From positions 1-64,000 of the forward strand of contig RAYB01000023.1 in the NCBI GenBank assembly GCA_003669055.1: DNA of 64,000 bases, in the 5' to 3' direction. Each line of letters begins with the position of its first letter. The first letter of the stretch is position 1. This DNA comes from a bacterium 1XD21-70. GTDB lineage: Bacteria; Bacillota; Clostridia; Lachnospirales; Lachnospiraceae. A program made the position numbers and the translations under genes. The notes below the pieces were generated by a model. The model saw only the letters and a list, made by a program, of their open reading frames with translations. It did no database searches and was not told the origin of the DNA. Below, piece by piece: positions 1 to 64,000 of the stretch.

Positions 1-257
1 ACAACAGCTGGTTCTACCTAAACCCTGTCTCGGACGGCACACGCGGCGCCATGAAGACCGGCTGGCTCCCCACGGAAAACGGCTGGTACTACCTGGCTCC
101 TTTCTCCGGCGGCCCCAAAGGAGCCATGAAGACCGGTTACCAGCAAGTAAACGGCAAATGGTATTATCTTGACTATACAACCGGCCTGTTATGGACGGAC
201 CGGCAGGTTCCCGACGGCCGCCGGGCAGACCGGGACGGGGTTCTCCAGGGAAGATAG
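1..257 (+). CDS. C-terminal end of a cell-wall-binding (choline-binding-type) repeat protein, truncated by the window edge
   Basis: The reading frame is open from the left edge and ends with TAG at 255-257. It contains two repeat units of about 20 residues, with motifs such as WFYLNP, GWYYLAP and KWYYLDYTTG spaced by GAMKTGW/GAMKTGY. This is the pattern of choline-binding or glucan-binding repeats, which anchor secreted proteins to teichoic acids or polysaccharide at the cell surface. The catalytic or adhesive part lies outside the window, so its role cannot be given. The last 20 residues (after TTGLLW) are arginine-rich and depart from the repeat. The MFS gene on the other strand ends only about 20 bases away, so the two genes converge. 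Confidence 0.75.
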   Translation, partial: NSWFYLNPVSDGTRGAMKTGWLPTENGWYYLAPFSGGPKGAMKTGYQQVNGKWYYLDYTTGLLWTDRQVPDGRRADRDGVLQGR

Positions 258-277
258 CTTTTTACACAAACCGCCGC

Positions 278-1531
278 TTAGCAGCCAGGGCGGCTCCCGC
301 ATTTTTGCAGCAGCCGCTCATGCACCGCCGCCATCAGCACCAGCAGGACCAGCAGATAGACCGGGAACAGCGCCATCGTAATATGCTCCGCTAGGATCCC
401 GAACAGCGGCGGCATCACACAGATCCCCACATAAGCGCTCGCCATCTGCACCCCGATGATCGCCTGGGACTTGTCCGCCCCAAAATAATCCGGCGCCGCG
501 TGCATCAGGCAGGGATAGATCGGTGAACAGCCCACACCCAAAAGAACCAGCCCACCTGGTGCAAGGGCACCGCCCGGCCAGGCAAACGCCGCCACACCGG
601 CGGCTCCCGCCAAAAGGCCCAGGCGCACCATCTGGGCATCATTCAGGCGGATAGCCAAAAAACCGCTGACCGCCCGCCCTACCGTAATCCCGATAAAGAA
701 CAGCCCCGCAAACCGCGCCGCCACCTGGGGGCCGATCCCGCAGTAAAGCGCCAGGTAGCTGCTTCCCCAAAGCCCCGCTGTCTGCTCCAGGGCGCAATAA
801 CAGAAAAAAGTCCCCATCGCCTGCCTGGCACCGGGAACCGCCACGACCTGCCTAAGCGTGAGCACCCTCCCGGCCGCCTCCCCGGTTCGCCCCGCTGCCG
901 CCTGGCTCTTTGCCGCCTGGCCCGCATCTCCCTGGCCTGCCTCTTCCCCGGCATCCGCCGCCTTCCCCTCTCTTGCACTCCCCCCTTCTTTCCTCCAAAG
1001 CGGCAGCGCCGCCGCCAAAAGCACGGCCAGGCCTGCCTGGAGCAGGGAGACGTAGAGATATCCGCGGTTCCATCCCTGCCCGGATGCCAGGGCATACCCC
1101 ATAATATACGGTCCCAGGGAGGCTCCCACCCCCCACATGCAATGGAGCCAGCTCATATGGCAGCTTTTATAATGCAGCGCCACATAATTGTTGAGGGACG
1201 CATCCACGCTCCCCGCCCCCAAACCATACGGCACCGCCCACAAGCAAAGCAGCCAAAACGAACGGCTGGCCGAAAATGCATACAAAGCGGCCGCCGTCAT
1301 CGCCACACTGACCGCTGTCACCCTGCCGGTTCCCAGCATGCACGTCAGCCGGTCGCTCTGCAAACTGGAAACCACGGTACACAATGCAATAATCATCGAA
1401 ACCGCGCCTGCATAGGATACCGGCACCCCAAATTCCCCATACATGGTGGGCCAGGCCGATCCCAGCAGCGAATCCGGCAGCCCCAGGCTGATAAACGAAA
1501 GATAAATGACTGCCAGCAGCAAATGTATCAT
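278..1531 (-). CDS. MFS transporter
   Basis: Predicted integral membrane transporter of the major facilitator superfamily with about 12 hydrophobic segments. The N-terminal helix begins MIHLLLAVIYLSFISLG and is followed by LPDSLLGSAWP, a common opening of the sugar/FucP-like and YbjJ-like MFS groups. Between helices 6 and 7 lies a long Ala/Gly/Glu-rich cytoplasmic loop of low complexity. The reading frame extends further upstream, but the chosen start (ATG at 1531) follows a strong AAAGGTGGGGAG ribosome binding site; the 32 extra residues in the longer frame are basic and not MFS-like. Substrate unknown. The gene stands alone: it converges with the surface protein on its 3' side and diverges from the charged protein at 1740. 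Confidence 0.8.
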   Translation of the reverse strand: MIHLLLAVIYLSFISLGLPDSLLGSAWPTMYGEFGVPVSYAGAVSMIIALCTVVSSLQSDRLTCMLGTGRVTAVSVAMTAAALYAFSASRSFWLLCLWAVPYGLGAGSVDASLNNYVALHYKSCHMSWLHCMWGVGASLGPYIMGYALASGQGWNRGYLYVSLLQAGLAVLLAAALPLWRKEGGSAREGKAADAGEEAGQGDAGQAAKSQAAAGRTGEAAGRVLTLRQVVAVPGARQAMGTFFCYCALEQTAGLWGSSYLALYCGIGPQVAARFAGLFFIGITVGRAVSGFLAIRLNDAQMVRLGLLAGAAGVAAFAWPGGALAPGGLVLLGVGCSPIYPCLMHAAPDYFGADKSQAIIGVQMASAYVGICVMPPLFGILAEHITMALFPVYLLVLLVLMAAVHERLLQKCGSRPGC

Positions 1532-1739
1532 CTGACTCCCCACCTTTCTTACCCTTTTATTGTAATTTCTTTTTCGGATTCCGTCAATCGGATTCCCGGC
1601 AAAAATCCCCCTTCTTCCGGAAATCAAGCCGCCTGGCGCATTATGTTCCCTTCAAAAACGCCGATATACTAAACAAGAGACTTTTCATGGCAATCGGACG
1701 GCAAACGCATTATTCACTAATCCAGACAGGGGGGATTTT

Positions 1740-2690
1740 ATGAGTTTTACTATGGTCAGTTCCTTAAATACTTACGCCAAAAATATGAAGATGCAGATGA
1801 AGTGGGAACAGCGCCGGGCAAACGGCGACTACTCCCATGACAGCCAATCAGTTCTTGTCCGCCAGATCCAGGAAGATGCAAGCGGCCTGGCCGGCGGCAT
1901 CGGGGTGAACGGGATCGGGGAACCCACCGGCGGCAGTTCCCATCAGTCCATCATGAGCGGGATCCGGGCTAAGCTGAATGCCGGGAAGCGTCTGTCCTCC
2001 TCCGAACTGCAGTACCTGAAAAAGAACGACCCTGAGACCTACCAGCACGTGAAAGCCATGGAAGCCGAACGCAAGGCCTATGAACAGCGCCTGCGCCGGT
2101 GCAAGACCAAGGAAGAGGTGCAGCGGCTCAAGGCTTCACAGATGGCCTCTTCCTTAGACCGGGTCAGGGATGTCAACAACAACCCCAATATCCCCGATGG
2201 CGAAAAACTGAAACTGACTCTCGAAGAGCATCAGAAGGTTTCCGCCGTCACGGACGCCACCGCCAAGTTCGCCGAGAGCGGCGAGTACCGCAAGCTTCCG
2301 ACCGAAGCCGAGAAGGCAAAAGCCGAAAAAGACCTTAAGGAGGCAAAGGAAGCAGAGAGGAAGGGCGAGACCAAGAAAGATAAGGAGCCGGTAACTGACG
2401 AGAAGGCTCCGGAGACGGATGAAGTAAAGGACGAGGAAAAAGATCCCGCCCAGGAAACCACTATTTCCGGCAATACCTACAAAAAGGATGTCCGCTGCGC
2501 TTCCAAAGATAAGCCTGCCGATGCCCAGATTGCCAAGGCAAAGGAGATCCGCCGTGCTTCCCAGAAGACGCGCGTCGAAGCAGAACTCACACCGGAAGCA
2601 CAAAAAGTCCGCCGCTCCCGTGCACGCGCTGCCTATGCCCAAAGCATGCAGAGCAATGAAGTGGCGGTAACCGTGGATGTGAAAAAGTAA
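1740..2690 (+). CDS. Unknown, highly charged protein (316 aa)
   Basis: A good ribosome binding site (ACAGGGGGGA) precedes the ATG. I do not recognise a family. The N-terminus (MSFTMVSSLNTYAKNMK) has no signal peptide or membrane helix. The middle and C-terminal halves are dominated by Lys, Glu, Ala and Arg, with runs such as KAKAEKDLKEAKEAERKG, suggesting long coiled or disordered segments. A short segment ISGNTYKKDVRCASKD contains the only cysteine pair region. The gene is monocistronic and ends at a hairpin shared with the convergent glutaredoxin-like gene. It could be a structural or cell-envelope-associated cytoplasmic protein; nothing in the sequence decides this. Confidence 0.6.
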   Translation: MSFTMVSSLNTYAKNMKMQMKWEQRRANGDYSHDSQSVLVRQIQEDASGLAGGIGVNGIGEPTGGSSHQSIMSGIRAKLNAGKRLSSSELQYLKKNDPETYQHVKAMEAERKAYEQRLRRCKTKEEVQRLKASQMASSLDRVRDVNNNPNIPDGEKLKLTLEEHQKVSAVTDATAKFAESGEYRKLPTEAEKAKAEKDLKEAKEAERKGETKKDKEPVTDEKAPETDEVKDEEKDPAQETTISGNTYKKDVRCASKDKPADAQIAKAKEIRRASQKTRVEAELTPEAQKVRRSRARAAYAQSMQSNEVAVTVDVKK

Positions 2691-2707
2691 ATACGGCTAT
2701 AGAGCAA

Positions 2708-2733
2708 GGGGGCTGCCAGCCATGGCAGCCCCC
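2708..2733. terminator. Hairpin between convergent genes
   Basis: GGGGGCTGCC (2708-2717) and GGCAGCCCCC (2724-2733) form a perfect 10-bp stem with a 6-base loop, placed between the stop codons of the 1740 gene (+) and the 2789 gene (-). There is no long T run on either side, so termination may be weak or act in both directions. Confidence 0.6.
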
Positions 2734-2788
2734 ACCGTCTTCCCTCTTACTATCATAGCCAGGCCGTCGGTTCCCGGCAGCCGGGATC

Positions 2789-3043
2789 TTAATTCCCCAG
2801 CACCTCGCCCAGGTCCAGCGTGGTCTTCCCGTCTTCCAGGACAAAACACGGGATCCCGATACCGCCCTTTTCCCTCACGGCTGCATACAGGGGATTGGAC
2901 TCCCTCTGAGCCAGATATTCTTTAAGGTCCGGCAGGCTTGCCGACAGGTTCTTAAAATCGATCTCCACCTTATTTGCCGCCAGCTGGTTCAGCGCATACA
3001 GGGTGTCCGGGCACAAATGGCTTCCAATAACAGTTACTTTCAT
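2789..3043 (-). CDS. Glutaredoxin-like thiol-redox protein
   Basis: A small (84 aa) soluble protein beginning MKVTVIGSHLCPDT. CPDT at residues 11-14 takes the place of the glutaredoxin CPYC/CxxS site, so it is a single-cysteine (monothiol-type) active site. IGIPCFVLEDG matches the cis-proline loop of the thioredoxin fold and adds a second cysteine next to that proline. Length fits a minimal glutaredoxin. It is the last gene of the cysteine-catabolism operon, 57 bases after the CoA-disulfide reductase, so a role in handling persulfide or mixed disulfides made by that pathway is a reasonable inference. Start chosen by the GAGGAAATAATC leader. Confidence 0.75.
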   Translation of the reverse strand: MKVTVIGSHLCPDTLYALNQLAANKVEIDFKNLSASLPDLKEYLAQRESNPLYAAVREKGGIGIPCFVLEDGKTTLDLGEVLGN

Positions 3044-3100
3044 GATTATTTCCTCGCTTTCTTTATATAAAAATTGAATTGCTAACTGATTTGCATCTGT

Positions 3101-4753
3101 CTACTGCTCTTCTTTTGCCGCTTTGTCCTTGGCCATCTCGTGGTAGATCGCATACCCGCCGGAAAGGTTTTTTGTCCTCCTCCCGTTTTGCTCCAGGATG
3201 CATTGGGTGAGATATCCCCTCAGGCCGATCTGGCAGGTAAGGTAGATCTCCTTCTGCCCGTCAAGTTCACACAGCCGTTCCCGCAGTTCATCCAGCGGGA
3301 TGTTTTGATAGCCGGGGATATGCCCCAGTTCATACTCTTCCCGCGTCCGGACATCCAGGCAAATGGCATCCCGGGGGATCCGTTCTACATCCTCCGCATA
3401 ATAAGGCTTCATCTTTCCCTTCAGGACATTTTCAATCACGTACCCCACCATATTCACCGGATCCTTGGCGGATGAAAACGGAGGTGCATAGGACAGTTCC
3501 TCCTCCTGCAGTTCATAGCAGGTCTGGCCAAACCGCACCGCATTGGCCAACAAATCAATCCGTTTGTCCACCCCGTCCTTGCCCACGATCTGCGCCCCTA
3601 AAATCCTGCCGCTCTCCGGGTCAAACAAAGTCTTCACAAACATCTGGCTCCCTCCCGGATAATACCCGGCATGCGAGGCAGACACCGTATGCACCTTGCC
3701 ATAGGGGCGCCCCTGCGCCTTTAAACTCTCTTCTTTTTCCCCGGTGACTGCCACGGACAAATCAAAAAATTTCATGATCGAGGTTCCCTGGCTCCCCTTG
3801 TAGGCACGGCGGCCCCCGCAAAGGTTATCCCCCACGATCCGCCCCTGTTTATTTGCCGGGGAAGCCAGGGGAATCAGCACCTGCTGCCCGCTCACCACAT
3901 GGGGGACTGCCACAGCATCCCCCAGTGCATAAATATCCCTGTGGGATGTCTCCATATATGCATTTACCAGGATCTCCCCCCGCTGGCCGAGGGCGATTCC
4001 GCTGTCACGCAAAAACCCTGTGGCCGGGCGCACCCCGATGCTAAGGATCACCAGATCCGCTTCCACCCTGTCCCCGCCGCTCAGCGTCACATACTCCTTC
4101 CCAATCCCGCTGCACATCTGGTTTAAGTACAGCCCGATCCCTCTGCTGCGCATTTCGTTGTGGACCCGGTGTGACATATCCGGGTCCAGGGGAGGCATCA
4201 CATGGCCGGCTCCCTCGACGACCGATACCGAAATCCCTCTCTCAAAAAGGTTCTCCGCAATCTCCATCCCGATGAAGCCCGCCCCGATTACCGCACAGGT
4301 TTTCGGTTTCTTTTCCTCAATATAATCGTAGATGCGGTAAGAATCCTCCACGTTCCTCAGCGTGAAAATATGGTCTTGGTTCTCCTTTAGCCCCTTAACC
4401 GGCGGGACTACCGGCTCCGCCCCAGGGGAAAGCACCAGCTTATCATAGCTTTCCTCGTAATTTTTGCCCCCTGCGCAGACGGTCACCACTTTTTTCTCCA
4501 GGTTGACGGACACCGCCTCATGCCCGGTCCTCACGTCCACCCGAAAACGGCTATAAAAACTCTGGGGGGTCTGGAGCTGAAGCTTCCCTTTCTCCCGGAT
4601 CACTCCCCCCACATAATAGGGAAGCCCGCAGTTCGCATACGAAATATGGGGGCCTTTCTCCAAAAGGATAATCTCTGCCTGCTCATCATTCCGCCTCAGC
4701 CTGGCAGCCGTGCCAGCGCCGCCGGCCACGCCGCCTACAATCACTACCTTCAT
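3101..4753 (-). CDS. FAD-dependent CoA-disulfide reductase with C-terminal rhodanese domain
   Basis: 550 residues. The FAD site MKVVIVGGVAGGAGTAAR is followed by SYANCGLPYY, which carries the single redox cysteine of CoA-disulfide reductases/NADH oxidases. A second Rossmann motif (CAVIGAGFIGMEIAENL) lies near residue 150, and the dimerisation domain follows. From about residue 460 there is a rhodanese domain (CLDVRTREEYELGHIPG) whose active-site loop TCQIGLR has the persulfide-bearing Cys. This fusion is the CoADR-RHD type known to reduce CoA disulfide, CoA persulfide or polysulfide with NAD(P)H. It sits between ridA and the glutaredoxin-like gene in the sigma-54-driven operon, which fits disposal of sulfane sulfur released by cysteine breakdown. 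The exact substrate is inferred. Confidence 0.88.
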   Translation of the reverse strand: MKVVIVGGVAGGAGTAARLRRNDEQAEIILLEKGPHISYANCGLPYYVGGVIREKGKLQLQTPQSFYSRFRVDVRTGHEAVSVNLEKKVVTVCAGGKNYEESYDKLVLSPGAEPVVPPVKGLKENQDHIFTLRNVEDSYRIYDYIEEKKPKTCAVIGAGFIGMEIAENLFERGISVSVVEGAGHVMPPLDPDMSHRVHNEMRSRGIGLYLNQMCSGIGKEYVTLSGGDRVEADLVILSIGVRPATGFLRDSGIALGQRGEILVNAYMETSHRDIYALGDAVAVPHVVSGQQVLIPLASPANKQGRIVGDNLCGGRRAYKGSQGTSIMKFFDLSVAVTGEKEESLKAQGRPYGKVHTVSASHAGYYPGGSQMFVKTLFDPESGRILGAQIVGKDGVDKRIDLLANAVRFGQTCYELQEEELSYAPPFSSAKDPVNMVGYVIENVLKGKMKPYYAEDVERIPRDAICLDVRTREEYELGHIPGYQNIPLDELRERLCELDGQKEIYLTCQIGLRGYLTQCILEQNGRRTKNLSGGYAIYHEMAKDKAAKEEQ

Positions 4754-4770
4754 AGAACTCTCCTTTTTAT

Positions 4771-4797
4771 AGCAGCCCAGGGATCCCCCGGACTGCT
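4771..4797 (-). other. Intercistronic hairpin between ridA and the CoA-disulfide reductase gene
   Basis: AGCAGCCCAGGGATCCCCCGG...CTGCT folds as an imperfect stem (AGCAG at 4771-4775 with CTGCT at 4793-4797, with a CCAGGG/TCCCCCGG core). It precedes the ribosome binding site of the reductase gene. No U run follows on the transcribed strand, so it looks like a stabilising or processing hairpin within the operon, not a terminator. Confidence 0.4.
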
Positions 4798-4829
4798 GCT
4801 ATTTTTCTGCCTTGCAGCCATTGCCGGGA

Positions 4830-5198
4830 CTATTTTACCGCGGTCGCCTCGATCTCACATAAGACTCCCTTGGGCAGAGTCCTGACCGCCACGCAGCTTC
4901 TGGCCGGCTTTGACACAAAATACTCCGCATACACCTGGTTAAACTCGGCAAAATCTGCCATGTCCGCCAAAAAACATGTCGTTTTGAATACCCTGTCAAA
5001 ATCCGTCCCTGCTGCCTTAAGGATTGCCCCCACATTTTCACAGCTTTGCCTCGCCTGGGCCGCAATCCCTTCCGGCACCTCGCCGTTTTCCGGGTTCACC
5101 GGAATCTGCCCCGAGGTAAAGACCATTCCGCCCACCTCAAAACCCTGGGAATACGGGCCGATTGCACCCGGTGCTTTCTTTGTCTCGATTACCTTCAT
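4830..5198 (-). CDS. ridA: RidA family reactive enamine/imine deaminase
   Basis: A 122-aa cytoplasmic protein. The frame is open far upstream, but the real start is the ATG at 5198, which has AAGGAGGATGCAAAG in front and begins MKVIETKKAPGAIGPYSQG, the classical RidA opening. FTSGQIPVNPENGE and PARSCVAVRTLPKG contain the conserved Arg (in the AVRTLPKG segment) needed for hydrolysis of 2-aminoacrylate. 2-Aminoacrylate is the toxic enamine formed when cysteine desulfidases or C-S lyases remove sulfide from cysteine. Co-transcription with such a lyase and under the same sigma-54 regulation as a desulfidase makes this role very likely here. Confidence 0.93.
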   Translation of the reverse strand: MKVIETKKAPGAIGPYSQGFEVGGMVFTSGQIPVNPENGEVPEGIAAQARQSCENVGAILKAAGTDFDRVFKTTCFLADMADFAEFNQVYAEYFVSKPARSCVAVRTLPKGVLCEIEATAVK

Positions 5199-5305
5199 CT
5201 TTGCATCCTCCTTATCTTTTCCTGGCCTTATGCCCTGTTCTGCCGTCCGCCTTTCCTGGCTTCCTGCCTTTTGCTCTATGATACTGCTTTCCCGTCTTCC
5301 TGCGC

Positions 5306-6556
5306 CTACTCTGCTGTCTCCCCTGACGCCAGGCGCTTCTCTAACCAGTCCTTGCCTTCCACCAGCCGGGCAATGATCATCGAGGCAATGGTATCCCCCG
5401 ATGCATTGAGGCAGGTTGCTGCCGGGTCTACCAGAAAACCAATCGTTGCAATCAGCGGAAATGCCTCTGCCGGGAAGCCGAACAGGCTTACAATCAGCAT
5501 TTCTCCCACAAGGCCTCCTCCCGGAGCACCGGAGAGCACAAACGCACTCAAAATCGAAACCACAATTGCCATCGCATAGGTATCTGCCCCCGTAAACGGC
5601 ATCTGGAATATGCCAAACAAAAACGCAATCTTGGTGATCGCCGACAATACGGAGCCGTCCATGTGCATGGTAGCGCCCATGGGGAGGACGATATTGCTGA
5701 TATCCTCCGGCACGCCGATCTTTTTGCATGCCTCCATATTCACCGGGAGCGTCGCCACCGAACTCTGTGTTGCAAAAGCGGTGACCGCCGGGTTGAAAAT
5801 ATTTTTCAGCATCCTGCTGACCCCCTGCTTCCCGGCAGCAAAATAGCTATACAGCGGGAAGAATACCACCACATACACCGCACACATCGGATAGTAGACC
5901 AGCATGGTACGCCCATAGTCCCCGATCAGCTGCGGCCCGAACTCCCCTACCAGGTTGGCAAAATATGCACCCAGGCCGACCGGCGCCAGCTTCATGATCA
6001 TGTCAACCATCTTCATGATAATGTCATTTAAGTTATTCAAAAGCTTTCCTGCCGGGGATTCCTGGCCGCCGCAGGCGGCTACCGCCAGCCCGGACATAAT
6101 GGCAAATACGATAATCGGCAGCATATTGCTTCTGCTCATCAGGCCGGAAAAATCATTAACCGTCAAAGCACCCACAATCATGTCGCTGATGCTGGAAGCC
6201 TCATCCATCTCGGCCGCCCCCATGGCAATCGTGGTATTGGCAGCCGGCGGCCAGACATTGACCACGAACAGCACCAGCGCCGCGGCAAACATTCCGGTCA
6301 CCACAAAGGTCAGCACCAGGCTTCCCAAGATCTTCCCCAAGCGCTTCATGTTCAGCATATTCCCCACCGCCGTGGTGATAGACACAAATACCATAGGAAC
6401 CACAATGGTAAACATCAGGTTCAAAAATATCTGCCCCAGGGGCTCAAACATAGATGCCTTCTCCCCCATCACCAGCCCGACAATTGCCCCGGTGAGGATG
6501 CCCCCCAACAAAATCAACGGAAACTTATAATTGTCCCACAACTTTTTCTTATCCAT
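5306..6556 (-). CDS. Dicarboxylate/amino acid:cation symporter (DAACS family)
   Basis: About 416 residues with 8 or more membrane segments. The serine-rich substrate loop and motif AFATQSSVATLPVNMEACKK, the following VLPMGATMHMDGS, and the hairpin region SGAPGGGLVG are diagnostic of the glutamate/aspartate/serine/cystine symporter fold. Start taken as M at 6556 because TAGGAGAG stands at the right distance; the six-residue upstream extension encodes this site. It lies between the C-S lyase/aminotransferase gene (88 bases upstream) and ridA. In this context the cargo is more likely cystine, cysteine or a related amino acid than C4-dicarboxylate, but this is inference from neighbours. Confidence 0.9.
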   Translation of the reverse strand: MDKKKLWDNYKFPLILLGGILTGAIVGLVMGEKASMFEPLGQIFLNLMFTIVVPMVFVSITTAVGNMLNMKRLGKILGSLVLTFVVTGMFAAALVLFVVNVWPPAANTTIAMGAAEMDEASSISDMIVGALTVNDFSGLMSRSNMLPIIVFAIMSGLAVAACGGQESPAGKLLNNLNDIIMKMVDMIMKLAPVGLGAYFANLVGEFGPQLIGDYGRTMLVYYPMCAVYVVVFFPLYSYFAAGKQGVSRMLKNIFNPAVTAFATQSSVATLPVNMEACKKIGVPEDISNIVLPMGATMHMDGSVLSAITKIAFLFGIFQMPFTGADTYAMAIVVSILSAFVLSGAPGGGLVGEMLIVSLFGFPAEAFPLIATIGFLVDPAATCLNASGDTIASMIIARLVEGKDWLEKRLASGETAE

Positions 6557-6643
6557 TTTTTCTCTCCTACGCAATTATTTTTAATCATCCCTCTGTTTTG
6601 CTCTCTGTTTTTCTTCAGCCGTTTCCTTCCCCTTCCCAGGCTC

Positions 6644-7822
6644 TCACCCCAGGCTGTCCACCGCATCCCGCAGCTGATCCAGCGCCTTTTCCAGGACGCT
6701 CCTCGGGCAGGCTGCGTTCAGCCTCATATACCCGCTCAGGCTCCGCCCAAAGGTATTCCCCTCATTCAGCCCCAGCTTTGCTTTCTCGATCATAAACCTT
6801 CTTAAGGCCTCGTTATCCATTCCCAATTCCCGGCAGTCCAGCCATACAAGATAGGTGGCATCCGGCATGTTCGGTTTGATTAACGGAATCTGTTTTTCAA
6901 AATATTCCTTTATGAAAGCGAAATTCCCGGAAAGATATTCCAAAAGCTGCTCCAGCCACTCTTCCCCTTCGTTGTAGGCCGCTTCCATCGCCACCGAACT
7001 GAATGCATTGTTCCGGTGGATATCCATGTTCATCCAAAACCGGTCATACCTGGCCTTCATCTCCTCATTGGGGAAAATCGTGGTGGATGCCTGGATCCCT
7101 GCCAGGTTAAAGGTCTTTGTCGCCGACACACAAGAAATCACCTTTGAGCGGATCTCCTCGGAAACCGATGCCGTGGGCGTGTGCTTCTTTCCATTGAAGA
7201 TCAGATCCGAATGGATCTCATCCGAAACCAGAAGCACATCATTGTCAATACAGATCTTTGCCATTCTCTCAAGTTCCGCCCGCTCCCAGACAATGCCCAG
7301 AGGATTGTGGGGGCTGCAAAGAAGGAAAATCTTTACCTCTTTTGCCTTTTTCTCAAAATCTGCAAAGTCAATCTCCCAATGCCCGTCCTTTTCCACGATT
7401 CGGTTCTCCACCACCTGGCGCCCCCAGGCCTCCGCCACATCATAGAATTCCGAGTACACCGGCGTCTGGATCATCACCTTATCGTTTTCCTCGCTGAAGA
7501 TCTTCACAATGGCGGACAATGCTGGCACTACCCCCAGGCTCCAACTCATCAGGGACGGATCCACATCCCATCCGTTCCGCCTTTTCTCCCAATTCTTCAC
7601 CGCCTCAAAATAACTGTCTGGCCTGGAGGTATAGCCCCAGATCCCTTCCTCTGCCTTCCTCCGGCATGCATCGATAATCGGCTGTGCCGTACGAAAATCC
7701 ATATCTGCCACCCACAAAGGGATCACGTCCTCGGTTCCGAATTTCTTTATCCGCTCGTCGTACTTGGCTGCCCTGTTTTTGCTGCGGTCAATGACCTGGT
7801 CAAAATCATACTTCATGTTCAT
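6644..7822 (-). CDS. MalY/PatB-type PLP-dependent C-S lyase/aminotransferase
   Basis: 392 residues, class I/II aminotransferase fold in the MalY/PatB group. N-terminal MKYDFDQVIDR and IPLWVADMDF are characteristic, as are LCSPHNPLGIVW and the PLP-lysine segment SATKTFNLAGIQAS. Family members cleave cystathionine, cystine or cysteine by beta-elimination, giving pyruvate, ammonia and sulfide through 2-aminoacrylate. It is the first gene of an operon (lyase, symporter, ridA, CoA-disulfide reductase, glutaredoxin-like) and has a textbook sigma-54 promoter 68-83 bases upstream of its start. Two ATGs (7822 and 7816) are possible; AGGAAGG serves either. Cysteine desulfhydrase activity is the best inference. 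Confidence 0.88.
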   Translation of the reverse strand: MNMKYDFDQVIDRSKNRAAKYDERIKKFGTEDVIPLWVADMDFRTAQPIIDACRRKAEEGIWGYTSRPDSYFEAVKNWEKRRNGWDVDPSLMSWSLGVVPALSAIVKIFSEENDKVMIQTPVYSEFYDVAEAWGRQVVENRIVEKDGHWEIDFADFEKKAKEVKIFLLCSPHNPLGIVWERAELERMAKICIDNDVLLVSDEIHSDLIFNGKKHTPTASVSEEIRSKVISCVSATKTFNLAGIQASTTIFPNEEMKARYDRFWMNMDIHRNNAFSSVAMEAAYNEGEEWLEQLLEYLSGNFAFIKEYFEKQIPLIKPNMPDATYLVWLDCRELGMDNEALRRFMIEKAKLGLNEGNTFGRSLSGYMRLNAACPRSVLEKALDQLRDAVDSLG

Positions 7823-7889
7823 CCATCCTTCCTGTTTTCCTTTTTGGTTGTGAAGTTTTTCCCCTTCGATGTCTTATGCCATATATACC

Positions 7890-7905
7890 GCATAAACCGT
7901 GCCAA
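7890..7905 (-). promoter_or_regulatory. Sigma-54 (-24/-12) promoter of the lyase-symporter-ridA operon
   Basis: Read on the minus strand from 7905 to 7890: TTGGCACGGTTTATGC. GG and GC are separated by exactly 10 bases, and TGGCACG matches the -24 consensus fully. It reads toward the ATG at 7822, leaving a leader of about 55-60 nt. AACCAAT boxes lie upstream (7958-8089). Confidence 0.85.
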
Positions 7906-7957
7906 AAACTGTCCGGCTCTCGGATTTTTTTGTTTTTTTATAAATTCCTGGATTTTT

Positions 7958-8089
7958 ATTGGTTTTCAGGGGTTCCAAAGATTGAATAGATTTCGATTCC
8001 CAGACAAATATATAGAAAAAATATTATGATTGGTTAGATAACTCGTGTAAATTGGTTGTTTTCTGGATTTCAATTGGTTTTAAATGGTT
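7958..8089 (-). promoter_or_regulatory. Array of AACCAAT enhancer boxes upstream of the lyase operon
   Basis: On the minus strand AACCAAT occurs at 8079-8073, 8057-8051, 8035-8029 and 7964-7958, plus a one-mismatch AACCATT at 8089-8083. Successive starts are 10, 22, 22 and 71 bases apart. The same box, in the same orientation relative to transcription, occurs upstream of the sigma-54 promoter of the desulfidase gene. The sites are probably bound by the enhancer-binding protein encoded at 8203-10275. This array and the promoter fill the 380-base gap between 7823 and 8202 together with the terminator at 8101-8151. Confidence 0.65.
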
Positions 8090-8100
8090 TTTAGGTCGCA

Positions 8101-8151
8101 AAAGGCACCTCCTATTTCTATTTTAAGGTAACAGAAATAAGAGATGCCTTT
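8101..8151 (-). terminator. Terminator after the sigma-54 regulator gene
   Basis: AAAGGCA (8101-8107) pairs with TGCCTTT (8145-8151), and TATTTCT with AGAAATA further in. On the minus strand the stem is followed by TTTTGCG. It lies about 50 bases past the regulator stop codon and separates it from the downstream operon. Confidence 0.65.
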
Positions 8152-8202
8152 CCTCCAGAATCCGGGCGCCGCTTCACAAACACAAGCGCAGCGGCTGCCA
8201 CG

Positions 8203-10275
8203 TCAATGGCTGCCTCCTCCTTTGCTGTGTGCCTCCCACAGTTCCCGCCCGGCAGGCGTCAATCGGCTGCCTCCCCTGCCTCTGCCTATCTTGGCCAGCC
8301 CCTGGCTTGCCATGCCGGATAAAATTTTCCTCACTTCTTGCTGGGACAGCGGCAAGTCCCTGGCTTTTGCCTCAGCCAGGATCCGCTCCCTCCCGATCGT
8401 GGCATACTGTTCCGATGCCTGGTACAGCTGTTCCAGGACATACCAAAAAGCGGAGAAATTATTTTCTGTCCGCAGGGATGTTTCCCTTAAAGGCCGGGCA
8501 GCCCCCGGGGCAGGATGCCTCCGGAATACGGTGGGGGGAAGTTCTTCCATCGTAATCTCCGGCTGCCCGGTATAGATAAAGTACTCCGCCACATTCCGCA
8601 GTTCCCGGATATTCCCCGGCCAGGAATAATTCCTGAGGAAATCCTTTACCGGTTCTGTCAGCACAAAATCCCCGCCGAGTTCCTGCCGTATGCTTTCCAT
8701 AATCAGGAACATATCTTCTCCCCGCTCGGCCAGGGTCGGGATCACGATGGGCAGGGTATTCAGGCGGTAATAGAGATCCCTCCGGAAGGTGCCGTCCTCC
8801 ACCTTCTCCTCTAAGGATTCGTTGGTGGCGGCCACAATCCTCACATCGATTTTTATGACCCGGTTGCCGCCCACCCGCATGATCTCCCGCTCCTGGAGTA
8901 CGCGCAGCAGCTTCACCTGGAGCGCCTGGCTCATGCCTTCCACCTCATCTAAGAACAAAGTCCCCTTGTGGGAAAATTCAAACAGCCCTGGCCTCCCGCC
9001 TTTTTTTGCCCCGGTGAATGCCCCTTCTTCATAGCCAAAAAGTTCGCTTTCCAAAAGGTTCTCCGGCACTGCCGCCACATTGATGGCAATAAAAGGCCCG
9101 TCTTTCCTCCGGGAAGCCCGGTGAACCGCATGCGCAAACAGTTCCTTCCCCGTGCCCGTCTCCCCGATCAAGAGAACCGGGCTTTCGCTGGCAGCCATCC
9201 GCTCTAAAGATGCCTTTGTTTTCCGGATCACATCCGATTCCCCGACCACATCGCCGAAGCCGTATTTTGCCACATGCCCCTTGCTCATCAGCTGGCTGCG
9301 CAGTTCGTTTTGCCGTACCTCCACCTCATTGAATTTCTGCAGCCTGGCGAATGCCCCGATGCAGTTTTCCTGCCGCAGCACCGGAACCACCTCCATGCTG
9401 ACATTGACGCCGTTGACCTTGATCATCTTTGCCGGAATGCTCCTCTTTTCCAGCAGGCATTTCACAAAAGGAATGTAAGAAAAGACCTCCTCGCACCGTT
9501 TCCCTATAATTAAGGAAGAACTGGCTTTCGTAATCTCCTCTGCCTGCCTGTTGCAGGCAAATATTTCCCCCTTCTCATCCACCCCGATAATACCGTCCTC
9601 CAGGATGTCCATCAAAATATAAAACTGGCTTTCTAAGCGGACCGAGCGGCTGAACATCTGGTCAAAGCTATAATTGCTGGTGGCGATCTCCTGAAAATAC
9701 TCCCGGAACTTTTCGGTCTCCAAAAGCTGCTCCAAATTAAGCCGCAGGGCAATCTCAATCATCATGCCGGAGGTACATGGCCTCTGCCCCAAGTTGATCC
9801 TCTTTTCAATGGATTCCGGCACATAGCGCATCTCGTCCGGCGTCACTGCGATATGGACTTCCTCCTCCAAAGCCGCCCCCGGGTAAAACGGGATGAAATG
9901 GATATGGTTGATTCCGAACTGGTTCAGCTGTGCAATCGCCTCCCTGGCCATTGTCTGTGTCATATTCACGAAAAGAACCTTGCTTCCCTGCGGGATCTCC
10001 TTTAGCTTTTGCAGTTCCTTCCACCGGAAAGATACCTCCACTGCCATCGTCTGGCACCCGATAGGGACATGCCTGGCCACCTCCTCCGCCGATCCGTAGG
10101 CATCCGTGGATATCACAAACAAGTCCGCCCACTCCAGGGTTCCCGTCGCGGAGCCGTCCATCACATTGAACATGGAAATGTCCGCATACTCCCCGAACAG
10201 GCTCTGCACTTCCCCTGCATACGAGGCGCCTGCCCTGGGATCCAGGGAAATGACGGTGATCTTTTTCTTTTGCAT
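8203..10275 (-). CDS. Sigma-54-dependent enhancer-binding regulator (PrpR-like sensory domain, PAS, AAA+, winged-helix C-terminus)
   Basis: 690 residues. Residues 1-200 resemble the PrpR/NtrC-type N-terminal sensory domain; a PAS domain ([20 protein letters not shown]) covers roughly 225-340. The AAA+ domain has Walker A GETGTGKE near 371 and the sigma-54 contact loop GAFTGA near 417, with LFLDEVEGM as Walker B. The C-terminus (about 600-685) is not the usual Fis-type helix-turn-helix; it reads like a winged helix ([20 protein letters not shown], then a basic wing [10 protein letters not shown]). It is divergent from the cysteine desulfidase gene and upstream of the lyase operon, both of which have -24/-12 promoters, so it is the likely activator of both. 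A comparable sigma-54 regulator-desulfidase pair is known in Clostridioides difficile. Start supported by AAAGGAGGCAGGAAC. Confidence 0.9.
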
Positions 10276-10315
10276 GTTCCTGCCTCCTTTGCGATATTTC
10301 GGCCGGATATCATTT

Positions 10316-10374
10316 AACCAATTTATTGTTGGATTTTATGGCCTTCAACCAATTTTCCGTCCTATATAACCATT
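10316..10374 (+). promoter_or_regulatory. AACCAAT enhancer boxes upstream of the cysteine desulfidase promoter
   Basis: AACCAAT at 10316-10322 and 10347-10353 and a near copy AACCATT at 10368-10374, starts 31 and 21 bases apart. They lie 125-185 bases upstream of the sigma-54 promoter, the normal distance for an enhancer-binding protein. ATTGTTGG at 10325-10332 forms a partial dyad with the first box. Confidence 0.6.
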
Positions 10375-10499
10375 TTCTCATAGTTACGCCTTTTTTTCAA
10401 GATTTCTTTCCCTGGTTCCCGCGGCCATTCCCGTGCGGTTCTTTCCCCAGGCAGCATTTTTCCCGGGCAGCATTTCCCCGCATGAAGCCGCAATAGGTT

Positions 10500-10515
10500 T
10501 GGCATGTTTCTTGCT
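10500..10515 (+). promoter_or_regulatory. Sigma-54 (-24/-12) promoter of the cysteine desulfidase gene
   Basis: TGGCATGTTTCTTGCT at 10500-10515 matches the consensus TGGCAYRN4TTGCW with the exact 10-base spacing between GG and GC. Transcription would start near 10527, giving a short leader before the ATG at 10563, which follows AAAGGAG. Confidence 0.88.
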
Positions 10516-10562
10516 TATTAATAAGGCATCACTATTTTACTGTTTCAGAAAGGAGTTATCCT

Positions 10563-11849
10563 ATGATCACAAAAGCAGAATTGATTCAGTTACTCCACCA
10601 GGAAGTTGTCCCGGCGCTTGGCTGTACGGAGCCGGTGTGCGTCGCTTTGGCGGCAGCGGACGCCTGGCGTGCAATCGGGGGAGATGTGGTATCCATCAAG
10701 ATGGAGGTCAACCCCGGCATCTACAAAAACGGCATGAGCGTCGGGATTCCCGGTTTCCGGAAGGTAGGCTTAAAGTATGCTGCTGCCCTGGGCGCCTGCC
10801 TGGGCAACCCGGAAAAAAAGCTGCAGCTTTTGGAAGATATCACCCCCGAGGTCAGCGAGGATGCCATCCGGCTGGTGGACGGCCACCATGTGATCGTCAT
10901 GATCAACCAGAATGAGACCCAGCTTTATGCCCGGGCAGAGATTATCACCACCTCCGGGATCGGGATCAGCGAGATCCGCAATACCCACTCCAATATTATT
11001 TTCACCAAAAAAAATAACGAGGTGCTCCTGCAAAAAGAGTATGCTACCAGTTCCAGTGACGAAATCCATGATAAGCTGATGTCCATGACCGTGGCCGAAA
11101 TCAAGGCAGTCGTTGAACAATGCACTGCAGACGAACTGGAAGAGATGCTCAACGGAATGGAGATGAACGAAAAGCTGGCGGATTATGGGCTGGAGCACTC
11201 CCTGGGCATCGGCATTGCCTCCTCCCTGCAAAAAGAACTAAAAGGCAATGTCCTGGGTGACAGCTTATTTACCCGTACCATGGTCCGGGTGGCCAGCAGT
11301 GCCGAAGGGCGTATGAGCGGGTGCCCCTACGCTGTCATGAGCAGCGCCGGAAGCGGGAACCACGGTATTACGGCAATTATCCCGGTTGTGGAAATGGCCA
11401 AGCACCTAGGTTCCTCCAATGAACAGCTGGTAAAAGCCTTGGCCTTCTCCCATGCACTGAATGTATATATCAAAATGTATACCGGGAAGCTGTCCGCCAC
11501 CTGCGGCTGCGGGGTCTCTGCCGCAACTGCCGCTGCTGCCTCGATGGTATGGCTGATGGGCGGAAGCGACGAACAGATCGGCAATGCCATCATCAACATG
11601 AGCGGCAACCTGACCGGCATGATCTGCGACGGGGGGAAAATCGGCTGCGCGTTAAAGCTTGCCACGGCCACCAACGCGGCCATGATGTGCGCTTCCCTGG
11701 CTATGTCGGACGTTGTGCTCCAGCCCACGGACGGGATCTGCGGATACACCCCGGAACAGGCCATCCGCAACATGGGAAGGGTGAGCAACCCAGGCATGCT
11801 TGAGACCGATACTACCATCCTGAATATCATGATGGAGAAGGATCAGTAA
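10563..11849 (+). CDS. cdsB: L-cysteine desulfidase family protein (CyuA/CdsB, COG3681)
   Basis: 428 residues, full length for the family once called UPF0597/YhaM. The enzyme splits L-cysteine to sulfide, ammonia and pyruvate using an oxygen-labile iron-sulfur cluster. Cluster-type cysteines are visible in [11 protein letters not shown] (N-terminus), [15 protein letters not shown] and [23 protein letters not shown] is another family signature. Cytoplasmic, no membrane segment. It is monocistronic, driven by a sigma-54 promoter and divergent from its presumed activator. RidA from the other operon would remove the 2-aminoacrylate it makes. The frame begins [20 protein letters not shown] after a strong AAAGGAG site. 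Confidence 0.92.
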
Positions 11850-11864
11850 AAATCGTTTTTTGGC

Positions 11865-11895
11865 GGGTATGCCCTCCTCTGGGGCATGCCCTTTT
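11865..11895 (+). terminator. Terminator of the cysteine desulfidase gene
   Basis: GGGTATGCCC (11865-11874) pairs with GGGCATGCCC (11882-11891), with one G-T wobble, followed by TTTT. It begins 16 bases after the stop codon. Confidence 0.75.
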
Positions 11896-11999
11896 AAATT
11901 CAGGATGCGGATGCCCAGTGATGTTTTGTAAAGGACTTGATTCTTTTCTCATGTCCTCCATCATTTTACACATTTCTTGAACACCTTTCGTGTTTTCTT

Positions 12000-14900
12000 T
12001 CAAATTTCTCTATAAGGCGGTTGCTCCTCGGCTACTATTTGCATTTCCTGTGGCGGCTCAAAGTTATAAACAACGGACTTATGTTCCTGTGGCGGTGCTG
12101 CATAAGATTTTCCTTCTTTGTTGTAGGTGAGATTAAATACAAGGTCGGAAAGCCATTTCTTGAACGAAGGATTATCCTGAAACTGTTTGAACAGTTCCAT
12201 ATTATCAGCCATGATAGCGAAGATAATCTGCTGCAAAGCCCGCTCACTTTCAAGCCTTGCGCTCTGTTCATCAGAGTTTTTCATGGCATTCTGATATTTC
12301 TCATCCCTTGAAACCATAGCAGGTATTTCAAGAATCTGTCTGCGCACATTATCTGCATCATTCCAGTTGATATTGCCAAACATATCGTTAAAGTCAGACA
12401 GAATAACGGAAAGTAAATCCATCTCCGGCTCAATAATGCGGCCGACCTTTCCAGCAGGAACTGGCGCAACCTCGGAATCAGAATCCTCCAACTTGATAGA
12501 TATTGACTCACGCGCCTCGTTGCGATAGCTTTCCAAATCGATTGTCTCAAGGATGCCCTGTGACAAATCGTCCTCATGGGGAGAAGGCAATTTGGGTATC
12601 AGCAGATTGAGGAAAATAGAAAGCCGCTCCCAATCCGCATTGCCATAAGGGAGAATCGCTCCAAGAAATCCGTACGTACGGCAAAAAGCTTTTGCCGCGC
12701 TTTTGAATTTAATCTGGCCATCCGTTTCCAGCTGCTTATAAATAGCTGTACAGGCATCCAGGGTAGGATCAAGTTTATCACGGTCCGCACCATTCAGATA
12801 CAGGTTGACCAGGCGTTCTACATCCTCGCCAGAATAAACCTGAAGACCCTCCATCGTTGTTGCAAGGTCATAGAGTTTGTTCGGGTCGGTCTCGCCGGAC
12901 AAAATTGTGGTTCGGTAGTAATGGGAAAAGGACTCCCCAATAATTTCCGGTTTATTAGCGAAATCCAAAACAAAGGTGTCATACTTCTTTGGATGGCAAC
13001 GGTTCAGCCTTGAAAGGGTCTGTACTGCTTTGATGTCATATAGCATCTTATCCACATACATCGTGTGGAGCAGAGGTTCGTCAAAGCCAGTCTGAAACAT
13101 ATCTGCCACGATCAGGATGCGATATGGGTCTGCCTTAAAAGTTTTTGGTATCTTTGCATCAGAGAATCCGTTTATGCCTGCAGAGGTCAGCGGCGGTTCC
13201 TGATCGTTGTACTTGCATTCGCCGGAAAAAGCGATAATGGTTTTATAGGGGCTGTGCCTTTCAGAAAGATACTTGTTGATAGCGTAGTAATATTCAATGC
13301 ATCGTGGGATATTGGCGGTTACGACCATAGCACGGGCCTGTCCACCGACTTTTCCCTTAGCGATAATCTGTTCATGGAAGTGGTCAACCATCATGGCAGC
13401 TTTCTTCGCTATGGTATAGCTGCTGCTCTCCACAAAATTACGGAGTTTCTTCTGGGCGCGCTTTTTGTCAAACATCGGATCGTCCTCGACGGTCTTCATC
13501 AATCTGTAAAAGCTGTCAATAGGCGTGTAATTCCGCAACACATCCAGAATAAAGCCTTCCTGGATAGCCTGTTTCATCGTGTAGGCATGGAACGGCTTAT
13601 GCTGCAATTCGCCCTTATCATTCAATATAGGAGTTCCGTATTCATCCACAACAAGTATGCCGAAAGTTTCCAATGTCTTATTCTTCGGTGTAGCTGTGAA
13701 TGCAAAATAGCTGGCATTCTTCAACAGCTTACGCCCTTCCATCATAGCGTTGATCCTGTCCTCGTTGTCCATCTCGTCATCCGAAGCGAGCCCGGAGAGA
13801 GCAAGATTCATCTGCGCGGAATTGCGTCCACTCTGCCCGGAATGCGCCTCATCAATGATAATAGCGAAACGATTTTCTTTATGGTCAGTTCCGATTTGCG
13901 GCAGCGTATATGGGAACTTCTCGATTGTGGTAATGATGATGCGCTTACCGTCCGTGATGGCTTTTGTAAGATCACCGGAGTGCTCCGCCCATGCTACAGT
14001 ATTGCTCACCTGCATGAATTGCTTGATAGTGTCCCGGATTTGTTTATCGAGGATACGGCGGTCGGTAACTACAATAACAGAGTCGAGCATCGGACGCCCA
14101 TCCTGTTCAAGTCCGATCAACTGATGGGCAAGCCATGCAATAGAGTTGGACTTGCCGCTTCCTGCACTGTGCTGGATCAAGTATTTATGCCCGATACCGT
14201 TTTCCCGCACATCGCTAAGCAGCCTTGTAACCACATCCAGCTGATGATACCGCGGGAAAATCTGCTTCTCTTTTTTCTTTTTGGTATCCTCATCTACCTC
14301 GATAACAACCTGGGCGTAATTTTCAATAATCAGCGTCAGCCTTTCTTTTGTAAGGATATCTTTCCACAGGTAATCAGTCATTAAGCCATTAGGATTTGGT
14401 GGATTACCTGCTCCATCGTTATATCCCTTATCAAAGGGCAGGAACCAACTGTCTTTGCCTGCGAGGCGAGTACAGAATTTGATACGGGCGTCATCCACAG
14501 CCAGATGCACCATACAGCGCTTAAACTGAAACAATGCTTCTCGTGAATCACGGTCATCTTTATACTGCTGGACAGCATCATCTACATTTTGCTTTGTGAA
14601 CTGGTTTTTCAGTTCAAAGGTGATGACAGGCAAGCCATTGATGAATAAGCACAAGTCAAGGGCAAGTTTTCCTGCGTCCTGAGAATAGCGGAACTGGCGC
14701 GTCACACTGAAAATATTTTTCTGGAACAGTTCCTTCGCTTTTATGTTGTTTTCAGTCGGAGTAAGATAGAACATAATGAGATCAACCGGGTACACCTTGA
14801 TGCCATTGCGCAGAACATCTACAATTCCGCGTTTGGCTAACTCACCCTGGAGACGGTTCAGAAACTGCCGTTTTTTCTGATCGGACTGAAACACCCCCAG

Positions 14901-15074
14901 CCTGCTCATCTGCATGGGTTGGGTATCCTGCAAAAATCGAAAGAGCCGAGTCTCATCAATCGCGTATTCTTTATTGTAATCAGTGTTAGCCCCTTCTTCA
15001 TAACCATTCTGCTCAACCAGCCATTTTACAATGAGTGTTTCCAGACCGCTTTCTTTTGTATTTGTAAAAGCCAT
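12000..15074 (-). CDS. hsdR: Type I restriction enzyme HsdR (endonuclease/translocase subunit)
   Basis: 1024 residues, normal length. The N-terminal third is the HsdR nuclease domain (LALDLCLFINGLPVITFELKN has the E-x-K part of the PD-(D/E)xK site). The SF2 motor follows, with Walker A SAGSGKSNS near 304 and DEAH-type motif IIIDEAHSGQSGRN near 405; FAFTATPKNKT is motif III, and MFQTGFDEP and QTLSRLNR are later helicase motifs. It is the last gene of the hsd operon and begins 2 bases after the YhcG-type gene. It needs HsdM and HsdS to cut, so it may be idle if the hsdM amber codon is not read through. Confidence 0.93.
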   Translation of the reverse strand: MAFTNTKESGLETLIVKWLVEQNGYEEGANTDYNKEYAIDETRLFRFLQDTQPMQMSRLGVFQSDQKKRQFLNRLQGELAKRGIVDVLRNGIKVYPVDLIMFYLTPTENNIKAKELFQKNIFSVTRQFRYSQDAGKLALDLCLFINGLPVITFELKNQFTKQNVDDAVQQYKDDRDSREALFQFKRCMVHLAVDDARIKFCTRLAGKDSWFLPFDKGYNDGAGNPPNPNGLMTDYLWKDILTKERLTLIIENYAQVVIEVDEDTKKKKEKQIFPRYHQLDVVTRLLSDVRENGIGHKYLIQHSAGSGKSNSIAWLAHQLIGLEQDGRPMLDSVIVVTDRRILDKQIRDTIKQFMQVSNTVAWAEHSGDLTKAITDGKRIIITTIEKFPYTLPQIGTDHKENRFAIIIDEAHSGQSGRNSAQMNLALSGLASDDEMDNEDRINAMMEGRKLLKNASYFAFTATPKNKTLETFGILVVDEYGTPILNDKGELQHKPFHAYTMKQAIQEGFILDVLRNYTPIDSFYRLMKTVEDDPMFDKKRAQKKLRNFVESSSYTIAKKAAMMVDHFHEQIIAKGKVGGQARAMVVTANIPRCIEYYYAINKYLSERHSPYKTIIAFSGECKYNDQEPPLTSAGINGFSDAKIPKTFKADPYRILIVADMFQTGFDEPLLHTMYVDKMLYDIKAVQTLSRLNRCHPKKYDTFVLDFANKPEIIGESFSHYYRTTILSGETDPNKLYDLATTMEGLQVYSGEDVERLVNLYLNGADRDKLDPTLDACTAIYKQLETDGQIKFKSAAKAFCRTYGFLGAILPYGNADWERLSIFLNLLIPKLPSPHEDDLSQGILETIDLESYRNEARESISIKLEDSDSEVAPVPAGKVGRIIEPEMDLLSVILSDFNDMFGNINWNDADNVRRQILEIPAMVSRDEKYQNAMKNSDEQSARLESERALQQIIFAIMADNMELFKQFQDNPSFKKWLSDLVFNLTYNKEGKSYAAPPQEHKSVVYNFEPPQEMQIVAEEQPPYREI

Positions 15075-15076
15075 CC

Positions 15077-16099
15077 TCAGCCCTCCTCTTTCTCAATCCT
15101 TCTGCGTTCAGCTTCAATCTCCTGCTGCAATTCTTCAGCGGTGGGCAGCGCAAAACGATAGCGTGAGGCAAATATCTGCTGGGCATCATTCAAAACAGAA
15201 TATTTGACAATTGCCTCGTTTTTCTGCGAGCACAAAATGATGCCGATAGTGGGATTATCATCTTCGTTTTTATATAGCGCATCAAACATGCGAATATAGC
15301 TGTCCATCTGGCCGATGTCACCGTGAGTCAATTTGCCAACCTTCAAATCAATCAGCACATGACATTTCAAGATGCTGTGGTAGAATACGAGGTCAAGATA
15401 AAAATCTTCATCTTCATAGCGCATCAGCTTCTGTCTGGCTACAAAGCAAAAGCCGCGCCCTAACTCCAATAAGAATTCCTGCAATTTGCTAATCAATGCC
15501 TGCTCTAAATCCGACTCACGTAGGGACGGATAATCTTTCAAGCCAAGGAACTCCAACACATACGGATCTTTGATGAAATTTTCCGCAGCTAAATGTGCTG
15601 TAAGTTCAACAGCCTCAGCCTTTACAGATGCCTGCTCTCTGCTTGCAAGTAACCGCTCATAATATAGGGTAGAAATCTGTCTCTCCAGTTGGCGGCTTGA
15701 CCATGCAGAGGAGATAGCCTCGTCCATATACCACTGCCTTGCCTGTTCGTTTTCCACCGACAGCAGGAGGCGATAATGCGTCCAAGTCAATTGCGAACGC
15801 AGTGCGTTCGTATTTGGAAACATCACATAAAATTTCTTCATCTGCTGCAATGTCCGCACAGAAAAGCCTTTGCCAAAATCCTTGGTCAATCGGCTAGACA
15901 GTTCCTGCAACACAGATTTCCCGTAACCGGCCCGCGCATTGCCATCTTGCTCATGTTCCACGATGATGCGCCCAATCTGCCAGTAGGCTTGTACCATCGC
16001 AAAGTTGACCGCACTGTATGCCTGGTTGCGCGACAGCAGAAGAGTTTCTTTTATTTCAGCATAGATGTCCTCATAGGAAACTAATTCACTATTATTCAT
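15077..16099 (-). CDS. YhcG-type PDDEXK nuclease family protein (DUF1016)
   Basis: 340 residues. The N-terminal half (YAEIKETLLLSRNQAYSAVN, then YWQIGRIIVEHEQ) is the DUF1016 N-terminal domain; the C-terminal half has the nuclease-like core DFYLDLVFYHSILKCHVLIDLK, with D, D and a K in the PD-(D/E)xK order. Such proteins are frequent passengers in type I restriction operons; their biochemical job is not settled. The gene lies between hsdS and hsdR and ends 2 bases before hsdR, so it is almost certainly co-expressed. A 185-base spacer separates it from hsdS; I see no gene in that spacer. Confidence 0.88.
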   Translation of the reverse strand: MNNSELVSYEDIYAEIKETLLLSRNQAYSAVNFAMVQAYWQIGRIIVEHEQDGNARAGYGKSVLQELSSRLTKDFGKGFSVRTLQQMKKFYVMFPNTNALRSQLTWTHYRLLLSVENEQARQWYMDEAISSAWSSRQLERQISTLYYERLLASREQASVKAEAVELTAHLAAENFIKDPYVLEFLGLKDYPSLRESDLEQALISKLQEFLLELGRGFCFVARQKLMRYEDEDFYLDLVFYHSILKCHVLIDLKVGKLTHGDIGQMDSYIRMFDALYKNEDDNPTIGIILCSQKNEAIVKYSVLNDAQQIFASRYRFALPTAEELQQEIEAERRRIEKEEG

Positions 16100-16284
16100 T
16101 CAAAGCTGTTCCTTTCCTGGTCACTTTATATAGTTATCGGCCGGATCATGCTCCATTCTTGGTCGTATTCATGCATTTTTTCTTACTATTAAAGAAATTC
16201 GCTCAATTTCCCACATAAGTGAGGATTTTATATATTCATGGAAAGATGCTAATGCCATATTGTTTTGCTTCTCTATTTTTTCCA

Positions 16285-17685
16285 TCAGCCTTCCTCCTGT
16301 CCTTCGGTTTCTTCTTCATCATCAGCATCACTGTCAGCTTCTTCCTCCACAAATTCATATTCGGGGATTTCTATGCCACGGACATCAATTTTTCCAGTGA
16401 CAGCATCGGCAATAAATTTGTTTTTAAGTTCATGCAACAACTCGATTTGATTTTCCAATGCAATTTGAACATGGTCAAAATTTACAAGAATCTTATAAAG
16501 TTCGTTAGAGATCACTTCTTGTTCATCCCGTGGCGGCAATGGAATAGGAAATGCTAATACCTTTGAAGCATTGGTGCAGGCAAGATTTGTTGTCCGGATT
16601 GCAGTCACATCAAAATAAATTCTTCCCACATCACTCGCAGAAACATATTCCAGCCATTTATTTTGAAGAAGTTTGTCATTTACTGTTACAGCAAATATAT
16701 GGTTTTGGTGAATACAATTTTTAATTTCCCCATTCCAGACGCACCCTCGTCCAAGTTTATCTCGATCACCGCCCTCAGTCATCAAAACACATCCTATAGG
16801 TAATTGATATTGTTGAGTTTCTTGTGAAGTTACTTTTAATGTAGCAACTGTCGCCAGATCCACATACCCATTTTGTACATTAGCTACTCGAAGGTAAGGT
16901 ACTTCTATCAGGTTCGAGTTGGCGGGATATTTTTTCCCAAGGGTAATTCCGGACTTCACTTTGGCACACCTCTTTAGCGGGACACAATTCCAATGTGCAG
17001 GAATACTGCCAATCCATCGAATTCCGGTTCTTTTCATAGAAACTCCCGGTTTTAGCCCATGAGTAATAATACTGGAGAGTTTGCGTTGCCTTTGTATTTT
17101 TAGCAGATTAATTTCTTTTCGCTTGATGTTAATCAGCTTATTGATACTTGATACCTTCCAATCCAGAAACCGCACAATCTGATCTTGTTCGGGGCGGGGA
17201 GGGACAGGAAGAAGTACATTGTTTAGCTTTGTCATTGGAATTCTTTTTCGAATATCAAGGATTCCATTCCCCAGACCTTTTAATGTTTCCTCAAAAATTG
17301 AAAGTCTGAAAATATATTCGCAGTACTTAATGTTTATATACTCTCTCGGCACTAAAGCATAATAAACAGGACTTATTGCTCCAAAATAGTGTGATATTCC
17401 TACAGAACCTATGACTACATTCATACTATTAACCACAAGGTCACCAGGATGAGCCAAATGATAATCCTCTAAATTCTCCTTTGACTTGTTTCCAATATTC
17501 CCCTTTTGAGCGTAGGGAATGATGCCTTTCGTGTTGGTAAGAGAGAGAATCTCAGTTGTCTTTATTGGATTATTACTTTCCTTTCTTTCCCACAAAAGGA
17601 ATTTTAACCGTTCAATTTTCCAATGAACTGGTAAAGTTTGAGTCCATCCAAGTAAAACAGGCTGCATTTGTTTATATGTGTTCAT
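16285..17685 (-). CDS. hsdS: Type I restriction enzyme HsdS (specificity subunit)
   Basis: 466 residues with the two-fold HsdS plan. The first target-recognition domain begins after LPVHWKIERLKFLLWE, the second after IPAHWNCVPLKRCAKVKSG. Each is followed by a conserved helix (PPRPEQDQIVRFLDWKVSSI and PPRDEQEVISNELYKIL). The C-terminus is an unusually acidic tail of about 25 residues rich in Glu and Asp (VEEEADSDADDEEETEG), outside the normal fold. The start codon overlaps the hsdM stop by four bases (ATGA), indicating translational coupling. Recognition sequence cannot be predicted from the sequence alone. Confidence 0.93.
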   Translation of the reverse strand: MNTYKQMQPVLLGWTQTLPVHWKIERLKFLLWERKESNNPIKTTEILSLTNTKGIIPYAQKGNIGNKSKENLEDYHLAHPGDLVVNSMNVVIGSVGISHYFGAISPVYYALVPREYINIKYCEYIFRLSIFEETLKGLGNGILDIRKRIPMTKLNNVLLPVPPRPEQDQIVRFLDWKVSSINKLINIKRKEINLLKIQRQRKLSSIITHGLKPGVSMKRTGIRWIGSIPAHWNCVPLKRCAKVKSGITLGKKYPANSNLIEVPYLRVANVQNGYVDLATVATLKVTSQETQQYQLPIGCVLMTEGGDRDKLGRGCVWNGEIKNCIHQNHIFAVTVNDKLLQNKWLEYVSASDVGRIYFDVTAIRTTNLACTNASKVLAFPIPLPPRDEQEVISNELYKILVNFDHVQIALENQIELLHELKNKFIADAVTGKIDVRGIEIPEYEFVEEEADSDADDEEETEGQEEG

Positions 17686-19688
17686 TGCAAGCCCTCCATA
17701 ATCTCTGCCATCATGCTGTCCGCTTCCTGCTCAAGTGATTTCAGACTCTTCAAAATTTCCTCCATTGGACGCAACTCCACCGGCTTATAGAAATGCTTAA
17801 TAAAGTTGATTTCGTAGCCAATCTGTGTTTTCTTCTCATCCACATAGGCATCGGGGGCGTATGGCAGCACCTCATTCTGCATAAAGGTATTAATGCCGCC
17901 CTCATAGGTAAACGGAATATTTTCCGTGTCACGCAAATCAACATCCGGCTCTTCTTCAATAGCCTTTGCAGCGGGGTCTTTCTCTGTGATGAAGGGGCGG
18001 ATTTTTTTCAGAACGCCGACTTTCAATTTTGTTGCTTTAGCAAATGCTGTCCAATCATCCAGAGGAGCAGTTTTTGCGGCTTCAGCAAGAGTTTTCTTCA
18101 CCGCTGCAAGTTCATCCGCTTTTTTGAATGTATCGGAGGGAATTTCCCTGTCCGGGTACACGCGAAGACGCAGAGGGCGTTCCACAGTGATAGACCAATA
18201 GCCGAACTGCTCGTTGTCAAAGATCATGCTGACTTCGCTCTGTTCCATTTCCATAAAAATGCGGACGATTTCCCTGCGGATTTCCGATGTGAACTCACAG
18301 TTCTTCTTGCCCATATTTTTGCGGAGCGGGAATTTCATAGCAGTAGCGTCAATCAACTGGATTTTCCCTTTACGGCACTCCTCCTTCCGGTTGGACAAAA
18401 TCCAGATGAATGTCCCGATTCCTGTATTGTAGAACATATTCTCAGGTAAGGCAATGATCGCTTCAACCAAGTCGTTTTCAATCATGTAACGGCGGGCGTT
18501 GCTCTCCCCGCTACCTGCATCCCCGGTAAAAATGGACGAGCCATTATGTACTTCGGCAATACGGCTGCCCAGCGGGGTATCCTTTTTCATCTTTGCCACA
18601 TTGTTCAACAAGAACAGAAGCTGGCCATCGCTTGTTCTTGGAATCATGGCAAGTTCCTCGCCGTCCTCCAGATAAGCGTTAAATCGGGTGTCCAAAATTT
18701 CCTTTTTTCCACCCAGTTTTTCCGCGTCAACTTTCCAGCTTTTCCCGTAAGGGGGATTCGACAACATGAAATCGAATTGCTTTGTGGCATTCCCATCCAA
18801 GGAAAGTGTAGAACCATAGCTGATATGCTCCGCTTGGTCTCCATCGCCTTTGAGCAGCATATCCGCTTTGCAGATTGCATATGTTTCGGGGTTCACTTCT
18901 TGTCCAAACAGATGGATAGATACATTCCTTCCTTGCTGCTGGGCAAGCGTCAAAAGCCTGTCCTGTGCAACGGTAAGCATACCGCCTGTGCCGCAGGCTC
19001 CGTCATAGCAGGAATAAGTCGCATCCTTGATTTGACTGGAGATAGGCATAAATACAAGATCCGCCATCAACTCAACAACATCACGGGGCGTCCAATGTTC
19101 CCCAGCCTCCTCGTTATTGTCCTCATTGAATTTGCGGATCAGTTCTTCAAAAATCGTACCCATGCCGTGATTGTCAAGCCCCGGATACTTCACGATAGTC
19201 TGGTCATCATCCTTATAGAATGGCTTTGGAGAGAGGTTGATGTCCGGCAAAATAAATTTCTCAATCACCGCCCCCAGAATATCCGCCTCAATCATCGTGT
19301 CAATCTGATTGCGAAACTTGAACTTCTCCAAAATTTCCTGCACATTGGGAGAAAAGCCATCCAGATAAACTTCAAAGTCGGCTTTCAGCGTCTGCTTCTT
19401 TGCGCGGCTGGTCAAATCACGCAGGCGGAATGGAGAGGCATTACAGAATGCTTGTCCCGCAGTATTGCACAATGCCGGCCACTAGTTATCGATTTTGGCA
19501 GCATCCAGTTTCTTCTTCATGTCAAGAACAGCCTCTTTACTGTCCTCTAACATCGCATCCAGGCGGCGGATCACCGTCATCGGCAGAATAACATCACGAT
19601 ACTTGCCACGCACATATACGTCTCGCAGGCAGTCATCCGCAATTCCCCATATAAAACTCACAATTGCATTGTGGATTTGATTATTCAT
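17682..19688 (-). pseudogene. hsdM: Type I DNA methyltransferase HsdM, interrupted by an in-frame amber codon
   Basis: The coding frame runs from ATG at 19688 (MNNQIHNAIVSFIWGIADD) to 17682. At 19484-19482 a TAG interrupts it after 68 codons, without a change of frame. The protein continues at once with WPALCNTAGQAFCNAS, matching the normal HsdM order DNQWPAL, so the TAG replaces an expected CAG (Gln). The rest is intact: SAM motif DGACGTGGMLTVAQ and catalytic NPPYGKSW of an N6-adenine methyltransferase. The lost segment is the N-terminal helical domain. Possible outcomes are loss of function, read-through, or restart at the TTG at 19472. A sequencing error is also possible. GGAAGGAAATAGACAC precedes the first ATG. 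Confidence 0.85.
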
Positions 19689-19750
19689 GTGTCTATTTCC
19701 TTCCTCAATGAGATTGGTTTCCTTTAACCTACAGAATTATTATCATCGAT

Positions 19751-19957
19751 TCAATCCTCATCTACCATTTCCATAATATCACTGACATCACATCTCAAAG
19801 CCATACAGACTTTTTCAATTATTTCAGTATTTACATTTTCATTTTTGCCAAGTTTCGTAATGGATGCCGCACTTATCCCAGCTAACTGTTGCAGATCTTT
19901 TTTCTTCATATCTTTATCAATCAACAGTTTCCATAATTTTTTGTAACTGATAGCCAT
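19751..19957 (-). CDS. Small Xre/Cro-type helix-turn-helix regulator
   Basis: 68 residues, start at 19957 after AAAGGGAGGTTTATTC (the open frame extends further but without a site). MAISYKKLWKLLIDKDMKKKDLQQLAGISAASITKLGKNEN is a complete single helix-turn-helix of the Cro/CI class; the C-terminus (VCMALRCDVSDIMEMVDED) matches the short regulators common in Firmicutes. It lies 62 bases upstream of hsdM on the same strand, so it may act as a controller of the restriction operon, in the manner of C-proteins, or simply travel with it. Confidence 0.85.
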   Translation of the reverse strand: MAISYKKLWKLLIDKDMKKKDLQQLAGISAASITKLGKNENVNTEIIEKVCMALRCDVSDIMEMVDED

Positions 19958-20214
19958 GAATAAACCTCCCTTTTCCGGGAATACATCGATTTGAAGATTT
20001 CTATTGCATACCATAACACGTTTAACCCCAAAACGCAAGATTTCCTCCTGTGATTGCAGGAGAAAATACTGACTTCTCTCGAATTTCTGCTTCAACTAAC
20101 GGAGATGATATTTGTACCAATAATAGAAATCGCTTTGGATGATTTATGGGCAAAAATATCCTTGGCAAATCCCGTGATTCAGAAGCCATTTAGGGCATAT
20201 ATCCCCACAAACAG

Positions 20215-20243
20215 TTGCAACTTTTCCAAATTTGTTTTATGAT
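20215..20243 (+). promoter_or_regulatory. Sigma-70-type promoter upstream of the COG3044 ATPase gene
   Basis: TTGCAA (20215-20220), 17-base spacer, TATGAT (20238-20243). This lies in the 365-base gap 19958-20322 between the Xre regulator and the ATPase gene. I see nothing else in that gap apart from the AT-rich upstream side of the regulator, which presumably holds its promoter. Confidence 0.5.
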
Positions 20244-20322
20244 GGTAACGGCAGCATTGGCACACGGCAGGGAGCCGCTGCCGGGCATTGCCCAAACCAA
20301 CATCATCCAAAAGGAGACCATC

Positions 20323-22071
20323 ATGAAATCATCCAATGAACTGCGCACCTTGCTGCGCTCCATCGACCATAAAAGCTACCCCGCCTACAAATCCTTAGCG
20401 GGTTCCTATCATTTTGGCAGCTATACTTTATTCATCGACCATGTACAGGGGGATCCGTTCGCTTCCCCCTCCAGCCTCCATGTGGAGGTTGCCCACAAGG
20501 ATGCCGGGTTCCCCGCCTCCACCTATGCGAGGGACTGTTCCCGTATCGCACTCCAGGATTTCCTGACCCGGAAGCTTTCTTCCCTGTTTGAAGATTTCAA
20601 TTTCCGTGCCAAGGGATCCGGCAAAAGCGGCCTGATGTCCATCACCCGCTGCGGCCAGGAGGTGCTGGAACGCAGCGCCTGCCAGATCACGGATTCCAAG
20701 ATCATCACACGTTTCCATATCGGCTTCCCAGCCTTCGGCCGCACCATCAATGCCGGGGAACTGGACAAGATCCTATTTGACTTCCTGCCCCGCTGTGTGG
20801 AGAGCTGCTTCTTCTACCGCCGCCTGGATGCTAAAAAAGTGGAAAACACCGTCTTCCTGGCTGAAGACCAGGAAGCTGTCCGTGAAATCCTGAAAAAGGA
20901 AAACCTGGTGGCCTTTGTCGCCAACGGCTCCATCCTCCCCAGGAAAAGCGGCGTCTCCGACCTGCCGTTAAAGGACAGCATCCCGTTTGCCTCGCCCGCC
21001 GCCATGGAGCGAAGCTTCACCTTGCCCCACAAAGGGGAGATCAAGGGGATGGCAATCCCCCAGGGCATCACCCTGATTGTCGGCGGAGGCTACCACGGGA
21101 AATCCACCTTGCTGGAAGCACTGCAGATGGGGGTATACAACCATATTTCCGGTGACGGGAGGGAGTTTGTCATCACGGACGACACAGCCATCAAGCTGCG
21201 GGCCGAGGACGGACGTTCCATCCGCAATGTTGATATCTCTCTGTTTATCAACGACCTGCCCAACAAAAAGGATACCGGGGCTTTTAGCACTCCCGATGCC
21301 AGCGGCAGCACCTCACAGGCCGCCGGGGTCATCGAGGGCGTGGAGGCCAATACCCGCCTGTTCCTGATCGACGAGGATACCTCCGCCACCAACTTTATGG
21401 TGCGGGACGATTTTATGCAGCAGGTCATCAGCCGTGAGAAAGAACCGATCACCCCGTTCCTGGAACGTGCCCGCGACCTGTACGAGAAGGCCGGCATCTC
21501 TACCATCTTAGTAGCCGGCAGTTCCGGCGCGTTCTTCTATATCGCGGACAAGATCCTGCAGATGGACTGTTACCGGCCGGTGGACATCACCGCCCATGTG
21601 AAATCGCTCTGCAAGGACCATGCCGCCCCCAGGATCCAGGCACCGGGCTTTTTGGTTCCTGACTTTGCCCGTGCCCTGCCTGCCGCCAGCCGGGGCAGCA
21701 AAGGCGACGGGCGCCGGGGAGGCTATGGCGGACGCGGCGGGCGCGGGGACGGGCGTGACAGCCGCCATGAGCATATGAAAATCAAGACCTTTGGCAAGGA
21801 CTCCTTCTCCCTTGACAAAGAGACTGTCGATATGCGCTATGTGGAGCAGCTTGCCGATTCGGAGCAGACCAATGCCCTCGCACACCTGCTGCGCTTTGGC
21901 CTGGAGCAAGTCATTGACGGCAAAAAATCCGTGCGGCAGACCGTGCAGGTTTTGGCCGATATGCTGGATAAGCAGGGCTGGGAGCCTTTCTGCAGTTCCT
22001 ATGTGCCCTGCGGCCTGGCAAAGCCCCGCAAACAGGAACTCTTCGCCTGCATCAACCGTTTCCGCGGGTAG
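20323..22071 (+). CDS. ABC-class ATPase of unknown function (COG3044 family)
   Basis: 582 residues from the ATG at 20323, chosen for AAAAGGAGACCATC; the longer frame has no site. N-terminal MKSSNELRTLLRSIDHKSYPAYKSL and DHVQGDPFASPSSLHV are signatures of this predicted ABC-class ATPase family. The Walker A motif GGGYHGKSTLLEAL is at about 254-267, and the Walker B-like stretch LFLIDEDTSATNFM follows. Between about 461 and 484 there is a Gly/Arg-rich insert (RRGGYGGRGGRGDGRDSRH), like an RGG-type RNA-binding box, which I do not expect in every family member. No transmembrane partner is nearby, so it is not a transporter ATPase. Function unknown; nucleic-acid binding is a guess from the insert. 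Confidence 0.85.
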   Translation: MKSSNELRTLLRSIDHKSYPAYKSLAGSYHFGSYTLFIDHVQGDPFASPSSLHVEVAHKDAGFPASTYARDCSRIALQDFLTRKLSSLFEDFNFRAKGSGKSGLMSITRCGQEVLERSACQITDSKIITRFHIGFPAFGRTINAGELDKILFDFLPRCVESCFFYRRLDAKKVENTVFLAEDQEAVREILKKENLVAFVANGSILPRKSGVSDLPLKDSIPFASPAAMERSFTLPHKGEIKGMAIPQGITLIVGGGYHGKSTLLEALQMGVYNHISGDGREFVITDDTAIKLRAEDGRSIRNVDISLFINDLPNKKDTGAFSTPDASGSTSQAAGVIEGVEANTRLFLIDEDTSATNFMVRDDFMQQVISREKEPITPFLERARDLYEKAGISTILVAGSSGAFFYIADKILQMDCYRPVDITAHVKSLCKDHAAPRIQAPGFLVPDFARALPAASRGSKGDGRRGGYGGRGGRGDGRDSRHEHMKIKTFGKDSFSLDKETVDMRYVEQLADSEQTNALAHLLRFGLEQVIDGKKSVRQTVQVLADMLDKQGWEPFCSSYVPCGLAKPRKQELFACINRFRG

Positions 22072-22146
22072 GCCGGCCGTAAACCGGCTCCAAAACCAGA
22101 TGCAAAAGAGATCCTGGGATTACAGGATAAGAGAGAGGAAAAGATT

Positions 22147-23175
22147 ATGGGATTTGAATTTATCAACAAACTGCCGGCGCCCGCAGAGATCAAGGAGCAG
22201 TTCCCGCTCCCCATCGAATACGCCCTGGTAAAAGCCCGGCGGGATGAAGAAGTGAAGAATATCATCAGCGGCAGCAGCAATAAATTTCTGGTCATCATCG
22301 GCCCCTGTTCCGCCGACAATGAGGATTCCGTGCTTGACTATGCCTGCCGCCTGGTCAAAATACAGGAAGAGACACAGGACAAGCTGTTAATCATCCCCCG
22401 CGTCTATACCAACAAGCCCCGGACCACCGGGGAAGGCTATAAAGGGATGCTGCATCAGCCAGACCCTGAAAAGCGCCCCAGCATGGCCGACGGGCTCCAT
22501 GCCATCCGCCATGTGCATATGAAGGTGCTCAAAGAAACCGGCCTGTCAACTGCCGACGAGATGCTCTATCCGGACAATGTCAGTTACCTGGACGATATTA
22601 TGTCCTATATCGCCGTAGGCGCCCGCTCGGTTGAAAACCAGCAGCACCGCCTGGTGTCCAGCGGCTGCCATGTGCCGGTGGGCATGAAAAACCCTACCAG
22701 CGGCGACCTTTCCGTCATGCTCAATTCCGTCAAAGCCGCCCAGGGCGGGCACGAATTCATTATGAGGGACTGGGAAGTCAAGACCTGCGGCAACCCCTGG
22801 ACCCACACTATCCTCAGGGGGGCAGTCAACAAGCATGGCCAGTGCCTGCCCAATTACCACTATGAAGACCTTGTGCTGCTTCACCAGCTGTACCGGGAAC
22901 GGAACCTGAATAACCCTGCCTGCATTGTGGATGCCAACCACTCGAATTCCAACAAGCAGTACAGGGAGCAGATCCGCATTGTCAAAGAGGTCCTGCACAG
23001 CCGCCGCCATTCCCCGGACATCCATGATTTCGTAAAAGGCGTCATGATCGAGAGTTATATCGAACCAGGATGCCAAAAGATCGGGGAGCATTGCTATGGC
23101 AAGTCCATCACCGACCCCTGCCTGGGCTGGGAGGATTCCGAGCGCCTGCTGTATGAGATTGCCGAAACCGTGTAA
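22147..23175 (+). CDS. aroF: 3-deoxy-7-phosphoheptulonate (DAHP) synthase, class I
   Basis: 342 residues, typical for the AroF/G/H class. It catalyses the first step of the shikimate pathway from phosphoenolpyruvate and erythrose-4-phosphate. Family landmarks: LVIIGPCSADN near the start, RVYTNKPRTTGEGYKGM, GARSVENQQHR, GVKNPTSG-like GMKNPTSGDLS, RGAVNKHGQCLPNY, VDANHSNSNKQY and VMIESYIEPG. Metal ligands (Cys in GPCS, His, Glu and Asp) are all present. It starts 75 bases after the COG3044 ATPase gene on the same strand and may be co-transcribed with it. No leader peptide or Trp/Phe attenuator was recognised. Confidence 0.95.
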   Translation: MGFEFINKLPAPAEIKEQFPLPIEYALVKARRDEEVKNIISGSSNKFLVIIGPCSADNEDSVLDYACRLVKIQEETQDKLLIIPRVYTNKPRTTGEGYKGMLHQPDPEKRPSMADGLHAIRHVHMKVLKETGLSTADEMLYPDNVSYLDDIMSYIAVGARSVENQQHRLVSSGCHVPVGMKNPTSGDLSVMLNSVKAAQGGHEFIMRDWEVKTCGNPWTHTILRGAVNKHGQCLPNYHYEDLVLLHQLYRERNLNNPACIVDANHSNSNKQYREQIRIVKEVLHSRRHSPDIHDFVKGVMIESYIEPGCQKIGEHCYGKSITDPCLGWEDSERLLYEIAETV

Positions 23176-23207
23176 AATATCAAAACCGGAAGCATGCGCC
23201 GCCAGAC

Positions 23208-23256
23208 GCACACAAAAAAGCATGGCAGGAAATTTCTGCCATGCTTTTTTGTGTGC
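23208..23256. terminator. Bidirectional terminator between aroF and uppP
   Basis: GCACACAAAAAAGCATGGCAG and its exact reverse complement form a 21-bp stem with a 7-base loop. The A and T tracts inside the stem give a U run in either transcript, serving the convergent aroF (+) and uppP (-). Confidence 0.9.
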
Positions 23257-23265
23257 TTATGCTTT

Positions 23266-24108
23266 TCATGCCAGCAAGGCTGACACGGCGAAATAAGCTA
23301 CCACAACCACGCCCAGTATGATCCGGTAATACCCAAACAGCTTAAAATTGTTCCGCTTGATATATCCCATCAGGAACTTAATGGAATACACGGACACCAC
23401 AAACGCAATCAGCATCGCCGAGAGCAGATAGAAAACCTCAGTCCCGGAAAGCATCCGCTCCACCCGCACGATAAACTTTACTATTTTTAACAGGCTGGCC
23501 CCGAACATGACCGGAATTCCCAGGAAAAATGTGAACTCCGCAGATGCCGCCCGCGAACACCCGAGCAGCATGGCGCCGATGATCGTGACCCCGGAACGCG
23601 AGGTGCCCGGCACCAGCGCCAAAAGCTGGAACAAGCCGATATATAGCGCTGTCCTAAAATCGATCTGGGTCACCCTCTGTACCGGGAATTCCGCGTAACG
23701 GCTGCGGTTCTCCACCATGATGAACAAAACCCCATATACAATCAGCATAGCAGCTACCACGAAACCGTTATAAAGGTGCTGATCCATCCAGTCGTCTAAC
23801 GGCACTGCCACAACTACCGGGATGCAGGCTACCGCGATCTTAAACCACAGAAGGATCGTCTCCTCCCTCTGCCTCCCGCTTTTGCCCCGGCTAAACGGGT
23901 TCAGCCTGCCGAAATACAGCACTACCACTGCCAGGATCGCCCCCAGCTGGATCACCACTTTGAACACGTTCCAGAAATCTTCTGTCATCTTGAGGGGAAT
24001 GATCTCCTCTAGGAGGATCATGTGGCCGGTGCTGCTGATGGGCAGCCACTCCGTGAAGCCCTCTACGATCCCAAATACAATAATTTTTAAAAACTCAATG
24101 ATATCCAT
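23266..24108 (-). CDS. uppP: Undecaprenyl-diphosphatase (BacA/UppP)
   Basis: 280 residues, multi-spanning membrane protein that dephosphorylates undecaprenyl diphosphate to recycle the lipid carrier for cell-wall synthesis; it can also confer bacitracin tolerance. The two family signatures are present: EGFTEWLPISSTGHM near the N-terminus and LVPGTSRSGVTI in the middle. The gene starts 15 bases after ung and is the last gene of an apparent hisH-hisF-ung-uppP operon. GTAGGAGAG precedes the ATG. Confidence 0.95.
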   Translation of the reverse strand: MDIIEFLKIIVFGIVEGFTEWLPISSTGHMILLEEIIPLKMTEDFWNVFKVVIQLGAILAVVVLYFGRLNPFSRGKSGRQREETILLWFKIAVACIPVVVAVPLDDWMDQHLYNGFVVAAMLIVYGVLFIMVENRSRYAEFPVQRVTQIDFRTALYIGLFQLLALVPGTSRSGVTIIGAMLLGCSRAASAEFTFFLGIPVMFGASLLKIVKFIVRVERMLSGTEVFYLLSAMLIAFVVSVYSIKFLMGYIKRNNFKLFGYYRIILGVVVVAYFAVSALLA

Positions 24109-24123
24109 GCTAAACTTTCTCTC

Positions 24124-24798
24124 CTACACATTGTCGATCTGCCAGTCAATCGGCGTAAGGCCGTTTGACTCCAGAAACGCATTAGTCTTGCTGAACGGCC
24201 TGCTGCCGAAAAACCCCCTGTGCGCCGAAAGCGGGCTCGGATGCGGCGCTTCCAGGATCAGGTGCTTCGGGTTGTTTAACATCGCCTTCTTTGTCTGAGC
24301 CGGGCGCCCCCACAGGATGAACACGATCGGCCGGTCCTGCTCGTTGAGAACCCGGATTGCCGCATCCGTGAACTCCTCCCAGCCGATCCCCCGGTGGGAA
24401 TTGGCGGCATGGGCACGCACCGTCAAAACCGTGTTCAGCAGCATGACCCCCTGCTTTGCCCATTTGACCAGATATCCATTGTTGGGAATCCCGCAGCCAA
24501 GGTCATCATGCAGTTCTTTATAGATGTTCACCAGGGAAGGCGGGATCTCGACGTCAGGCTTAACCGAAAAGCAAAGCCCATGCGCCTGACCGACATTGTG
24601 GTAAGGATCCTGTCCCAAGATCACTACCTTCACCTCGGAAAGCGGCGTGAACTCAAAGGCATTAAAAATATCATTGGCATCCGGAAAAACCTGCCTGGAC
24701 TGATACTCCTCCTTCACTTTTTCATATAGCTTTTTGTAATACGGTTTTTTAAATTCCTCTCCCATCGGCACCAGCCAGTCATTTGCGATCGCTCCCAT
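24124..24798 (-). CDS. ung: Uracil-DNA glycosylase
   Basis: 224 residues (start at 24798 after AAAAGGAGAAAATCA; the upstream extension is not needed). Family 1 UDG: water-activating motif GQDPYHNVGQAHGLCFSV, uracil-binding LLLNT-like MLLNTVLTVR, and the DNA-intercalation loop HPSPLSAHRGFFG. It removes uracil from DNA in base excision repair. It lies 93 bases after hisF and 15 bases before uppP on the same strand. Confidence 0.96.
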   Translation of the reverse strand: MGAIANDWLVPMGEEFKKPYYKKLYEKVKEEYQSRQVFPDANDIFNAFEFTPLSEVKVVILGQDPYHNVGQAHGLCFSVKPDVEIPPSLVNIYKELHDDLGCGIPNNGYLVKWAKQGVMLLNTVLTVRAHAANSHRGIGWEEFTDAAIRVLNEQDRPIVFILWGRPAQTKKAMLNNPKHLILEAPHPSPLSAHRGFFGSRPFSKTNAFLESNGLTPIDWQIDNV

Positions 24799-24891
24799 TG
24801 ATTTTCTCCTTTTCCTCGTATTTTCCTGCAACGGCGCTGCTTGTCCCGGCCGCTGCCTTTCCCTGCTGCCCCCCAGTTCCCTTATCCGTAT

Positions 24892-25653
24892 TCAGAGCCT
24901 TACCGGCACGCCTCTCCCATGCAGGTACCCCTTTACCTCCCGGATCTCCAATTCTTTATAGTGGAACAGGGATGCTGCCAGCGCGGCATCGGCCTTTCCG
25001 GACGTCAGGGCATCGTAGAAATGCTCCATCGTGCCTGCCCCGCCAGAGGCAATCACCGGGACGGAGACATTTTCTGCTATCAGCGATGTGAGTTTTGTGT
25101 CATAACCGGCTTTTGTGCCGTCGCAGTCCATGCTGGTCAGCAAAATCTCCCCTGCCCCCAGCCGGTCTGCCTCCATCGCCCACTCCACAGCATCCAGGCC
25201 GGTATCCAGCCTTCCGCCGTTTTTAAACACATTCCAGCCGCTGCCGTCCTCTTTGCGCCTGGCATCAATGGCCACCACCACACACTGGCGCCCGAATTTG
25301 TCCGCAGCATCCGAAATCAGGCGCGGGGTATTGATTGCGGAGGAATTGACGGAAATCTTATCTGCCCCCTCCCGCAAAAGCCTGCGGAAATCCTCCACCG
25401 TCCGGATCCCGCCGCCTACCGTAAAAGGGATGAATACTGTCTCTGCCACCCGGCGCACCATATCCACCACCGTCCCCCGCGCGTCCGAGGAGGCCGTGAT
25501 ATCAAGGAATACCAGTTCATCCGCCCCGGCCTTGTCGTAGGCCGCCCCGATCTCCACCGGGTCACCGGCATCTTGCAGGTTCACAAAATTGACGCCCTTC
25601 ACCACCCGCCCGTTATGTACATCCAGGCAGGGAATAATCCGCTTTGTTAACAT
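24892..25653 (-). CDS. hisF: Imidazole glycerol phosphate synthase cyclase subunit HisF
   Basis: 253 residues, complete (beta-alpha)8 barrel. [20 protein letters not shown] is the standard start, with catalytic Asp in [19 protein letters not shown] and [15 protein letters not shown] (second catalytic Asp) and [13 protein letters not shown] follow. HisF uses ammonia from HisH to form imidazole glycerol phosphate and AICAR in histidine synthesis. hisH ends 36 bases upstream, matching the HisHF heterodimer. The other his genes are not in the window. Confidence 0.97.
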
Positions 25654-25689
25654 TATGCCTCTCCTTCCTGCCGTATTCTTTACAGGCGG

Positions 25690-26301
25690 TCACTTTTTCC
25701 AGGTTATAAAGTTCTTAAGAACCGCCAGCCCCACGCTGCCGCTCTTTTCCGGATGAAACTGGCATGCCGCAACATTCCCGTGTTCCACCGCTGCATGGAT
25801 ATGGATGGTATATTCCGCCGAAGCCGCCACCTGCCCTTCTTCCTCCGCCTTTAAATAATACGAATGGACGAAATATACATAAGCCCCGTCCGCAATCCCG
25901 GCAAACAGGCGTGTCCCCGGCTTTATCTCCAAGCAGTTCCAGCCCATGTGGGGAACCTTCATCCCCGCCTTATCGGGTATCCTTAAGACCTTTCCCTTCA
26001 AAATCCCCAGGCCTTCCACCCCCGGGCTCTCCTCACTGCCTTCAAAAAGCAGCTGCAGCCCCAGGCAGATGCCCAAAAACGGAGTCCCCTGCCCTGCTGC
26101 CTGGCGGGCTGTCTCCACCAGGCCATACTGGTGCAAACGCCCCATCGCATCCCCAAAAGAGCCTACCCCGGGCAGGATGACCCGGTCTGCCGCCAGGATC
26201 ACCTCCCGGTCCCTGGTAACCACGGCCTCCTCCCCCAGTGCCTCCAGCGCCTTCTCCACACTCCTCAAATTGCCTGCATCATAGTCTATAATCGCTGTCA
26301 T
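25690..26301 (-). CDS. hisH: Imidazole glycerol phosphate synthase glutamine amidotransferase subunit HisH
   Basis: 203 residues, class I glutamine amidotransferase. MTAIIDYDAGNLRSVEKAL is the usual opening; the nucleophile Cys lies in FLGICLGLQLLFEGSEES; His and Glu of the triad are in ACQFHPEKSG. It hydrolyses glutamine and passes ammonia to HisF, encoded 36 bases downstream. GGCGGAGGTTGGC precedes the ATG. Divergent from the OLD-like gene; the 175-base space presumably holds both promoters. Confidence 0.97.
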   Translation of the reverse strand: MTAIIDYDAGNLRSVEKALEALGEEAVVTRDREVILAADRVILPGVGSFGDAMGRLHQYGLVETARQAAGQGTPFLGICLGLQLLFEGSEESPGVEGLGILKGKVLRIPDKAGMKVPHMGWNCLEIKPGTRLFAGIADGAYVYFVHSYYLKAEEEGQVAASAEYTIHIHAAVEHGNVAACQFHPEKSGSVGLAVLKNFITWKK

Positions 26302-26476
26302 GCCAACCTCCGCCCATCCTACGTCCCCTGCCTCTGCGCCCGGGTCCTGTCTGCCCTGCCTTCTTTTCCTGCAACGAGTTTAGCACAGACCCCGTAATTT
26401 ATCAAGTGGGATAAGCCTTGCTTTTTCCTTTCCGTTTGTCTATACTGGTATCAACAGAGAGAAAAGGAGGCGCCCC

Positions 26477-28336
26477 ATGCAGATCACCTATCTTGCCATC
26501 CGTAATTTCAAATCAATCCGGAACCTAAAGATCCACAATATCGAAAATGCCCTGATCTTAGTGGGCAAAAACAACACCGGCAAAACCGGGATTTTAAAGG
26601 CGATCCGTGCCGCCCTCGGCAGCTATCTGGTATCCGAGGGGGATTTCAACGAAAGCAACCAAAATATTGAGATCTCCATGACATTTGCCGTCTCCGGCGA
26701 GGATCTGCGCCAGTTCCATGCCCACGGCATTGTCAGCCAGTACAAGCGCTTTGATGCATGGAAAAAGGATTTTTCCGCCAAACTCCCCTCCTTTGACGGC
26801 AGCAGCCTTTCCTTCACCTGTATGATCAACCGCAGCCGTGTTGTCCGTTACAGTGACAATGTCCGCAAGCATAACCGCTTCATCCCCGAGGTGCTGCCGC
26901 GCCTGTACTTTATCGATACCGAGCGCCAGCTGTCTGCCTTCCAGGAGGATCTGCTTATGTTCCAGGAAGATGAACAGCTGATCCGCCTGCGTTCCAACAC
27001 CTGCATGTTCCGCTCCTCCAAAATCTGCAACCAGTGCTTCAGCTGCATCGGGCTGATCAACCAGAAAAAGCCGGAGGAACTGCAGCTGTGTGAGACTGCC
27101 AAGCTTTTAGAATACAAGATGTACCGCTTAAATCTCAGCGACTTTTCCCAAAGAGTCAATGAAAATTACCAGAAAAACGGCGGCATAGAGGAGATCCTCT
27201 ATACCCTCACCTGCAATTCCGACTCCCTGTTCTCGGTTACGGTGGAAGCGAAACGGGATGGACGGCAGCACCTTACCCCCATAGAGTCCCTGAGCAATGG
27301 CATGAAAAGCATCTATATGCTGTCGCTGTTAGAGACCTATATTGAAGGCGAGAAACATATCCCAAGCATTATCATGGTGGAATACCCGGAACTGTTCCTC
27401 CACCCCAGCCTCCAGAAAAATGCCGGTGCGATCTTGTTCCGCCTCTCGCGCAAGAACCAGGTGGTCTTTTCCACCCACTCCCCCAACCTGATCGCCAACT
27501 TCACGAGCCGCCAGCTCTGCCAGGTGGTCACTGACCAGGAGCACTGCTGCAGCGTGCGCAGCCATGCGGACATTGACCAGGTCTTAGACGACCTCGGCTA
27601 TGGCGCCAACGACCTTTTAAATGTCAGCTTCGTCTTTATCGTGGAAGGCAAGCAGGACAAAAACCGCCTGCCCCTGCTGCTGAAAAAGTATTATCCGGAA
27701 CTGCATGACGCCGGCGGCAGGCTGTCGCGGATCTCGATCCTGACCACCAACAGCTGCACCAACATCAAGACCTACGCCAACCTAAAGTACATGAACCAGG
27801 TCTATCTGCGGGATCAGTTTTTGATGATCCGGGACGGTGACGGCAAAGATCCCGAACTGCTGGCAACACAGCTATGCCGTTATTATGATGAGAGAAGTTT
27901 TGAGGATATCGACAAACTCCCCAGGGTTCGCCGCCGCAATGTCCTCATCCTCAAATACTATTCCTTTGAAAATTATTTCCTGAATCCCGGCGTCATGGCA
28001 AAGCTGGGCATTGTGGACAGCGAGGAGGCTTTCTGGCAGACACTCCTTAATAAATGGAAGGAATACCTCCACCGCCTGTCCGGCGGGCGCCGTCTGGTTG
28101 ATGTTTTAGGAAAAGAGATTCTGACAGTGGAAGACTTACAGGGACATTTTGAAGAATTTAAGATTTATAACCGCGGCCACAACCTGTACGATATTTTTTA
28201 CGGCCCGTTCAAGCATCAGGAAGCCGAACTTCTGGAACGATATATCGACCTGGCCCCGCGGGAGGATTTTAAGGATATCTTAGATGCCATTGACGCATTT
28301 CCCTTCTTTGAAAGCCGGAAGGGGCGCAACCCATAG
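26477..28336 (+). CDS. OLD-like ATPase/TOPRIM nuclease
   Basis: 619 residues. An SMC/ABC-like N-terminus (MQITYLAIRNFKSIRNLKI) carries Walker A VGKNNTGKTGILKAI at about 32-46. There is a signature-like segment (LSNGMKSIYMLS), Walker B IIMVEYPELFLHPSL near 300 and the switch His in VVFSTHSPNL. A TOPRIM domain follows from about 384 (FVFIVEGKQDKNRLP, with DGDGKD as the acidic pair near 455). This architecture is that of OLD family nucleases, which include phage P2 Old and GajA. A Cys-rich insert near 175-205 (CNQCFSCIGLIN with Cys on both sides) could bind zinc and is atypical. No GajB/UvrD partner is adjacent. A defence or DNA-repair role is inferred. AAAAGGAGGCGCCCC precedes the ATG. Confidence 0.83.
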   Translation: MQITYLAIRNFKSIRNLKIHNIENALILVGKNNTGKTGILKAIRAALGSYLVSEGDFNESNQNIEISMTFAVSGEDLRQFHAHGIVSQYKRFDAWKKDFSAKLPSFDGSSLSFTCMINRSRVVRYSDNVRKHNRFIPEVLPRLYFIDTERQLSAFQEDLLMFQEDEQLIRLRSNTCMFRSSKICNQCFSCIGLINQKKPEELQLCETAKLLEYKMYRLNLSDFSQRVNENYQKNGGIEEILYTLTCNSDSLFSVTVEAKRDGRQHLTPIESLSNGMKSIYMLSLLETYIEGEKHIPSIIMVEYPELFLHPSLQKNAGAILFRLSRKNQVVFSTHSPNLIANFTSRQLCQVVTDQEHCCSVRSHADIDQVLDDLGYGANDLLNVSFVFIVEGKQDKNRLPLLLKKYYPELHDAGGRLSRISILTTNSCTNIKTYANLKYMNQVYLRDQFLMIRDGDGKDPELLATQLCRYYDERSFEDIDKLPRVRRRNVLILKYYSFENYFLNPGVMAKLGIVDSEEAFWQTLLNKWKEYLHRLSGGRRLVDVLGKEILTVEDLQGHFEEFKIYNRGHNLYDIFYGPFKHQEAELLERYIDLAPREDFKDILDAIDAFPFFESRKGRNP

Positions 28337-28378
28337 CAAGGATGGCGGGAGGCAATGGCAAAACGGCTGCCGCCCATA

Positions 28379-28418
28379 GCAGGAGGCGGTTTTGACCACA
28401 GCCGCAACAGCCTCCTGC
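28379..28418. repeat. Inverted repeat between convergent genes (possible terminator)
   Basis: GCAGGAGGC (28379-28387) and GCCTCCTGC (28410-28418) form a 9-bp stem with a 22-base loop in the 152-base space between the OLD-like gene (+) and the fucO-like gene (-). It is followed by TTGATAT on the plus strand. Weak evidence for termination. Confidence 0.4.
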
Positions 28419-28488
28419 TTGATATCATGGGAACCTCCCCTTCAGCAGAGGAGGGGATACGTCCGGGGCGCGCTTCCTTTGGCTGCCC

Positions 28489-29637
28489 TTACATCAATGC
28501 CTTATAAAGCGCCTTGATCTCCTCCACCGAAGTGTCCCGCGGATTCCCCGGGCGGCACGCATCTGCAAACGCGGACTCCGACAGGAAATCCACATCCTCC
28601 TCCTTGGCAATCTCCTTTAAGTCCGCCGGGATCCCTACGTCTGCGGACAGCTTCTTCACGGCATCCACAGCAGCCTGGCGGTACTCGTCCTGGCTCATCT
28701 TGTCCACGCCCGCGACGCCCATCGCCCTGGCGATTTCCCGGTATTTTTCCCCGGTGCATGGCGCATTGTATTCCATCACCGTCGGCAGCAGGATTGCATT
28801 GGCCACGCCGTGGGGCGTATCATACACCGCGCCCAGCGAGTGTGCCATGGAATGCACGATGCCAAGCCCGACATTGGAAAATCCCATCCCGGCCACATAC
28901 TGCCCCAAAGCCATGCCTTCCCTGCCCTCCGGCGTGTTGGCAACCGCGCCGCGCAGGGAACCGGCAATGATCTCTATCGCTTTTAGATGGAACATGTCTG
29001 TCATCTCCCACGCGCCCTTTGTGATATAGCCTTCAATCGCATGGGTCAGGGCATCCATCCCTGTCGCCGCCGTAAGCCCTTTGGGCATGCTGGCCATCAT
29101 ATCCGGGTCAATCACCGCAACCACCGGGATATCATGGGTATCCACGCACACGAATTTCCGCTTCTTCTCCACATCCGTGATCACATAGTTGATCGTAACC
29201 TCTGCCGCCGTCCCCGCAGTGGTCGGAACGGCAATGATCGGCACACATGGATTCTTCGTGGGCGCAACCCCCTCCAGGCTCCTCACATCCGCAAACTCCG
29301 GGTTGGTGATTATAATGCCCACGGCCTTGGCCGTATCCATGGAGGAGCCCCCGCCGATGGCAATGATATAATCCGCACCGGAGGTCTGGAAAGCCGACAC
29401 GCCGCTCTGTACGTTCTCAATCGTGGGGTTGGGCTTAATGTCCGAATAAACCTCATACGCCAGCCCCGCCTCGTCCAGCACATCCGTCACCTTCTTCGTC
29501 ACGCCGAATTTCACCAGATCCGGGTCAGAGCATACAAATGCTTTCCCAAACCCCCGTACCTTCACCTCCGCCGGGATCTCCCGGATAGCGCCTGCCCCGT
29601 GGTAAGAAGTTTCATTTAATACGATTCTGTTTGCCAT
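28489..29637 (-). CDS. fucO: Iron-containing (group III) alcohol dehydrogenase, lactaldehyde reductase-like
   Basis: 382 residues from the ATG at 29637; the ATG nine bases upstream is too close to the GAAGGGGGA site. MANRIVLNETSYHGAGA opens as in FucO lactaldehyde reductase, and similarity in motif order continues to the end. NAD-binding IAIGGGSSMDTAKA and PTTAGTAAE; iron ligands in TGMDALTHAIEGYI and VHSMAHSLGAVYDTPHGVA (Asp and three His). FucO reduces L-lactaldehyde to 1,2-propanediol in fucose/rhamnose fermentation. No fuc or rha genes are nearby, so the substrate could be another short aldehyde or alcohol. A TetR regulator is encoded just upstream on the same strand. Confidence 0.85.
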   Translation of the reverse strand: MANRIVLNETSYHGAGAIREIPAEVKVRGFGKAFVCSDPDLVKFGVTKKVTDVLDEAGLAYEVYSDIKPNPTIENVQSGVSAFQTSGADYIIAIGGGSSMDTAKAVGIIITNPEFADVRSLEGVAPTKNPCVPIIAVPTTAGTAAEVTINYVITDVEKKRKFVCVDTHDIPVVAVIDPDMMASMPKGLTAATGMDALTHAIEGYITKGAWEMTDMFHLKAIEIIAGSLRGAVANTPEGREGMALGQYVAGMGFSNVGLGIVHSMAHSLGAVYDTPHGVANAILLPTVMEYNAPCTGEKYREIARAMGVAGVDKMSQDEYRQAAVDAVKKLSADVGIPADLKEIAKEEDVDFLSESAFADACRPGNPRDTSVEEIKALYKALM

Positions 29638-29700
29638 GGCAATCATTCCCCCTTCATCAATCTTGGATTTTATGTTATAAGTTTAACGAATATAAAAGAA

Positions 29701-29740
29701 AAAAGAAAGTGACAATCCCTTCTTTCTGTCACTTTCTTTT
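29701..29740 (-). terminator. Perfect inverted repeat between tetR-type regulator and fucO-like gene
   Basis: AAAAGAAAGTGACA (29701-29714) and TGTCACTTTCTTTT (29727-29740), 14-bp perfect stem with a 12-base loop. On the minus strand it is followed by a T-rich tract, so it reads as the terminator of the upstream regulator gene. Its position just upstream of the dehydrogenase gene means an operator role cannot be excluded. Confidence 0.65.
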
Positions 29741-29802
29741 AATTTTTGTACAAATATACCAAATCGTTTTGGCTGTTTTTACCATTATCTTCCTGCATAC
29801 CG

Positions 29803-30372
29803 TCAAAGGAGCCCCAAACTCCCAAACACCTCGGACAGCTTAGGAGGCATGGCATCCACCAACTTATCAGCCATCTTCTGCGGGCTATCCTTCATCCCTC
29901 CCAATACCCACTTTACTGTCATATAGACGGATCCGCGGCAGTACATCTCCAGCTGGAACTGCAGTTCCTCATCCAACGGCTTGCTTGCCTTACGTGCAAT
30001 CAGGCTGTTGTAAAACTGCAGGATCAGTTCAAAGTCATGCTCTTTTAAAGAATTATGGTCATCCGAACGGAAAGCCCCGCTAAAAAACGCTTTCTCCTCA
30101 CGGATAAATACAAACTTCCTGGCAAGGCTCTCACGGACTGTCCTCCCTGTCTCGATCTGCCCCAGCGACTGTTGTACCAGCTTGTCAAAATACCAGTTGA
30201 TCAGGTCGTATTTATCCTTAAAATTCCGGTAAAAGGTCTGGCGCGCCAGGCCGCAGCCCTCCACAATATCTTTCACCGTGATCCGGTCCACCGGCGTCGT
30301 CTTCATGCACCTCTTAACGGAATCCGCCAGCTTATATTTTGTGTTCTCCTGCCGCCCCGGGTCTGTGCCCAT
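29803..30372 (-). CDS. TetR/AcrR-family regulator
   Basis: 189 residues from the ATG at 30372 after AAAAAGGAGGGGGAGCAG. The N-terminal helix-turn-helix reads KYKLADSVKRCMKTTPVDRITVKDIVEGCGLARQTFYRNFKDKYDLINW (positions 10-58). The C-terminal domain (about 75-189) resembles the TetR group that includes DhaS-like activators of dihydroxyacetone/alcohol genes. It follows uvrB closely (27 bases) and precedes the fucO-like dehydrogenase, its most likely target. Confidence 0.88.
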   Translation of the reverse strand: MGTDPGRQENTKYKLADSVKRCMKTTPVDRITVKDIVEGCGLARQTFYRNFKDKYDLINWYFDKLVQQSLGQIETGRTVRESLARKFVFIREEKAFFSGAFRSDDHNSLKEHDFELILQFYNSLIARKASKPLDEELQFQLEMYCRGSVYMTVKWVLGGMKDSPQKMADKLVDAMPPKLSEVFGSLGLL

Positions 30373-30398
30373 CTGCTCCCCCTCCTTTTTGTCCTCCC

Positions 30399-32399
30399 TC
30401 AATCCTCACACTCCAGCAGCATTTTCTTCACCTGCAGCATCCGGTCACGTAAGATGGCGGCCTCCTCAAAGTTCAGTTCTGCAGCTGCCTGGTTCATCTT
30501 CTTTTGCAGTTCTTTGGCCAGCTTGCCAAGTTCCTTGGCATCCATGGATTCCGGATCCTTCTCGAAGCTTCCGGCGTCTGCCTCTGCCGCCTTGGAGATG
30601 GCAATCAGGTCACGGACTGCCTTCTTAATTGTAGTCGGTGTAATCCCATGCTCTTCATTGTACTTCTGCTGGATCTGCCGACGCCGGTTCGTCTCCTCAA
30701 TCGCCGTTTGCATGGAATCCGTAATGGTATCTGCATACATGATTACATGGCCGTCTGCGTTTCTCGCTGCCCGCCCTATGGTCTGGATCAGGGAGGTCTC
30801 CGACCGCAGGAAGCCTTCCTTGTCCGCATCCAGGATCGCCACCAGCGTGATCTCCGGGATATCCAGCCCTTCCCTCAGCAGGTTGATGCCCACCAGCACG
30901 TCAAACACGTCCATGCGCATGTCGCGGATGATCTCCGCCCTCTCCAGCGTATCGATATCCGAGTGCAGGTACTTCACCCGGATCCCCACCTCCCGCATAT
31001 AGTCTGTTAAGTCCTCCGCCATCCGCTTGGTCAGTGTGGTGATTAAGACCTTATTGTGCCCTGCCACCTCCTTGTTGACCTCCGAAACCAGGTCGTCGAT
31101 CTGCCCCTCCACCGGACGCACGGAAATCTCCGGATCCAGCAGCCCCGTAGGCCGGATAATCTGCTCTACCCGCATCAGTTCATGCTCCGCCTCATATACA
31201 TTGGGCGTGGCCGAGACGAACATCATCTGGTCAATCTTGCCCTCAAACTCGCCAAAATTCAACGGGCGGTTGTCCAGTGCCGACGGCAGGCGGAACCCGA
31301 AATCCACCAGCGTCTGCTTCCTCGAACGATCCCCGGCATACATCCCCCGCACCTGCGGCAACGTAATGTGGGACTCATCGACAATAATCAGGAACTCCTC
31401 CGGGAAATAATCGATCAGCGTCCACGGCGGCTCCCCGGGCTTGCCAAAGGTCAGGTGACGGGAATAATTCTCAATCCCCGAGCAAAATCCGGTCTCCCGC
31501 ATCATCTCCACGTCGAAATTCGTGCGTTCCCCGATCCGCTGTGCCTCAATCAGCTTGTCCTCACTCTTAAAATAGGCCACCTGTCCTTTCATCTCCTCCA
31601 GGATGTTTTCCGTAGCTAACAGCATCTTATCCTTCGGAACCACATAGTGGGAGGCAGGGAAAACCGCGATATGCCCCAGCTGCAGCTTCCCCTCGCCGGT
31701 AAGCCCGTCAATCTCCGTAATCCGTTCCACCTCGTCTCCAAAGAACTCAATGCGGTACGCCTCGCTTCCGGAATAAGCCGGGAACACCTCCAGCACATCC
31801 CCCCGCACCCGGAACGTCCCCCGGTGGAAATCCATATCATTGCGCGTATACTGGATATCGATCAGCTTGTGGATAATCTCGTCCCGGTCACGCACCATCC
31901 CCGGGCGCAGGGAGATCACCATCTCTTTATAGTCAATCGGGCTTCCCAACCCATAAATACAAGACACCGATGCCACGATGATTACATCCTTCCGCTCGGA
32001 AAGCGCCGCAGTGGCAGAATGGCGCAGCTTGTCGATCTCGTCATTGATGGCCGAATCCTTCTCGATGTAGGTATCGGTGGAGGGGACATAGGCTTCGGGC
32101 TGGTAGTAGTCATAGTAGGACACAAAATATTCCACTGCGTTACTCGGAAAATACTCTTTGAACTCACCATAGAGCTGTGCCGCTAATGTCTTATTGTGCG
32201 CTATTACCAAAGTCGGCTTGTTCAGCTGTGCAATCACGTTGGCCATGGTAAAGGTCTTTCCGGAGCCCGTAACACCCAGTAAAGTCTGGAATTGATTGCC
32301 TTCCCGGAACCCATTGACCAGGGCTTCTATGGCCTGGGGCTGGTCGCCGGTGGGCTTGTATTCGCTGTGAAGTTCGAAGATTTTTTGTTCATTTTGCAC
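30399..32399 (-). CDS. uvrB: Excinuclease ABC subunit UvrB (5' part supplied by an integrated element)
   Basis: 666 residues, complete. UvrB loads onto damaged DNA with UvrA and recruits UvrC. Walker [21 protein letters not shown] near 40-60; beta-hairpin region [20 protein letters not shown]; helicase motifs [11 protein letters not shown] and QTIGRAARN; the C-terminal UVR motif [11 protein letters not shown] binds UvrC. The first 95 codons lie within the integrated element: 61 bases (32113-32173) are repeated exactly at 37792-37852, where the native 5' end of uvrB survives as a fragment. The current N-terminus ([19 protein letters not shown]) differs from the native one ([15 protein letters not shown]). 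AGAGGTGAG lies 12 bases before the ATG, a long spacing; the in-frame TTG three codons earlier is an alternative start. Confidence 0.95.
32113..32173 (+). repeat. Left attachment repeat within uvrB
   Basis: 61 bases identical to 37792-37852, starting TAGTAGGACACAAAATATTC. Beyond position 32173 the two copies continue as uvrB but diverge at several sites; before 32113 only this copy continues as uvrB. The recombination core therefore lies in or at the edge of this segment. Confidence 0.85.
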
Positions 32400-32449
32400 A
32401 AATGCTCACCTCTGATTTCATAGTAAAAAAAGACGCCTATTAGGCAAAA

Positions 32450-32481
32450 ATTCGTCGTGGAACATTTTATTTTCGTCGTGG
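32450..32481 (-). promoter_or_regulatory. Direct repeats upstream of the current uvrB start
   Basis: On the plus strand ATTCGTCGTGG at 32450-32460 and TTTCGTCGTGG at 32471-32481, 21 bases apart. The native uvrB fragment has ATTCGTGTAA at 38136 and 38157, also 21 bases apart, in homologous surroundings (an AATAGGC segment next to CGAATTT). They look like paired operator or promoter elements of uvrB that diverged between the two versions. The 269-base gap 32400-32668 also contains an 11-base hairpin GCCTAATAGGC and the copy of the end repeat at 32510. Confidence 0.45.
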
Positions 32482-32509
32482 CATTTACTCAAATTGGAGA
32501 AAAACAGGC

Positions 32510-32533
32510 CCACGACGAATCCCGTTCACAATT
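32510..32533 (+). repeat. Left copy of 24-base end repeat of the element
   Basis: CCACGACGAAT, then CCC, then GTTCACAATT. The right copy at 37660-37683 differs only in the three central bases (TTT). Both are in the same orientation and lie near the ends of the element, as arm-type recombinase sites do. CCACGACGAAT is also the inverse of the repeats at 32450 and 32471. Confidence 0.6.
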
Positions 32534-32668
32534 TGCTGTTTTTGCAACTTGGCGCACCTCTGTAATTCCATACGGACGTAGCAGCACCAAAGAGCCTTTT
32601 TATCTTACCACAAATCGATAAATTTGTATAGATGCAAAATCGAACTTTTGTTCTTTTTATCCTTTCTG

Positions 32669-33623
32669 TCACCCTGCATCCGGAAGAAATTCTTTTACAT
32701 CTACAACAATCTCCAACAGTTCCTTTTTAAAATTTTCTATCTCTCTCAGGTTCGGTAAAACCTCCTTCATATATTCCTCAATTTCCGGCACCCCATCCGC
32801 TATGATACCTTTATTATCGGCGTAAACGTCCATAGTTATGAGTTCCTTGGCATGTCCCATAAGCTTCGATACCGCTTTGGGGTTGAATGCCTCTTTTAGC
32901 AGGAGCGTGCAGTATGTACTGCGCAAATCATGCCAGCGGATGTCCGGCAGGCCATTTTCAGCAAGAAGCTGTTTATAATACCTGCAATGGAACCCTTTGC
33001 TCCTTGCTCTGCCATAGTTGGAACAACAGATACAATCCATATCCTGGAACTCTCCCTTTCTGCGGTTTTACGTTTCTCTCATACACCTGCCGTTCCTTTA
33101 AGATTGCCCGGGAAACATAATCAGGAATCGGAATCTCTCTGTAACTGGATTTTGTCTTTAATCCCACTTCCTGTTTCGTAAAAGTTTTCGGGGCAAAATC
33201 TTCCTTTACTGCATTATGTATCCTCCCCAGCTGACGTTCCACTTTTAAGGTGCGGTTGATATAATCTACATCCGAATATTTTACGCCATTGATCTCGGAC
33301 CTGCGGAGCCCCATAAGTACATTAAACAGCACCTGCATATGGATCGGGGTATCTTTGCTCTTTTCCAGCAGAACCGAAATCTGCTCCATAGTCAGTGTTT
33401 TCTGTTCATCTATATTTCGGGTCCTGAAGCCTGATTTGGGCTGCGGCTTTTCCGCTTTAGGAAGTCCTATTCCATCCACCGGACTGGTCGGGATCACTTT
33501 GGCCGTTACCGCATAACGAAAAGAGACATTCATGATTGTTTTTACCTGCTCTGCTATCGGTCTCGAATAGTCTGCCTTGATATTAAACAATTTTTGAACG
33601 TCTCCGCGAGTAACATCCGTCAT
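32669..33623 (-). pseudogene. Tyrosine recombinase (integrase), catalytic part split by frameshift
   Basis: Two frames together encode one integrase. The 33623-32973 frame (MTDVTRGDVQKLFN...) carries core-binding sequence and the first catalytic Arg in LMGLRRSEINGVKYSDVDY. The 33040-32669 frame carries the remaining catalytic motifs HDLRSTYCTLLL (His-x-x-Arg) and KLMGHAKELITMDVYAD (His and the Tyr nucleophile). The change of frame falls near 33055-33065, in CAGAAAGGGAGAG, consistent with loss of one base in a short A/G run. The original protein would read on as GEFQDMDCICC. All catalytic residues are present but no single chain contains them. Confidence 0.85.
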
Positions 33624-34348
33624 TTTTTCTTACCCAGGATGGGAATGATATGATTCTTTACTATTCCGCAATAATTATAGTACGTTTCGTGACTGTCTGT
33701 GCGCTTTTTAAGATCCGTTTCAAGCCAGAACATCATATAATCAGCCACATTAACTTTTGCGTATACAACAAACGTACCATTATATTCAAAATATTGTTCG
33801 CCATACTGCTGCTTATTAGATTCTGCCAGAATCCTTCTTCTTTCAATTTCCGCAGCCACAGCCTCTGGTATCCTCAATAGCCTGTAACTATTGTCCGTCT
33901 TTGGCGGTTTCTCTATGACTTCATACGTTTTAATTTTTCTTTCACCCTTTGGAATAACAGGATTGGATGTGATTTGCCGCTGAATATAGATTGTCCTGTT
34001 TTCAGCATCAAAATCTCCGAATTTCAAACCTGAAATTTCACCTTTTCTGAGTCCGCAGAACAACCCAAGCAGAATCTCCAGATACCATCCGCTATTGTAA
34101 GCAGCTTTCAGAAGTTTTTTCACATTTGCTTTGTTTAAAATAATAATTGTTGGCTTTTTTCTCGGATATGATTTCGTTGCAGGTATCGGATTCCTTTTGA
34201 TATATTCCTGTATTACAGCCTCTTTCATTGCCATGTTCAAGAACTCTCTGGATTTGTTGCCAGCAGAATCGCATGCCTTTGAGACAACAGCCAGCAGGGA
34301 ATCAAAATATTCCTCATTTGCATATCGCAATTTTATATCCTGCTGCAT
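33620..34348 (-). pseudogene. Hybrid remnant: first integrase core joined to the N-terminal domain of the second
   Basis: 242 codons. The first ~195 are an integrase internal region with the first catalytic Arg (LGLFCGLRKGEISGLKFGDFD) but no later catalytic motifs. From about 33757 the sequence becomes an N-terminal SAM-like domain (VADYMMFWLETDLKKRT, NYCGIVKNHIIPILGKKK) that belongs to the recombinase continuing at 33623. The stop arises because a run of six A (AAGAAAAAATGA) is one short; with seven A the frame would run on into MTDVTRGDVQK. So a deletion fused two tandem integrase genes, followed by homopolymer frameshift. The true N-terminus of the first is missing. Confidence 0.75.
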
Positions 34349-34481
34349 ATTCGGAAGAATCAGGTCGTACAGTAGGTTGTATTCTCAATCCTCTGTGAAA
34401 ATCAAAATGATATTTTTCTTCTTTCCGAATATTATAAAATCAGTATCGGTTATCCTTTTTTAGCCTGCTGCATTCTGCTGG

Positions 34482-34895
34482 TCAACAAAATGCTAACTGG
34501 AATGAAACTCTTATTCCACTTGCCTGTATTTTTTCTACTGCCTGAATAGCCATTTCATAACTGACTTCTTCTTCCAGCAAAGCCTCGGTCAGATTTTGAT
34601 AATCCTCTTTATAAATTTTTTGCTCTATGATCGTTTGCAGGAGTTCTGCTACATCAGCATCATCCTGTGCCGAAGGACATATATTTGAACATTTCCTTAC
34701 AGTCCTGACTTCTTCAACAAGCTTTTTAAAATTCTCATTCACTCCCACAAACGGCAGTTTTTGTGACAAAAGCCGCAAGATCATGGTCACATAATAATCT
34801 TTTTCGATGACAATTTCTGACATTCCCGTATACCCAGCCGTCATTCTGATGGCATCCAAAAATTGTTCCCTGTCCTCATGCAGATACACCCGCAA
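34482..34895 (-). pseudogene. AbiEii-type nucleotidyltransferase toxin with its catalytic core deleted
   Basis: 137 codons. The N-terminal part (MRVYLHEDREQFLDAIRMTA, EIVIEKDYYVTMILRLLS) is the start of an AbiEii/AbiGii-type toxin. After LPFVGVNENF the sequence jumps to a C-terminal piece (KKLVEEVRTVRKCSNICPSAQDD, then ALLEEEVSYEMAIQAVEKI). The nucleotidyltransferase core with its GGTSLS and DxD-type motifs is absent, and the usual length of about 280-300 residues is halved. The start overlaps the antitoxin gene by 20 bases, the normal arrangement of AbiE operons. Probably inactive. Confidence 0.75.
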
Positions 34896-35526
34896 GTACC
34901 CCCGTTTCGTACATATTTTTATATATTTTTTTCGGATAGTAACTTAAATATGGTTCCAATGCCGAAAAGGTAATATCCATCTTCTGCATAATCTCCAACA
35001 TTCTCTTTTTTAAATCGTCCCCCTCCTCCTCAGAATAAACATCTACATCCCTAATCAAATCAAGAAACTGCAAAATTCTGACATTCTCATCTGTAACCGA
35101 CACCTTCGGCCTCCTGACAATCACCTTTGTTTTACTTATCATAATTTTCCTATAATCTGTAGTAGCATTGTTTGACACCACTTCATAAACCATCGGAACC
35201 TGTGTTGTCAGACCAGCCATATTGACAAGCATATAACCACTTAAATAACCACACACCTTATCCTTATTCTTTAAATATTTTTTTTCAATAACCTGCATCG
35301 CAGAAATCGTGGAGCCCGATTTGAATATTGTTTTTTGGGGGATAAAGTAAATACCCGTGTCAAACCGTTTCAACATTCCAGCATCCGTCATCTTTTTAAT
35401 CTGTACCCGCAATGTATTTTCATTAAGTCCTTCTATGTCTAACTCAGATACGAAAATAGGCGTATTTTCCCCATAATTTTCCATAAGATAATCATATAAC
35501 ATCCTGTATTCTCCTTCTGTAAACAT
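34876..35526 (-). CDS. AbiEi-type antitoxin / regulator of viral defence
   Basis: 216 residues. The N-terminal winged helix (MLYDYLMENYGENTPIFVSELDIEGLNENTLRVQIKKMTDAGML, up to ~50) and the YFIPQKTIF segment match AbiEi antitoxins of type IV toxin-antitoxin systems. The C-terminal domain (about 90-216) includes VCGYLSGYMLVNMAGLTTQVP. AbiEi binds its own promoter and neutralises AbiEii. Here the antitoxin looks complete while the adjacent toxin gene has lost its core. Upstream of it, 35527-35794 is AT-rich and holds only a paralogue remnant. Confidence 0.82.
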   Translation of the reverse strand: MFTEGEYRMLYDYLMENYGENTPIFVSELDIEGLNENTLRVQIKKMTDAGMLKRFDTGIYFIPQKTIFKSGSTISAMQVIEKKYLKNKDKVCGYLSGYMLVNMAGLTTQVPMVYEVVSNNATTDYRKIMISKTKVIVRRPKVSVTDENVRILQFLDLIRDVDVYSEEEGDDLKKRMLEIMQKMDITFSALEPYLSYYPKKIYKNMYETGVLAGVSA

Positions 35527-35619
35527 TTAAGAAATTTATATTTTCTATTTTATTATACTCACTTTTTTTGAAAATATCAACAATAGAAAATTAAAAATTT
35601 TAAACGGAACATCTCAAGC

Positions 35620-35670
35620 CATTTCCGCACCTGCTGGATGGACAATTCCAAACTCCACACTTCATGCCAA
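35620..35670 (-). pseudogene. Short remnant of a paralogue of the 187-aa protein gene
   Basis: On the minus strand this stretch encodes EVWSLELSIQQVRKWLEM, close to VVWSLELSVQQVRSRFEIE of the intact gene at 35795-36358. No start, no long frame. It shows that the element once had a second related gene here, or that a recombination event duplicated part of it. Confidence 0.6.
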
Positions 35671-35794
35671 TTAGCATATCGGCATTTTTGTAATCTAAAT
35701 GCCGATTTGCTAAATCTATAACTACTACCTTTTTTCGTATACCATTCCAATAGTCAATTTGATCTTACAATATCAAGCAAGTGCGATATCCTTA

Positions 35795-36358
35795 TTATCT
35801 TTCGTTGAAAAGCCTTTTGTCATTCTGAATTATTAGAATCAGGAAAAAACGTTCCAGCACCTCTATACTGTCCTTAGACGTATATCCCCACAGGATAGAA
35901 CTGAGCGCGTCAATCGCCTCCCGCCTCCTGCGGTAATAGGTACGGAAACTAATATCCCGGATATGGGGGCGCAGTTTCTCTATGATCTCCTCCACATTTC
36001 GGAGTTGCTGCGGGGAGAGGAAGAAGTAATACAGCAGCCAGTAATAGCTCTCCCCATTTTTATGCTTGGTACGGAGCAGGTCGATGGAGGTATCCAGAAG
36101 TTTCAGCATCCGGTGGCTCCGCTCGATACATTTGGCATGGTGCTCAATGCTGCGGTCTGACAGGTCTATTCCGACCACATAGACGGACTCCAGGAAATCC
36201 TCAATGGAACTCCCATATTCGATCTCAAACCGGCTCCGCACCTGCTGGACGGACAGTTCCAGACTCCACACCACGTCCCTGTATTTCTTCAGCAGTTTCC
36301 AGGTATCATGATACAGTGGGTTATCGGCAATGTTCATTTCTTCCTGATTCTTTTTCAT
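35795..36358 (-). CDS. Unknown protein of the integrated element (187 aa)
   Basis: I do not recognise a named family. It is soluble, helical and charged. The C-terminal part (IRDISFRTYYRRRREAIDALSSILWGYTSKDSIEVLERFF) has the look of the DNA-binding end of ArpU/RinA-like phage regulators, but this is a resemblance only. Its ATG overlaps the stop of the preceding replication-type gene (ATGA), so the two are translationally coupled and likely work together. Confidence 0.6.
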   Translation of the reverse strand: MKKNQEEMNIADNPLYHDTWKLLKKYRDVVWSLELSVQQVRSRFEIEYGSSIEDFLESVYVVGIDLSDRSIEHHAKCIERSHRMLKLLDTSIDLLRTKHKNGESYYWLLYYFFLSPQQLRNVEEIIEKLRPHIRDISFRTYYRRRREAIDALSSILWGYTSKDSIEVLERFFLILIIQNDKRLFNER

Positions 36359-37512
36359 GCCCTGGCACCTCCTTCTCTGCTTTTTTCGGTTGGGGAAAGC
36401 GTCAGCTCAAAGGTATAGACTGGCTTATCCTCCCCACAAAATACAGTCATTCCAAACCGTACAGCACCTTTCAGTATGCGGGATATATACTCTTCCCTGC
36501 AGACGTCTGATAAAGGATATAACTTATATATGGATTTGGGACACCGGAAACAGGAAATGCCCTGTGCATCAAGGACTTGCGCCATTTTTGTGATGACAGC
36601 TTCCATGTTCGATTTTGAAACGCTGGTTAATTCCTCTGAAACGCATATCTCATGCTCTGTAACAGTAGAATCTTCCTGTGAATCTGTTTCATCCGGCAGT
36701 GCAAGATTGATTTTCAGTACCATAGCAACCTCCTCTTTATCAACAAGGACATCTGATATCTGGAACATAGTGGAAAGGTAGCTGTGCAGATAAATCACGC
36801 TGCCCGTTCTTCCGGGGAATGACATTAAGGAGATATAGTCCATGTCAGCAAGTTTTTTCAGCACACGCCCTGTTGTAGCTTTGGAGATGCCCCAGCGGAC
36901 AGCCATTTCACTGTAAGCTGCCAGCGGAGAGCCGGTGCCGTTGCGGAAATAGACCACCGGGCCAATCTCCGAACCCTGCACCTGGCTGTCATTGTAGACA
37001 GCAGACATCCACAGATCCAGCAGGATATCCATTTCAGAGCAGCGGCCGGCGCTGACCAGTTCTGTTGCAATCACAGTCGGCATAAAGAAAAATCCTGTAT
37101 CCTTTTGACAGGGGCAGTTGTAGTCCAGCACGGTATTATGTTTTTTCCAGTCACGCACCTTATATTTGACTACCTTTCCCCGGTCAAGGAAAAGATAGGA
37201 TATAAGATGGCGTTTCTGCAATTCATCCAGGATAGAAACTGCCTGGCACTGGAAACGGGTACGGAACCATGCTGTAAGTTCTTTCACGGTGCAGATCCAT
37301 TCACCGGGGTATACCGTATAGCCGATACCGTCTATGCGGAGATAGGAGGTACGGAAATTTGCGTAGTTGCAAAGCACCGTATAGTAAAAAAGGCCGGAAC
37401 CCCCGCTTGTGCGAATGCTCCGGTCTGCCATTAAGTTCTGGATAAACTGCCGGTAGATCCGGCAGCGTGGATAATCCACAATCTGTTTGATCTCTAATTG
37501 ATACTCTGACAT
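36355..37512 (-). CDS. Replication-initiator-like winged-helix protein of the integrated element
   Basis: 385 residues, no membrane segments. The region YTVYPGEWICTVKELTAWFRTRFQCQAVSILDELQKRHLI (about 65-105) resembles a DnaD/RepA_N-type winged helix. A second helix-turn-helix is likely at MAVRWGISKATTGRVLKKLADMDYI (about 210-234). Proteins of this layout are common in Clostridia mobile elements next to integrases. Role in replication or maintenance is inferred, not shown. The ribosome binding site (AATGAGGAGAAAGTC) is good. The 278 bases upstream (37513-37790) hold its promoter, the right end repeat and the junction with uvrB. Confidence 0.6.
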   Translation of the reverse strand: MSEYQLEIKQIVDYPRCRIYRQFIQNLMADRSIRTSGGSGLFYYTVLCNYANFRTSYLRIDGIGYTVYPGEWICTVKELTAWFRTRFQCQAVSILDELQKRHLISYLFLDRGKVVKYKVRDWKKHNTVLDYNCPCQKDTGFFFMPTVIATELVSAGRCSEMDILLDLWMSAVYNDSQVQGSEIGPVVYFRNGTGSPLAAYSEMAVRWGISKATTGRVLKKLADMDYISLMSFPGRTGSVIYLHSYLSTMFQISDVLVDKEEVAMVLKINLALPDETDSQEDSTVTEHEICVSEELTSVSKSNMEAVITKMAQVLDAQGISCFRCPKSIYKLYPLSDVCREEYISRILKGAVRFGMTVFCGEDKPVYTFELTLSPTEKSREGGARA

Positions 37513-37659
37513 GACTTTCTCCTCATTTCTTAAAATTTTCCTGTTGCTAAAATTTAAACTCTCTCATTGACTTATTTTCTGTAAAAAAAATCTACAAGAC
37601 AAATTTCCTATGCCTTGTAGATCATCATTTAGCTCCTATATTCTTCTTTTAAATACTTT

Positions 37660-37683
37660 CCACGACGAATTTTGTTCACAATT
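37660..37683 (+). repeat. Right copy of the 24-base end repeat of the element
   Basis: CCACGACGAAT, TTT, GTTCACAATT; matches 32510-32533 except for the three central bases. It lies about 108 bases from the right uvrB junction; the left copy is about 340 bases inside the left repeat. Confidence 0.6.
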
Positions 37684-37791
37684 CCTATGATTCCACCCTG
37701 TTTTTTCCCTCCATACATTCCACTTAGTCCACAATATATGGTATAAATGAAACCAAATAATACTATATATAGTTTCAAAAGTCCTTTCGCT

Positions 37792-37852
37792 TAGTAGGAC
37801 ACAAAATATTCCACTGCGTTACTCGGAAAATACTCTTTGAACTCACCATAGA
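37792..37852 (+). repeat. Right attachment repeat (native uvrB side)
   Basis: Identical to 32113-32173. On its left the sequence is element DNA; on its right it continues into the native, diverged 5' end of uvrB. Confidence 0.85.
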
Positions 37853-38066
37853 ACTGTACCGCTAATGTCTTATTGTGCGCGATTATCAAAGTCGGCTTGT
37901 TAAGCTGTGCGATCACGTTAGCCATGGTAAAGGTCTTTCCGAAACCCGTAACCCCCGGTAAAGCCTGGAATTGATTGCCTTCCTTGAAGCCTTCGGCCGG
38001 CTCGGCGATTGCCTGCGGCTGGTCGCCTGTAGGCTTGTAGGGGGTTTGTAATTTGAACTCTGGCAT
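37792..38066 (-). pseudogene. Displaced native 5' end of uvrB
   Basis: 91 codons from the ATG at 38066 (GGAGGTTTTCAT in front) to a stop formed at the element junction just after EYFVSY. It is UvrB residues 1-91 with decay: Walker A reads PGVTGFGKT instead of GVTGSGKT, and [10 protein letters not shown] and AVQFYGEF also depart from the intact copy. The motor and all later domains are missing. It kept its own upstream region, including the paired ATTCGTGTAA repeats, so it may still be transcribed into the element end. Confidence 0.88.
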
Positions 38067-38135
38067 ATGAAAACCTCCAATTTCCGCAAGGGATACTTCG
38101 TAATGCGGCCGAAAAAGTTTGCCTATTCGCCCGAA

Positions 38136-38166
38136 ATTCGTGTAATTTGATCTTCGATTCGTGTAA
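38136..38166 (-). promoter_or_regulatory. Paired direct repeats upstream of the native uvrB start
   Basis: ATTCGTGTAA at 38136-38145 and 38157-38166, 21 bases apart, 70-100 bases upstream of the displaced start codon. The element-borne uvrB copy has a pair with the same spacing but a different motif. The rest of the 367-base gap 38067-38433 holds no gene that I can support. Confidence 0.45.
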
Positions 38167-38433
38167 AATGGGCTTTCAAAGCTGGCGAATAAGCATTAAA
38201 ACAGCATTTATATGATGCAGGTCACATTACGCAGTATCTCTTTGGGAAAACCGTATTTTTGAAACGAAACAACACTGAATAGCATCAACCAGTACAGATA
38301 GTATTATCCGGCCATTTGGTTTTTCATTATAACATATAAGCAAAAAAGTGCAGACCAAAAAGGATGTGCCAATATCTGTGAACAATGCCCTTCGGCTTCC
38401 AAGATCATGTATGGAACATACCAGCTTTTTGTA

Positions 38434-39870
38434 TCAATCCCATAGATGCCCGGTATCCCGTTCGGACAATTTCCTTTCAAAACGGTCCTTACGCAAATCT
38501 GCCGGGGGGTTCGTGGGATATTTTCCCTGAAAACAGGCAGCGCAGTAATCCTCACTGCCTGTCAGTTTATTCAGCTTCCCGATGGGTAAATATCCCAAAG
38601 AGTCTGCTCCGATCATCCATGCAATCTCGTCCACGCTGTGATGGCATGCAATCAGGTTTTCCTCCGAATCAATATCCGTTCCATAGTAGCAGGGATATAA
38701 AAATGGAGGCGCAGAAATTCTCATATGGATTTCTTTCGCTCCGGCATCACGCAAAAGCTTTACAATACGTTTGCTTGTTGTCCCTCTGACAATGGAATCG
38801 TCAATCAATACAACGCTTTTTCCATCAATCACCTTTCTGACAGGACTCAGCTTAATCCTGACCTGGTCCAAACGTTCATCTTGTTCCGGAGAAATGAATG
38901 TTCTTCCGGTATATTTATTTTTTATCAGCCCGATCCCATAAGGAATGCCGGATTTTTTCGCATATCCCAATGCTGCATCCAGTCCGCTGTCTGGAACGCC
39001 GATCACAACATCCGCACATTGGGGATAACTCTCTGCCAGCAATGCTCCGGCTTTCATACGGGATTCGTGTACGGATATGCCGTCCATCACAGAATCCGGC
39101 CTTGCAAAATAGATGTATTCAAAAATACAGGTTTTTTGCCTCTGTTTTTCACAGTGTTCTCTCCTTGATTCCACACCGTTTTTTGTAAACACCAGAATCT
39201 CCCCCGGCAGCACATCACGGATCAGTTCGGCTCCCACCGCTGACAGGGCGCAGCTTTCGGATGCGGCCACATATGTCCCGTCCGCCGTCTTTCCATAGCA
39301 AAGGGGCCGGAACCCATAGGGATCTCTTGCCGCAATCATCTTTGTGGAAGAAATCAGCACCAGCGAATAAGCGCCTTCCAGTAAATTCATCGCATTGCTG
39401 ACTGCTTCCTCAATGCTTGGCGTCATAAGCCTTTCTCTTGTAATCACATAAGCGATGGTTTCCGTATCGCTGGTTGTATGGAAAATTGCTCCCGATAATT
39501 CCAGCTTGTGGCGAAGTTCCAATGCATTGGTAAGATTTCCATTATGGGCCAGGGCCATTTTTCCTTTCTGGTGATTGACTTCTATGGGCTGACAGTTATT
39601 TCTTGTGTTACCTCCGGTTGTTCCGTATCTTACATGTCCCACCGCCATATTTCCCATGGGCAAATGAGATAATGTATCTTTTGAAAACACTTCACTGACA
39701 AGCCCCAGATCTTTATAGGAAGAAAATACACCGTCATCATTCACAACAATTCCGCAGCTCTCCTGTCCTCTGTGCTGCAGGGCATATAACCCATAATACA
39801 CAATGCCTGCAGCATTTTCCCTCTTTGTCCCCATCACTCCGAATACGCCGCACTCTTCATGAATACCCAT
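38434..39870 (-). CDS. purF: Amidophosphoribosyltransferase
   Basis: 478 residues from the ATG at 39870 (CAGGAGGGAATAAGGGC). The enzyme makes phosphoribosylamine from PRPP and glutamine, the first step of purine synthesis. A short propeptide MGIHEE precedes CGVFGVMGTK, whose Cys becomes the N-terminal nucleophile. The PRTase domain has VVLIDDSIVRGTTSKRIV. C-terminal cysteines in the final 30 residues (DYCAACFQGKYP) fit the iron-sulfur form found in Clostridia and Bacillus. It is the last gene of the glnN-amt operon and not in a purine operon, so it may be a second copy linked to nitrogen status; that is inference. Confidence 0.94.
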   Translation of the reverse strand: MGIHEECGVFGVMGTKRENAAGIVYYGLYALQHRGQESCGIVVNDDGVFSSYKDLGLVSEVFSKDTLSHLPMGNMAVGHVRYGTTGGNTRNNCQPIEVNHQKGKMALAHNGNLTNALELRHKLELSGAIFHTTSDTETIAYVITRERLMTPSIEEAVSNAMNLLEGAYSLVLISSTKMIAARDPYGFRPLCYGKTADGTYVAASESCALSAVGAELIRDVLPGEILVFTKNGVESRREHCEKQRQKTCIFEYIYFARPDSVMDGISVHESRMKAGALLAESYPQCADVVIGVPDSGLDAALGYAKKSGIPYGIGLIKNKYTGRTFISPEQDERLDQVRIKLSPVRKVIDGKSVVLIDDSIVRGTTSKRIVKLLRDAGAKEIHMRISAPPFLYPCYYGTDIDSEENLIACHHSVDEIAWMIGADSLGYLPIGKLNKLTGSEDYCAACFQGKYPTNPPADLRKDRFERKLSERDTGHLWD

Positions 39871-39955
39871 GCCCTTATTCCCTCCTGCTATACAGAGCAT
39901 TCCGCTCATAAATCACAGCCGCAATAAATCCTTTAGACAACGGATGCGGCTCTCA

Positions 39956-41713
39956 CTATTCCACATCCTGAAGGGCGTCAAATCCTTCTTCCCCGGTTCT
40001 TACTTTTACCACATTTTCTACATCATAGACAAAAATTTTCCCATCTCCAATATGCCCTGTGTAAAGTACCTTCTTCGCTGTTTCAATGACTTTGCGGACC
40101 GGAACCGCGCTGACTACAATATTCACCTGTACTTTGGGAAGAAGATTCGCTTCTACCTGTACGCCGCGATAGTACTCCGGTTTGCCTTTCTGAATCCCGC
40201 ATCCCAAGACATGGGATACTGTCATGCCGGTAATTCCCAGGTTCATCATGGCATTCTTTAATGCTTCAAATCTGGATTCCCTGCAGACAATCTCAATCTT
40301 TGTAAACTTCGGAGTTCCTTCTTCAAACGCAGGAACTTTCTTAACCGGAATCGCTTCTGCAGCCGGAATATCACCGGATACCGCCACCGGGTCATTTCCT
40401 TCTTCCATATACTCCGGAAGCATTGCAAAACCTGCATATGCGGAAGGAAGGCCATGTTCAGTCACATCAAGGCCAGTCAGTTCTTCTTCTCTGTCTGCAC
40501 GAAGCCCTACAACCCCTTTGATCACAAGGAATGTAACCGTTATAGTAACTGCTGTCCATGCTGCGACACCGGCAAAACCGATTATCTGAAGTTTTAACAA
40601 TTCAAAACCGCCGCCATAAAACAGGCCGGTTAAAGTTTCTCCCGAAGCATTTGCAATACTGTATCCGGGAGCCGCATCTGTAGCAAATAGCCCAACCGCC
40701 AGAGTACCCCAGATCCCGTTCATGCAATGCACGGCAACCGCCCCCACCGGATCGTCAATATAAAGCACATGATCCAGAAGCCATACGCCAAACACGACCA
40801 AAAGTCCTGCAACTGCTCCGATTACAGCCGCACCCAGTGCATCCGTCACATCACACGGCGCCGTGATTGCCACAAGCCCTGCCAGTGATGCGTTCAGGCA
40901 CATGGAAACATCCGGCTTTCCATATTTGATCCACGTAAAGACCATACAGACAACCGTTGCTACAGCCGGCGCTACCGTTGTTGTCAGGAAAATAGAACCA
41001 AGCTGTGCAATAGAAGCTGCGGCCGCACCATTAAATCCATACCAGCCGAGCCAAAGGATAAATACCCCCAGCGCTCCAAATGCAATGCTGTGTCCCGGAA
41101 AGGCATTTACTTTCACAACGTTTCCGCTCTTATCTCTGGTAAACTTTCCGATGCGGGGACCAAGAATTTTCGCGCCAATCAGTGCGGAAATACCGCCTAC
41201 CATATGAATCGCACAGGAGCCGGCAAAATCATGGAATCCAAGCTGCGCCAGCCATCCTCCTCCCCATATCCAGTGTGCCTCGATTGGATAAATCAACGCG
41301 GAAATTACAGCAGAATATATACAATAGGAAAGAAATTTTGTACGTTCTGCCATTGCGCCGGATACAATAGTAGCCGTTGTCGCGCAAAATACAAGGTTAA
41401 ATACAAAGCTGGAAAAATCAAACTCCGCATATGCTGTAAATAAATCAAATCCCGGCTTTCCGATAAATCCAAACAAGTCTTCTCCCATCAGCAAACCAAA
41501 ACCAATCAGTATAAATACTACTGTTCCGATACAGAAATCCATCAAGTTCTTCATAATGATATTTCCTGTATTTTTCGCCCTGGTAAACCCTGCCTCTACC
41601 ATTGCAAAACCTGCCTGCATCCAGAACACCAGTGCGGCGCCTATTAAAAACCAGACTCCGAACACTTCGCCGGATACCGCTTCCTGCACAAGCACTTTCA
41701 TCGCTTCATCCAT
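39956..41713 (-). CDS. amt: Ammonium transporter fused to a P-II regulatory domain
   Basis: 585 residues. The first ~410 form an 11-helix Amt channel, with WIWGGGWLAQLGFHDFAGS and GAVAVHCMNGIWG containing the twin pore histidines. After a linker of about 60 residues, positions 469-585 are a complete P-II (GlnB/GlnK) protein: GIQKGKPEYYRGVQV is the T-loop with the modifiable Tyr, and HIGDGKIFVYDVENVVKVRTG is the ATP-binding C-loop. Normally GlnK is a separate protein that plugs AmtB when nitrogen is sufficient; here the regulator is tethered. It lies between glnN and purF in one operon. Confidence 0.95.
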   Translation of the reverse strand: MDEAMKVLVQEAVSGEVFGVWFLIGAALVFWMQAGFAMVEAGFTRAKNTGNIIMKNLMDFCIGTVVFILIGFGLLMGEDLFGFIGKPGFDLFTAYAEFDFSSFVFNLVFCATTATIVSGAMAERTKFLSYCIYSAVISALIYPIEAHWIWGGGWLAQLGFHDFAGSCAIHMVGGISALIGAKILGPRIGKFTRDKSGNVVKVNAFPGHSIAFGALGVFILWLGWYGFNGAAAASIAQLGSIFLTTTVAPAVATVVCMVFTWIKYGKPDVSMCLNASLAGLVAITAPCDVTDALGAAVIGAVAGLLVVFGVWLLDHVLYIDDPVGAVAVHCMNGIWGTLAVGLFATDAAPGYSIANASGETLTGLFYGGGFELLKLQIIGFAGVAAWTAVTITVTFLVIKGVVGLRADREEELTGLDVTEHGLPSAYAGFAMLPEYMEEGNDPVAVSGDIPAAEAIPVKKVPAFEEGTPKFTKIEIVCRESRFEALKNAMMNLGITGMTVSHVLGCGIQKGKPEYYRGVQVEANLLPKVQVNIVVSAVPVRKVIETAKKVLYTGHIGDGKIFVYDVENVVKVRTGEEGFDALQDVE

Positions 41714-41825
41714 ATCTTCTTCCTCCGATCAGAAGTTCCGCAATTTCCTCCCAAGTTCTCTAAATCCGGAAAGAAAGTTGCCGTTTTTATAAATTATTTG
41801 ACACTGCCAGGTTAAATTGATCAAC

Positions 41826-43922
41826 TTATTTCACGCCAAACAGTAAATCACCATAAGTCGGAAACGGCCAATATTTCTTTGCGGTTATCGTTTCTGCTTC
41901 ATCGCAGGCAGCTCTTAATTCTTCCATTTTCCCTAAAACAGTATCCCGGATCATATAAGCTTCTGCTTCCACATCTTCCGCACCCTTAAGTTTCATCACT
42001 GCTTCTTCCAGTTCCTCTGTCCTGACCGCAATCTGTTCTTCTATTCCTGCAAGTTTTTTCAGAAGCCCGGCCTCATAGCCCCATGAAATGGAATCATCCA
42101 CTGCCTTTTTTGCTGCCGCCGTATTTGCAAGTTCCAGCACATATGCGCTTACCGCAGGAGCAATCTCTGTCTTTGCCATATCGATCATGGTATTGGCTTC
42201 AATCAGAACCGTCTTGCAATAGTTTTCCAGCATAATTTCACATCTGGACTTAAGTTCCGCTTCTGAAAATACGTTGTGAGATGTCAGCATCCGTACATTC
42301 TTTTCATCCAGCAGATGGGGCATGCAGTCCGGTGTTGTAGGATAGTTCAGAAGACCTCTCTTTTCCACAGCTTCCTTAATCCATGTGCCGTCATAACCAT
42401 TCCCGTTGAAAATAACATGTTTATGATCTTTGATGGTCTTGCGGATCATCTCGTGCAGTGCATCTTCAAAATTCTCTGCTTTTTCCAGTCTGTCCCCATA
42501 GGTTTTCAAGCTTTCTGCCACCGCGCTGTTCAGCATGATATTGGCACAGGCAATGCTGTTGGAAGAGCCAAGCATACGGAATTCAAATTTATTTCCGGTA
42601 AATGCAAAGGGCGATGTACGGTTGCGGTCTGTGGTGTCCCGGTTAAACTTTGGAAGTACATCCACGCCCAGCTTCATCTGTGTTTTTTCCGTTCCCGCAT
42701 AGGGAGTACCGGTTTCAATGGCTTCCAGTACCCCATTTAATTCTTCTCCAAGGAAGATCGAAATCACTGCCGGAGGCGCTTCGTTTGCCCCAAGCCTGTG
42801 ATCATTTCCTGCTGTTGCCACAGAAAGACGGAGCAGATCCTGATAATCGTCTACCGCCTTGATAACCGCGCAAAGGAATAATAGAAACTGCGCGTTTTCA
42901 TAGGGCGTTTCCCCCGGCGACAACAAATTCACGCCTCCATCGGTAGCCAGCGACCAGTTGTTATGCTTTCCGCTTCCATTTACCCCGGCAAACGGTTTTT
43001 CATGAAGCAGGCACACAAGCCCATGCTTTGCCGCAACCTTCTGCATAATTTCCATTGTCAGCTGGTTATGGTCTGTCGCGATGTTTGTTGTTGTATAGAT
43101 GGGGGCAAGTTCATGCTGCGCCGGGGCAACTTCGTTATGCTCTGTCTTTGCCAGAATGCCCAGCTTCCAGAGTTCCTCATTCAGTTCTTCCATATAAGCC
43201 CCAACCCTTGGCTTGATCACCCCGAAATAATGATCGTCCATCTCCTGTCCCTTCGGCGGCTTCGCGCCAAAAAGAGTACGTCCCGTAAATCGAAGATCCC
43301 TCCTTTGTTCATACATTTCCTTTGTAATCAGGAAATATTCCTGTTCCGGCCCTACGGATGTGCGGACGCATTTCACATCCTCATTGCCAAACAGATGAAG
43401 GATACGGATTGCCTGCTTATTTAACGCTTCCATAGAACGGAGCAGCGGCGTTTTCTTATCCAGGGCTTCTCCGCCGTAAGAGCAGAATGCGGTAGGAATG
43501 CACAAGGTATTGCCCTTAATAAACGCGTAAGAGGTAGGATCCCATGCCGTGTATCCCCGCGCTTCAAAAGTAGCCCGAAGTCCGCCGGAGGGAAAGGACG
43601 ACGCATCCGGTTCTCCTTTGATTAGTTCTTTTCCGGAAAACTCCATAATCACACCGCCATCGGGAGATGGAGAAATAAAGCTGTCATGCTTTTCTGCTGT
43701 AACGCCGGTAAGGGGCTGGAACCAATGGGTATAATGGGTGGCGCCATGATCCACCGCCCAGTCTTTCATGGCTTCCGCTACCGCGTTTGCTACGCCGATA
43801 TCAAGCTTTGCGCCTTCATCAATCGTCTTTCTCAAAGACTGATAAACCTTTGCCGATAAAGTCGCTTTCATCACTCTGTCATCAAATACGTTGCATCCAA
43901 AAAAATCCGGTACATTCTTCAT
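41826..43922 (-). CDS. glnN: Glutamine synthetase type III
   Basis: 698 residues from the ATG at 43922 (GGAAGGAGTGGGATT), the large GSIII class. It makes glutamine from glutamate, ammonia and ATP. Landmarks: FWGCNVF-like FFGCNVFDDRVM at the start, GPEQEYFLI, NEVAPAQHELAPIY, VNGSGKHNNWSL, NDHRLGANEAPPAVIS and NRTSPFAFTGNKFEFRM. First gene of the glnN-amt-purF operon. Its leader has two hexaloop-hairpin/terminator units, so expression probably depends on antitermination. The glutamate synthase operon is divergent from it, placing GS and GOGAT side by side. Confidence 0.96.
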   Translation of the reverse strand: MKNVPDFFGCNVFDDRVMKATLSAKVYQSLRKTIDEGAKLDIGVANAVAEAMKDWAVDHGATHYTHWFQPLTGVTAEKHDSFISPSPDGGVIMEFSGKELIKGEPDASSFPSGGLRATFEARGYTAWDPTSYAFIKGNTLCIPTAFCSYGGEALDKKTPLLRSMEALNKQAIRILHLFGNEDVKCVRTSVGPEQEYFLITKEMYEQRRDLRFTGRTLFGAKPPKGQEMDDHYFGVIKPRVGAYMEELNEELWKLGILAKTEHNEVAPAQHELAPIYTTTNIATDHNQLTMEIMQKVAAKHGLVCLLHEKPFAGVNGSGKHNNWSLATDGGVNLLSPGETPYENAQFLLFLCAVIKAVDDYQDLLRLSVATAGNDHRLGANEAPPAVISIFLGEELNGVLEAIETGTPYAGTEKTQMKLGVDVLPKFNRDTTDRNRTSPFAFTGNKFEFRMLGSSNSIACANIMLNSAVAESLKTYGDRLEKAENFEDALHEMIRKTIKDHKHVIFNGNGYDGTWIKEAVEKRGLLNYPTTPDCMPHLLDEKNVRMLTSHNVFSEAELKSRCEIMLENYCKTVLIEANTMIDMAKTEIAPAVSAYVLELANTAAAKKAVDDSISWGYEAGLLKKLAGIEEQIAVRTEELEEAVMKLKGAEDVEAEAYMIRDTVLGKMEELRAACDEAETITAKKYWPFPTYGDLLFGVK

Positions 43923-43944
43923 AATCCCACTCCTTCCAATTTGA

Positions 43945-44009
43945 AAATAAAAAACAAGGATGGCTTCCATAGCGCTTTGCCTGCGCCACAAAAGACTCCC
44001 TTGCCTTTT
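43945..44009 (-). promoter_or_regulatory. Second antiterminator hairpin/terminator unit in the glnN leader
   Basis: On the minus strand AAAAGGC-AAGGGA-GTCTTTT (44009-43990) forms a 7-bp hairpin with hexaloop AAGGGA. Its 3' arm lies within the 5' arm of a long imperfect terminator stem (44002-43956, AAGGGAGTC.. with ..CATCCTT) that is followed by a run TTGTTTTTTATTTT. The two folds cannot coexist. Confidence 0.65.
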
Positions 44010-44036
44010 CCATCGACTTGTATAATTTTCATTTGT

Positions 44037-44086
44037 AAAAGTAAAAGCGTCTCTGAGAATTTCTTCTCAAAGACGCCCTTGCCTTT
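44037..44086 (-). promoter_or_regulatory. First antiterminator hairpin/terminator unit in the glnN leader
   Basis: Minus strand: AAAGGC-AAGGGC-GTCTTT (44086-44069), a 6-bp stem with hexaloop AAGGGC (A at loop position 1, G at 4). The terminator GCGTCTTTGAGAA/TTCTCAGAGACGC (44076-44047) is followed by TTTTACTTTT and uses the 3' arm of the hairpin. Typical of ANTAR-protein targets. Confidence 0.7.
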
Positions 44087-44095
44087 ACGTGTTGG

Positions 44096-44124
44096 ATAAT
44101 ACACCCTTAAAAATCATTTGTCAA
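44096..44124 (-). promoter_or_regulatory. glnN promoter
   Basis: Minus strand TTGACA (44124-44119), 17 bases, TATTAT (44101-44096). Transcription would begin near 44089, so the first regulatory hairpin is at the very 5' end of the RNA, leaving a leader of about 170 nt. Confidence 0.8.
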
Positions 44125-44161
44125 TCCTTTTTTTATTTTTTTCTGCCGCCTCAAAAAAATA

Positions 44162-44190
44162 TTGACAAAGCGCATCAGCCGCTGTATAAA
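44162..44190 (+). promoter_or_regulatory. Promoter of the glutamate synthase operon
   Basis: TTGACA (44162-44167), 17 bases, TATAAA (44185-44190). Start expected near 44197, two or three bases before the regulatory hairpin. It is back to back with the glnN promoter; together with the leaders this accounts for the 373-base gap 43923-44295. Confidence 0.82.
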
Positions 44191-44198
44191 TATAGACT

Positions 44199-44265
44199 AT
44201 GAGCAAAGGCGTTCATTTTCAGAGCAGGAATCACCTGCCCTGAAAGCGGATGCCTTTGCTTTTTT
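44199..44265 (+). promoter_or_regulatory. Antiterminator hairpin/terminator unit in the glutamate synthase leader
   Basis: ATGAGC-AAAGGC-GTTCAT (44199-44216) gives a 6-bp stem with hexaloop AAAGGC. The competing terminator pairs AGCAAAGGC (44202-44210) with GCCTTTGCT (44252-44260), with an inner stem GCAGG/CCTGC, and ends in a T run (44260-44265). Confidence 0.72.
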
Positions 44266-44295
44266 GATTTATGTTGAAAGGAAGGTACAAGACTT

Positions 44296-45390
44296 ATGAA
44301 AATCGAGGGCCAGGTAAGGATCCCCTCCGGATGTGCAATCTCAGCAGCAATATCCAAAGACGGAAATAAGATGTCCGGTGAGATGATCATAAATTCCATG
44401 AAACCCATGCATGACCGTTCCAACGGATTAGGCGGCGGTTTTGCCGGTTATGGCATTTACCCTGAATATAAAGATTTTTATGCATTCCATATGTTTTTTG
44501 ATTCCCGCGACACCCGTAAGAAATGCGAAGCTTTCTTAAAGGAGCGCTTTGAGATTGTCCAATCGGAAATTATTCCGACCCGGAAGATTCCGGCAATCAC
44601 AGACGAGCCGATCATATGGAGATACTTTGCCGCGCCGTTAAAATCGGTTCTTGTATCTTTACAGTCAGAAGAAAAAGAGTTTGTGGCCAAAACAGTTATG
44701 AAGATCAACGCCGAAATGCCCGGCGCTTACGTCTTTTCCAGCGGCAGGAACATGGGCGCATTCAAAGCGGTCGGTTTCCCGGAAGATGTGGGCGTCTTTT
44801 ATAAACTGGAAGAATATGAGGGATACTCCTGGACGGCTCATGGACGTTATCCCACAAACACACCTGGCTGGTGGGGAGGCGCCCATCCCTTTACACTGCT
44901 TGACTATTCCGTCGTGCATAACGGAGAAATATCTTCCTATGATGCCAACCGCCGATTTATTGAGATGTTCGGCTACAAATGCACCCTCCAGACCGATACG
45001 GAAGTCATTACCTATATCATGGATTACCTGCTTCGCGTACAGGGACTTACCCTCGGTGAAGCCGCAAGTGTAATCGCCGCTCCGTTCTGGAGTACCATCG
45101 GGGCAAAAACAGATTTGGAGAACCGGAAGAAACATACCTATCTTAGGACTATGTTTTCAAGCCTCCTGATTACCGGCCCGTTCTCTATCGTTTTGGGATT
45201 TGATGGCGGATTGATGGCGTTAAATGACCGTCTGAAACTTCGTTCCATGGTAGTTGGTGAAAAAGACGATAAAGTATTCATTGCCAGTGAAGAAGCCGCT
45301 ATCCGAACTATGGAGCCAAATGCGGAAAACATATGGTCTCCCGCCGGCGGTGAGCCTGTCATCGTTCAAGTAAAGGAAGGTGTATTTTAA
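44296..45390 (+). CDS. Glutamate synthase, glutaminase (class II amidotransferase) subunit
   Basis: 364 residues. This is a separate glutaminase subunit, as in the three-gene glutamate synthases of archaea and some Clostridia. MKIEGQVRIPSG is a likely propeptide ending at Cys13 (CAISAAISKDG), the expected nucleophile. MHDRSNGLGGGFAGYGIYP, HGRYPTNTPGWWGGAHPF and YSVVHNGEISSYDAN are glutaminase-domain motifs. It releases ammonia from glutamine for the synthase subunit encoded next. The last base of its TAA stop is the first base of the next ATG. The ribosome binding site is GAAAGGAAGGTAC. Confidence 0.9.
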   Translation: MKIEGQVRIPSGCAISAAISKDGNKMSGEMIINSMKPMHDRSNGLGGGFAGYGIYPEYKDFYAFHMFFDSRDTRKKCEAFLKERFEIVQSEIIPTRKIPAITDEPIIWRYFAAPLKSVLVSLQSEEKEFVAKTVMKINAEMPGAYVFSSGRNMGAFKAVGFPEDVGVFYKLEEYEGYSWTAHGRYPTNTPGWWGGAHPFTLLDYSVVHNGEISSYDANRRFIEMFGYKCTLQTDTEVITYIMDYLLRVQGLTLGEAASVIAAPFWSTIGAKTDLENRKKHTYLRTMFSSLLITGPFSIVLGFDGGLMALNDRLKLRSMVVGEKDDKVFIASEEAAIRTMEPNAENIWSPAGGEPVIVQVKEGVF

Positions 45391-46895
45391 TGAGTATCGA
45401 ATTTATTTATCCTGAATTTGAAGTAATCAGAAATGAAAACCGATGCATTTCCTGCCGTGTGTGTGAGCAGCAATGCGCCAATGAAGTCCACAGCTACGAT
45501 GAAAAACACAAAATTATGAGGTGTGACGACTCAAAATGCGTAAACTGCCAGCGCTGTGTTTCCTTTTGTCCTGCCAGAGCCTTAAAGATTGTAAAAAGCG
45601 ACTGCACCCTGCGGGAAAATGCCAACTGGTCAGCCCAGACCGTGAAAGAAATATACAAGCAGGCAAACAGCGGCGGTGTTCTTTTATCATCTATGGGGAA
45701 TCCAAAACCTTTGCCCGTTTACTGGGACAAAATCCTGATCAATGCTTCACAGGTAACGAACCCTTCCATTGATCCATTGCGGGAACCTATGGAAACCAGA
45801 GTTTTTCTCGGAAAGAAGCCGTCAAAAGTACAGCGTACAAAAGACGGAGCCTTAGACTGTAAGCTGCCTCCCCAGCTGGAACTGTCTATGCCGGTTATGT
45901 TCTCTGCCATGAGCTACGGCTCTATCAGCTACAACGCCCATAAGTCCCTCGCGCTTGCAGCAACAGAGCTTGGGATTTTATATAACACCGGAGAAGGCGG
46001 TCTGCATGAAGATTTTTACTGTTATGGAGAAAATACCGTCGTGCAGGTAGCTTCCGGCCGTTTTGGCGTCCATGCAGATTATCTGAAGGCAGGCGCAGCT
46101 ATTGAGATCAAAATCGGGCAAGGTGCAAAACCAGGCATCGGGGGACACCTTCCCGGTACAAAAATTGTAGGAGATATATCCCGTACCCGTATGATCCCGG
46201 AAGGGTCTGATGCCATTTCCCCTGCGCCCCACCATGATATTTATTCCATTGAAGATTTACGCCAGCTTGTGTTCTCTTTAAAAGAAGCTACGGAATATAA
46301 AAAACCCGTTATTGTAAAAGTAGCCGCCGTACATAACATTGCGGCAATCGCAAGCGGTATTGCCCGGAGCGGAGCGGATATCATTGTCATTGACGGATTC
46401 CGCGGCGGTACCGGAGCTGCGCCTACCAGGATCAGGGATCATGTAGGTATCCCCATTGAACTGGCGCTGGCAGCCGTTGATCAGCGGCTTCGGGATGAAG
46501 GTATCCGCGGCAATGTGTCCCTTGTAGCCGGCGGCAGTATCCGAAGCGCGGCAGATGCAGTAAAAGCCATTGCCCTCGGTGCAGATGCCTGCTATATAGC
46601 TACTGCCGCCCTGCTTGCCCTAGGCTGCCATCTGTGCCATACCTGCCAAAGCGGTAAATGTAACTGGGGCATTGCAACCCAGCGCCCGGAACTTGTGAAA
46701 AGGCTGAATCCGGAAGCGGGCAGCAAACGCCTGATCAATCTGATGACCGCATGGAAACACGAAATAAAAGAATTCATGGGCGGTATGGGGATCAATTCCA
46801 TTGAGGCTTTACGCGGAAACCGGCTGATGCTCCGCGGCATCGGCTTAACGGAAAAAGAACTGGAGATACTGGGTATCTCCCACGCCGGAGAATGA
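45390..46895 (+). CDS. Glutamate synthase, FMN-binding synthase subunit with ferredoxin domain
   Basis: 501 residues. The N-terminus carries two [4Fe-4S] motifs (CISCRVCEQQC and CVNCQRCVSFC) within the first ~65 residues. The FMN barrel follows (FSAMSYGSISYNAHKSLA, IKIGQGAKPGIGGHLPG, VIVKVAAVHNIAAIASG, DGFRGGTGAAP). A cysteine set in GCHLCHTCQSGKCNWGIATQ binds a further cluster. It converts 2-oxoglutarate and ammonia to glutamate. The built-in ferredoxin domain suggests electrons arrive from ferredoxin or a separate NAD(P)H subunit; none is in the window. Middle gene of the three-gene operon. Confidence 0.93.
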   Translation: MSIEFIYPEFEVIRNENRCISCRVCEQQCANEVHSYDEKHKIMRCDDSKCVNCQRCVSFCPARALKIVKSDCTLRENANWSAQTVKEIYKQANSGGVLLSSMGNPKPLPVYWDKILINASQVTNPSIDPLREPMETRVFLGKKPSKVQRTKDGALDCKLPPQLELSMPVMFSAMSYGSISYNAHKSLALAATELGILYNTGEGGLHEDFYCYGENTVVQVASGRFGVHADYLKAGAAIEIKIGQGAKPGIGGHLPGTKIVGDISRTRMIPEGSDAISPAPHHDIYSIEDLRQLVFSLKEATEYKKPVIVKVAAVHNIAAIASGIARSGADIIVIDGFRGGTGAAPTRIRDHVGIPIELALAAVDQRLRDEGIRGNVSLVAGGSIRSAADAVKAIALGADACYIATAALLALGCHLCHTCQSGKCNWGIATQRPELVKRLNPEAGSKRLINLMTAWKHEIKEFMGGMGINSIEALRGNRLMLRGIGLTEKELEILGISHAGE

Positions 46896-46935
46896 TAAGC
46901 AAAACATAAATAACTTTTGGGAGGTATGGTATCAT

Positions 46936-47658
46936 ATGCAAACTATTGATGCTGCAGATTTAGATTATAGAACTGTAAATGAAGCATTGCGTGAAGCAGG
47001 AAGCGATTTCATCATCGAAGGCTGCTGCGGCCAGAGATTTATTGCCGCCGGTATGTCCGGCAAGAATCTTACAATAAACGGAATACCGGGTAATGCACTG
47101 GGCGCATACTTAAACAATGCCAATATTACGGTAAATGCCAATGCACAGGACGCTGTGGGCGATACCATGAATGAAGGAAAGATTCTGATTCATGGCAATA
47201 TCGGCGACGCTGCCGGTTATGCCATGCGCGGCGGCAAAATCTATGTAAAGGGCAACGCCGGATACCGCGCCGGAATCCATATGAAGGCTTACAAAGAAAA
47301 AATTCCTGTTATGATCATCGGCGGATGTGCAGGAAGCTTCCTGGGAGAATATCAGGCAGGAGGCGTGATTATCGTCCTTGGACTTCACAAAGATGGCAGA
47401 CCCATTGTAGGCAATTTCCCCTGTACCGGAATGCATGGAGGTAAAATGTTCCTGCGCGGCGGATGTGAGGATATCCGCTTCCCCAAACAGGTAACTGCAA
47501 GATGTGCGGCCGCAGATGAGTTAGAGGAAATCCGGGAGTACCTGTCTGAATACTGCTCAGACTTCGGCTACCCGATTGATGAACTTTTATCCGAGCCTTT
47601 TACAGTCATCACGCCGGACAGTAAAACCCCATACAAACAGATGTATGTAGCAAATTAA
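46936..47658 (+). CDS. Glutamate synthase, GXGXG structural subunit
   Basis: 240 residues. The repeated G-x-x-G-x-x-x-G right-handed helix of the GltB C-terminal domain is clear: GNALGAYLNNANITVNANAQ, GDTMNEGKILIHGNIGDAAG, RGGKIYVKGNAGYRAG, GGKMFLRGGCEDI. In bacterial GltB this domain is fused; here it is a separate subunit, completing the set with the two genes upstream. It starts 41 bases after the FMN subunit with site GGGAGGTATGGTATCAT. Confidence 0.92.
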   Translation: MQTIDAADLDYRTVNEALREAGSDFIIEGCCGQRFIAAGMSGKNLTINGIPGNALGAYLNNANITVNANAQDAVGDTMNEGKILIHGNIGDAAGYAMRGGKIYVKGNAGYRAGIHMKAYKEKIPVMIIGGCAGSFLGEYQAGGVIIVLGLHKDGRPIVGNFPCTGMHGGKMFLRGGCEDIRFPKQVTARCAAADELEEIREYLSEYCSDFGYPIDELLSEPFTVITPDSKTPYKQMYVAN

Positions 47659-47667
47659 TGGTTTCTT

Positions 47668-47704
47668 AAGGGGGCGGATGCCGGATTTTGAACTCCGCCC
47701 CCTT
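47668..47704 (+). terminator. Hairpin after the glutamate synthase operon
   Basis: AAGGGGGCGGA (47668-47678) and TCCGCCCCCTT (47694-47704), 11-bp perfect stem, 15-base loop, 10 bases after the stop. Only a weak T-containing tract follows. pyrG converges from the other side. Confidence 0.7.
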
Positions 47705-47774
47705 ACATATCACATATGTCCTTCGGTGCGCTTTCCCAAGAGACTAAAATTGCGATGACAAAAGGAAGCCAAAC

Positions 47775-49415
<1,641 letters not shown>

Positions 49416-49417
49416 TC

Positions 49418-49465
49418 AAAAAAGAAGCGCCTCTGAGTCCATGACCCAAAGACGCCCTTGCCCTT
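49418..49465 (-). promoter_or_regulatory. Antiterminator hairpin/terminator unit in the pyrG leader
   Basis: Minus strand AAGGGC-AAGGGC-GTCTTT (49465-49448): 6-bp stem with wobble pairs and hexaloop AAGGGC, nearly the same sequence as the first glnN unit. The terminator GCGTCTTTGGGTC/GACTCAGAGGCGC (49455-49427, several G-U pairs) follows, with TTCTTTTTT. The folds exclude one another. Confidence 0.7.
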
Positions 49466-49474
49466 TCGTAGCGA

Positions 49475-49503
49475 ATTATATATCTGTCCAGCCCGTTTGT
49501 CAA
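49475..49503 (-). promoter_or_regulatory. Consensus pyrG promoter overlapping the ftsH stop codon
   Basis: Minus strand TTGACA (49503-49498), 17 bases, TATAAT (49480-49475): exact consensus in both boxes. The -35 box includes the TGA stop codon of ftsH (49502-49500). Confidence 0.9.
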
Positions 49504-51341
49504 CCTTTTCCGTTCAGGATTTCCATAAATTCCTCCCCGCTGATCGTCTCCCTCTCCAGCAGGTACATGGATATCTCGTTCAGCTTCCCGGCATGCTCCT
49601 TGAGGATCCCCATCGCTTTCCCGTACTGTTCCTTCACGATCCGGATCACCTCTTCATCCACCATCCTCGCCGTCTCCGGGGAACAGGCCAAGGAAGTATC
49701 GCCGCCCAGGTACTGGTTGTTTACCGTCTCCAAAGCCACCATCCCAAACTGCCCGCTCATCCCGTAGCGGGTCACCATCGCCCGCGCCAGCTTCGTGGCC
49801 TGCTCAATATCGTTGGCTGCCCCTGTCGTAACCGATCCGAACATGAATTCCTCTGCTGCCCGGCCGCCGGTAAAAGTGGCAATCTTGTTGAGGGCTTCCT
49901 CCTTGCTCATCAGGAAACGCTCCCCTTCCTCTACCTGCATAGTATAGCCCAGGGCACCGGAAGTACGGGGGATGATCGTGATCTTATGGACAGGCGCGCT
50001 GTTGCTTTGGCAGGCCGCCACCAGTGCATGACCCACCTCATGGTAGGCCACGATCCGCTTCTCCTTCTCGGATACTGCGGCATCCTTGCGCTGATAACCG
50101 GCAATTACTACCTCCACGCTCTCTTCCAGGTCCGCCTGGGTGACTACGCCGCGCCCCTGGCGCACCGCCCGCAGCGCCGCCTCGTTGACAATATTGGCAA
50201 GTTCCGCCCCGCTCGCCCCGGAGGCTGCCCGCCCGATGGCCTCAAAATCCACGCTGCTCTCCAGCTTCACATTCTTCCCATGCACCTTCAGGATCGCCAC
50301 CCGCCCTTTCAAATCGGGCAGTTCCACCGGTACCCGGCGGTCAAACCGCCCCGGCCGCAGCAATGCCTTGTCCAAAGACTCCGGGCGGTTGGTGGCCGCC
50401 AGGATCACCACGCCCTTCTTGCCGTCAAAACCGTCCATCTCCGTCAGCAGCTGGTTCAGCGTTTGTTCCCGCTCGTCATTGCCGCCTAAGCCGCCTCCGT
50501 CACGCTTCTTGCCGATGGTGTCTATCTCGTCGATAAACACAATGCAGGGCGCCTTTTCGTTGGCCTGCTTAAACAGATCCCGTACCTTGGCCGCACCCAT
50601 ACCCACAAACATCTCCACAAACTCCGAGCCCGAGATGGAAAAAAACGGCACATGCGCTTCCCCTGCCACCGCCTTGGCCAGCAATGTCTTGCCGGTTCCG
50701 GGAGGCCCCACCAGGAGTGCGCCCTTGGGCAGGACCGCCCCGATATCCGCATACTTCTGGGGATTGTGCAAAAAGTCCACTATCTCCCGCAGCGCCTCCT
50801 TGGCCTCCTCCTGGCCTGCGACATCCGCAAACGTCTTCCCGGTCTCAGTCTCGGCATAGATCTTTGCATTGGATTTGCCAAAGGTCATCGCATTGCCCAT
50901 GCCGCCCATCCGCTTCATCAGCATCCGGCTCAGCAGCTGCCCGATCACCACAAACATCAGGACCGGCATGATCCAGTTCATGAATATCGTCAGCACGGGC
51001 GACGCCTGCGTCGGGATCTCGTGGGCAAATGCCACTCCCGCCTGGTACAGGCGTTCCATCAGGCCTTCATCCGGCCACAGGCCGGTCTTATAGATCCCCG
51101 TCCCGCCATTCTCATCCTTTCCCCGGAAGGTGATCTGGGTGTCCTGCATCGCTACCTCTTCCACCCGCCCCTCATCAACCATATCCAAAAACTGGTCATA
51201 GGTAACCTCATGGACCCTCCTTGCCATAAAAGACGGGAATACCAGCGCATTCAAAAGCATGGTAATCACCAGGACTACAAAATAATAGTAAAGCCAGCTT
51301 TTCCTTGATGGCTTTTTAGGGTCTTCATTCTTTACTCCCAT
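49500..51341 (-). CDS. ftsH: ATP-dependent zinc metalloprotease FtsH
   Basis: 613 residues. One membrane helix near residues 15-35 (LYYYFVVLVITMLLNALVF), a small extracytoplasmic domain, a second helix near 115-135, then the AAA+ domain (GPPGTGKTLLAKAVAGEA, FIDEIDTIGKKR, RPGRFDRRV) and zinc protease (YHEVGHALVAA, the HExxH motif). FtsH degrades misfolded membrane and regulatory proteins. It ends with a short C-terminus (MEILNGKG) and lacks the long tail seen in some homologues. Site AAGGAGAGAACGGA. The pyrG promoter lies across its stop codon. Confidence 0.95.
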   Translation of the reverse strand: MGVKNEDPKKPSRKSWLYYYFVVLVITMLLNALVFPSFMARRVHEVTYDQFLDMVDEGRVEEVAMQDTQITFRGKDENGGTGIYKTGLWPDEGLMERLYQAGVAFAHEIPTQASPVLTIFMNWIMPVLMFVVIGQLLSRMLMKRMGGMGNAMTFGKSNAKIYAETETGKTFADVAGQEEAKEALREIVDFLHNPQKYADIGAVLPKGALLVGPPGTGKTLLAKAVAGEAHVPFFSISGSEFVEMFVGMGAAKVRDLFKQANEKAPCIVFIDEIDTIGKKRDGGGLGGNDEREQTLNQLLTEMDGFDGKKGVVILAATNRPESLDKALLRPGRFDRRVPVELPDLKGRVAILKVHGKNVKLESSVDFEAIGRAASGASGAELANIVNEAALRAVRQGRGVVTQADLEESVEVVIAGYQRKDAAVSEKEKRIVAYHEVGHALVAACQSNSAPVHKITIIPRTSGALGYTMQVEEGERFLMSKEEALNKIATFTGGRAAEEFMFGSVTTGAANDIEQATKLARAMVTRYGMSGQFGMVALETVNNQYLGGDTSLACSPETARMVDEEVIRIVKEQYGKAMGILKEHAGKLNEISMYLLERETISGEEFMEILNGKG

Positions 51342-51411
51342 TCCGTTCTCTCCTTAATCGATTCATTCCATGTCCTCTTTTGCAGACAAGCTGCCTATCA
51401 GTATACAACAA

Positions 51412-51436
51412 AAGCGAGGTTTTTGAAACCTCGCTT
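51412..51436 (-). terminator. Terminator of the ABC transporter/amidohydrolase operon
   Basis: AAGCGAGGTTT (51412-51422) and AAACCTCGCTT (51426-51436), 11-bp perfect stem, 3-base loop, followed on the minus strand by TTGTTGTA. It lies just after the M20 gene and before ftsH. Confidence 0.8.
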
Positions 51437-51477
51437 GTCTAAAAAGATTATAAATTATCTCTAAAAGTTCTTTTTCC

Positions 51478-52920
51478 TCAATCCGGCACCACCGGTACCG
51501 CATCCTTGGGGATCGGACAGACATAGCCCCCGGCAGTACGCTTTTTAAACTCTTCCGTTGCCGCTGCCAAAAGCTGCGGGTCGCTTAACAGGTCAATCGC
51601 CGTTGCCGCCAGCACCTTGCCCGCATGGAGCGCCGCCTTATGCCCGATCTTTGTGCGGTCACAGGAAACGTTCTGCCAGCTGTGCCCCGGGCAGCCGTTC
51701 GGCCACGCCGCCACATGGATCTGGGCGGTGGGAGCCAGCCAGCTCACATCACCCACGTCCGTGGATCCCGGGTGGAATGCCTCCCCCTTATAAAGGGGCG
51801 CAAGGAAATCATTCATGGCATGGCCGCCTTCTGCCCGCAGCCTTTCCACCTGCTCCCGGGCGCTGTCCTCATAACGCGCCGCAATCCCCGGAACGTTGTC
51901 GCTTCCCGGATAGGTTGCCGCCAGCGCATCCGCAAAGGCGTGCTCCTCACTGGTATATTTTGGCACCCCCAGTTCCTGGTAGTTGTCAAACAAGGCCTGC
52001 TCCAGCACATGGTTGCTGACCGTGTCCGCCAGCCCGTCGATGAACCGGCGTTCAAAGGTGGTATCTGTCATCAGCGCCGCCCCCTGGGCGATCCGGTCTA
52101 CCCGTTCCTGCAACTCTACCGCCTCCGCTACATGGTTGGAACGCACCATGTAGAGCACGGATGCCCGCGGCTGCACCACGTTGGGGCTGCAGCCCCCGCC
52201 GTCTGTGATCGCATAATGGATCCGTGCCTTATCGCTCATATGCTCCCTCAAAAACTGTACGCCGATGTTCATCAGTTCCACCGCGTCAAGGGCGCTGCGC
52301 CCACGTTCCGGCGCCCCGGCTGCATGGGATGCCACCCCGGTAAATTTATACTGTACCTGGATACAAGAATTGGAGGAGCCGGTCCGCACCTCATTGACAT
52401 CCTCCGGGTGCCAGGTCAGCGCCGCATCCAGCCCCTTCCATACCCCGTCCCGTGCCATGAACGCCTTCGCTGCCCCGCCTTCCTCGCCGGGACATCCATA
52501 TAAGACCACCGTCCCCGGGCATCCTGCCGTCTCCAGGTACGCCTTTACCCCAAGCGCCGCCGCCAGTGCCCCGGCTCCCAGCAGGTTATGCCCGCAGCCA
52601 TGCCCGGTGCCGCCGGCAATGAGTTCCTCCCGCACCAGGCTCCCCGCCTTCTGGGAAAGCCCTGACAAGGCATCATACTCCGCCAGCAAGCCGATCACCG
52701 GCCTGCCGCTTCCAAAACTTGCCGAAAAAGCCGTTTCGATGCCGCAGATCCCCCGTTCTACCAGGAAACCCTCCTTTTCCAGCAGTTCACAGTAAAACTG
52801 CGCCGACCGCTTCTCCATCAGGGACAGTTCCGCAAATTCCCATATACGGTCTGCCGTATCCGTGACCAGCCCCTGCTTTTCTTCAATGGCAGCAATCGCT
52901 GCCTGCTTCTTGCTTAACAT
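51478..52920 (-). CDS. M20-family amidohydrolase (AbgB-like)
   Basis: 480 residues. Metal-dependent amidase of the M20D group: AEYDALSGLSQKAG, GGTGHGCGHNLLGAGA (Cys and His metal ligands), GCPGEEGGAAK (Glu base), WHPEDVNEVRTGSSNS, the dimerisation domain FTGVASHAAGAPERGRSA, and GSTDVGDVSW. The best-studied relatives hydrolyse p-aminobenzoyl-glutamate or N-acyl amino acids. It is the last gene of an amino-acid ABC transporter operon (28 bases after the ATPase gene), suggesting that the transporter imports an acylated or conjugated amino acid that this enzyme then cleaves. Confidence 0.9.
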   Translation of the reverse strand: MLSKKQAAIAAIEEKQGLVTDTADRIWEFAELSLMEKRSAQFYCELLEKEGFLVERGICGIETAFSASFGSGRPVIGLLAEYDALSGLSQKAGSLVREELIAGGTGHGCGHNLLGAGALAAALGVKAYLETAGCPGTVVLYGCPGEEGGAAKAFMARDGVWKGLDAALTWHPEDVNEVRTGSSNSCIQVQYKFTGVASHAAGAPERGRSALDAVELMNIGVQFLREHMSDKARIHYAITDGGGCSPNVVQPRASVLYMVRSNHVAEAVELQERVDRIAQGAALMTDTTFERRFIDGLADTVSNHVLEQALFDNYQELGVPKYTSEEHAFADALAATYPGSDNVPGIAARYEDSAREQVERLRAEGGHAMNDFLAPLYKGEAFHPGSTDVGDVSWLAPTAQIHVAAWPNGCPGHSWQNVSCDRTKIGHKAALHAGKVLAATAIDLLSDPQLLAAATEEFKKRTAGGYVCPIPKDAVPVVPD

Positions 52921-52947
52921 ATCCTGCCCTCCACATCCGGATTGTCT

Positions 52948-53724
52948 TTACAGCACCTTTGCCAGGAAATCCTGCAGGCGCGGGCTCTTCGGGTTCCCGA
53001 ATATTTCCTCCGGCGTCCCCTGCTCCAAAAGCATCCCGTCCGCCATGAACAGCACCCGGTTCCCTACTTCCCTGGCAAACCCCATCTCATGGGTCACCAC
53101 CACCATCGTCATCCCTTCCCTGGCCAGTTCCTTCATGACATCCAAAACCTCGCCTACCATCTCCGGGTCCAGCGCTGAGGTCGGCTCGTCAAACAGCATG
53201 ACCTCCGGCTCCATGGCCAGAGCCCGCACAATTGCCACCCTCTGCTTCTGCCCGCCGGAAAGCTGGATCGGGTATGCCCCCGCACGGTCCCTCAGCCCGA
53301 CCCGGTCAAGAAGCGAGAGCGCCTTTTCCTCTGCCTTAGCTTTCTCCATCCCTTTCACCTTGATGGGCGCCAAGGTCATATTTTCCAGGATCGTCATATG
53401 GGGAAACAGGTTGAAATGCTGGAATACCATGCCCATTTTCTGGCGGAGCGCGTCAATATCCAGCTTCACCATCTTTCCGGATTCGTCTTTATATTTTTTC
53501 CGGGTTATATCCACGCCGTCAAACACGATCGCCCCTCCGGTGGGCTCCTCTAACAGGTTCAGGCTCCTGAGGAATGTGGATTTCCCGGAACCGGACGGCC
53601 CGATCACCACCATCACGTCGCCCCGGTTGATGTCAACTGTCACCCCGTCGAGCGCCTTGATCGCGCCCATGTGGTAGTGTTTCTTCAAATCCGTCACCCG
53701 GATCAGGCTATCTCTTGTCGCCAT
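52948..53724 (-). CDS. Amino-acid ABC transporter, ATP-binding protein
   Basis: 258 residues, polar amino acid uptake class (GlnQ/HisP). Walker [17 protein letters not shown]-loop [15 protein letters not shown], signature [15 protein letters not shown], Walker [15 protein letters not shown] and switch VVTHEMGFA. It starts within the last 17 bases of the permease gene. AAAGGAGGATGAGCC precedes the ATG. Drives import with the permease and lipoprotein encoded upstream. Confidence 0.95.
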
Positions 53725-54493
53725 GGCTCATCCTCCTTTCAAAATAGGAAATGATCTTGGAGGTGGGGAAACATAGGCAGAAATACACTGCCGTAGCCAC
53801 CAAGAGCGGCTCCACGATCACAAAGGTAGCGCCCTTGACCGCATTGACTGCCGACATGATATCCTGTACGCCAATCGTATAGGTGATGGCGGATTCCTTG
53901 ATGATAACCACAAACTCATTGGCAATGGCCGGCAGGATGTTCTTCAGTGCCTGCGGCAGGATTATGTAGCGCAGGTTCTGTGCCTGGGACAGCCCCAAAG
54001 ACCGGGCCGCCTCGGTCTGCCCCCCGTCAATCGACTGGATCCCTGCGCGGATAATCTCACACAGGTACGCGCCAGAGTTCATACCCAGGGCCACCACGCC
54101 AGGGAAAAAGCGGTCAAATTTGATAAACCCAAACATCTGGAAGGATGGAAGCTTAATCAGGCCAAACACCCCATAGTAGACGATAAATATCTGAACCAGC
54201 ACCGGCGTGGAACGAAGGATCTCCACATATGCGGTAGCGATAAAACTCAGCGGGTTAAACCGGCTTACCAGCGCAAAAAAACCGCCTTCCCGCAGATGCC
54301 CGTTGCTATCCAGCCCCAGGCTGCGGAAAGGACGGACATTGGACATCCTCATCAGCGCCAGGACTAATGCAATGCAGAAGCCGATCACCACCGTGAACAG
54401 AGACAAAAGAACCGTCACCAGCATCCCCTGCCTGAACAGCTGGGCATATGGTGCAATTTTGGAAAAATTATCCAGCTGAATAAACTGATCCAT
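53708..54493 (-). CDS. Amino-acid ABC transporter, permease
   Basis: 261 residues from the ATG at 54493 (GGAGGGAGCGTTTTT); the longer frame is a hairpin-containing intergenic stretch. About five membrane helices; the EAA loop [32 protein letters not shown] that contacts the ATPase is intact. HisMQ/GlnP type. It overlaps the ATPase gene by 17 bases. Confidence 0.93.
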
Positions 54494-54537
54494 AAAAACG
54501 CTCCCTCCATAATCATTTGAATTCCCCAAAACACAGA

Positions 54538-54563
54538 TTCCTCCCCGGGCCGCCGGGGAGGAA
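54538..54563 (-). other. GC-rich hairpin between binding-protein and permease genes
   Basis: TTCCTCCCCGG (54538-54548) and CCGGGGAGGAA (54553-54563), an 11-bp perfect stem with a 4-base loop, about 20 bases after the binding-protein stop. The following sequence (TCTGTGTTTT) is only mildly U-rich. It likely causes partial termination or protects the upstream mRNA, giving more binding protein than permease. Confidence 0.65.
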
Positions 54564-54583
54564 CCGAATATCAATGGATGAAC

Positions 54584-55540
54584 TTACTGCTGAACCTGCC
54601 CGCTCTCGTCTAACAGGCCTTCATACTTCTCACCAGATGCCAGTTCATTCGCCTCTGCAATGAATTTCTCCATCGACCCGTCCTCTAACGCCTTCGCGAT
54701 CGACGCATTCACGGCCGCCAAAAGCCCCTCATTGCCTTTACATACGCCAATGGCTGAACCCTCCTGGTCATAAGGAACCTCCATGATGATTTCCAGTTCC
54801 GGATAGTTCTTCTGGTAACTCTTGGCCACATCGGTCTCAATATATGCCACATCCATCTTCCCGGACAGCAGTTCCGCAATAATATCGGTCACCTTCGGGA
54901 GCGGCACAATATCTGCATCCGGGCTGTTGGCCGTCGCCAAATCCATTTGGATTGACCCAATCTGCGCCCCCACGGATACCTCCGGCTTATTGACCGCCTC
55001 AAAGGAATTGTAGGTACCTGCATTTGCCTTTACCGTAACCAGGGATTGCCCGCCAATATAGTACAGGTCGGAGAAATCCATGATGCCCTCTCTCTTAGGA
55101 TCCGGGGAGAGGCCTGCCATCCCAAGATCCACGGACTTGGTCTGCAGTTCGCTCAGCACACCGTCAAAATCCACGGTAACCACTTCCAGTTCCAGGCCAA
55201 GGTCATCTGCAATATACTTCGCCAGGGCCATATCGAAACCTGCCAGGGCCGGGGTGCCGTCCTCACCGATTGCATAAAACTCATAAGGGGCAAAATCCGG
55301 GCTGGTAGCCACCGTCAGCTTGCCGGCTGCCACCGTCTGCAGATCGGCTGCCGCCGTCTCCCCGGCATCAGATGATTCACTCTCCTCGCCTTCTGCTCCG
55401 CTTTGGGCAGCGGCCTCGGTATTTGCCTCGGACGCCTTCGTGTCAGCCGCAGCGGACGTCTCTGCGGATGAGCCGCCGCATGCCGCCAGAAAAGCAGCCA
55501 TACACATTGTAATTCCCAATGCCAAAATTTTCTTTTTCAT
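54584..55540 (-). CDS. Amino-acid ABC transporter, substrate-binding lipoprotein
   Basis: 318 residues. Lipoprotein signal MKKKILALGITMCMAAFLAACGG with lipobox AAC, then an acidic, Ala/Glu/Ser-rich linker to about residue 75. The binding domain follows (LTVATSPDFAPYEFYAIGEDG, ALAGFDMALAKYIAD, LGMAGLSPDPKREGIMDFSD), class 3 of extracellular solute-binding proteins. Ligand not predictable; the M20 amidohydrolase in the same operon suggests an amino acid conjugate. First gene of a four-gene operon. CGAGGAGGATATTTT precedes the ATG. Confidence 0.94.
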   Translation of the reverse strand: MKKKILALGITMCMAAFLAACGGSSAETSAAADTKASEANTEAAAQSGAEGEESESSDAGETAAADLQTVAAGKLTVATSPDFAPYEFYAIGEDGTPALAGFDMALAKYIADDLGLELEVVTVDFDGVLSELQTKSVDLGMAGLSPDPKREGIMDFSDLYYIGGQSLVTVKANAGTYNSFEAVNKPEVSVGAQIGSIQMDLATANSPDADIVPLPKVTDIIAELLSGKMDVAYIETDVAKSYQKNYPELEIIMEVPYDQEGSAIGVCKGNEGLLAAVNASIAKALEDGSMEKFIAEANELASGEKYEGLLDESGQVQQ

Positions 55541-55620
55541 AAAATATCCTCCTCGTGTGCCGGTATCCTGTCCGTACCATGCATAAATATAATGGGTGCC
55601 AAATTATGTTGACTTTATCC

Positions 55621-55648
55621 ATTATACATATTTTTTCTAAATTATCAA
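55621..55648 (-). promoter_or_regulatory. Promoter of the ABC transporter operon
   Basis: Minus strand TTGATA (55648-55643), 16 bases, TATAAT (55626-55621). The 334-base gap 55541-55874 is AT-rich and separates this operon from the divergent permease gene; I see no gene in it and no strong promoter for the plus strand. Confidence 0.55.
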
Positions 55649-55874
55649 GTATAAATGTATAAAAATACACCCCTGGTTCTGCTATAATTAATTATGTAAG
55701 AATTGAGCCGCCCAAAATATGGGAATTTATAACCTTCCACAATCCTTTCCCGATTCCCTCGACAAAAATAACGCCAAACATAACATAGGTTATATCTCTT
55801 TTCCTTCCTTTATGATACAATTTCACCATAAGTTACAAATTTAACAAACTCAAAGGGAAAGGGGTACTTTAGCA

Positions 55875-57350
55875 ATGGCTAGTACAGCAAACAAAAAAGA
55901 GCAAGCCACTCTGATTCACTCCGCTGTCGGTGTAGGTATCATGTTATTCTTCCGGTTCCTGCCTCTCAGCCTCCCGGAGGTCACTCCGGTCGGTATGGAA
56001 ATCCTGGGCGTATTCCTGGGGACTCTGTACCTGTGGACATTCGTAGACCCGATCTGGGGCAGCATCATGTCCATCGCTATGGTAGGTTTTTCTTCTTACA
56101 GCAACATGTCCGCAGTAATCGGCGAAGCGTTCGGCTCCCCGGTCGTCTGCCAGGTATTGTTCATGCAGATCATGTCCGGCGGCCTGGCCTACTACAAGAT
56201 CACCGGTTACATGGGGCGTTTCTTCCTCACCAGGAAGTTCACCAATGGCAAGCCCTGGCTGCTGATGGGCGTCATCTGTATGGGATGTTACTTTATTGCC
56301 GGTTTCGTCAATGCATTCACTCCTATCTTTGTCATGTGGCCCGTTCTTTACGGAGTATTTGACGAAGTTGGCTACAAGAAGGGCGATCCGTTCCCGAGAG
56401 TTGCCATCACCTTGGTTGTGATTGCTTCCCTGGTCGGCTTCCCCATGGCTCCTTTCGCTCAGAACGGTTTGGCACTCCTTAGCAACTTTGAAAAGATCAG
56501 CGCCGAGATGCCTGGCGGACCGGTTGTGGTCAACAGCGGCGGTTACCTGCTGACTGCCATTATTTTAGGTATGGTTCTGATTACGGCTGTCGTCCTGTTT
56601 GCCAAGTTTGTCCTGCGCCCGGACGCTTCCCGGCTGAAAGATTACGATGTGGAAAGCTTAAACCGCAATCCGCTGCCGCCTCTTTCCCTTGGCCAGAAGC
56701 TGTATATTCTGGGCTTTGTCCTGGTAATCCTCGGCATGATGATCCCTTCCCTGGTTCCCTCCCTTCCATTTATGGGATACTTAAAGGGCTGTGTCTATGG
56801 GCTGGCCATGTTTATCGCCGCCTGCCTGGCTGCCATCCGCATCAAGGGCGAGCCGGTTCTGGACATTGCCAAAGTTTTAGAGCATAACAGCTGGGGCGCA
56901 TACTTCATCATCGTTGCCGCTATCCTGTTGGGTGGTGTGCTTACCAACCAGGCAACCGGTATTTCCGGATTCCTGCGGGTGATCCTTACCCCGATTTTCC
57001 AGGGTATGTCCCCGACTATCTTTATCGTCCTTTTGCTGCTTTTAGGTGCCATCCTTACCAACCTCTGCAACAGCCTGGTAATCGGCATGCTGCTGCAGCC
57101 CATCATTATCACCTATTGTACCCAGGCCGGCGCAGATCCCAGGCCGATCGTGACCCTGATGATTCAGTTCGTACTGCTGTCTGCCTGTGTAACCCCGGCA
57201 GCCTCTCCCTTTGCCGCGCTTCTGCACAGCAACAAGGAATGGGTTCCCACCAAATATGTATATTCCTACACTCTGCCGATGGTTCTGATCGAACTGGTGC
57301 TGATGCTCGTCATCGGAATCCCGGTAGCTACCATCCTGTGTGGCGCCTGA
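55875..57350 (+). CDS. SLC13-like anion permease associated with the arylsulfotransferase
   Basis: 491 residues, about 12 membrane helices, no signal peptide. Repeated motif regions such as MQIMSGGLAYYKITGYM, ILTNLCNSLVIGMLLQPI and the C-terminal CVTPAASPFAALLHSNKEW resemble divalent anion:sodium symporters or related permeases. A paralogue is encoded at the right end of the window beside the second arylsulfotransferase, with matching phrases (VLLGAILTNLCNSLVIGMLLQP here, TLLLTNICNSLVVGMLMQP there). A substrate such as an aryl sulfate, sulfate or a phenolic acid is inferred from the neighbours only. AAGGGAAAGGGGTAC precedes the ATG. Confidence 0.8.
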   Translation: MASTANKKEQATLIHSAVGVGIMLFFRFLPLSLPEVTPVGMEILGVFLGTLYLWTFVDPIWGSIMSIAMVGFSSYSNMSAVIGEAFGSPVVCQVLFMQIMSGGLAYYKITGYMGRFFLTRKFTNGKPWLLMGVICMGCYFIAGFVNAFTPIFVMWPVLYGVFDEVGYKKGDPFPRVAITLVVIASLVGFPMAPFAQNGLALLSNFEKISAEMPGGPVVVNSGGYLLTAIILGMVLITAVVLFAKFVLRPDASRLKDYDVESLNRNPLPPLSLGQKLYILGFVLVILGMMIPSLVPSLPFMGYLKGCVYGLAMFIAACLAAIRIKGEPVLDIAKVLEHNSWGAYFIIVAAILLGGVLTNQATGISGFLRVILTPIFQGMSPTIFIVLLLLLGAILTNLCNSLVIGMLLQPIIITYCTQAGADPRPIVTLMIQFVLLSACVTPAASPFAALLHSNKEWVPTKYVYSYTLPMVLIELVLMLVIGIPVATILCGA

Positions 57351-57362
57351 GTATAACAAATG

Positions 57363-57397
57363 TCCGGCAAGGTGCAGCTTCAGCGCACTTTGCCGGA
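57363..57397 (+). terminator. Hairpin after the first anion permease gene
   Basis: TCCGGCAAGGTGC (57363-57375) pairs with GCACTTTGCCGGA (57385-57397), 13 bp with one wobble. A weak T-containing tract follows. The 242-base gap up to trxB contains a TATAAT at 57509-57514 without a good -35 box, so trxB may have its own promoter. Confidence 0.6.
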
Positions 57398-57592
57398 TAC
57401 TTGGCAATTTTACAGGAATAAGGTCTGTTTCCCGCAAACAGAAAACAAATAATTCACAAAACTCAAATTTTCTTAACATTTTTTATAGAATATTTTGCCA
57501 AATAACGATATAATAAAGAATAGTTGACCCTCCTTCCTGTTCAGGGAGCAAAGGATGGTCATAATAAGACAAAATGGAGGAGGTCGATTACA

Positions 57593-58513
57593 ATGGCACA
57601 ATACGATCTGATCATCATCGGTGCCGGCCCTGCCGGTATGACTGCCGCTATCTACGGTGCAAGGGCAGACATGAATGTCTTGATGCTGGATAAGCTGGCA
57701 CCCGGCGGACAGATCATCAACACAAATGAGATTCAGAACTATACCGGTGTAGGTACGGTCAACGGCGCTGAACTTGCTTATCAGATGTTTGAACATACCC
57801 AGCAGTTTGACACCATCACCTTTGACTATGCCACTGTCAAGGAGGTAATAGACAACGGCAAGGAAAAGCTGGTTCGCTGCGAGGAAGATGATAAGGAATT
57901 TACCGCCAGTTCCGTGATCCTTGCCACCGGCACCCGCCCCAGATGCCTGCATGTCACCGGGGAAGACAAATTCCGCGGCAACGGCATCAGCTGGTGCGCG
58001 ATCTGTGACGGTGCCCAGTACAGGGACAAGGATGTGGTTGTCATCGGCGGCGGCAACTCTGCGGTGGAGGAGTCCATTTTCCTGGCCGGTATCGTCAAAT
58101 CCCTGACCATCGTCACCATGTTCGACTTAACTGCTGACCCCATCGCCTGCGATAAGCTGCGTGCTATGGACAAGGTAAGCATCTATCCGTACCAGGATAT
58201 CCTGGAGTTTATCGGTGATACCCGGTTAGAGGGGGTCCGCTTCCGTTCCACCAAAACCGGCGAGGAAAAGACCGTAAGCTGTGACGGTGTGTTTGAATAT
58301 ATCGGCCTGACCCCCACTACCGAATGCTTCAAGGATTTAGGTGTATTAAACCAGATGGGCTATGTGGAGGTCAATGACCGGATGGCATCCAAGGTTCCCG
58401 GGATCTTCGCTGCAGGCGACTGCATCACTAAGAACCTTCGCCAGGTAATCACTGCCTGTGCAGACGGTGCCATCGCTGCACAGGAAGCATCCCATTATGT
58501 ACAGAACCTGTAG
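57593..58513 (+). CDS. trxB: Thioredoxin reductase
   Basis: 306 residues from the ATG at 57593 after TGGAGGAGG. FAD motif IIIGAGPAGMTAAIYGARA, NAD(P)H motif VVVIGGGNSAVEESIFLAG, redox site WCAICDG (Cys135 and Cys138; usual form is CATC), and C-terminal FAD motif GIFAAGDCI. Reduces the thioredoxin encoded 172 bases downstream. The placement between an anion permease and an arylsulfotransferase is unusual for this housekeeping pair. Confidence 0.95.
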   Translation: MAQYDLIIIGAGPAGMTAAIYGARADMNVLMLDKLAPGGQIINTNEIQNYTGVGTVNGAELAYQMFEHTQQFDTITFDYATVKEVIDNGKEKLVRCEEDDKEFTASSVILATGTRPRCLHVTGEDKFRGNGISWCAICDGAQYRDKDVVVIGGGNSAVEESIFLAGIVKSLTIVTMFDLTADPIACDKLRAMDKVSIYPYQDILEFIGDTRLEGVRFRSTKTGEEKTVSCDGVFEYIGLTPTTECFKDLGVLNQMGYVEVNDRMASKVPGIFAAGDCITKNLRQVITACADGAIAAQEASHYVQNL

Positions 58514-58685
58514 CTGCCATAGCTGAAACTGATTGCCAGGGTCTGCCCCGGAAGGCGGTACATTGCTTCCCTAAAGCAAACCGGCGTTTCCCACACGGCA
58601 GATCCCCAATAATGTGCCCCCAGAACTGCTGGAACAAGTACAAGAGAGGCTCTGGGAGTACATAATATATAAAAGGAGGTACAAC

Positions 58686-58997
58686 ATGTTAAAAGAAGTA
58701 AACAGTACAGAATTCAAGGAGTTGGCCGACAAAGGCCTGGTACTCGCCGACTTCTTCTCCACCACCTGCGGCCCCTGCAAGATGCTCGGCTTTGTACTTA
58801 AGGATGTGGAAAAGGAATTCGGCGATGATCTCACCATCTTAAAGGTGGATTTTGACCAGAACAAAGAACTGACCGCCGAGTACAATGTGGCAGGTTACCC
58901 AACCCTGATCCTTCTGAAGGATGGCGCCGAAGTAAAACGCTTGCAGGGCCTGCAGCAGAAACCCGTCATTGTCAAGATGGTGAAAGAACACATCTGA
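58686..58997 (+). CDS. trxA: Thioredoxin
   Basis: 103 residues from the ATG at 58686 (AAAAGGAGGTACAAC); the longer frame is not needed. FFSTTCGPCKMLGFVL has the CGPC active site near residue 27-30, and AGYPTLILLKDG has the cis-Pro. Cytoplasmic. Directly after trxB and 82 bases before the arylsulfotransferase gene, so all three may be one transcription unit. In Escherichia coli assT sits with dsbL-dsbI, a redox pair dedicated to it; the parallel is discussed in the findings. Confidence 0.95.
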   Translation: MLKEVNSTEFKELADKGLVLADFFSTTCGPCKMLGFVLKDVEKEFGDDLTILKVDFDQNKELTAEYNVAGYPTLILLKDGAEVKRLQGLQQKPVIVKMVKEHI

Positions 58998-59079
58998 TCC
59001 CTTGGCCCCATGGGCACAGGCATTCACCGATATATCTGTATCTGACAAATTATAATGTATATATGGAGGAAAACAACCC

Positions 59080-60957
59080 ATGAGTGTTAATTATATCTTA
59101 GAAAAGCATCTGATCGACCGCCAGGCAGAAGCCGAGGAGGCTATGCTGAAGGAATTTGAGGCTGGCAATTACACCATCCAGAATCCGCTGGTAAAATACA
59201 ACCTGTACGAGGTCAGCCCTTTAAGTGCTGTAATCTGCTTTGAGACCAAGACAGAGACTCCGGTTACTGTCACGGTTCTTGGCAAGACCAAAGAAGCTAA
59301 TATGGGCCACACCTTCCCCAAGGCAAAGAAGCATGTACTTCCTATCGTGGGACTGTATTCCAATTACTCCAATAAAGTTGAGATCCGTGCCTACCGGGGT
59401 GAGTCCAATGTGATCACCATTGATGTGCCGGATGTGTACAACGGCGAGAATCCTATCTACCATATGCATACCACTCCGGAGTATCTCCAGGACAATGTGA
59501 TCATGGTATCTCCGGCCGGCCTGCAGCTTTCCTCTGCTTTCGACTATGCAGGAGATGCCCGCTGGCATATGAATGTGGCCTGTGTATTTGATATTAAGCG
59601 TTTAAGAAACGGCAACCTGATCATGGGTACCCATCGTCTTCTGAAGATGCCTTACTATATGTCCGGCCTTTACGAGATCAGCCCCTGCGGCAAGGTTTAC
59701 AAAGAGTTCCGTCTGCCCGGCGGCTACCACCATGATGAGTTCGAGATGGAGGACGGCAACCTGCTGGTTCTGACCGATGATTTAGAGAGTGATACCGTAG
59801 AGGATATGTGTGTCCTGATCGACCGCAACACCGGTGAAATCTTAAAAACCTGGGATTATAAGAAATTCCTCAATCCTGAAACCGTGAGCCATTCCGGAAG
59901 CTGGTCTGAGGAAGACTGGTTCCACAACAATGCCGTATGGTATGACAAGAACACGAACTCCCTGACCTTCTCCGGCCGTCACATTGACTCCATGGTGAAT
60001 ATTGACTTTGACAGCGGAGAACTGAACTGGATTATCGGGGATCCGGCTGGCTGGCCTCAGGATATGGTAGATAAATATTTCTTCAAACCCATTGGCAGCA
60101 ATTTTGGCTGGCAGTATGAGCAGCATGCCAATGTGATTACCCCCAATGGCGATGTGATGTGCTTTGACAACCATCATTATGGCTGCAAGCAGGTAGACCG
60201 GGATACCAAGAACCTGGCTGCCAAGGATAACTACTCCAGAGGTGTTCGTTACCGCATCAACACCGAGGATATGACCATCGAGCAGGTATGGGAATACGGA
60301 AAAGACCGGGGCGCCGAGTTCTTCTCTCCCTACATCTGTAATGTAGAGTACTACAATGAAGGGCATTACATGGTCCACTCCGGCGGTATTGCCTATGACA
60401 AGGACGGAGCTCCTTCCGAGGCTCTGGGCGCCTTTGTCAAGGATGCGGGCGGCACCTGCCGCAGCATTACGGTTGAGGTCTGTGACGGCAAGGTAATGCT
60501 GGATCTGGAAGTTCCCGGCAACTACTACCGGGCTGAAAAGCTGAAACTGTACAGCGACGGCATCAATCTTGAACTGGGCAAGGGACAAATTCTGGGCAAG
60601 ATGGGCCACACCAAGGAATTTGACACTGAGATCCCCATGGAGAATTCCGGTGAGATGCTTCCGGAGAGCTGCAATGCCAGAATCGAGGAAGAGATCGATC
60701 GTTTCACCTTCTTCTCCCGCTTCGAGAAGGGGCAGATGGTTATGATGCTCTTAGAACAGGGTGAGGAGGTTCACCGTTATTACATCTCCACCACCGCTGT
60801 CTCCTACCTGGCTATGTGCTGCGGAACCTTCTTAGATTCCGACGAGCGCAACACCAGAACCAGCGTCAACAAGGCTGGCTTAAAGGGCGTGTACGATGTG
60901 AGAGTCATTGTGGATGACAAGAAATATGAGACCGGTGTGAAGATCACCTGCGAATAA
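59080..60957 (+). CDS. Cytoplasmic arylsulfotransferase (ASST family), copy 1
   Basis: 625 residues. N-terminal beta-sandwich domain (about 1-140, with FETKTETPVTVTVLGKT), then the six-bladed propeller of aryl-sulfate sulfotransferases, which transfers sulfate between phenolic donors and acceptors through a sulfohistidine without PAPS. Conserved elements: GGYHHDEFEMEDGNLLVLTDD, DWFHNNAVWYDKNTNSLTFS (His282), WQYEQHANVITPNGDVMCF (His349) and EGHYMVHSGGI (His429, His433). No signal peptide or lipobox, so it should act in the cytoplasm, unlike E. coli AssT. A C-terminal domain of about 120 residues is included. AATGGAGGAAAACAACCC-type site. A paralogue is convergent with it. Confidence 0.88.
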   Translation: MSVNYILEKHLIDRQAEAEEAMLKEFEAGNYTIQNPLVKYNLYEVSPLSAVICFETKTETPVTVTVLGKTKEANMGHTFPKAKKHVLPIVGLYSNYSNKVEIRAYRGESNVITIDVPDVYNGENPIYHMHTTPEYLQDNVIMVSPAGLQLSSAFDYAGDARWHMNVACVFDIKRLRNGNLIMGTHRLLKMPYYMSGLYEISPCGKVYKEFRLPGGYHHDEFEMEDGNLLVLTDDLESDTVEDMCVLIDRNTGEILKTWDYKKFLNPETVSHSGSWSEEDWFHNNAVWYDKNTNSLTFSGRHIDSMVNIDFDSGELNWIIGDPAGWPQDMVDKYFFKPIGSNFGWQYEQHANVITPNGDVMCFDNHHYGCKQVDRDTKNLAAKDNYSRGVRYRINTEDMTIEQVWEYGKDRGAEFFSPYICNVEYYNEGHYMVHSGGIAYDKDGAPSEALGAFVKDAGGTCRSITVEVCDGKVMLDLEVPGNYYRAEKLKLYSDGINLELGKGQILGKMGHTKEFDTEIPMENSGEMLPESCNARIEEEIDRFTFFSRFEKGQMVMMLLEQGEEVHRYYISTTAVSYLAMCCGTFLDSDERNTRTSVNKAGLKGVYDVRVIVDDKKYETGVKITCE

Positions 60958-60998
60958 CCGGGAAACTCTTTCTCATACATAAAAGAGCAGATGGACGA

Positions 60999-61040
60999 CG
61001 ATGGCCTGCCGGATTCCCGGCAGGCCATCGTTTGCCTTTT
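60999..61040. terminator. Terminator between the two arylsulfotransferase genes
   Basis: CGATGGCCTGCCGG (60999-61012) and CCGGCAGGCCATCG (61017-61030), perfect 14-bp stem with a 4-base loop, followed by TTTGCCTTTT on the plus strand. Confidence 0.85.
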
Positions 61041-61097
61041 ATTATCAATGCCACTTTATTTTATCACTTCTTTATCCAGCAGATGCCTTCAAGAGCA

Positions 61098-62966
61098 TCA
61101 GCAATGAATCTTAACCCCTGTATCAAACTTCTCGTCGTCCACGATCACCCGCACATCATAGTCACCGGAAAGCCCTGCCTTGTTGACACTCAGCATGATC
61201 GCCCGCCCATCCTTATTGATAAAGGTGCCGCAGCAAAGAGCCTCAAACTTGTTGGCAGCTGTGGAGATATAGTAGCGGTGCTTCTCCTCTCCCTGCTCTA
61301 ACATCAGCATTACCAGCTGGCCCTTCTCAAAAACTGCCTTGTAAGTGAAACGGTCATCCTCCTCAATCAGTTCTGAGCCATACTTTTCCGGAATCAGGAC
61401 ACCGGAGGTCTCTAACGGAATATCTGTATCAAACTCTTTGGTCACTCCCATAGAGCCTAAGAAACATCCCTTGCCCATAGTGAGGTTATCCTGGTCATGG
61501 TACAGATGAAGCTTCTCTGCCCGGTAGAAGTTCCCTTCCACCTCCAGTTCCATCATCACCTGGTCATCCAATACTTCCACCGTAATACTCCTGGTGGACA
61601 CATCCGGGTCATCCTGCATCAATGCGGCAAACTGCTCAGAGGCTTCCCCCTTGTAATACTGAACACCGCCGGAATGAACCATATAATGGCCTTCCTTATA
61701 GTATTCCACATTGCAGATGTAGGAAGAGAAGAATTCCTGTCCCCGCTCCTTACCATACTGCCATACCTGGCGGATGGTCATATCATCCGTATTGATCTTA
61801 TAACGGACACCACGGGAGAAATTGTCCTTGTTCAGACGGTACTGCTCCTTAATCTTGGAACGGAAATGTCCATTGTCAAAGCACATTACATCCCCGTCCG
61901 GAGTGATCACGTTTGCATGCTGCTCATACTGCCAGTCAAATTCCCCATCCCCCACAGGAGTAAAGAAATACTTCTGATACTTCTCCGGCCATCCGGTGGG
62001 ATCACCGATAATCCAGTTCAGTTCCCCGCTGTCATAATCGATATTTACCATAGAATCAATATGGCGCCCGGAGAAGGTCAGGGAATTGGTATTCTTGTCA
62101 TACCACACCGCATTGTTGTGGAACCAGTCATGGGCAGACCAGCTTCCCGACTTGCTGCAGCCCGGTTCCAAAAACTTTTTGTAATCCCAGGTCTTTAAGA
62201 TCTCACCCGTATTCCGGTCCACCAGGACACACATATCCTCCACGGTATCACTTCTCAGATCCTCCGTCAGAACCAGCAGGTTGCCATCCTCCATCTCAAA
62301 CTGGTCATGGTGATAACCCCCAGGAATTCCAAATTCCTTATAAATCTTTCCTGTCATGCTCATCTCATAGATTCCCGACATATAGTAAGGGATCTGCAGC
62401 AGACGATCCGTACCCACACAAATATTGCCGTTCTTCAACCGCTTTAAGTCAAATACCACCGGAATATTCAGATACCAGCGGATCTCCCCCTGATAGTCAA
62501 AACCAGTTGCAAGCTGGGTCAGCGCCGGGGTGATAATGATGACCTGATCCCGCAGATAGCCAGCTGTGGTGTTCATATGTACCAGCTTCGGCACATCCTT
62601 GCCCAAAGGCTCTGTCTTGATATGAAGGGTTTTCTTGCAGCCCCGGTACAGCTCAATCTCCACGGTATTATCATAATCTGCATACAGTCCCAGAACCGGC
62701 AAAATATGGGTTTTGGCCCGGGGGAAGGTATGGCTGATATTCCCCTGAGGCTGCTCCTTGCCCAGAACGGTCACAGTCACAGCCGTCTCCTTCTCGGTCT
62801 TAAACAGCACCACTGCCGCCAGAGGGTTGATCAGATACGGATTATACTTCACAAGAGGTTCCTCAATGGTATAATTTCCGGCCTCAAACTCCGCCAGCAT
62901 GGCTGCTTCCGCCTCTGCCTGACGGGTCAGGATTGACGGCAGAAATGAATACTTAATGGATTCCAT
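61098..62966 (-). CDS. Cytoplasmic arylsulfotransferase (ASST family), copy 2
   Basis: 622 residues, co-linear with copy 1 throughout: the same DWFHNNAVWYDKNTNSLTFS block, GGYHHDQFEMEDGNLLVLTED, FDWQYEQHANVITPDGDVMCF and EGHYMVHSGG, so the catalytic histidines are kept. The N-terminal domain differs more than the propeller, and the loop after MCFDN (GHFRSKIKEQYRLNK) differs from copy 1 (HHYGCKQVDRDTK), suggesting different acceptors. No signal peptide. AAAAGGAGGAATTTGTT precedes the ATG. The second anion permease gene lies next to it on the same strand (65 bases upstream), giving a permease-ASST pair that mirrors copy 1. Confidence 0.88.
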   Translation of the reverse strand: MESIKYSFLPSILTRQAEAEAAMLAEFEAGNYTIEEPLVKYNPYLINPLAAVVLFKTEKETAVTVTVLGKEQPQGNISHTFPRAKTHILPVLGLYADYDNTVEIELYRGCKKTLHIKTEPLGKDVPKLVHMNTTAGYLRDQVIIITPALTQLATGFDYQGEIRWYLNIPVVFDLKRLKNGNICVGTDRLLQIPYYMSGIYEMSMTGKIYKEFGIPGGYHHDQFEMEDGNLLVLTEDLRSDTVEDMCVLVDRNTGEILKTWDYKKFLEPGCSKSGSWSAHDWFHNNAVWYDKNTNSLTFSGRHIDSMVNIDYDSGELNWIIGDPTGWPEKYQKYFFTPVGDGEFDWQYEQHANVITPDGDVMCFDNGHFRSKIKEQYRLNKDNFSRGVRYKINTDDMTIRQVWQYGKERGQEFFSSYICNVEYYKEGHYMVHSGGVQYYKGEASEQFAALMQDDPDVSTRSITVEVLDDQVMMELEVEGNFYRAEKLHLYHDQDNLTMGKGCFLGSMGVTKEFDTDIPLETSGVLIPEKYGSELIEEDDRFTYKAVFEKGQLVMLMLEQGEEKHRYYISTAANKFEALCCGTFINKDGRAIMLSVNKAGLSGDYDVRVIVDDEKFDTGVKIHC

Positions 62967-63030
62967 AACAAATTCCTCCTTTTAAGAAAATATAATAAAT
63001 ACTGCCCTCAATAGATGAGAGCATTATTGC

Positions 63031-64000
63031 TCAATGAATCAGCGCTGTGGCAACAGGTATCCCCACCACAATCACCAGAATCAGCTCAATGGCCGCAAAC
63101 ATCATAGTATGCTTATAAATCTCTCCAGATTTCAGCCACTCCTTATTGCCGTGAATCATGGCCGCAAAAGGCGAAGCCGAAGGAGTCACGGATGCGCTGG
63201 CCAGCACAAAAATAATTATCAGCGATGTAATCGGCGCCGAATTAATCCCGCTCGACAAGCAGAAAGATGCAATCACCGGCTGCATCAGCATACCTACCAC
63301 CAGGCTGTTACAAATATTGGTCAGCAGCAAGGTAATCACCAGAAGAGTCACATAAAATGCCACCAATGACATGCTGCTGAAAATCGGGCGCAGAATGGTA
63401 TTCAGAAATGCAGAGATACCTGTGCTCTCATTCGTCAGCACGCTTCCCAAAAGAATCGCTGCTGTACAGAGGAAGAAAGTTCCCCAGGCAAAACCATTTA
63501 ACACCTTGCCAAAGGGCAGAACCGTCTCGTGCTTCTCCTTATCCAGGCTGACACAGCAAAGCAAAGCCGTATAGCCCAAAGCAATCCCATAATTGTTGAC
63601 GCTCAAGAACTGCATAATCTTCAGCTTCGGCAGCATACTCGGCAAAAGCATGGTCAGAATATAGAACACAAAGGATATGGCCATAAACTTCTGATTGCCG
63701 TTTAAAGGCGGAAGCGGATTTTTCTTCAGCATCTCCACATCTAAGTCCTTCAGCTTGGACACATCCGGCCGCAGCACATATTTACAGAACAGTACAATCA
63801 CTGCGATAGACACAAAACCATACACCAAGGCAACCACCAGATATGCAGCACTGTTGATCATTACCTTGTTTCCCATGTTTTCCGTAATCCCGGCATAGTT
63901 GCCAATCAAAGCCAGGGAATTCCCGCTGTATGGCGGCACCGGAAAGCCCAGCAATGTGGCAATTGCCACCAGAATCAGCATAATCGTGGGATATTTCTCC
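63031..64000 (-). CDS. SLC13-like anion permease, paralogue of the 55875 gene (5' end outside window)
   Basis: At least 322 codons; the frame is open to the right edge, and an internal Met at 63981 is not a start (the preceding codons read GEKYPTI, like GDPFPRVAI in the paralogue). Seven or more membrane helices are visible. NPLPPLNGNQKFMAISFVF, TGISAFLNTILRPIF and the C-terminal VTPSASPFAAMIHGNKEW align with the other permease. It lies immediately upstream of ASST copy 2 on the same strand and presumably forms an operon with it. Confidence 0.8.
   Translation of the reverse strand, partial: EKYPTIMLILVAIATLLGFPVPPYSGNSLALIGNYAGITENMGNKVMINSAAYLVVALVYGFVSIAVIVLFCKYVLRPDVSKLKDLDVEMLKKNPLPPLNGNQKFMAISFVFYILTMLLPSMLPKLKIMQFLSVNNYGIALGYTALLCCVSLDKEKHETVLPFGKVLNGFAWGTFFLCTAAILLGSVLTNESTGISAFLNTILRPIFSSMSLVAFYVTLLVITLLLTNICNSLVVGMLMQPVIASFCLSSGINSAPITSLIIIFVLASASVTPSASPFAAMIHGNKEWLKSGEIYKHTMMFAAIELILVIVVGIPVATALIH

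What the first reader, a model, noticed from the sequence alone, without database searches (positions are those of the whole stretch)
32113..38066. Integrated element that inserts into uvrB and replaces its promoter and 5' end
A 61-base exact direct repeat (32113-32173, 37792-37852) brackets 5679 bases. On one side uvrB is full length with a new N-terminus; on the other lies the native first 91 codons, ending exactly at the junction. The element therefore splits uvrB but carries a diverged substitute for the lost part, including the upstream region. Excision would restore the native frame (length divisible by three). The displaced fragment has a mutated Walker A, showing relaxed selection. Restoring the target gene is known for elements in tRNA genes and some protein genes; uvrB as target is not one I recognise.
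Basis: partly seen in the sequence, partly recalled or inferred. Interest (0 to 1): 0.85.

Follow-up and report, generated by a model that had tools for sequence, protein, structure and literature searches.

The report
Mobile element swapping uvrB's front end
A piece of mobile DNA has inserted into the DNA-repair gene uvrB and given it a new start, and related elements do the same at the same spot in many gut bacteria, so their uvrB genes are patchworks of host and mobile DNA.

Summary

It belongs to a family. 42 of 397 sampled family genomes carry a uvrB 5' fragment cut near this codon. Relatives encode two adjacent tyrosine recombinases (here IntA, IntB) just before the supplied uvrB front end; in 73 of 80 IntB loci uvrB starts within 1.5 kb downstream.

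The swap is visible: three species share the upstream region and uvrB nt 1-278 at 100%, then fall to 74-76%; one pair shows the reverse, 98.8% 3' and 74.7% 5'. Loci without IntB show no such mosaicism (0 of 190 pairs). 59 of 75 supplied upstream regions hold a perfect LexA-box motif.

Corrections: the window's integrases are broken; the 'native' fragment is itself headed by element-type sequence; only ~14 bp of the 61-bp repeat look like the crossover core. Eight of 16 same-contig elements show no recombinase.

New 5' ends with promoters are known at dusA and prfC. New here: uvrB, paired recombinases, LexA-box region, scale.

The parts
30399..32399 (-). uvrB, full length (666 aa), chimeric: front end from the element, rest from the host
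   Evidence: domain hits; mosaicism
32116..32129 (-). attachment core on the intact-gene side (TATTTTGTGTCCTA on the minus strand), inside the 61-bp repeat 32113-32173
32130..32399 (-). substitute uvrB 5' end, codons 1-~90, 97.6% identical (with the core, 287 nt) to L119
32400..32668 (-). substitute upstream region, 99% identical to L119 and L117
   Evidence: a consensus scan found one weak sigma-70-like site, no more than in shuffles
32642..32653 (.). perfect LexA-box motif GAACN4GTTC (palindromic), within a foldable hairpin at about 32631-32680
32669..33040 (-). intB remnant, C-terminal catalytic part
   Evidence: Pfam Phage_integrase
32973..33623 (-). intB remnant, middle part, in another frame
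33620..34348 (-). intA catalytic-domain piece joined to an intB N-terminal piece
34482..34895 (-). decayed AbiEii-like gene (only residues 4-45 match)
34876..35526 (-). AbiEi-like gene
   Evidence: PADLOC AbiEi E 4.7e-79; Pfam DUF6088
35795..36358 (-). 187-aa protein of unknown function, shared with other uvrB elements
   Evidence: phrog_1558 unknown function
36355..37512 (-). 385-aa protein of unknown function, close relatives in other uvrB elements
   Evidence: no family (L040 relative)
37590..37622 (-). hairpin plus T-run, terminator-like, between the fragment and the first gene
   Evidence: script; not reported by the tool's stricter scan
37727..37771 (-). right-end repeats of TATTTNGTG type, read as integrase arm sites (inference)
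37795..37808 (-). attachment core on the fragment side
37791..38066 (-). displaced uvrB 5' fragment (91 codons) with altered Walker A
38067..38360 (-). upstream region of the fragment, related to IntB-uvrB spacers of other elements; no LexA box

Best explanation
The feature is a decayed member of a family of integrative elements whose attachment site is codons ~91-95 of uvrB. Members that look autonomous encode two adjacent tyrosine recombinases (IntA ~397 aa, IntB ~430 aa) directly before an upstream region with a LexA-box motif and a uvrB 5' end. Recombination within about TAYTTYGTNTCCTA joins the element's upstream region and codons 1-~91 to the host's following codons. The old upstream region and 5' end stay on the far side as a fragment that is usually stopped within a few codons. 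uvrB stays whole but becomes chimeric, and repeated integration can stack elements and replace the front end again. Shown by sequence: anatomy, shared junction, 5'-end mosaicism with a sharp breakpoint, recombinase linkage, LexA-box motif. Inferred: that IntA and IntB together catalyse the reaction, that excision happens in intact members, that the supplied region is an active SOS-controlled promoter.
For: Window anatomy. 42 of 397 family genomes, the window's own included, hold a uvrB copy truncated near the same codon (73 of the 397 were re-searched, chosen for two or more or weak matches; counted by eye). Core pattern in 31 of 32 fragment ends; stop at codon 95 or 96 in 24 of 32. uvrB within 1.5 kb after IntB in 73 of 80 loci, at least part of intA in 72 of 80. 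Pairs chosen on upstream identity >=95% alone: 5' more alike than 3' in 65 of 65, means 98.1 / 95.1 / 75.4% for upstream / 5' / 3'; pairs with 5' at least 15 points above 3': 157 of 2,080 IntB-linked, 0 of 190 without IntB. Breakpoints at codons 93-97 and between codons 90 and 93 in the reverse pair L123/L107. LexA-box motif perfect in 59 of 75 upstream regions, 4 of 1,500 shuffled ones.
Against: No excised circle and no same-strain empty site was seen. The window's recombinases are broken. Of 16 loci with both ends on one contig, 8 show no IntA/IntB match and 4 only a short intB piece; the only full-length pair among them is the divergent one of L061/L062, so intact canonical pairs were mostly seen with one end only. 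Two of 80 IntB loci show no uvrB within reach (L101, L152), and a pair in another family lies away from uvrB. Consensus scans found no convincing sigma-70 promoter at either window front end. Pairs and spacers are related, so counts overstate independence. Homologous recombination may also spread front ends.
Confidence: 0.92

Rival explanations
1. Simple tandem duplication of the uvrB 5' end with later divergence, unrelated to integration.
For: Both copies lie on one contig in the same orientation; 8 of 16 same-contig loci show no recombinase between the copies.
Against: The two front ends are unlike each other at the 5' side but each resembles front ends of other genomes' elements; the cut is at one codon across many genera and leads into a shared element-type end; recombinase genes sit at this place in 73 of 80 IntB loci.
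Confidence: 0.03
2. Front ends spread mainly by homologous recombination between uvrB genes, and the recombinases are passengers.
For: uvrB is conserved enough for homologous exchange; mismatch gradient in the window falls towards the junction.
Against: Breakpoints fall in codons 93-97 in the pairs examined rather than along the gene; loci without IntB show 0 of 190 pairs with the mosaic.
Confidence: 0.04
3. The uvrB front end is kept only as an integrase binding arm or stabiliser (loss of the element kills or harms uvrB), not as a functional gene part.
For: Spacers hold repeated motifs; a MazF/PemK-like gene stands before intA in 16 of 80 loci, which also suggests stabilisation.
Against: The joined uvrB ORF is intact in the window and the supplied codons keep the Walker A; these readings are not exclusive.
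Confidence: 0.1

Closest known systems
dusA-associated islands and prophages (PMC4482086; abstract start and passages seen)
   Same: [quoted passage not shown] -10/-35 regions noted before and after; excised forms and restored junctions detected by PCR (figure legend)
   Different: target dusA in Proteobacteria; no paired integrase and no LexA in the passages found
IMEVchUSA3 in dusA, and SXT in prfC as cited there (PMC8409611; part of abstract and passages seen)
   Same: [quoted passage not shown] expression measured there
   Different: new DusA N-terminus compared over 35 residues; here ~91 codons with the Walker A of UvrB; other hosts, other target
Tn1549/Tn916-type and XerA/XerD tyrosine recombinases (PDB chains 6emy, 6emz, 6en0, 5hxy; that 6emy is Tn1549 Int is recalled)
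   Same: shared catalytic domain; IntB also Arm-DNA-bind_4 and SAM-like domains
   Different: two genes side by side with a fixed target gene
Tn554-type paired tyrosine recombinases (recalled, no call)
   Same: two adjacent tyrosine recombinase genes
   Different: recalled: third gene tnpC, target radC, no long direct-repeat att sites; not tested

Membership tests
Integrative element replacing the 5' end of its target gene (dusA / prfC type) | insertion at one fixed point in the 5' part of one gene | tested here: met
   31 of 32 fragment ends at the core pattern; breakpoints
Integrative element replacing the 5' end of its target gene (dusA / prfC type) | element supplies an in-frame 5' coding sequence | tested here: met
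Integrative element replacing the 5' end of its target gene (dusA / prfC type) | element supplies a working promoter | tested here: inconclusive
   upstream region travels with the 5' end and holds a LexA box, but consensus promoter scans were unconvincing
Integrative element replacing the 5' end of its target gene (dusA / prfC type) | integrase gene next to the attachment site | tested here: met
   family level: 73 of 80 IntB loci; window: broken remnants; absent in 8 of 16 same-contig loci
Integrative element replacing the 5' end of its target gene (dusA / prfC type) | excision as a circle with restoration of the gene | not testable with these tools
   no reads or strain pairs
Tyrosine recombinase | Phage_integrase domain and catalytic R, H-x-x-R, H, Y | tested here: met
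   for intact relatives; the L062 IntA departs at several of these positions
Integrative and conjugative element | relaxase and type IV secretion genes | tested here: inconclusive
   window proteins: none. Relatives: MobA/MobL, Relaxase and coupling-protein hits, TraG-like ATPase in L076; eight named loci carry homologues of that gene's neighbours before intA
Temperate phage | phage structural genes; presence in viral collections | tested here: inconclusive
   IMG/VR scan with IntB: 2 matches at 24% identity; window proteins match only integrase or unknown-function PHROGs; cargo of relatives not scanned with PHROGs
Tn554-type element | tnpA, tnpB and tnpC with its own target | not tested
   recalled only

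The most novel reading that the evidence does not exclude
The elements work as an operon trap on the SOS response: integration parks the element's genes, recombinases last, behind the displaced LexA-controlled uvrB promoter while handing uvrB a substitute LexA-box region, so DNA damage would induce repair and element mobility together. For: 81 of 87 ORFs of at least 120 aa in 16 same-contig loci run with uvrB, and the first such ORF is co-directional in 31 of 32 ends; 11 of 31 displaced fragments have a perfect upstream box and 19 of 31 are within one mismatch, about 4 of 31 expected from shuffles. Against: by a simple hairpin script 14 of 32 ends, the window's included, have a terminator-like hairpin before the first gene (the tool's stricter scan does not report the window's); the window's displaced region lacks the box; 8 of 16 loci hold no recombinase to induce.
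Probability: 0.28. Interest if true: 0.82.

Novelty: new variant of a known kind. Interest (0 to 1): 0.63.

Why it matters
A core repair gene serves as a recurrent docking site, and mobile DNA repeatedly rewrites its upstream region and ATP-binding front end. That makes uvrB a mosaic in Lachnospiraceae (a caution for phylogeny and annotation), marks a place where mobile and some anti-phage genes gather, offers a conserved landing site for engineering gut anaerobes, and makes testable whether elements tie their own expression to the host SOS response.

Tried and rejected
Duplication and homologous exchange were weighed (see rivals). An apparent insertion inside uvrB of G140 (split match) is a run of N (L169). 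IMG/VR gave no close relative. Rfam at gathering scores found only a tRNA and a pemK leader in L119, L136, L153. Exact copies of the right-end motif TATTTNGTG are absent from 73 of 75 left spacers; looser look-alikes were seen by eye only. Cargo scans of 184 proteins show only the top 25 of 272, 203, 96 and 100 families; no enrichment of defence genes over a background was computed. Literature: searches list no paper that I recognised as describing uvrB as an integration target; I saw listings only, apart from passages of PMC4482086, PMC8409611, PMC4894674 (an engineered knock-in on a plasmid) and PMC12884075 (term search, no 'uvr'). The catalogue PMC7192596 is not held, so uvrB may be listed there.
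Full report
Observation. The repeat, the full-length uvrB and the 91-codon fragment are as described. The window lies in contig C41 of a 4.31-Mb assembly of 137 contigs. The element carries an AbiEi-like gene and a decayed AbiEii-like gene, a 187-aa and a 385-aa protein of unknown function, and broken integrase genes: an intA catalytic-domain piece joined to an intB N-terminal piece, then intB in two further frames.

How common. A 167-aa uvrB query matched 375 of 397 family genomes. I re-searched 73 of them, chosen for two or more or weak matches, with a 97-aa query. 41 of the 73 hold at least one copy that ends at query residue 69-92, most at 81-88; with the window's genome this is 42 of 397. 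The count was made by eye. In three genomes (G227, G251, G365) one search lists only the fragment and no full copy, and a few pieces lie at contig ends (G157, G198, G299). Some fragments lie 0.7-25 kb upstream of uvrB on the same strand, others on other contigs or far away (G104, G025, G046).

Junction. 34 fragment ends were extracted; L080 (contig end) and L092 (run of N) were dropped. Of the 32 left, 31 fit TAYTTYGTNWSYTA and 24 have their stop at codon 95 or 96, the others at 98-119. Beyond the core lie TATTTNGTG motifs at about +40, +50 and +71; 27 of 32 ends have at least one with up to one mismatch, against about 4 of 32 in shuffles. I read them as arm-type sites; that is inference.

Recombinases. 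Several loci hold two adjacent, mostly overlapping recombinase genes just before uvrB. Alignments A1 (IntB, 9 rows) and A2 (IntA, 8 rows) show the tyrosine-recombinase residues, with a divergent L062; Pfam, NCBIfam, PHROGs and PDB comparisons agree on tyrosine recombinase. A scan of named genomes gave 181 relatives of IntB, of which the tool kept 80. In 73 of 80 uvrB begins within 1.5 kb after IntB, mostly about 300 bp. Of the other 7, L079, L093 and L104 stop at a contig edge, L142 and L150 have uvrB 1.5-4.5 kb on, L101 and L152 show none. 72 of 80 show at least part of intA. Record titles include Hungatella hathewayi, [Clostridium] citroniae, Enterocloster alcoholdehydrogenati, Schaedlerella arabinosiphila, Acetatifactor muris, Eubacterium plexicaudatum and Drancourtella massiliensis. 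IntB at E <= 1e-60 occurs in 27 of 397 family genomes and 3 of 391 class genomes, one of them outside the family; both counts include the window's own.

A result against a simple picture. I read 16 loci with fragment and uvrB on one contig. 8 show no IntA/IntB match (L058, L059, L060, L063, L068, L071, L072, L073), 4 only a short intB piece (L057, L064, L065, L070), and the window, L066/67 and L069 have broken or partial genes; only L061/62 holds a full-length, divergent pair. Elements with intact canonical pairs were mostly seen from one end. L125 and L156, about 103 kb apart on one contig, may bracket one large element with a pair. The small ones may be decayed or moved in trans; not tested.

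The swap. The window's upstream region is 99% and its uvrB 5' end 97.6% identical to those of L119, while the 3' part is 75.6% identical. Among 65 IntB-linked loci (2,080 pairs), 157 pairs have the 5' part at least 15 points more alike than the 3' part and 1 pair the reverse; among 20 loci without IntB (190 pairs), none in either direction. Loci without the YFVSY motif or enough 3' sequence were dropped. Pairs are not independent. L129, L132 and L156 share upstream region and 5' end at 100% with 3' parts at 74-76%. First mismatches: L129/L156, L129/L132 and L120/L126 at the third base of codon 93, L132/L156 at codon 97; the other pairs printed there have a few earlier mismatches. L123/L107 are 98.8% identical in the 3' part and 74.7% in the 5' part, changing between codons 90 and 93: it looks like one host lineage with two different elements.

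The displaced fragment. Window 38067-38360 matches the spacer of L128 (92%) and L105 (91%) and the region before the L067 fragment (90%), beginning next to where the LexA box lies in L128. The fragment is therefore probably the front end of an earlier element; purF now lies next to it.

LexA box. 59 of 75 upstream regions (73 named loci and the two window ones) have a perfect GAACN4GTTC, mostly 230-260 bp before the uvrB start; 4 of 1,500 shuffled regions do. The regions are related, but the middle four bases vary. In this genome the motif stands just before recA (perfect) and in four one-mismatch copies before lexA. 7 of 20 uvrB loci without IntB also have a perfect box, so an SOS-type region is not peculiar to the elements. 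In five stretches folded the box lies in a hairpin, perhaps the intB terminator. Consensus scans of the window found one weak promoter-like site at the substitute region, no more than in shuffles, and none at the displaced one.

Cargo. In the 16 loci 81 of 87 ORFs of at least 120 aa run with uvrB; in a wider set that includes one-ended loci it is 302 of 405. Family hits include AbiE, AbiL, Druantia, a PDC-M62/Septu-like pair, bSEFIR, YhcG and RhuM. A MazF/PemK-like gene lies about 1.5 kb before intB, just before intA, in 16 of 80 named loci; the Pfam hit was made on one of them, the rest by clustering. Transfer genes occur in some relatives; none was found in the window's element.

Comparison. 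[quoted passage not shown] The present family works like these. It differs in target, recombinase pair, length of replaced protein, LexA-box region and stacking. I found no paper in the held library that names uvrB as such a target, but a key catalogue could not be read.

Confidence. Identity and swap are strongly supported; catalysis by IntA/IntB, excision, promoter function and the operon-trap idea are inference.

Noticed in passing
G046 / L136 (Hungatella hathewayi), 1.457 Mb and 5.450-5.453 Mb: IntA-IntB-uvrB and two uvrB 5' fragments lie on opposite strands at places nearly symmetric about base 1 (sum 6.91 of 6.93 Mb), as if an inversion had passed through the element.
   Followed up: no
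L163:7727-7765 (G557, another family): An IntA-IntB-like pair without uvrB; 76 bp after IntB a 13-residue stretch reads VVYFVNYYD*YWP, resembling the attachment region (69%, E about 0.2, may be chance).
   Followed up: partly
window 32434-32533, and IntB-uvrB spacers of relatives: The uvrB leader holds TTCGTCGTGG/CCACGACGAA repeats and a GCCTAATAGGC-type hairpin with a T-run before the start codon; a similar CCACGACGAA stretch lies at the right end, 37660-37683. Attenuator or protein sites; untested.
   Followed up: partly
L078, L080, L092, L093, L099, L100, L102-L104, L106, L107, L110, L111, L118, L153, L154: A MazF/PemK-like gene stands at a near-constant distance before intA in 16 of 80 loci; L153 also has an Rfam pemK leader.
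   Followed up: partly
L058, L059, L060, L063, L068, L071, L072, L073: Small elements or spacers between fragment and uvrB with no IntA/IntB match; possibly decayed or moved in trans.
   Followed up: partly
window 26477-28336 (+): 619-aa ORF beyond uvrB that looks by eye like an OLD-type ATPase with a TOPRIM-like part (no family scan).
   Followed up: no
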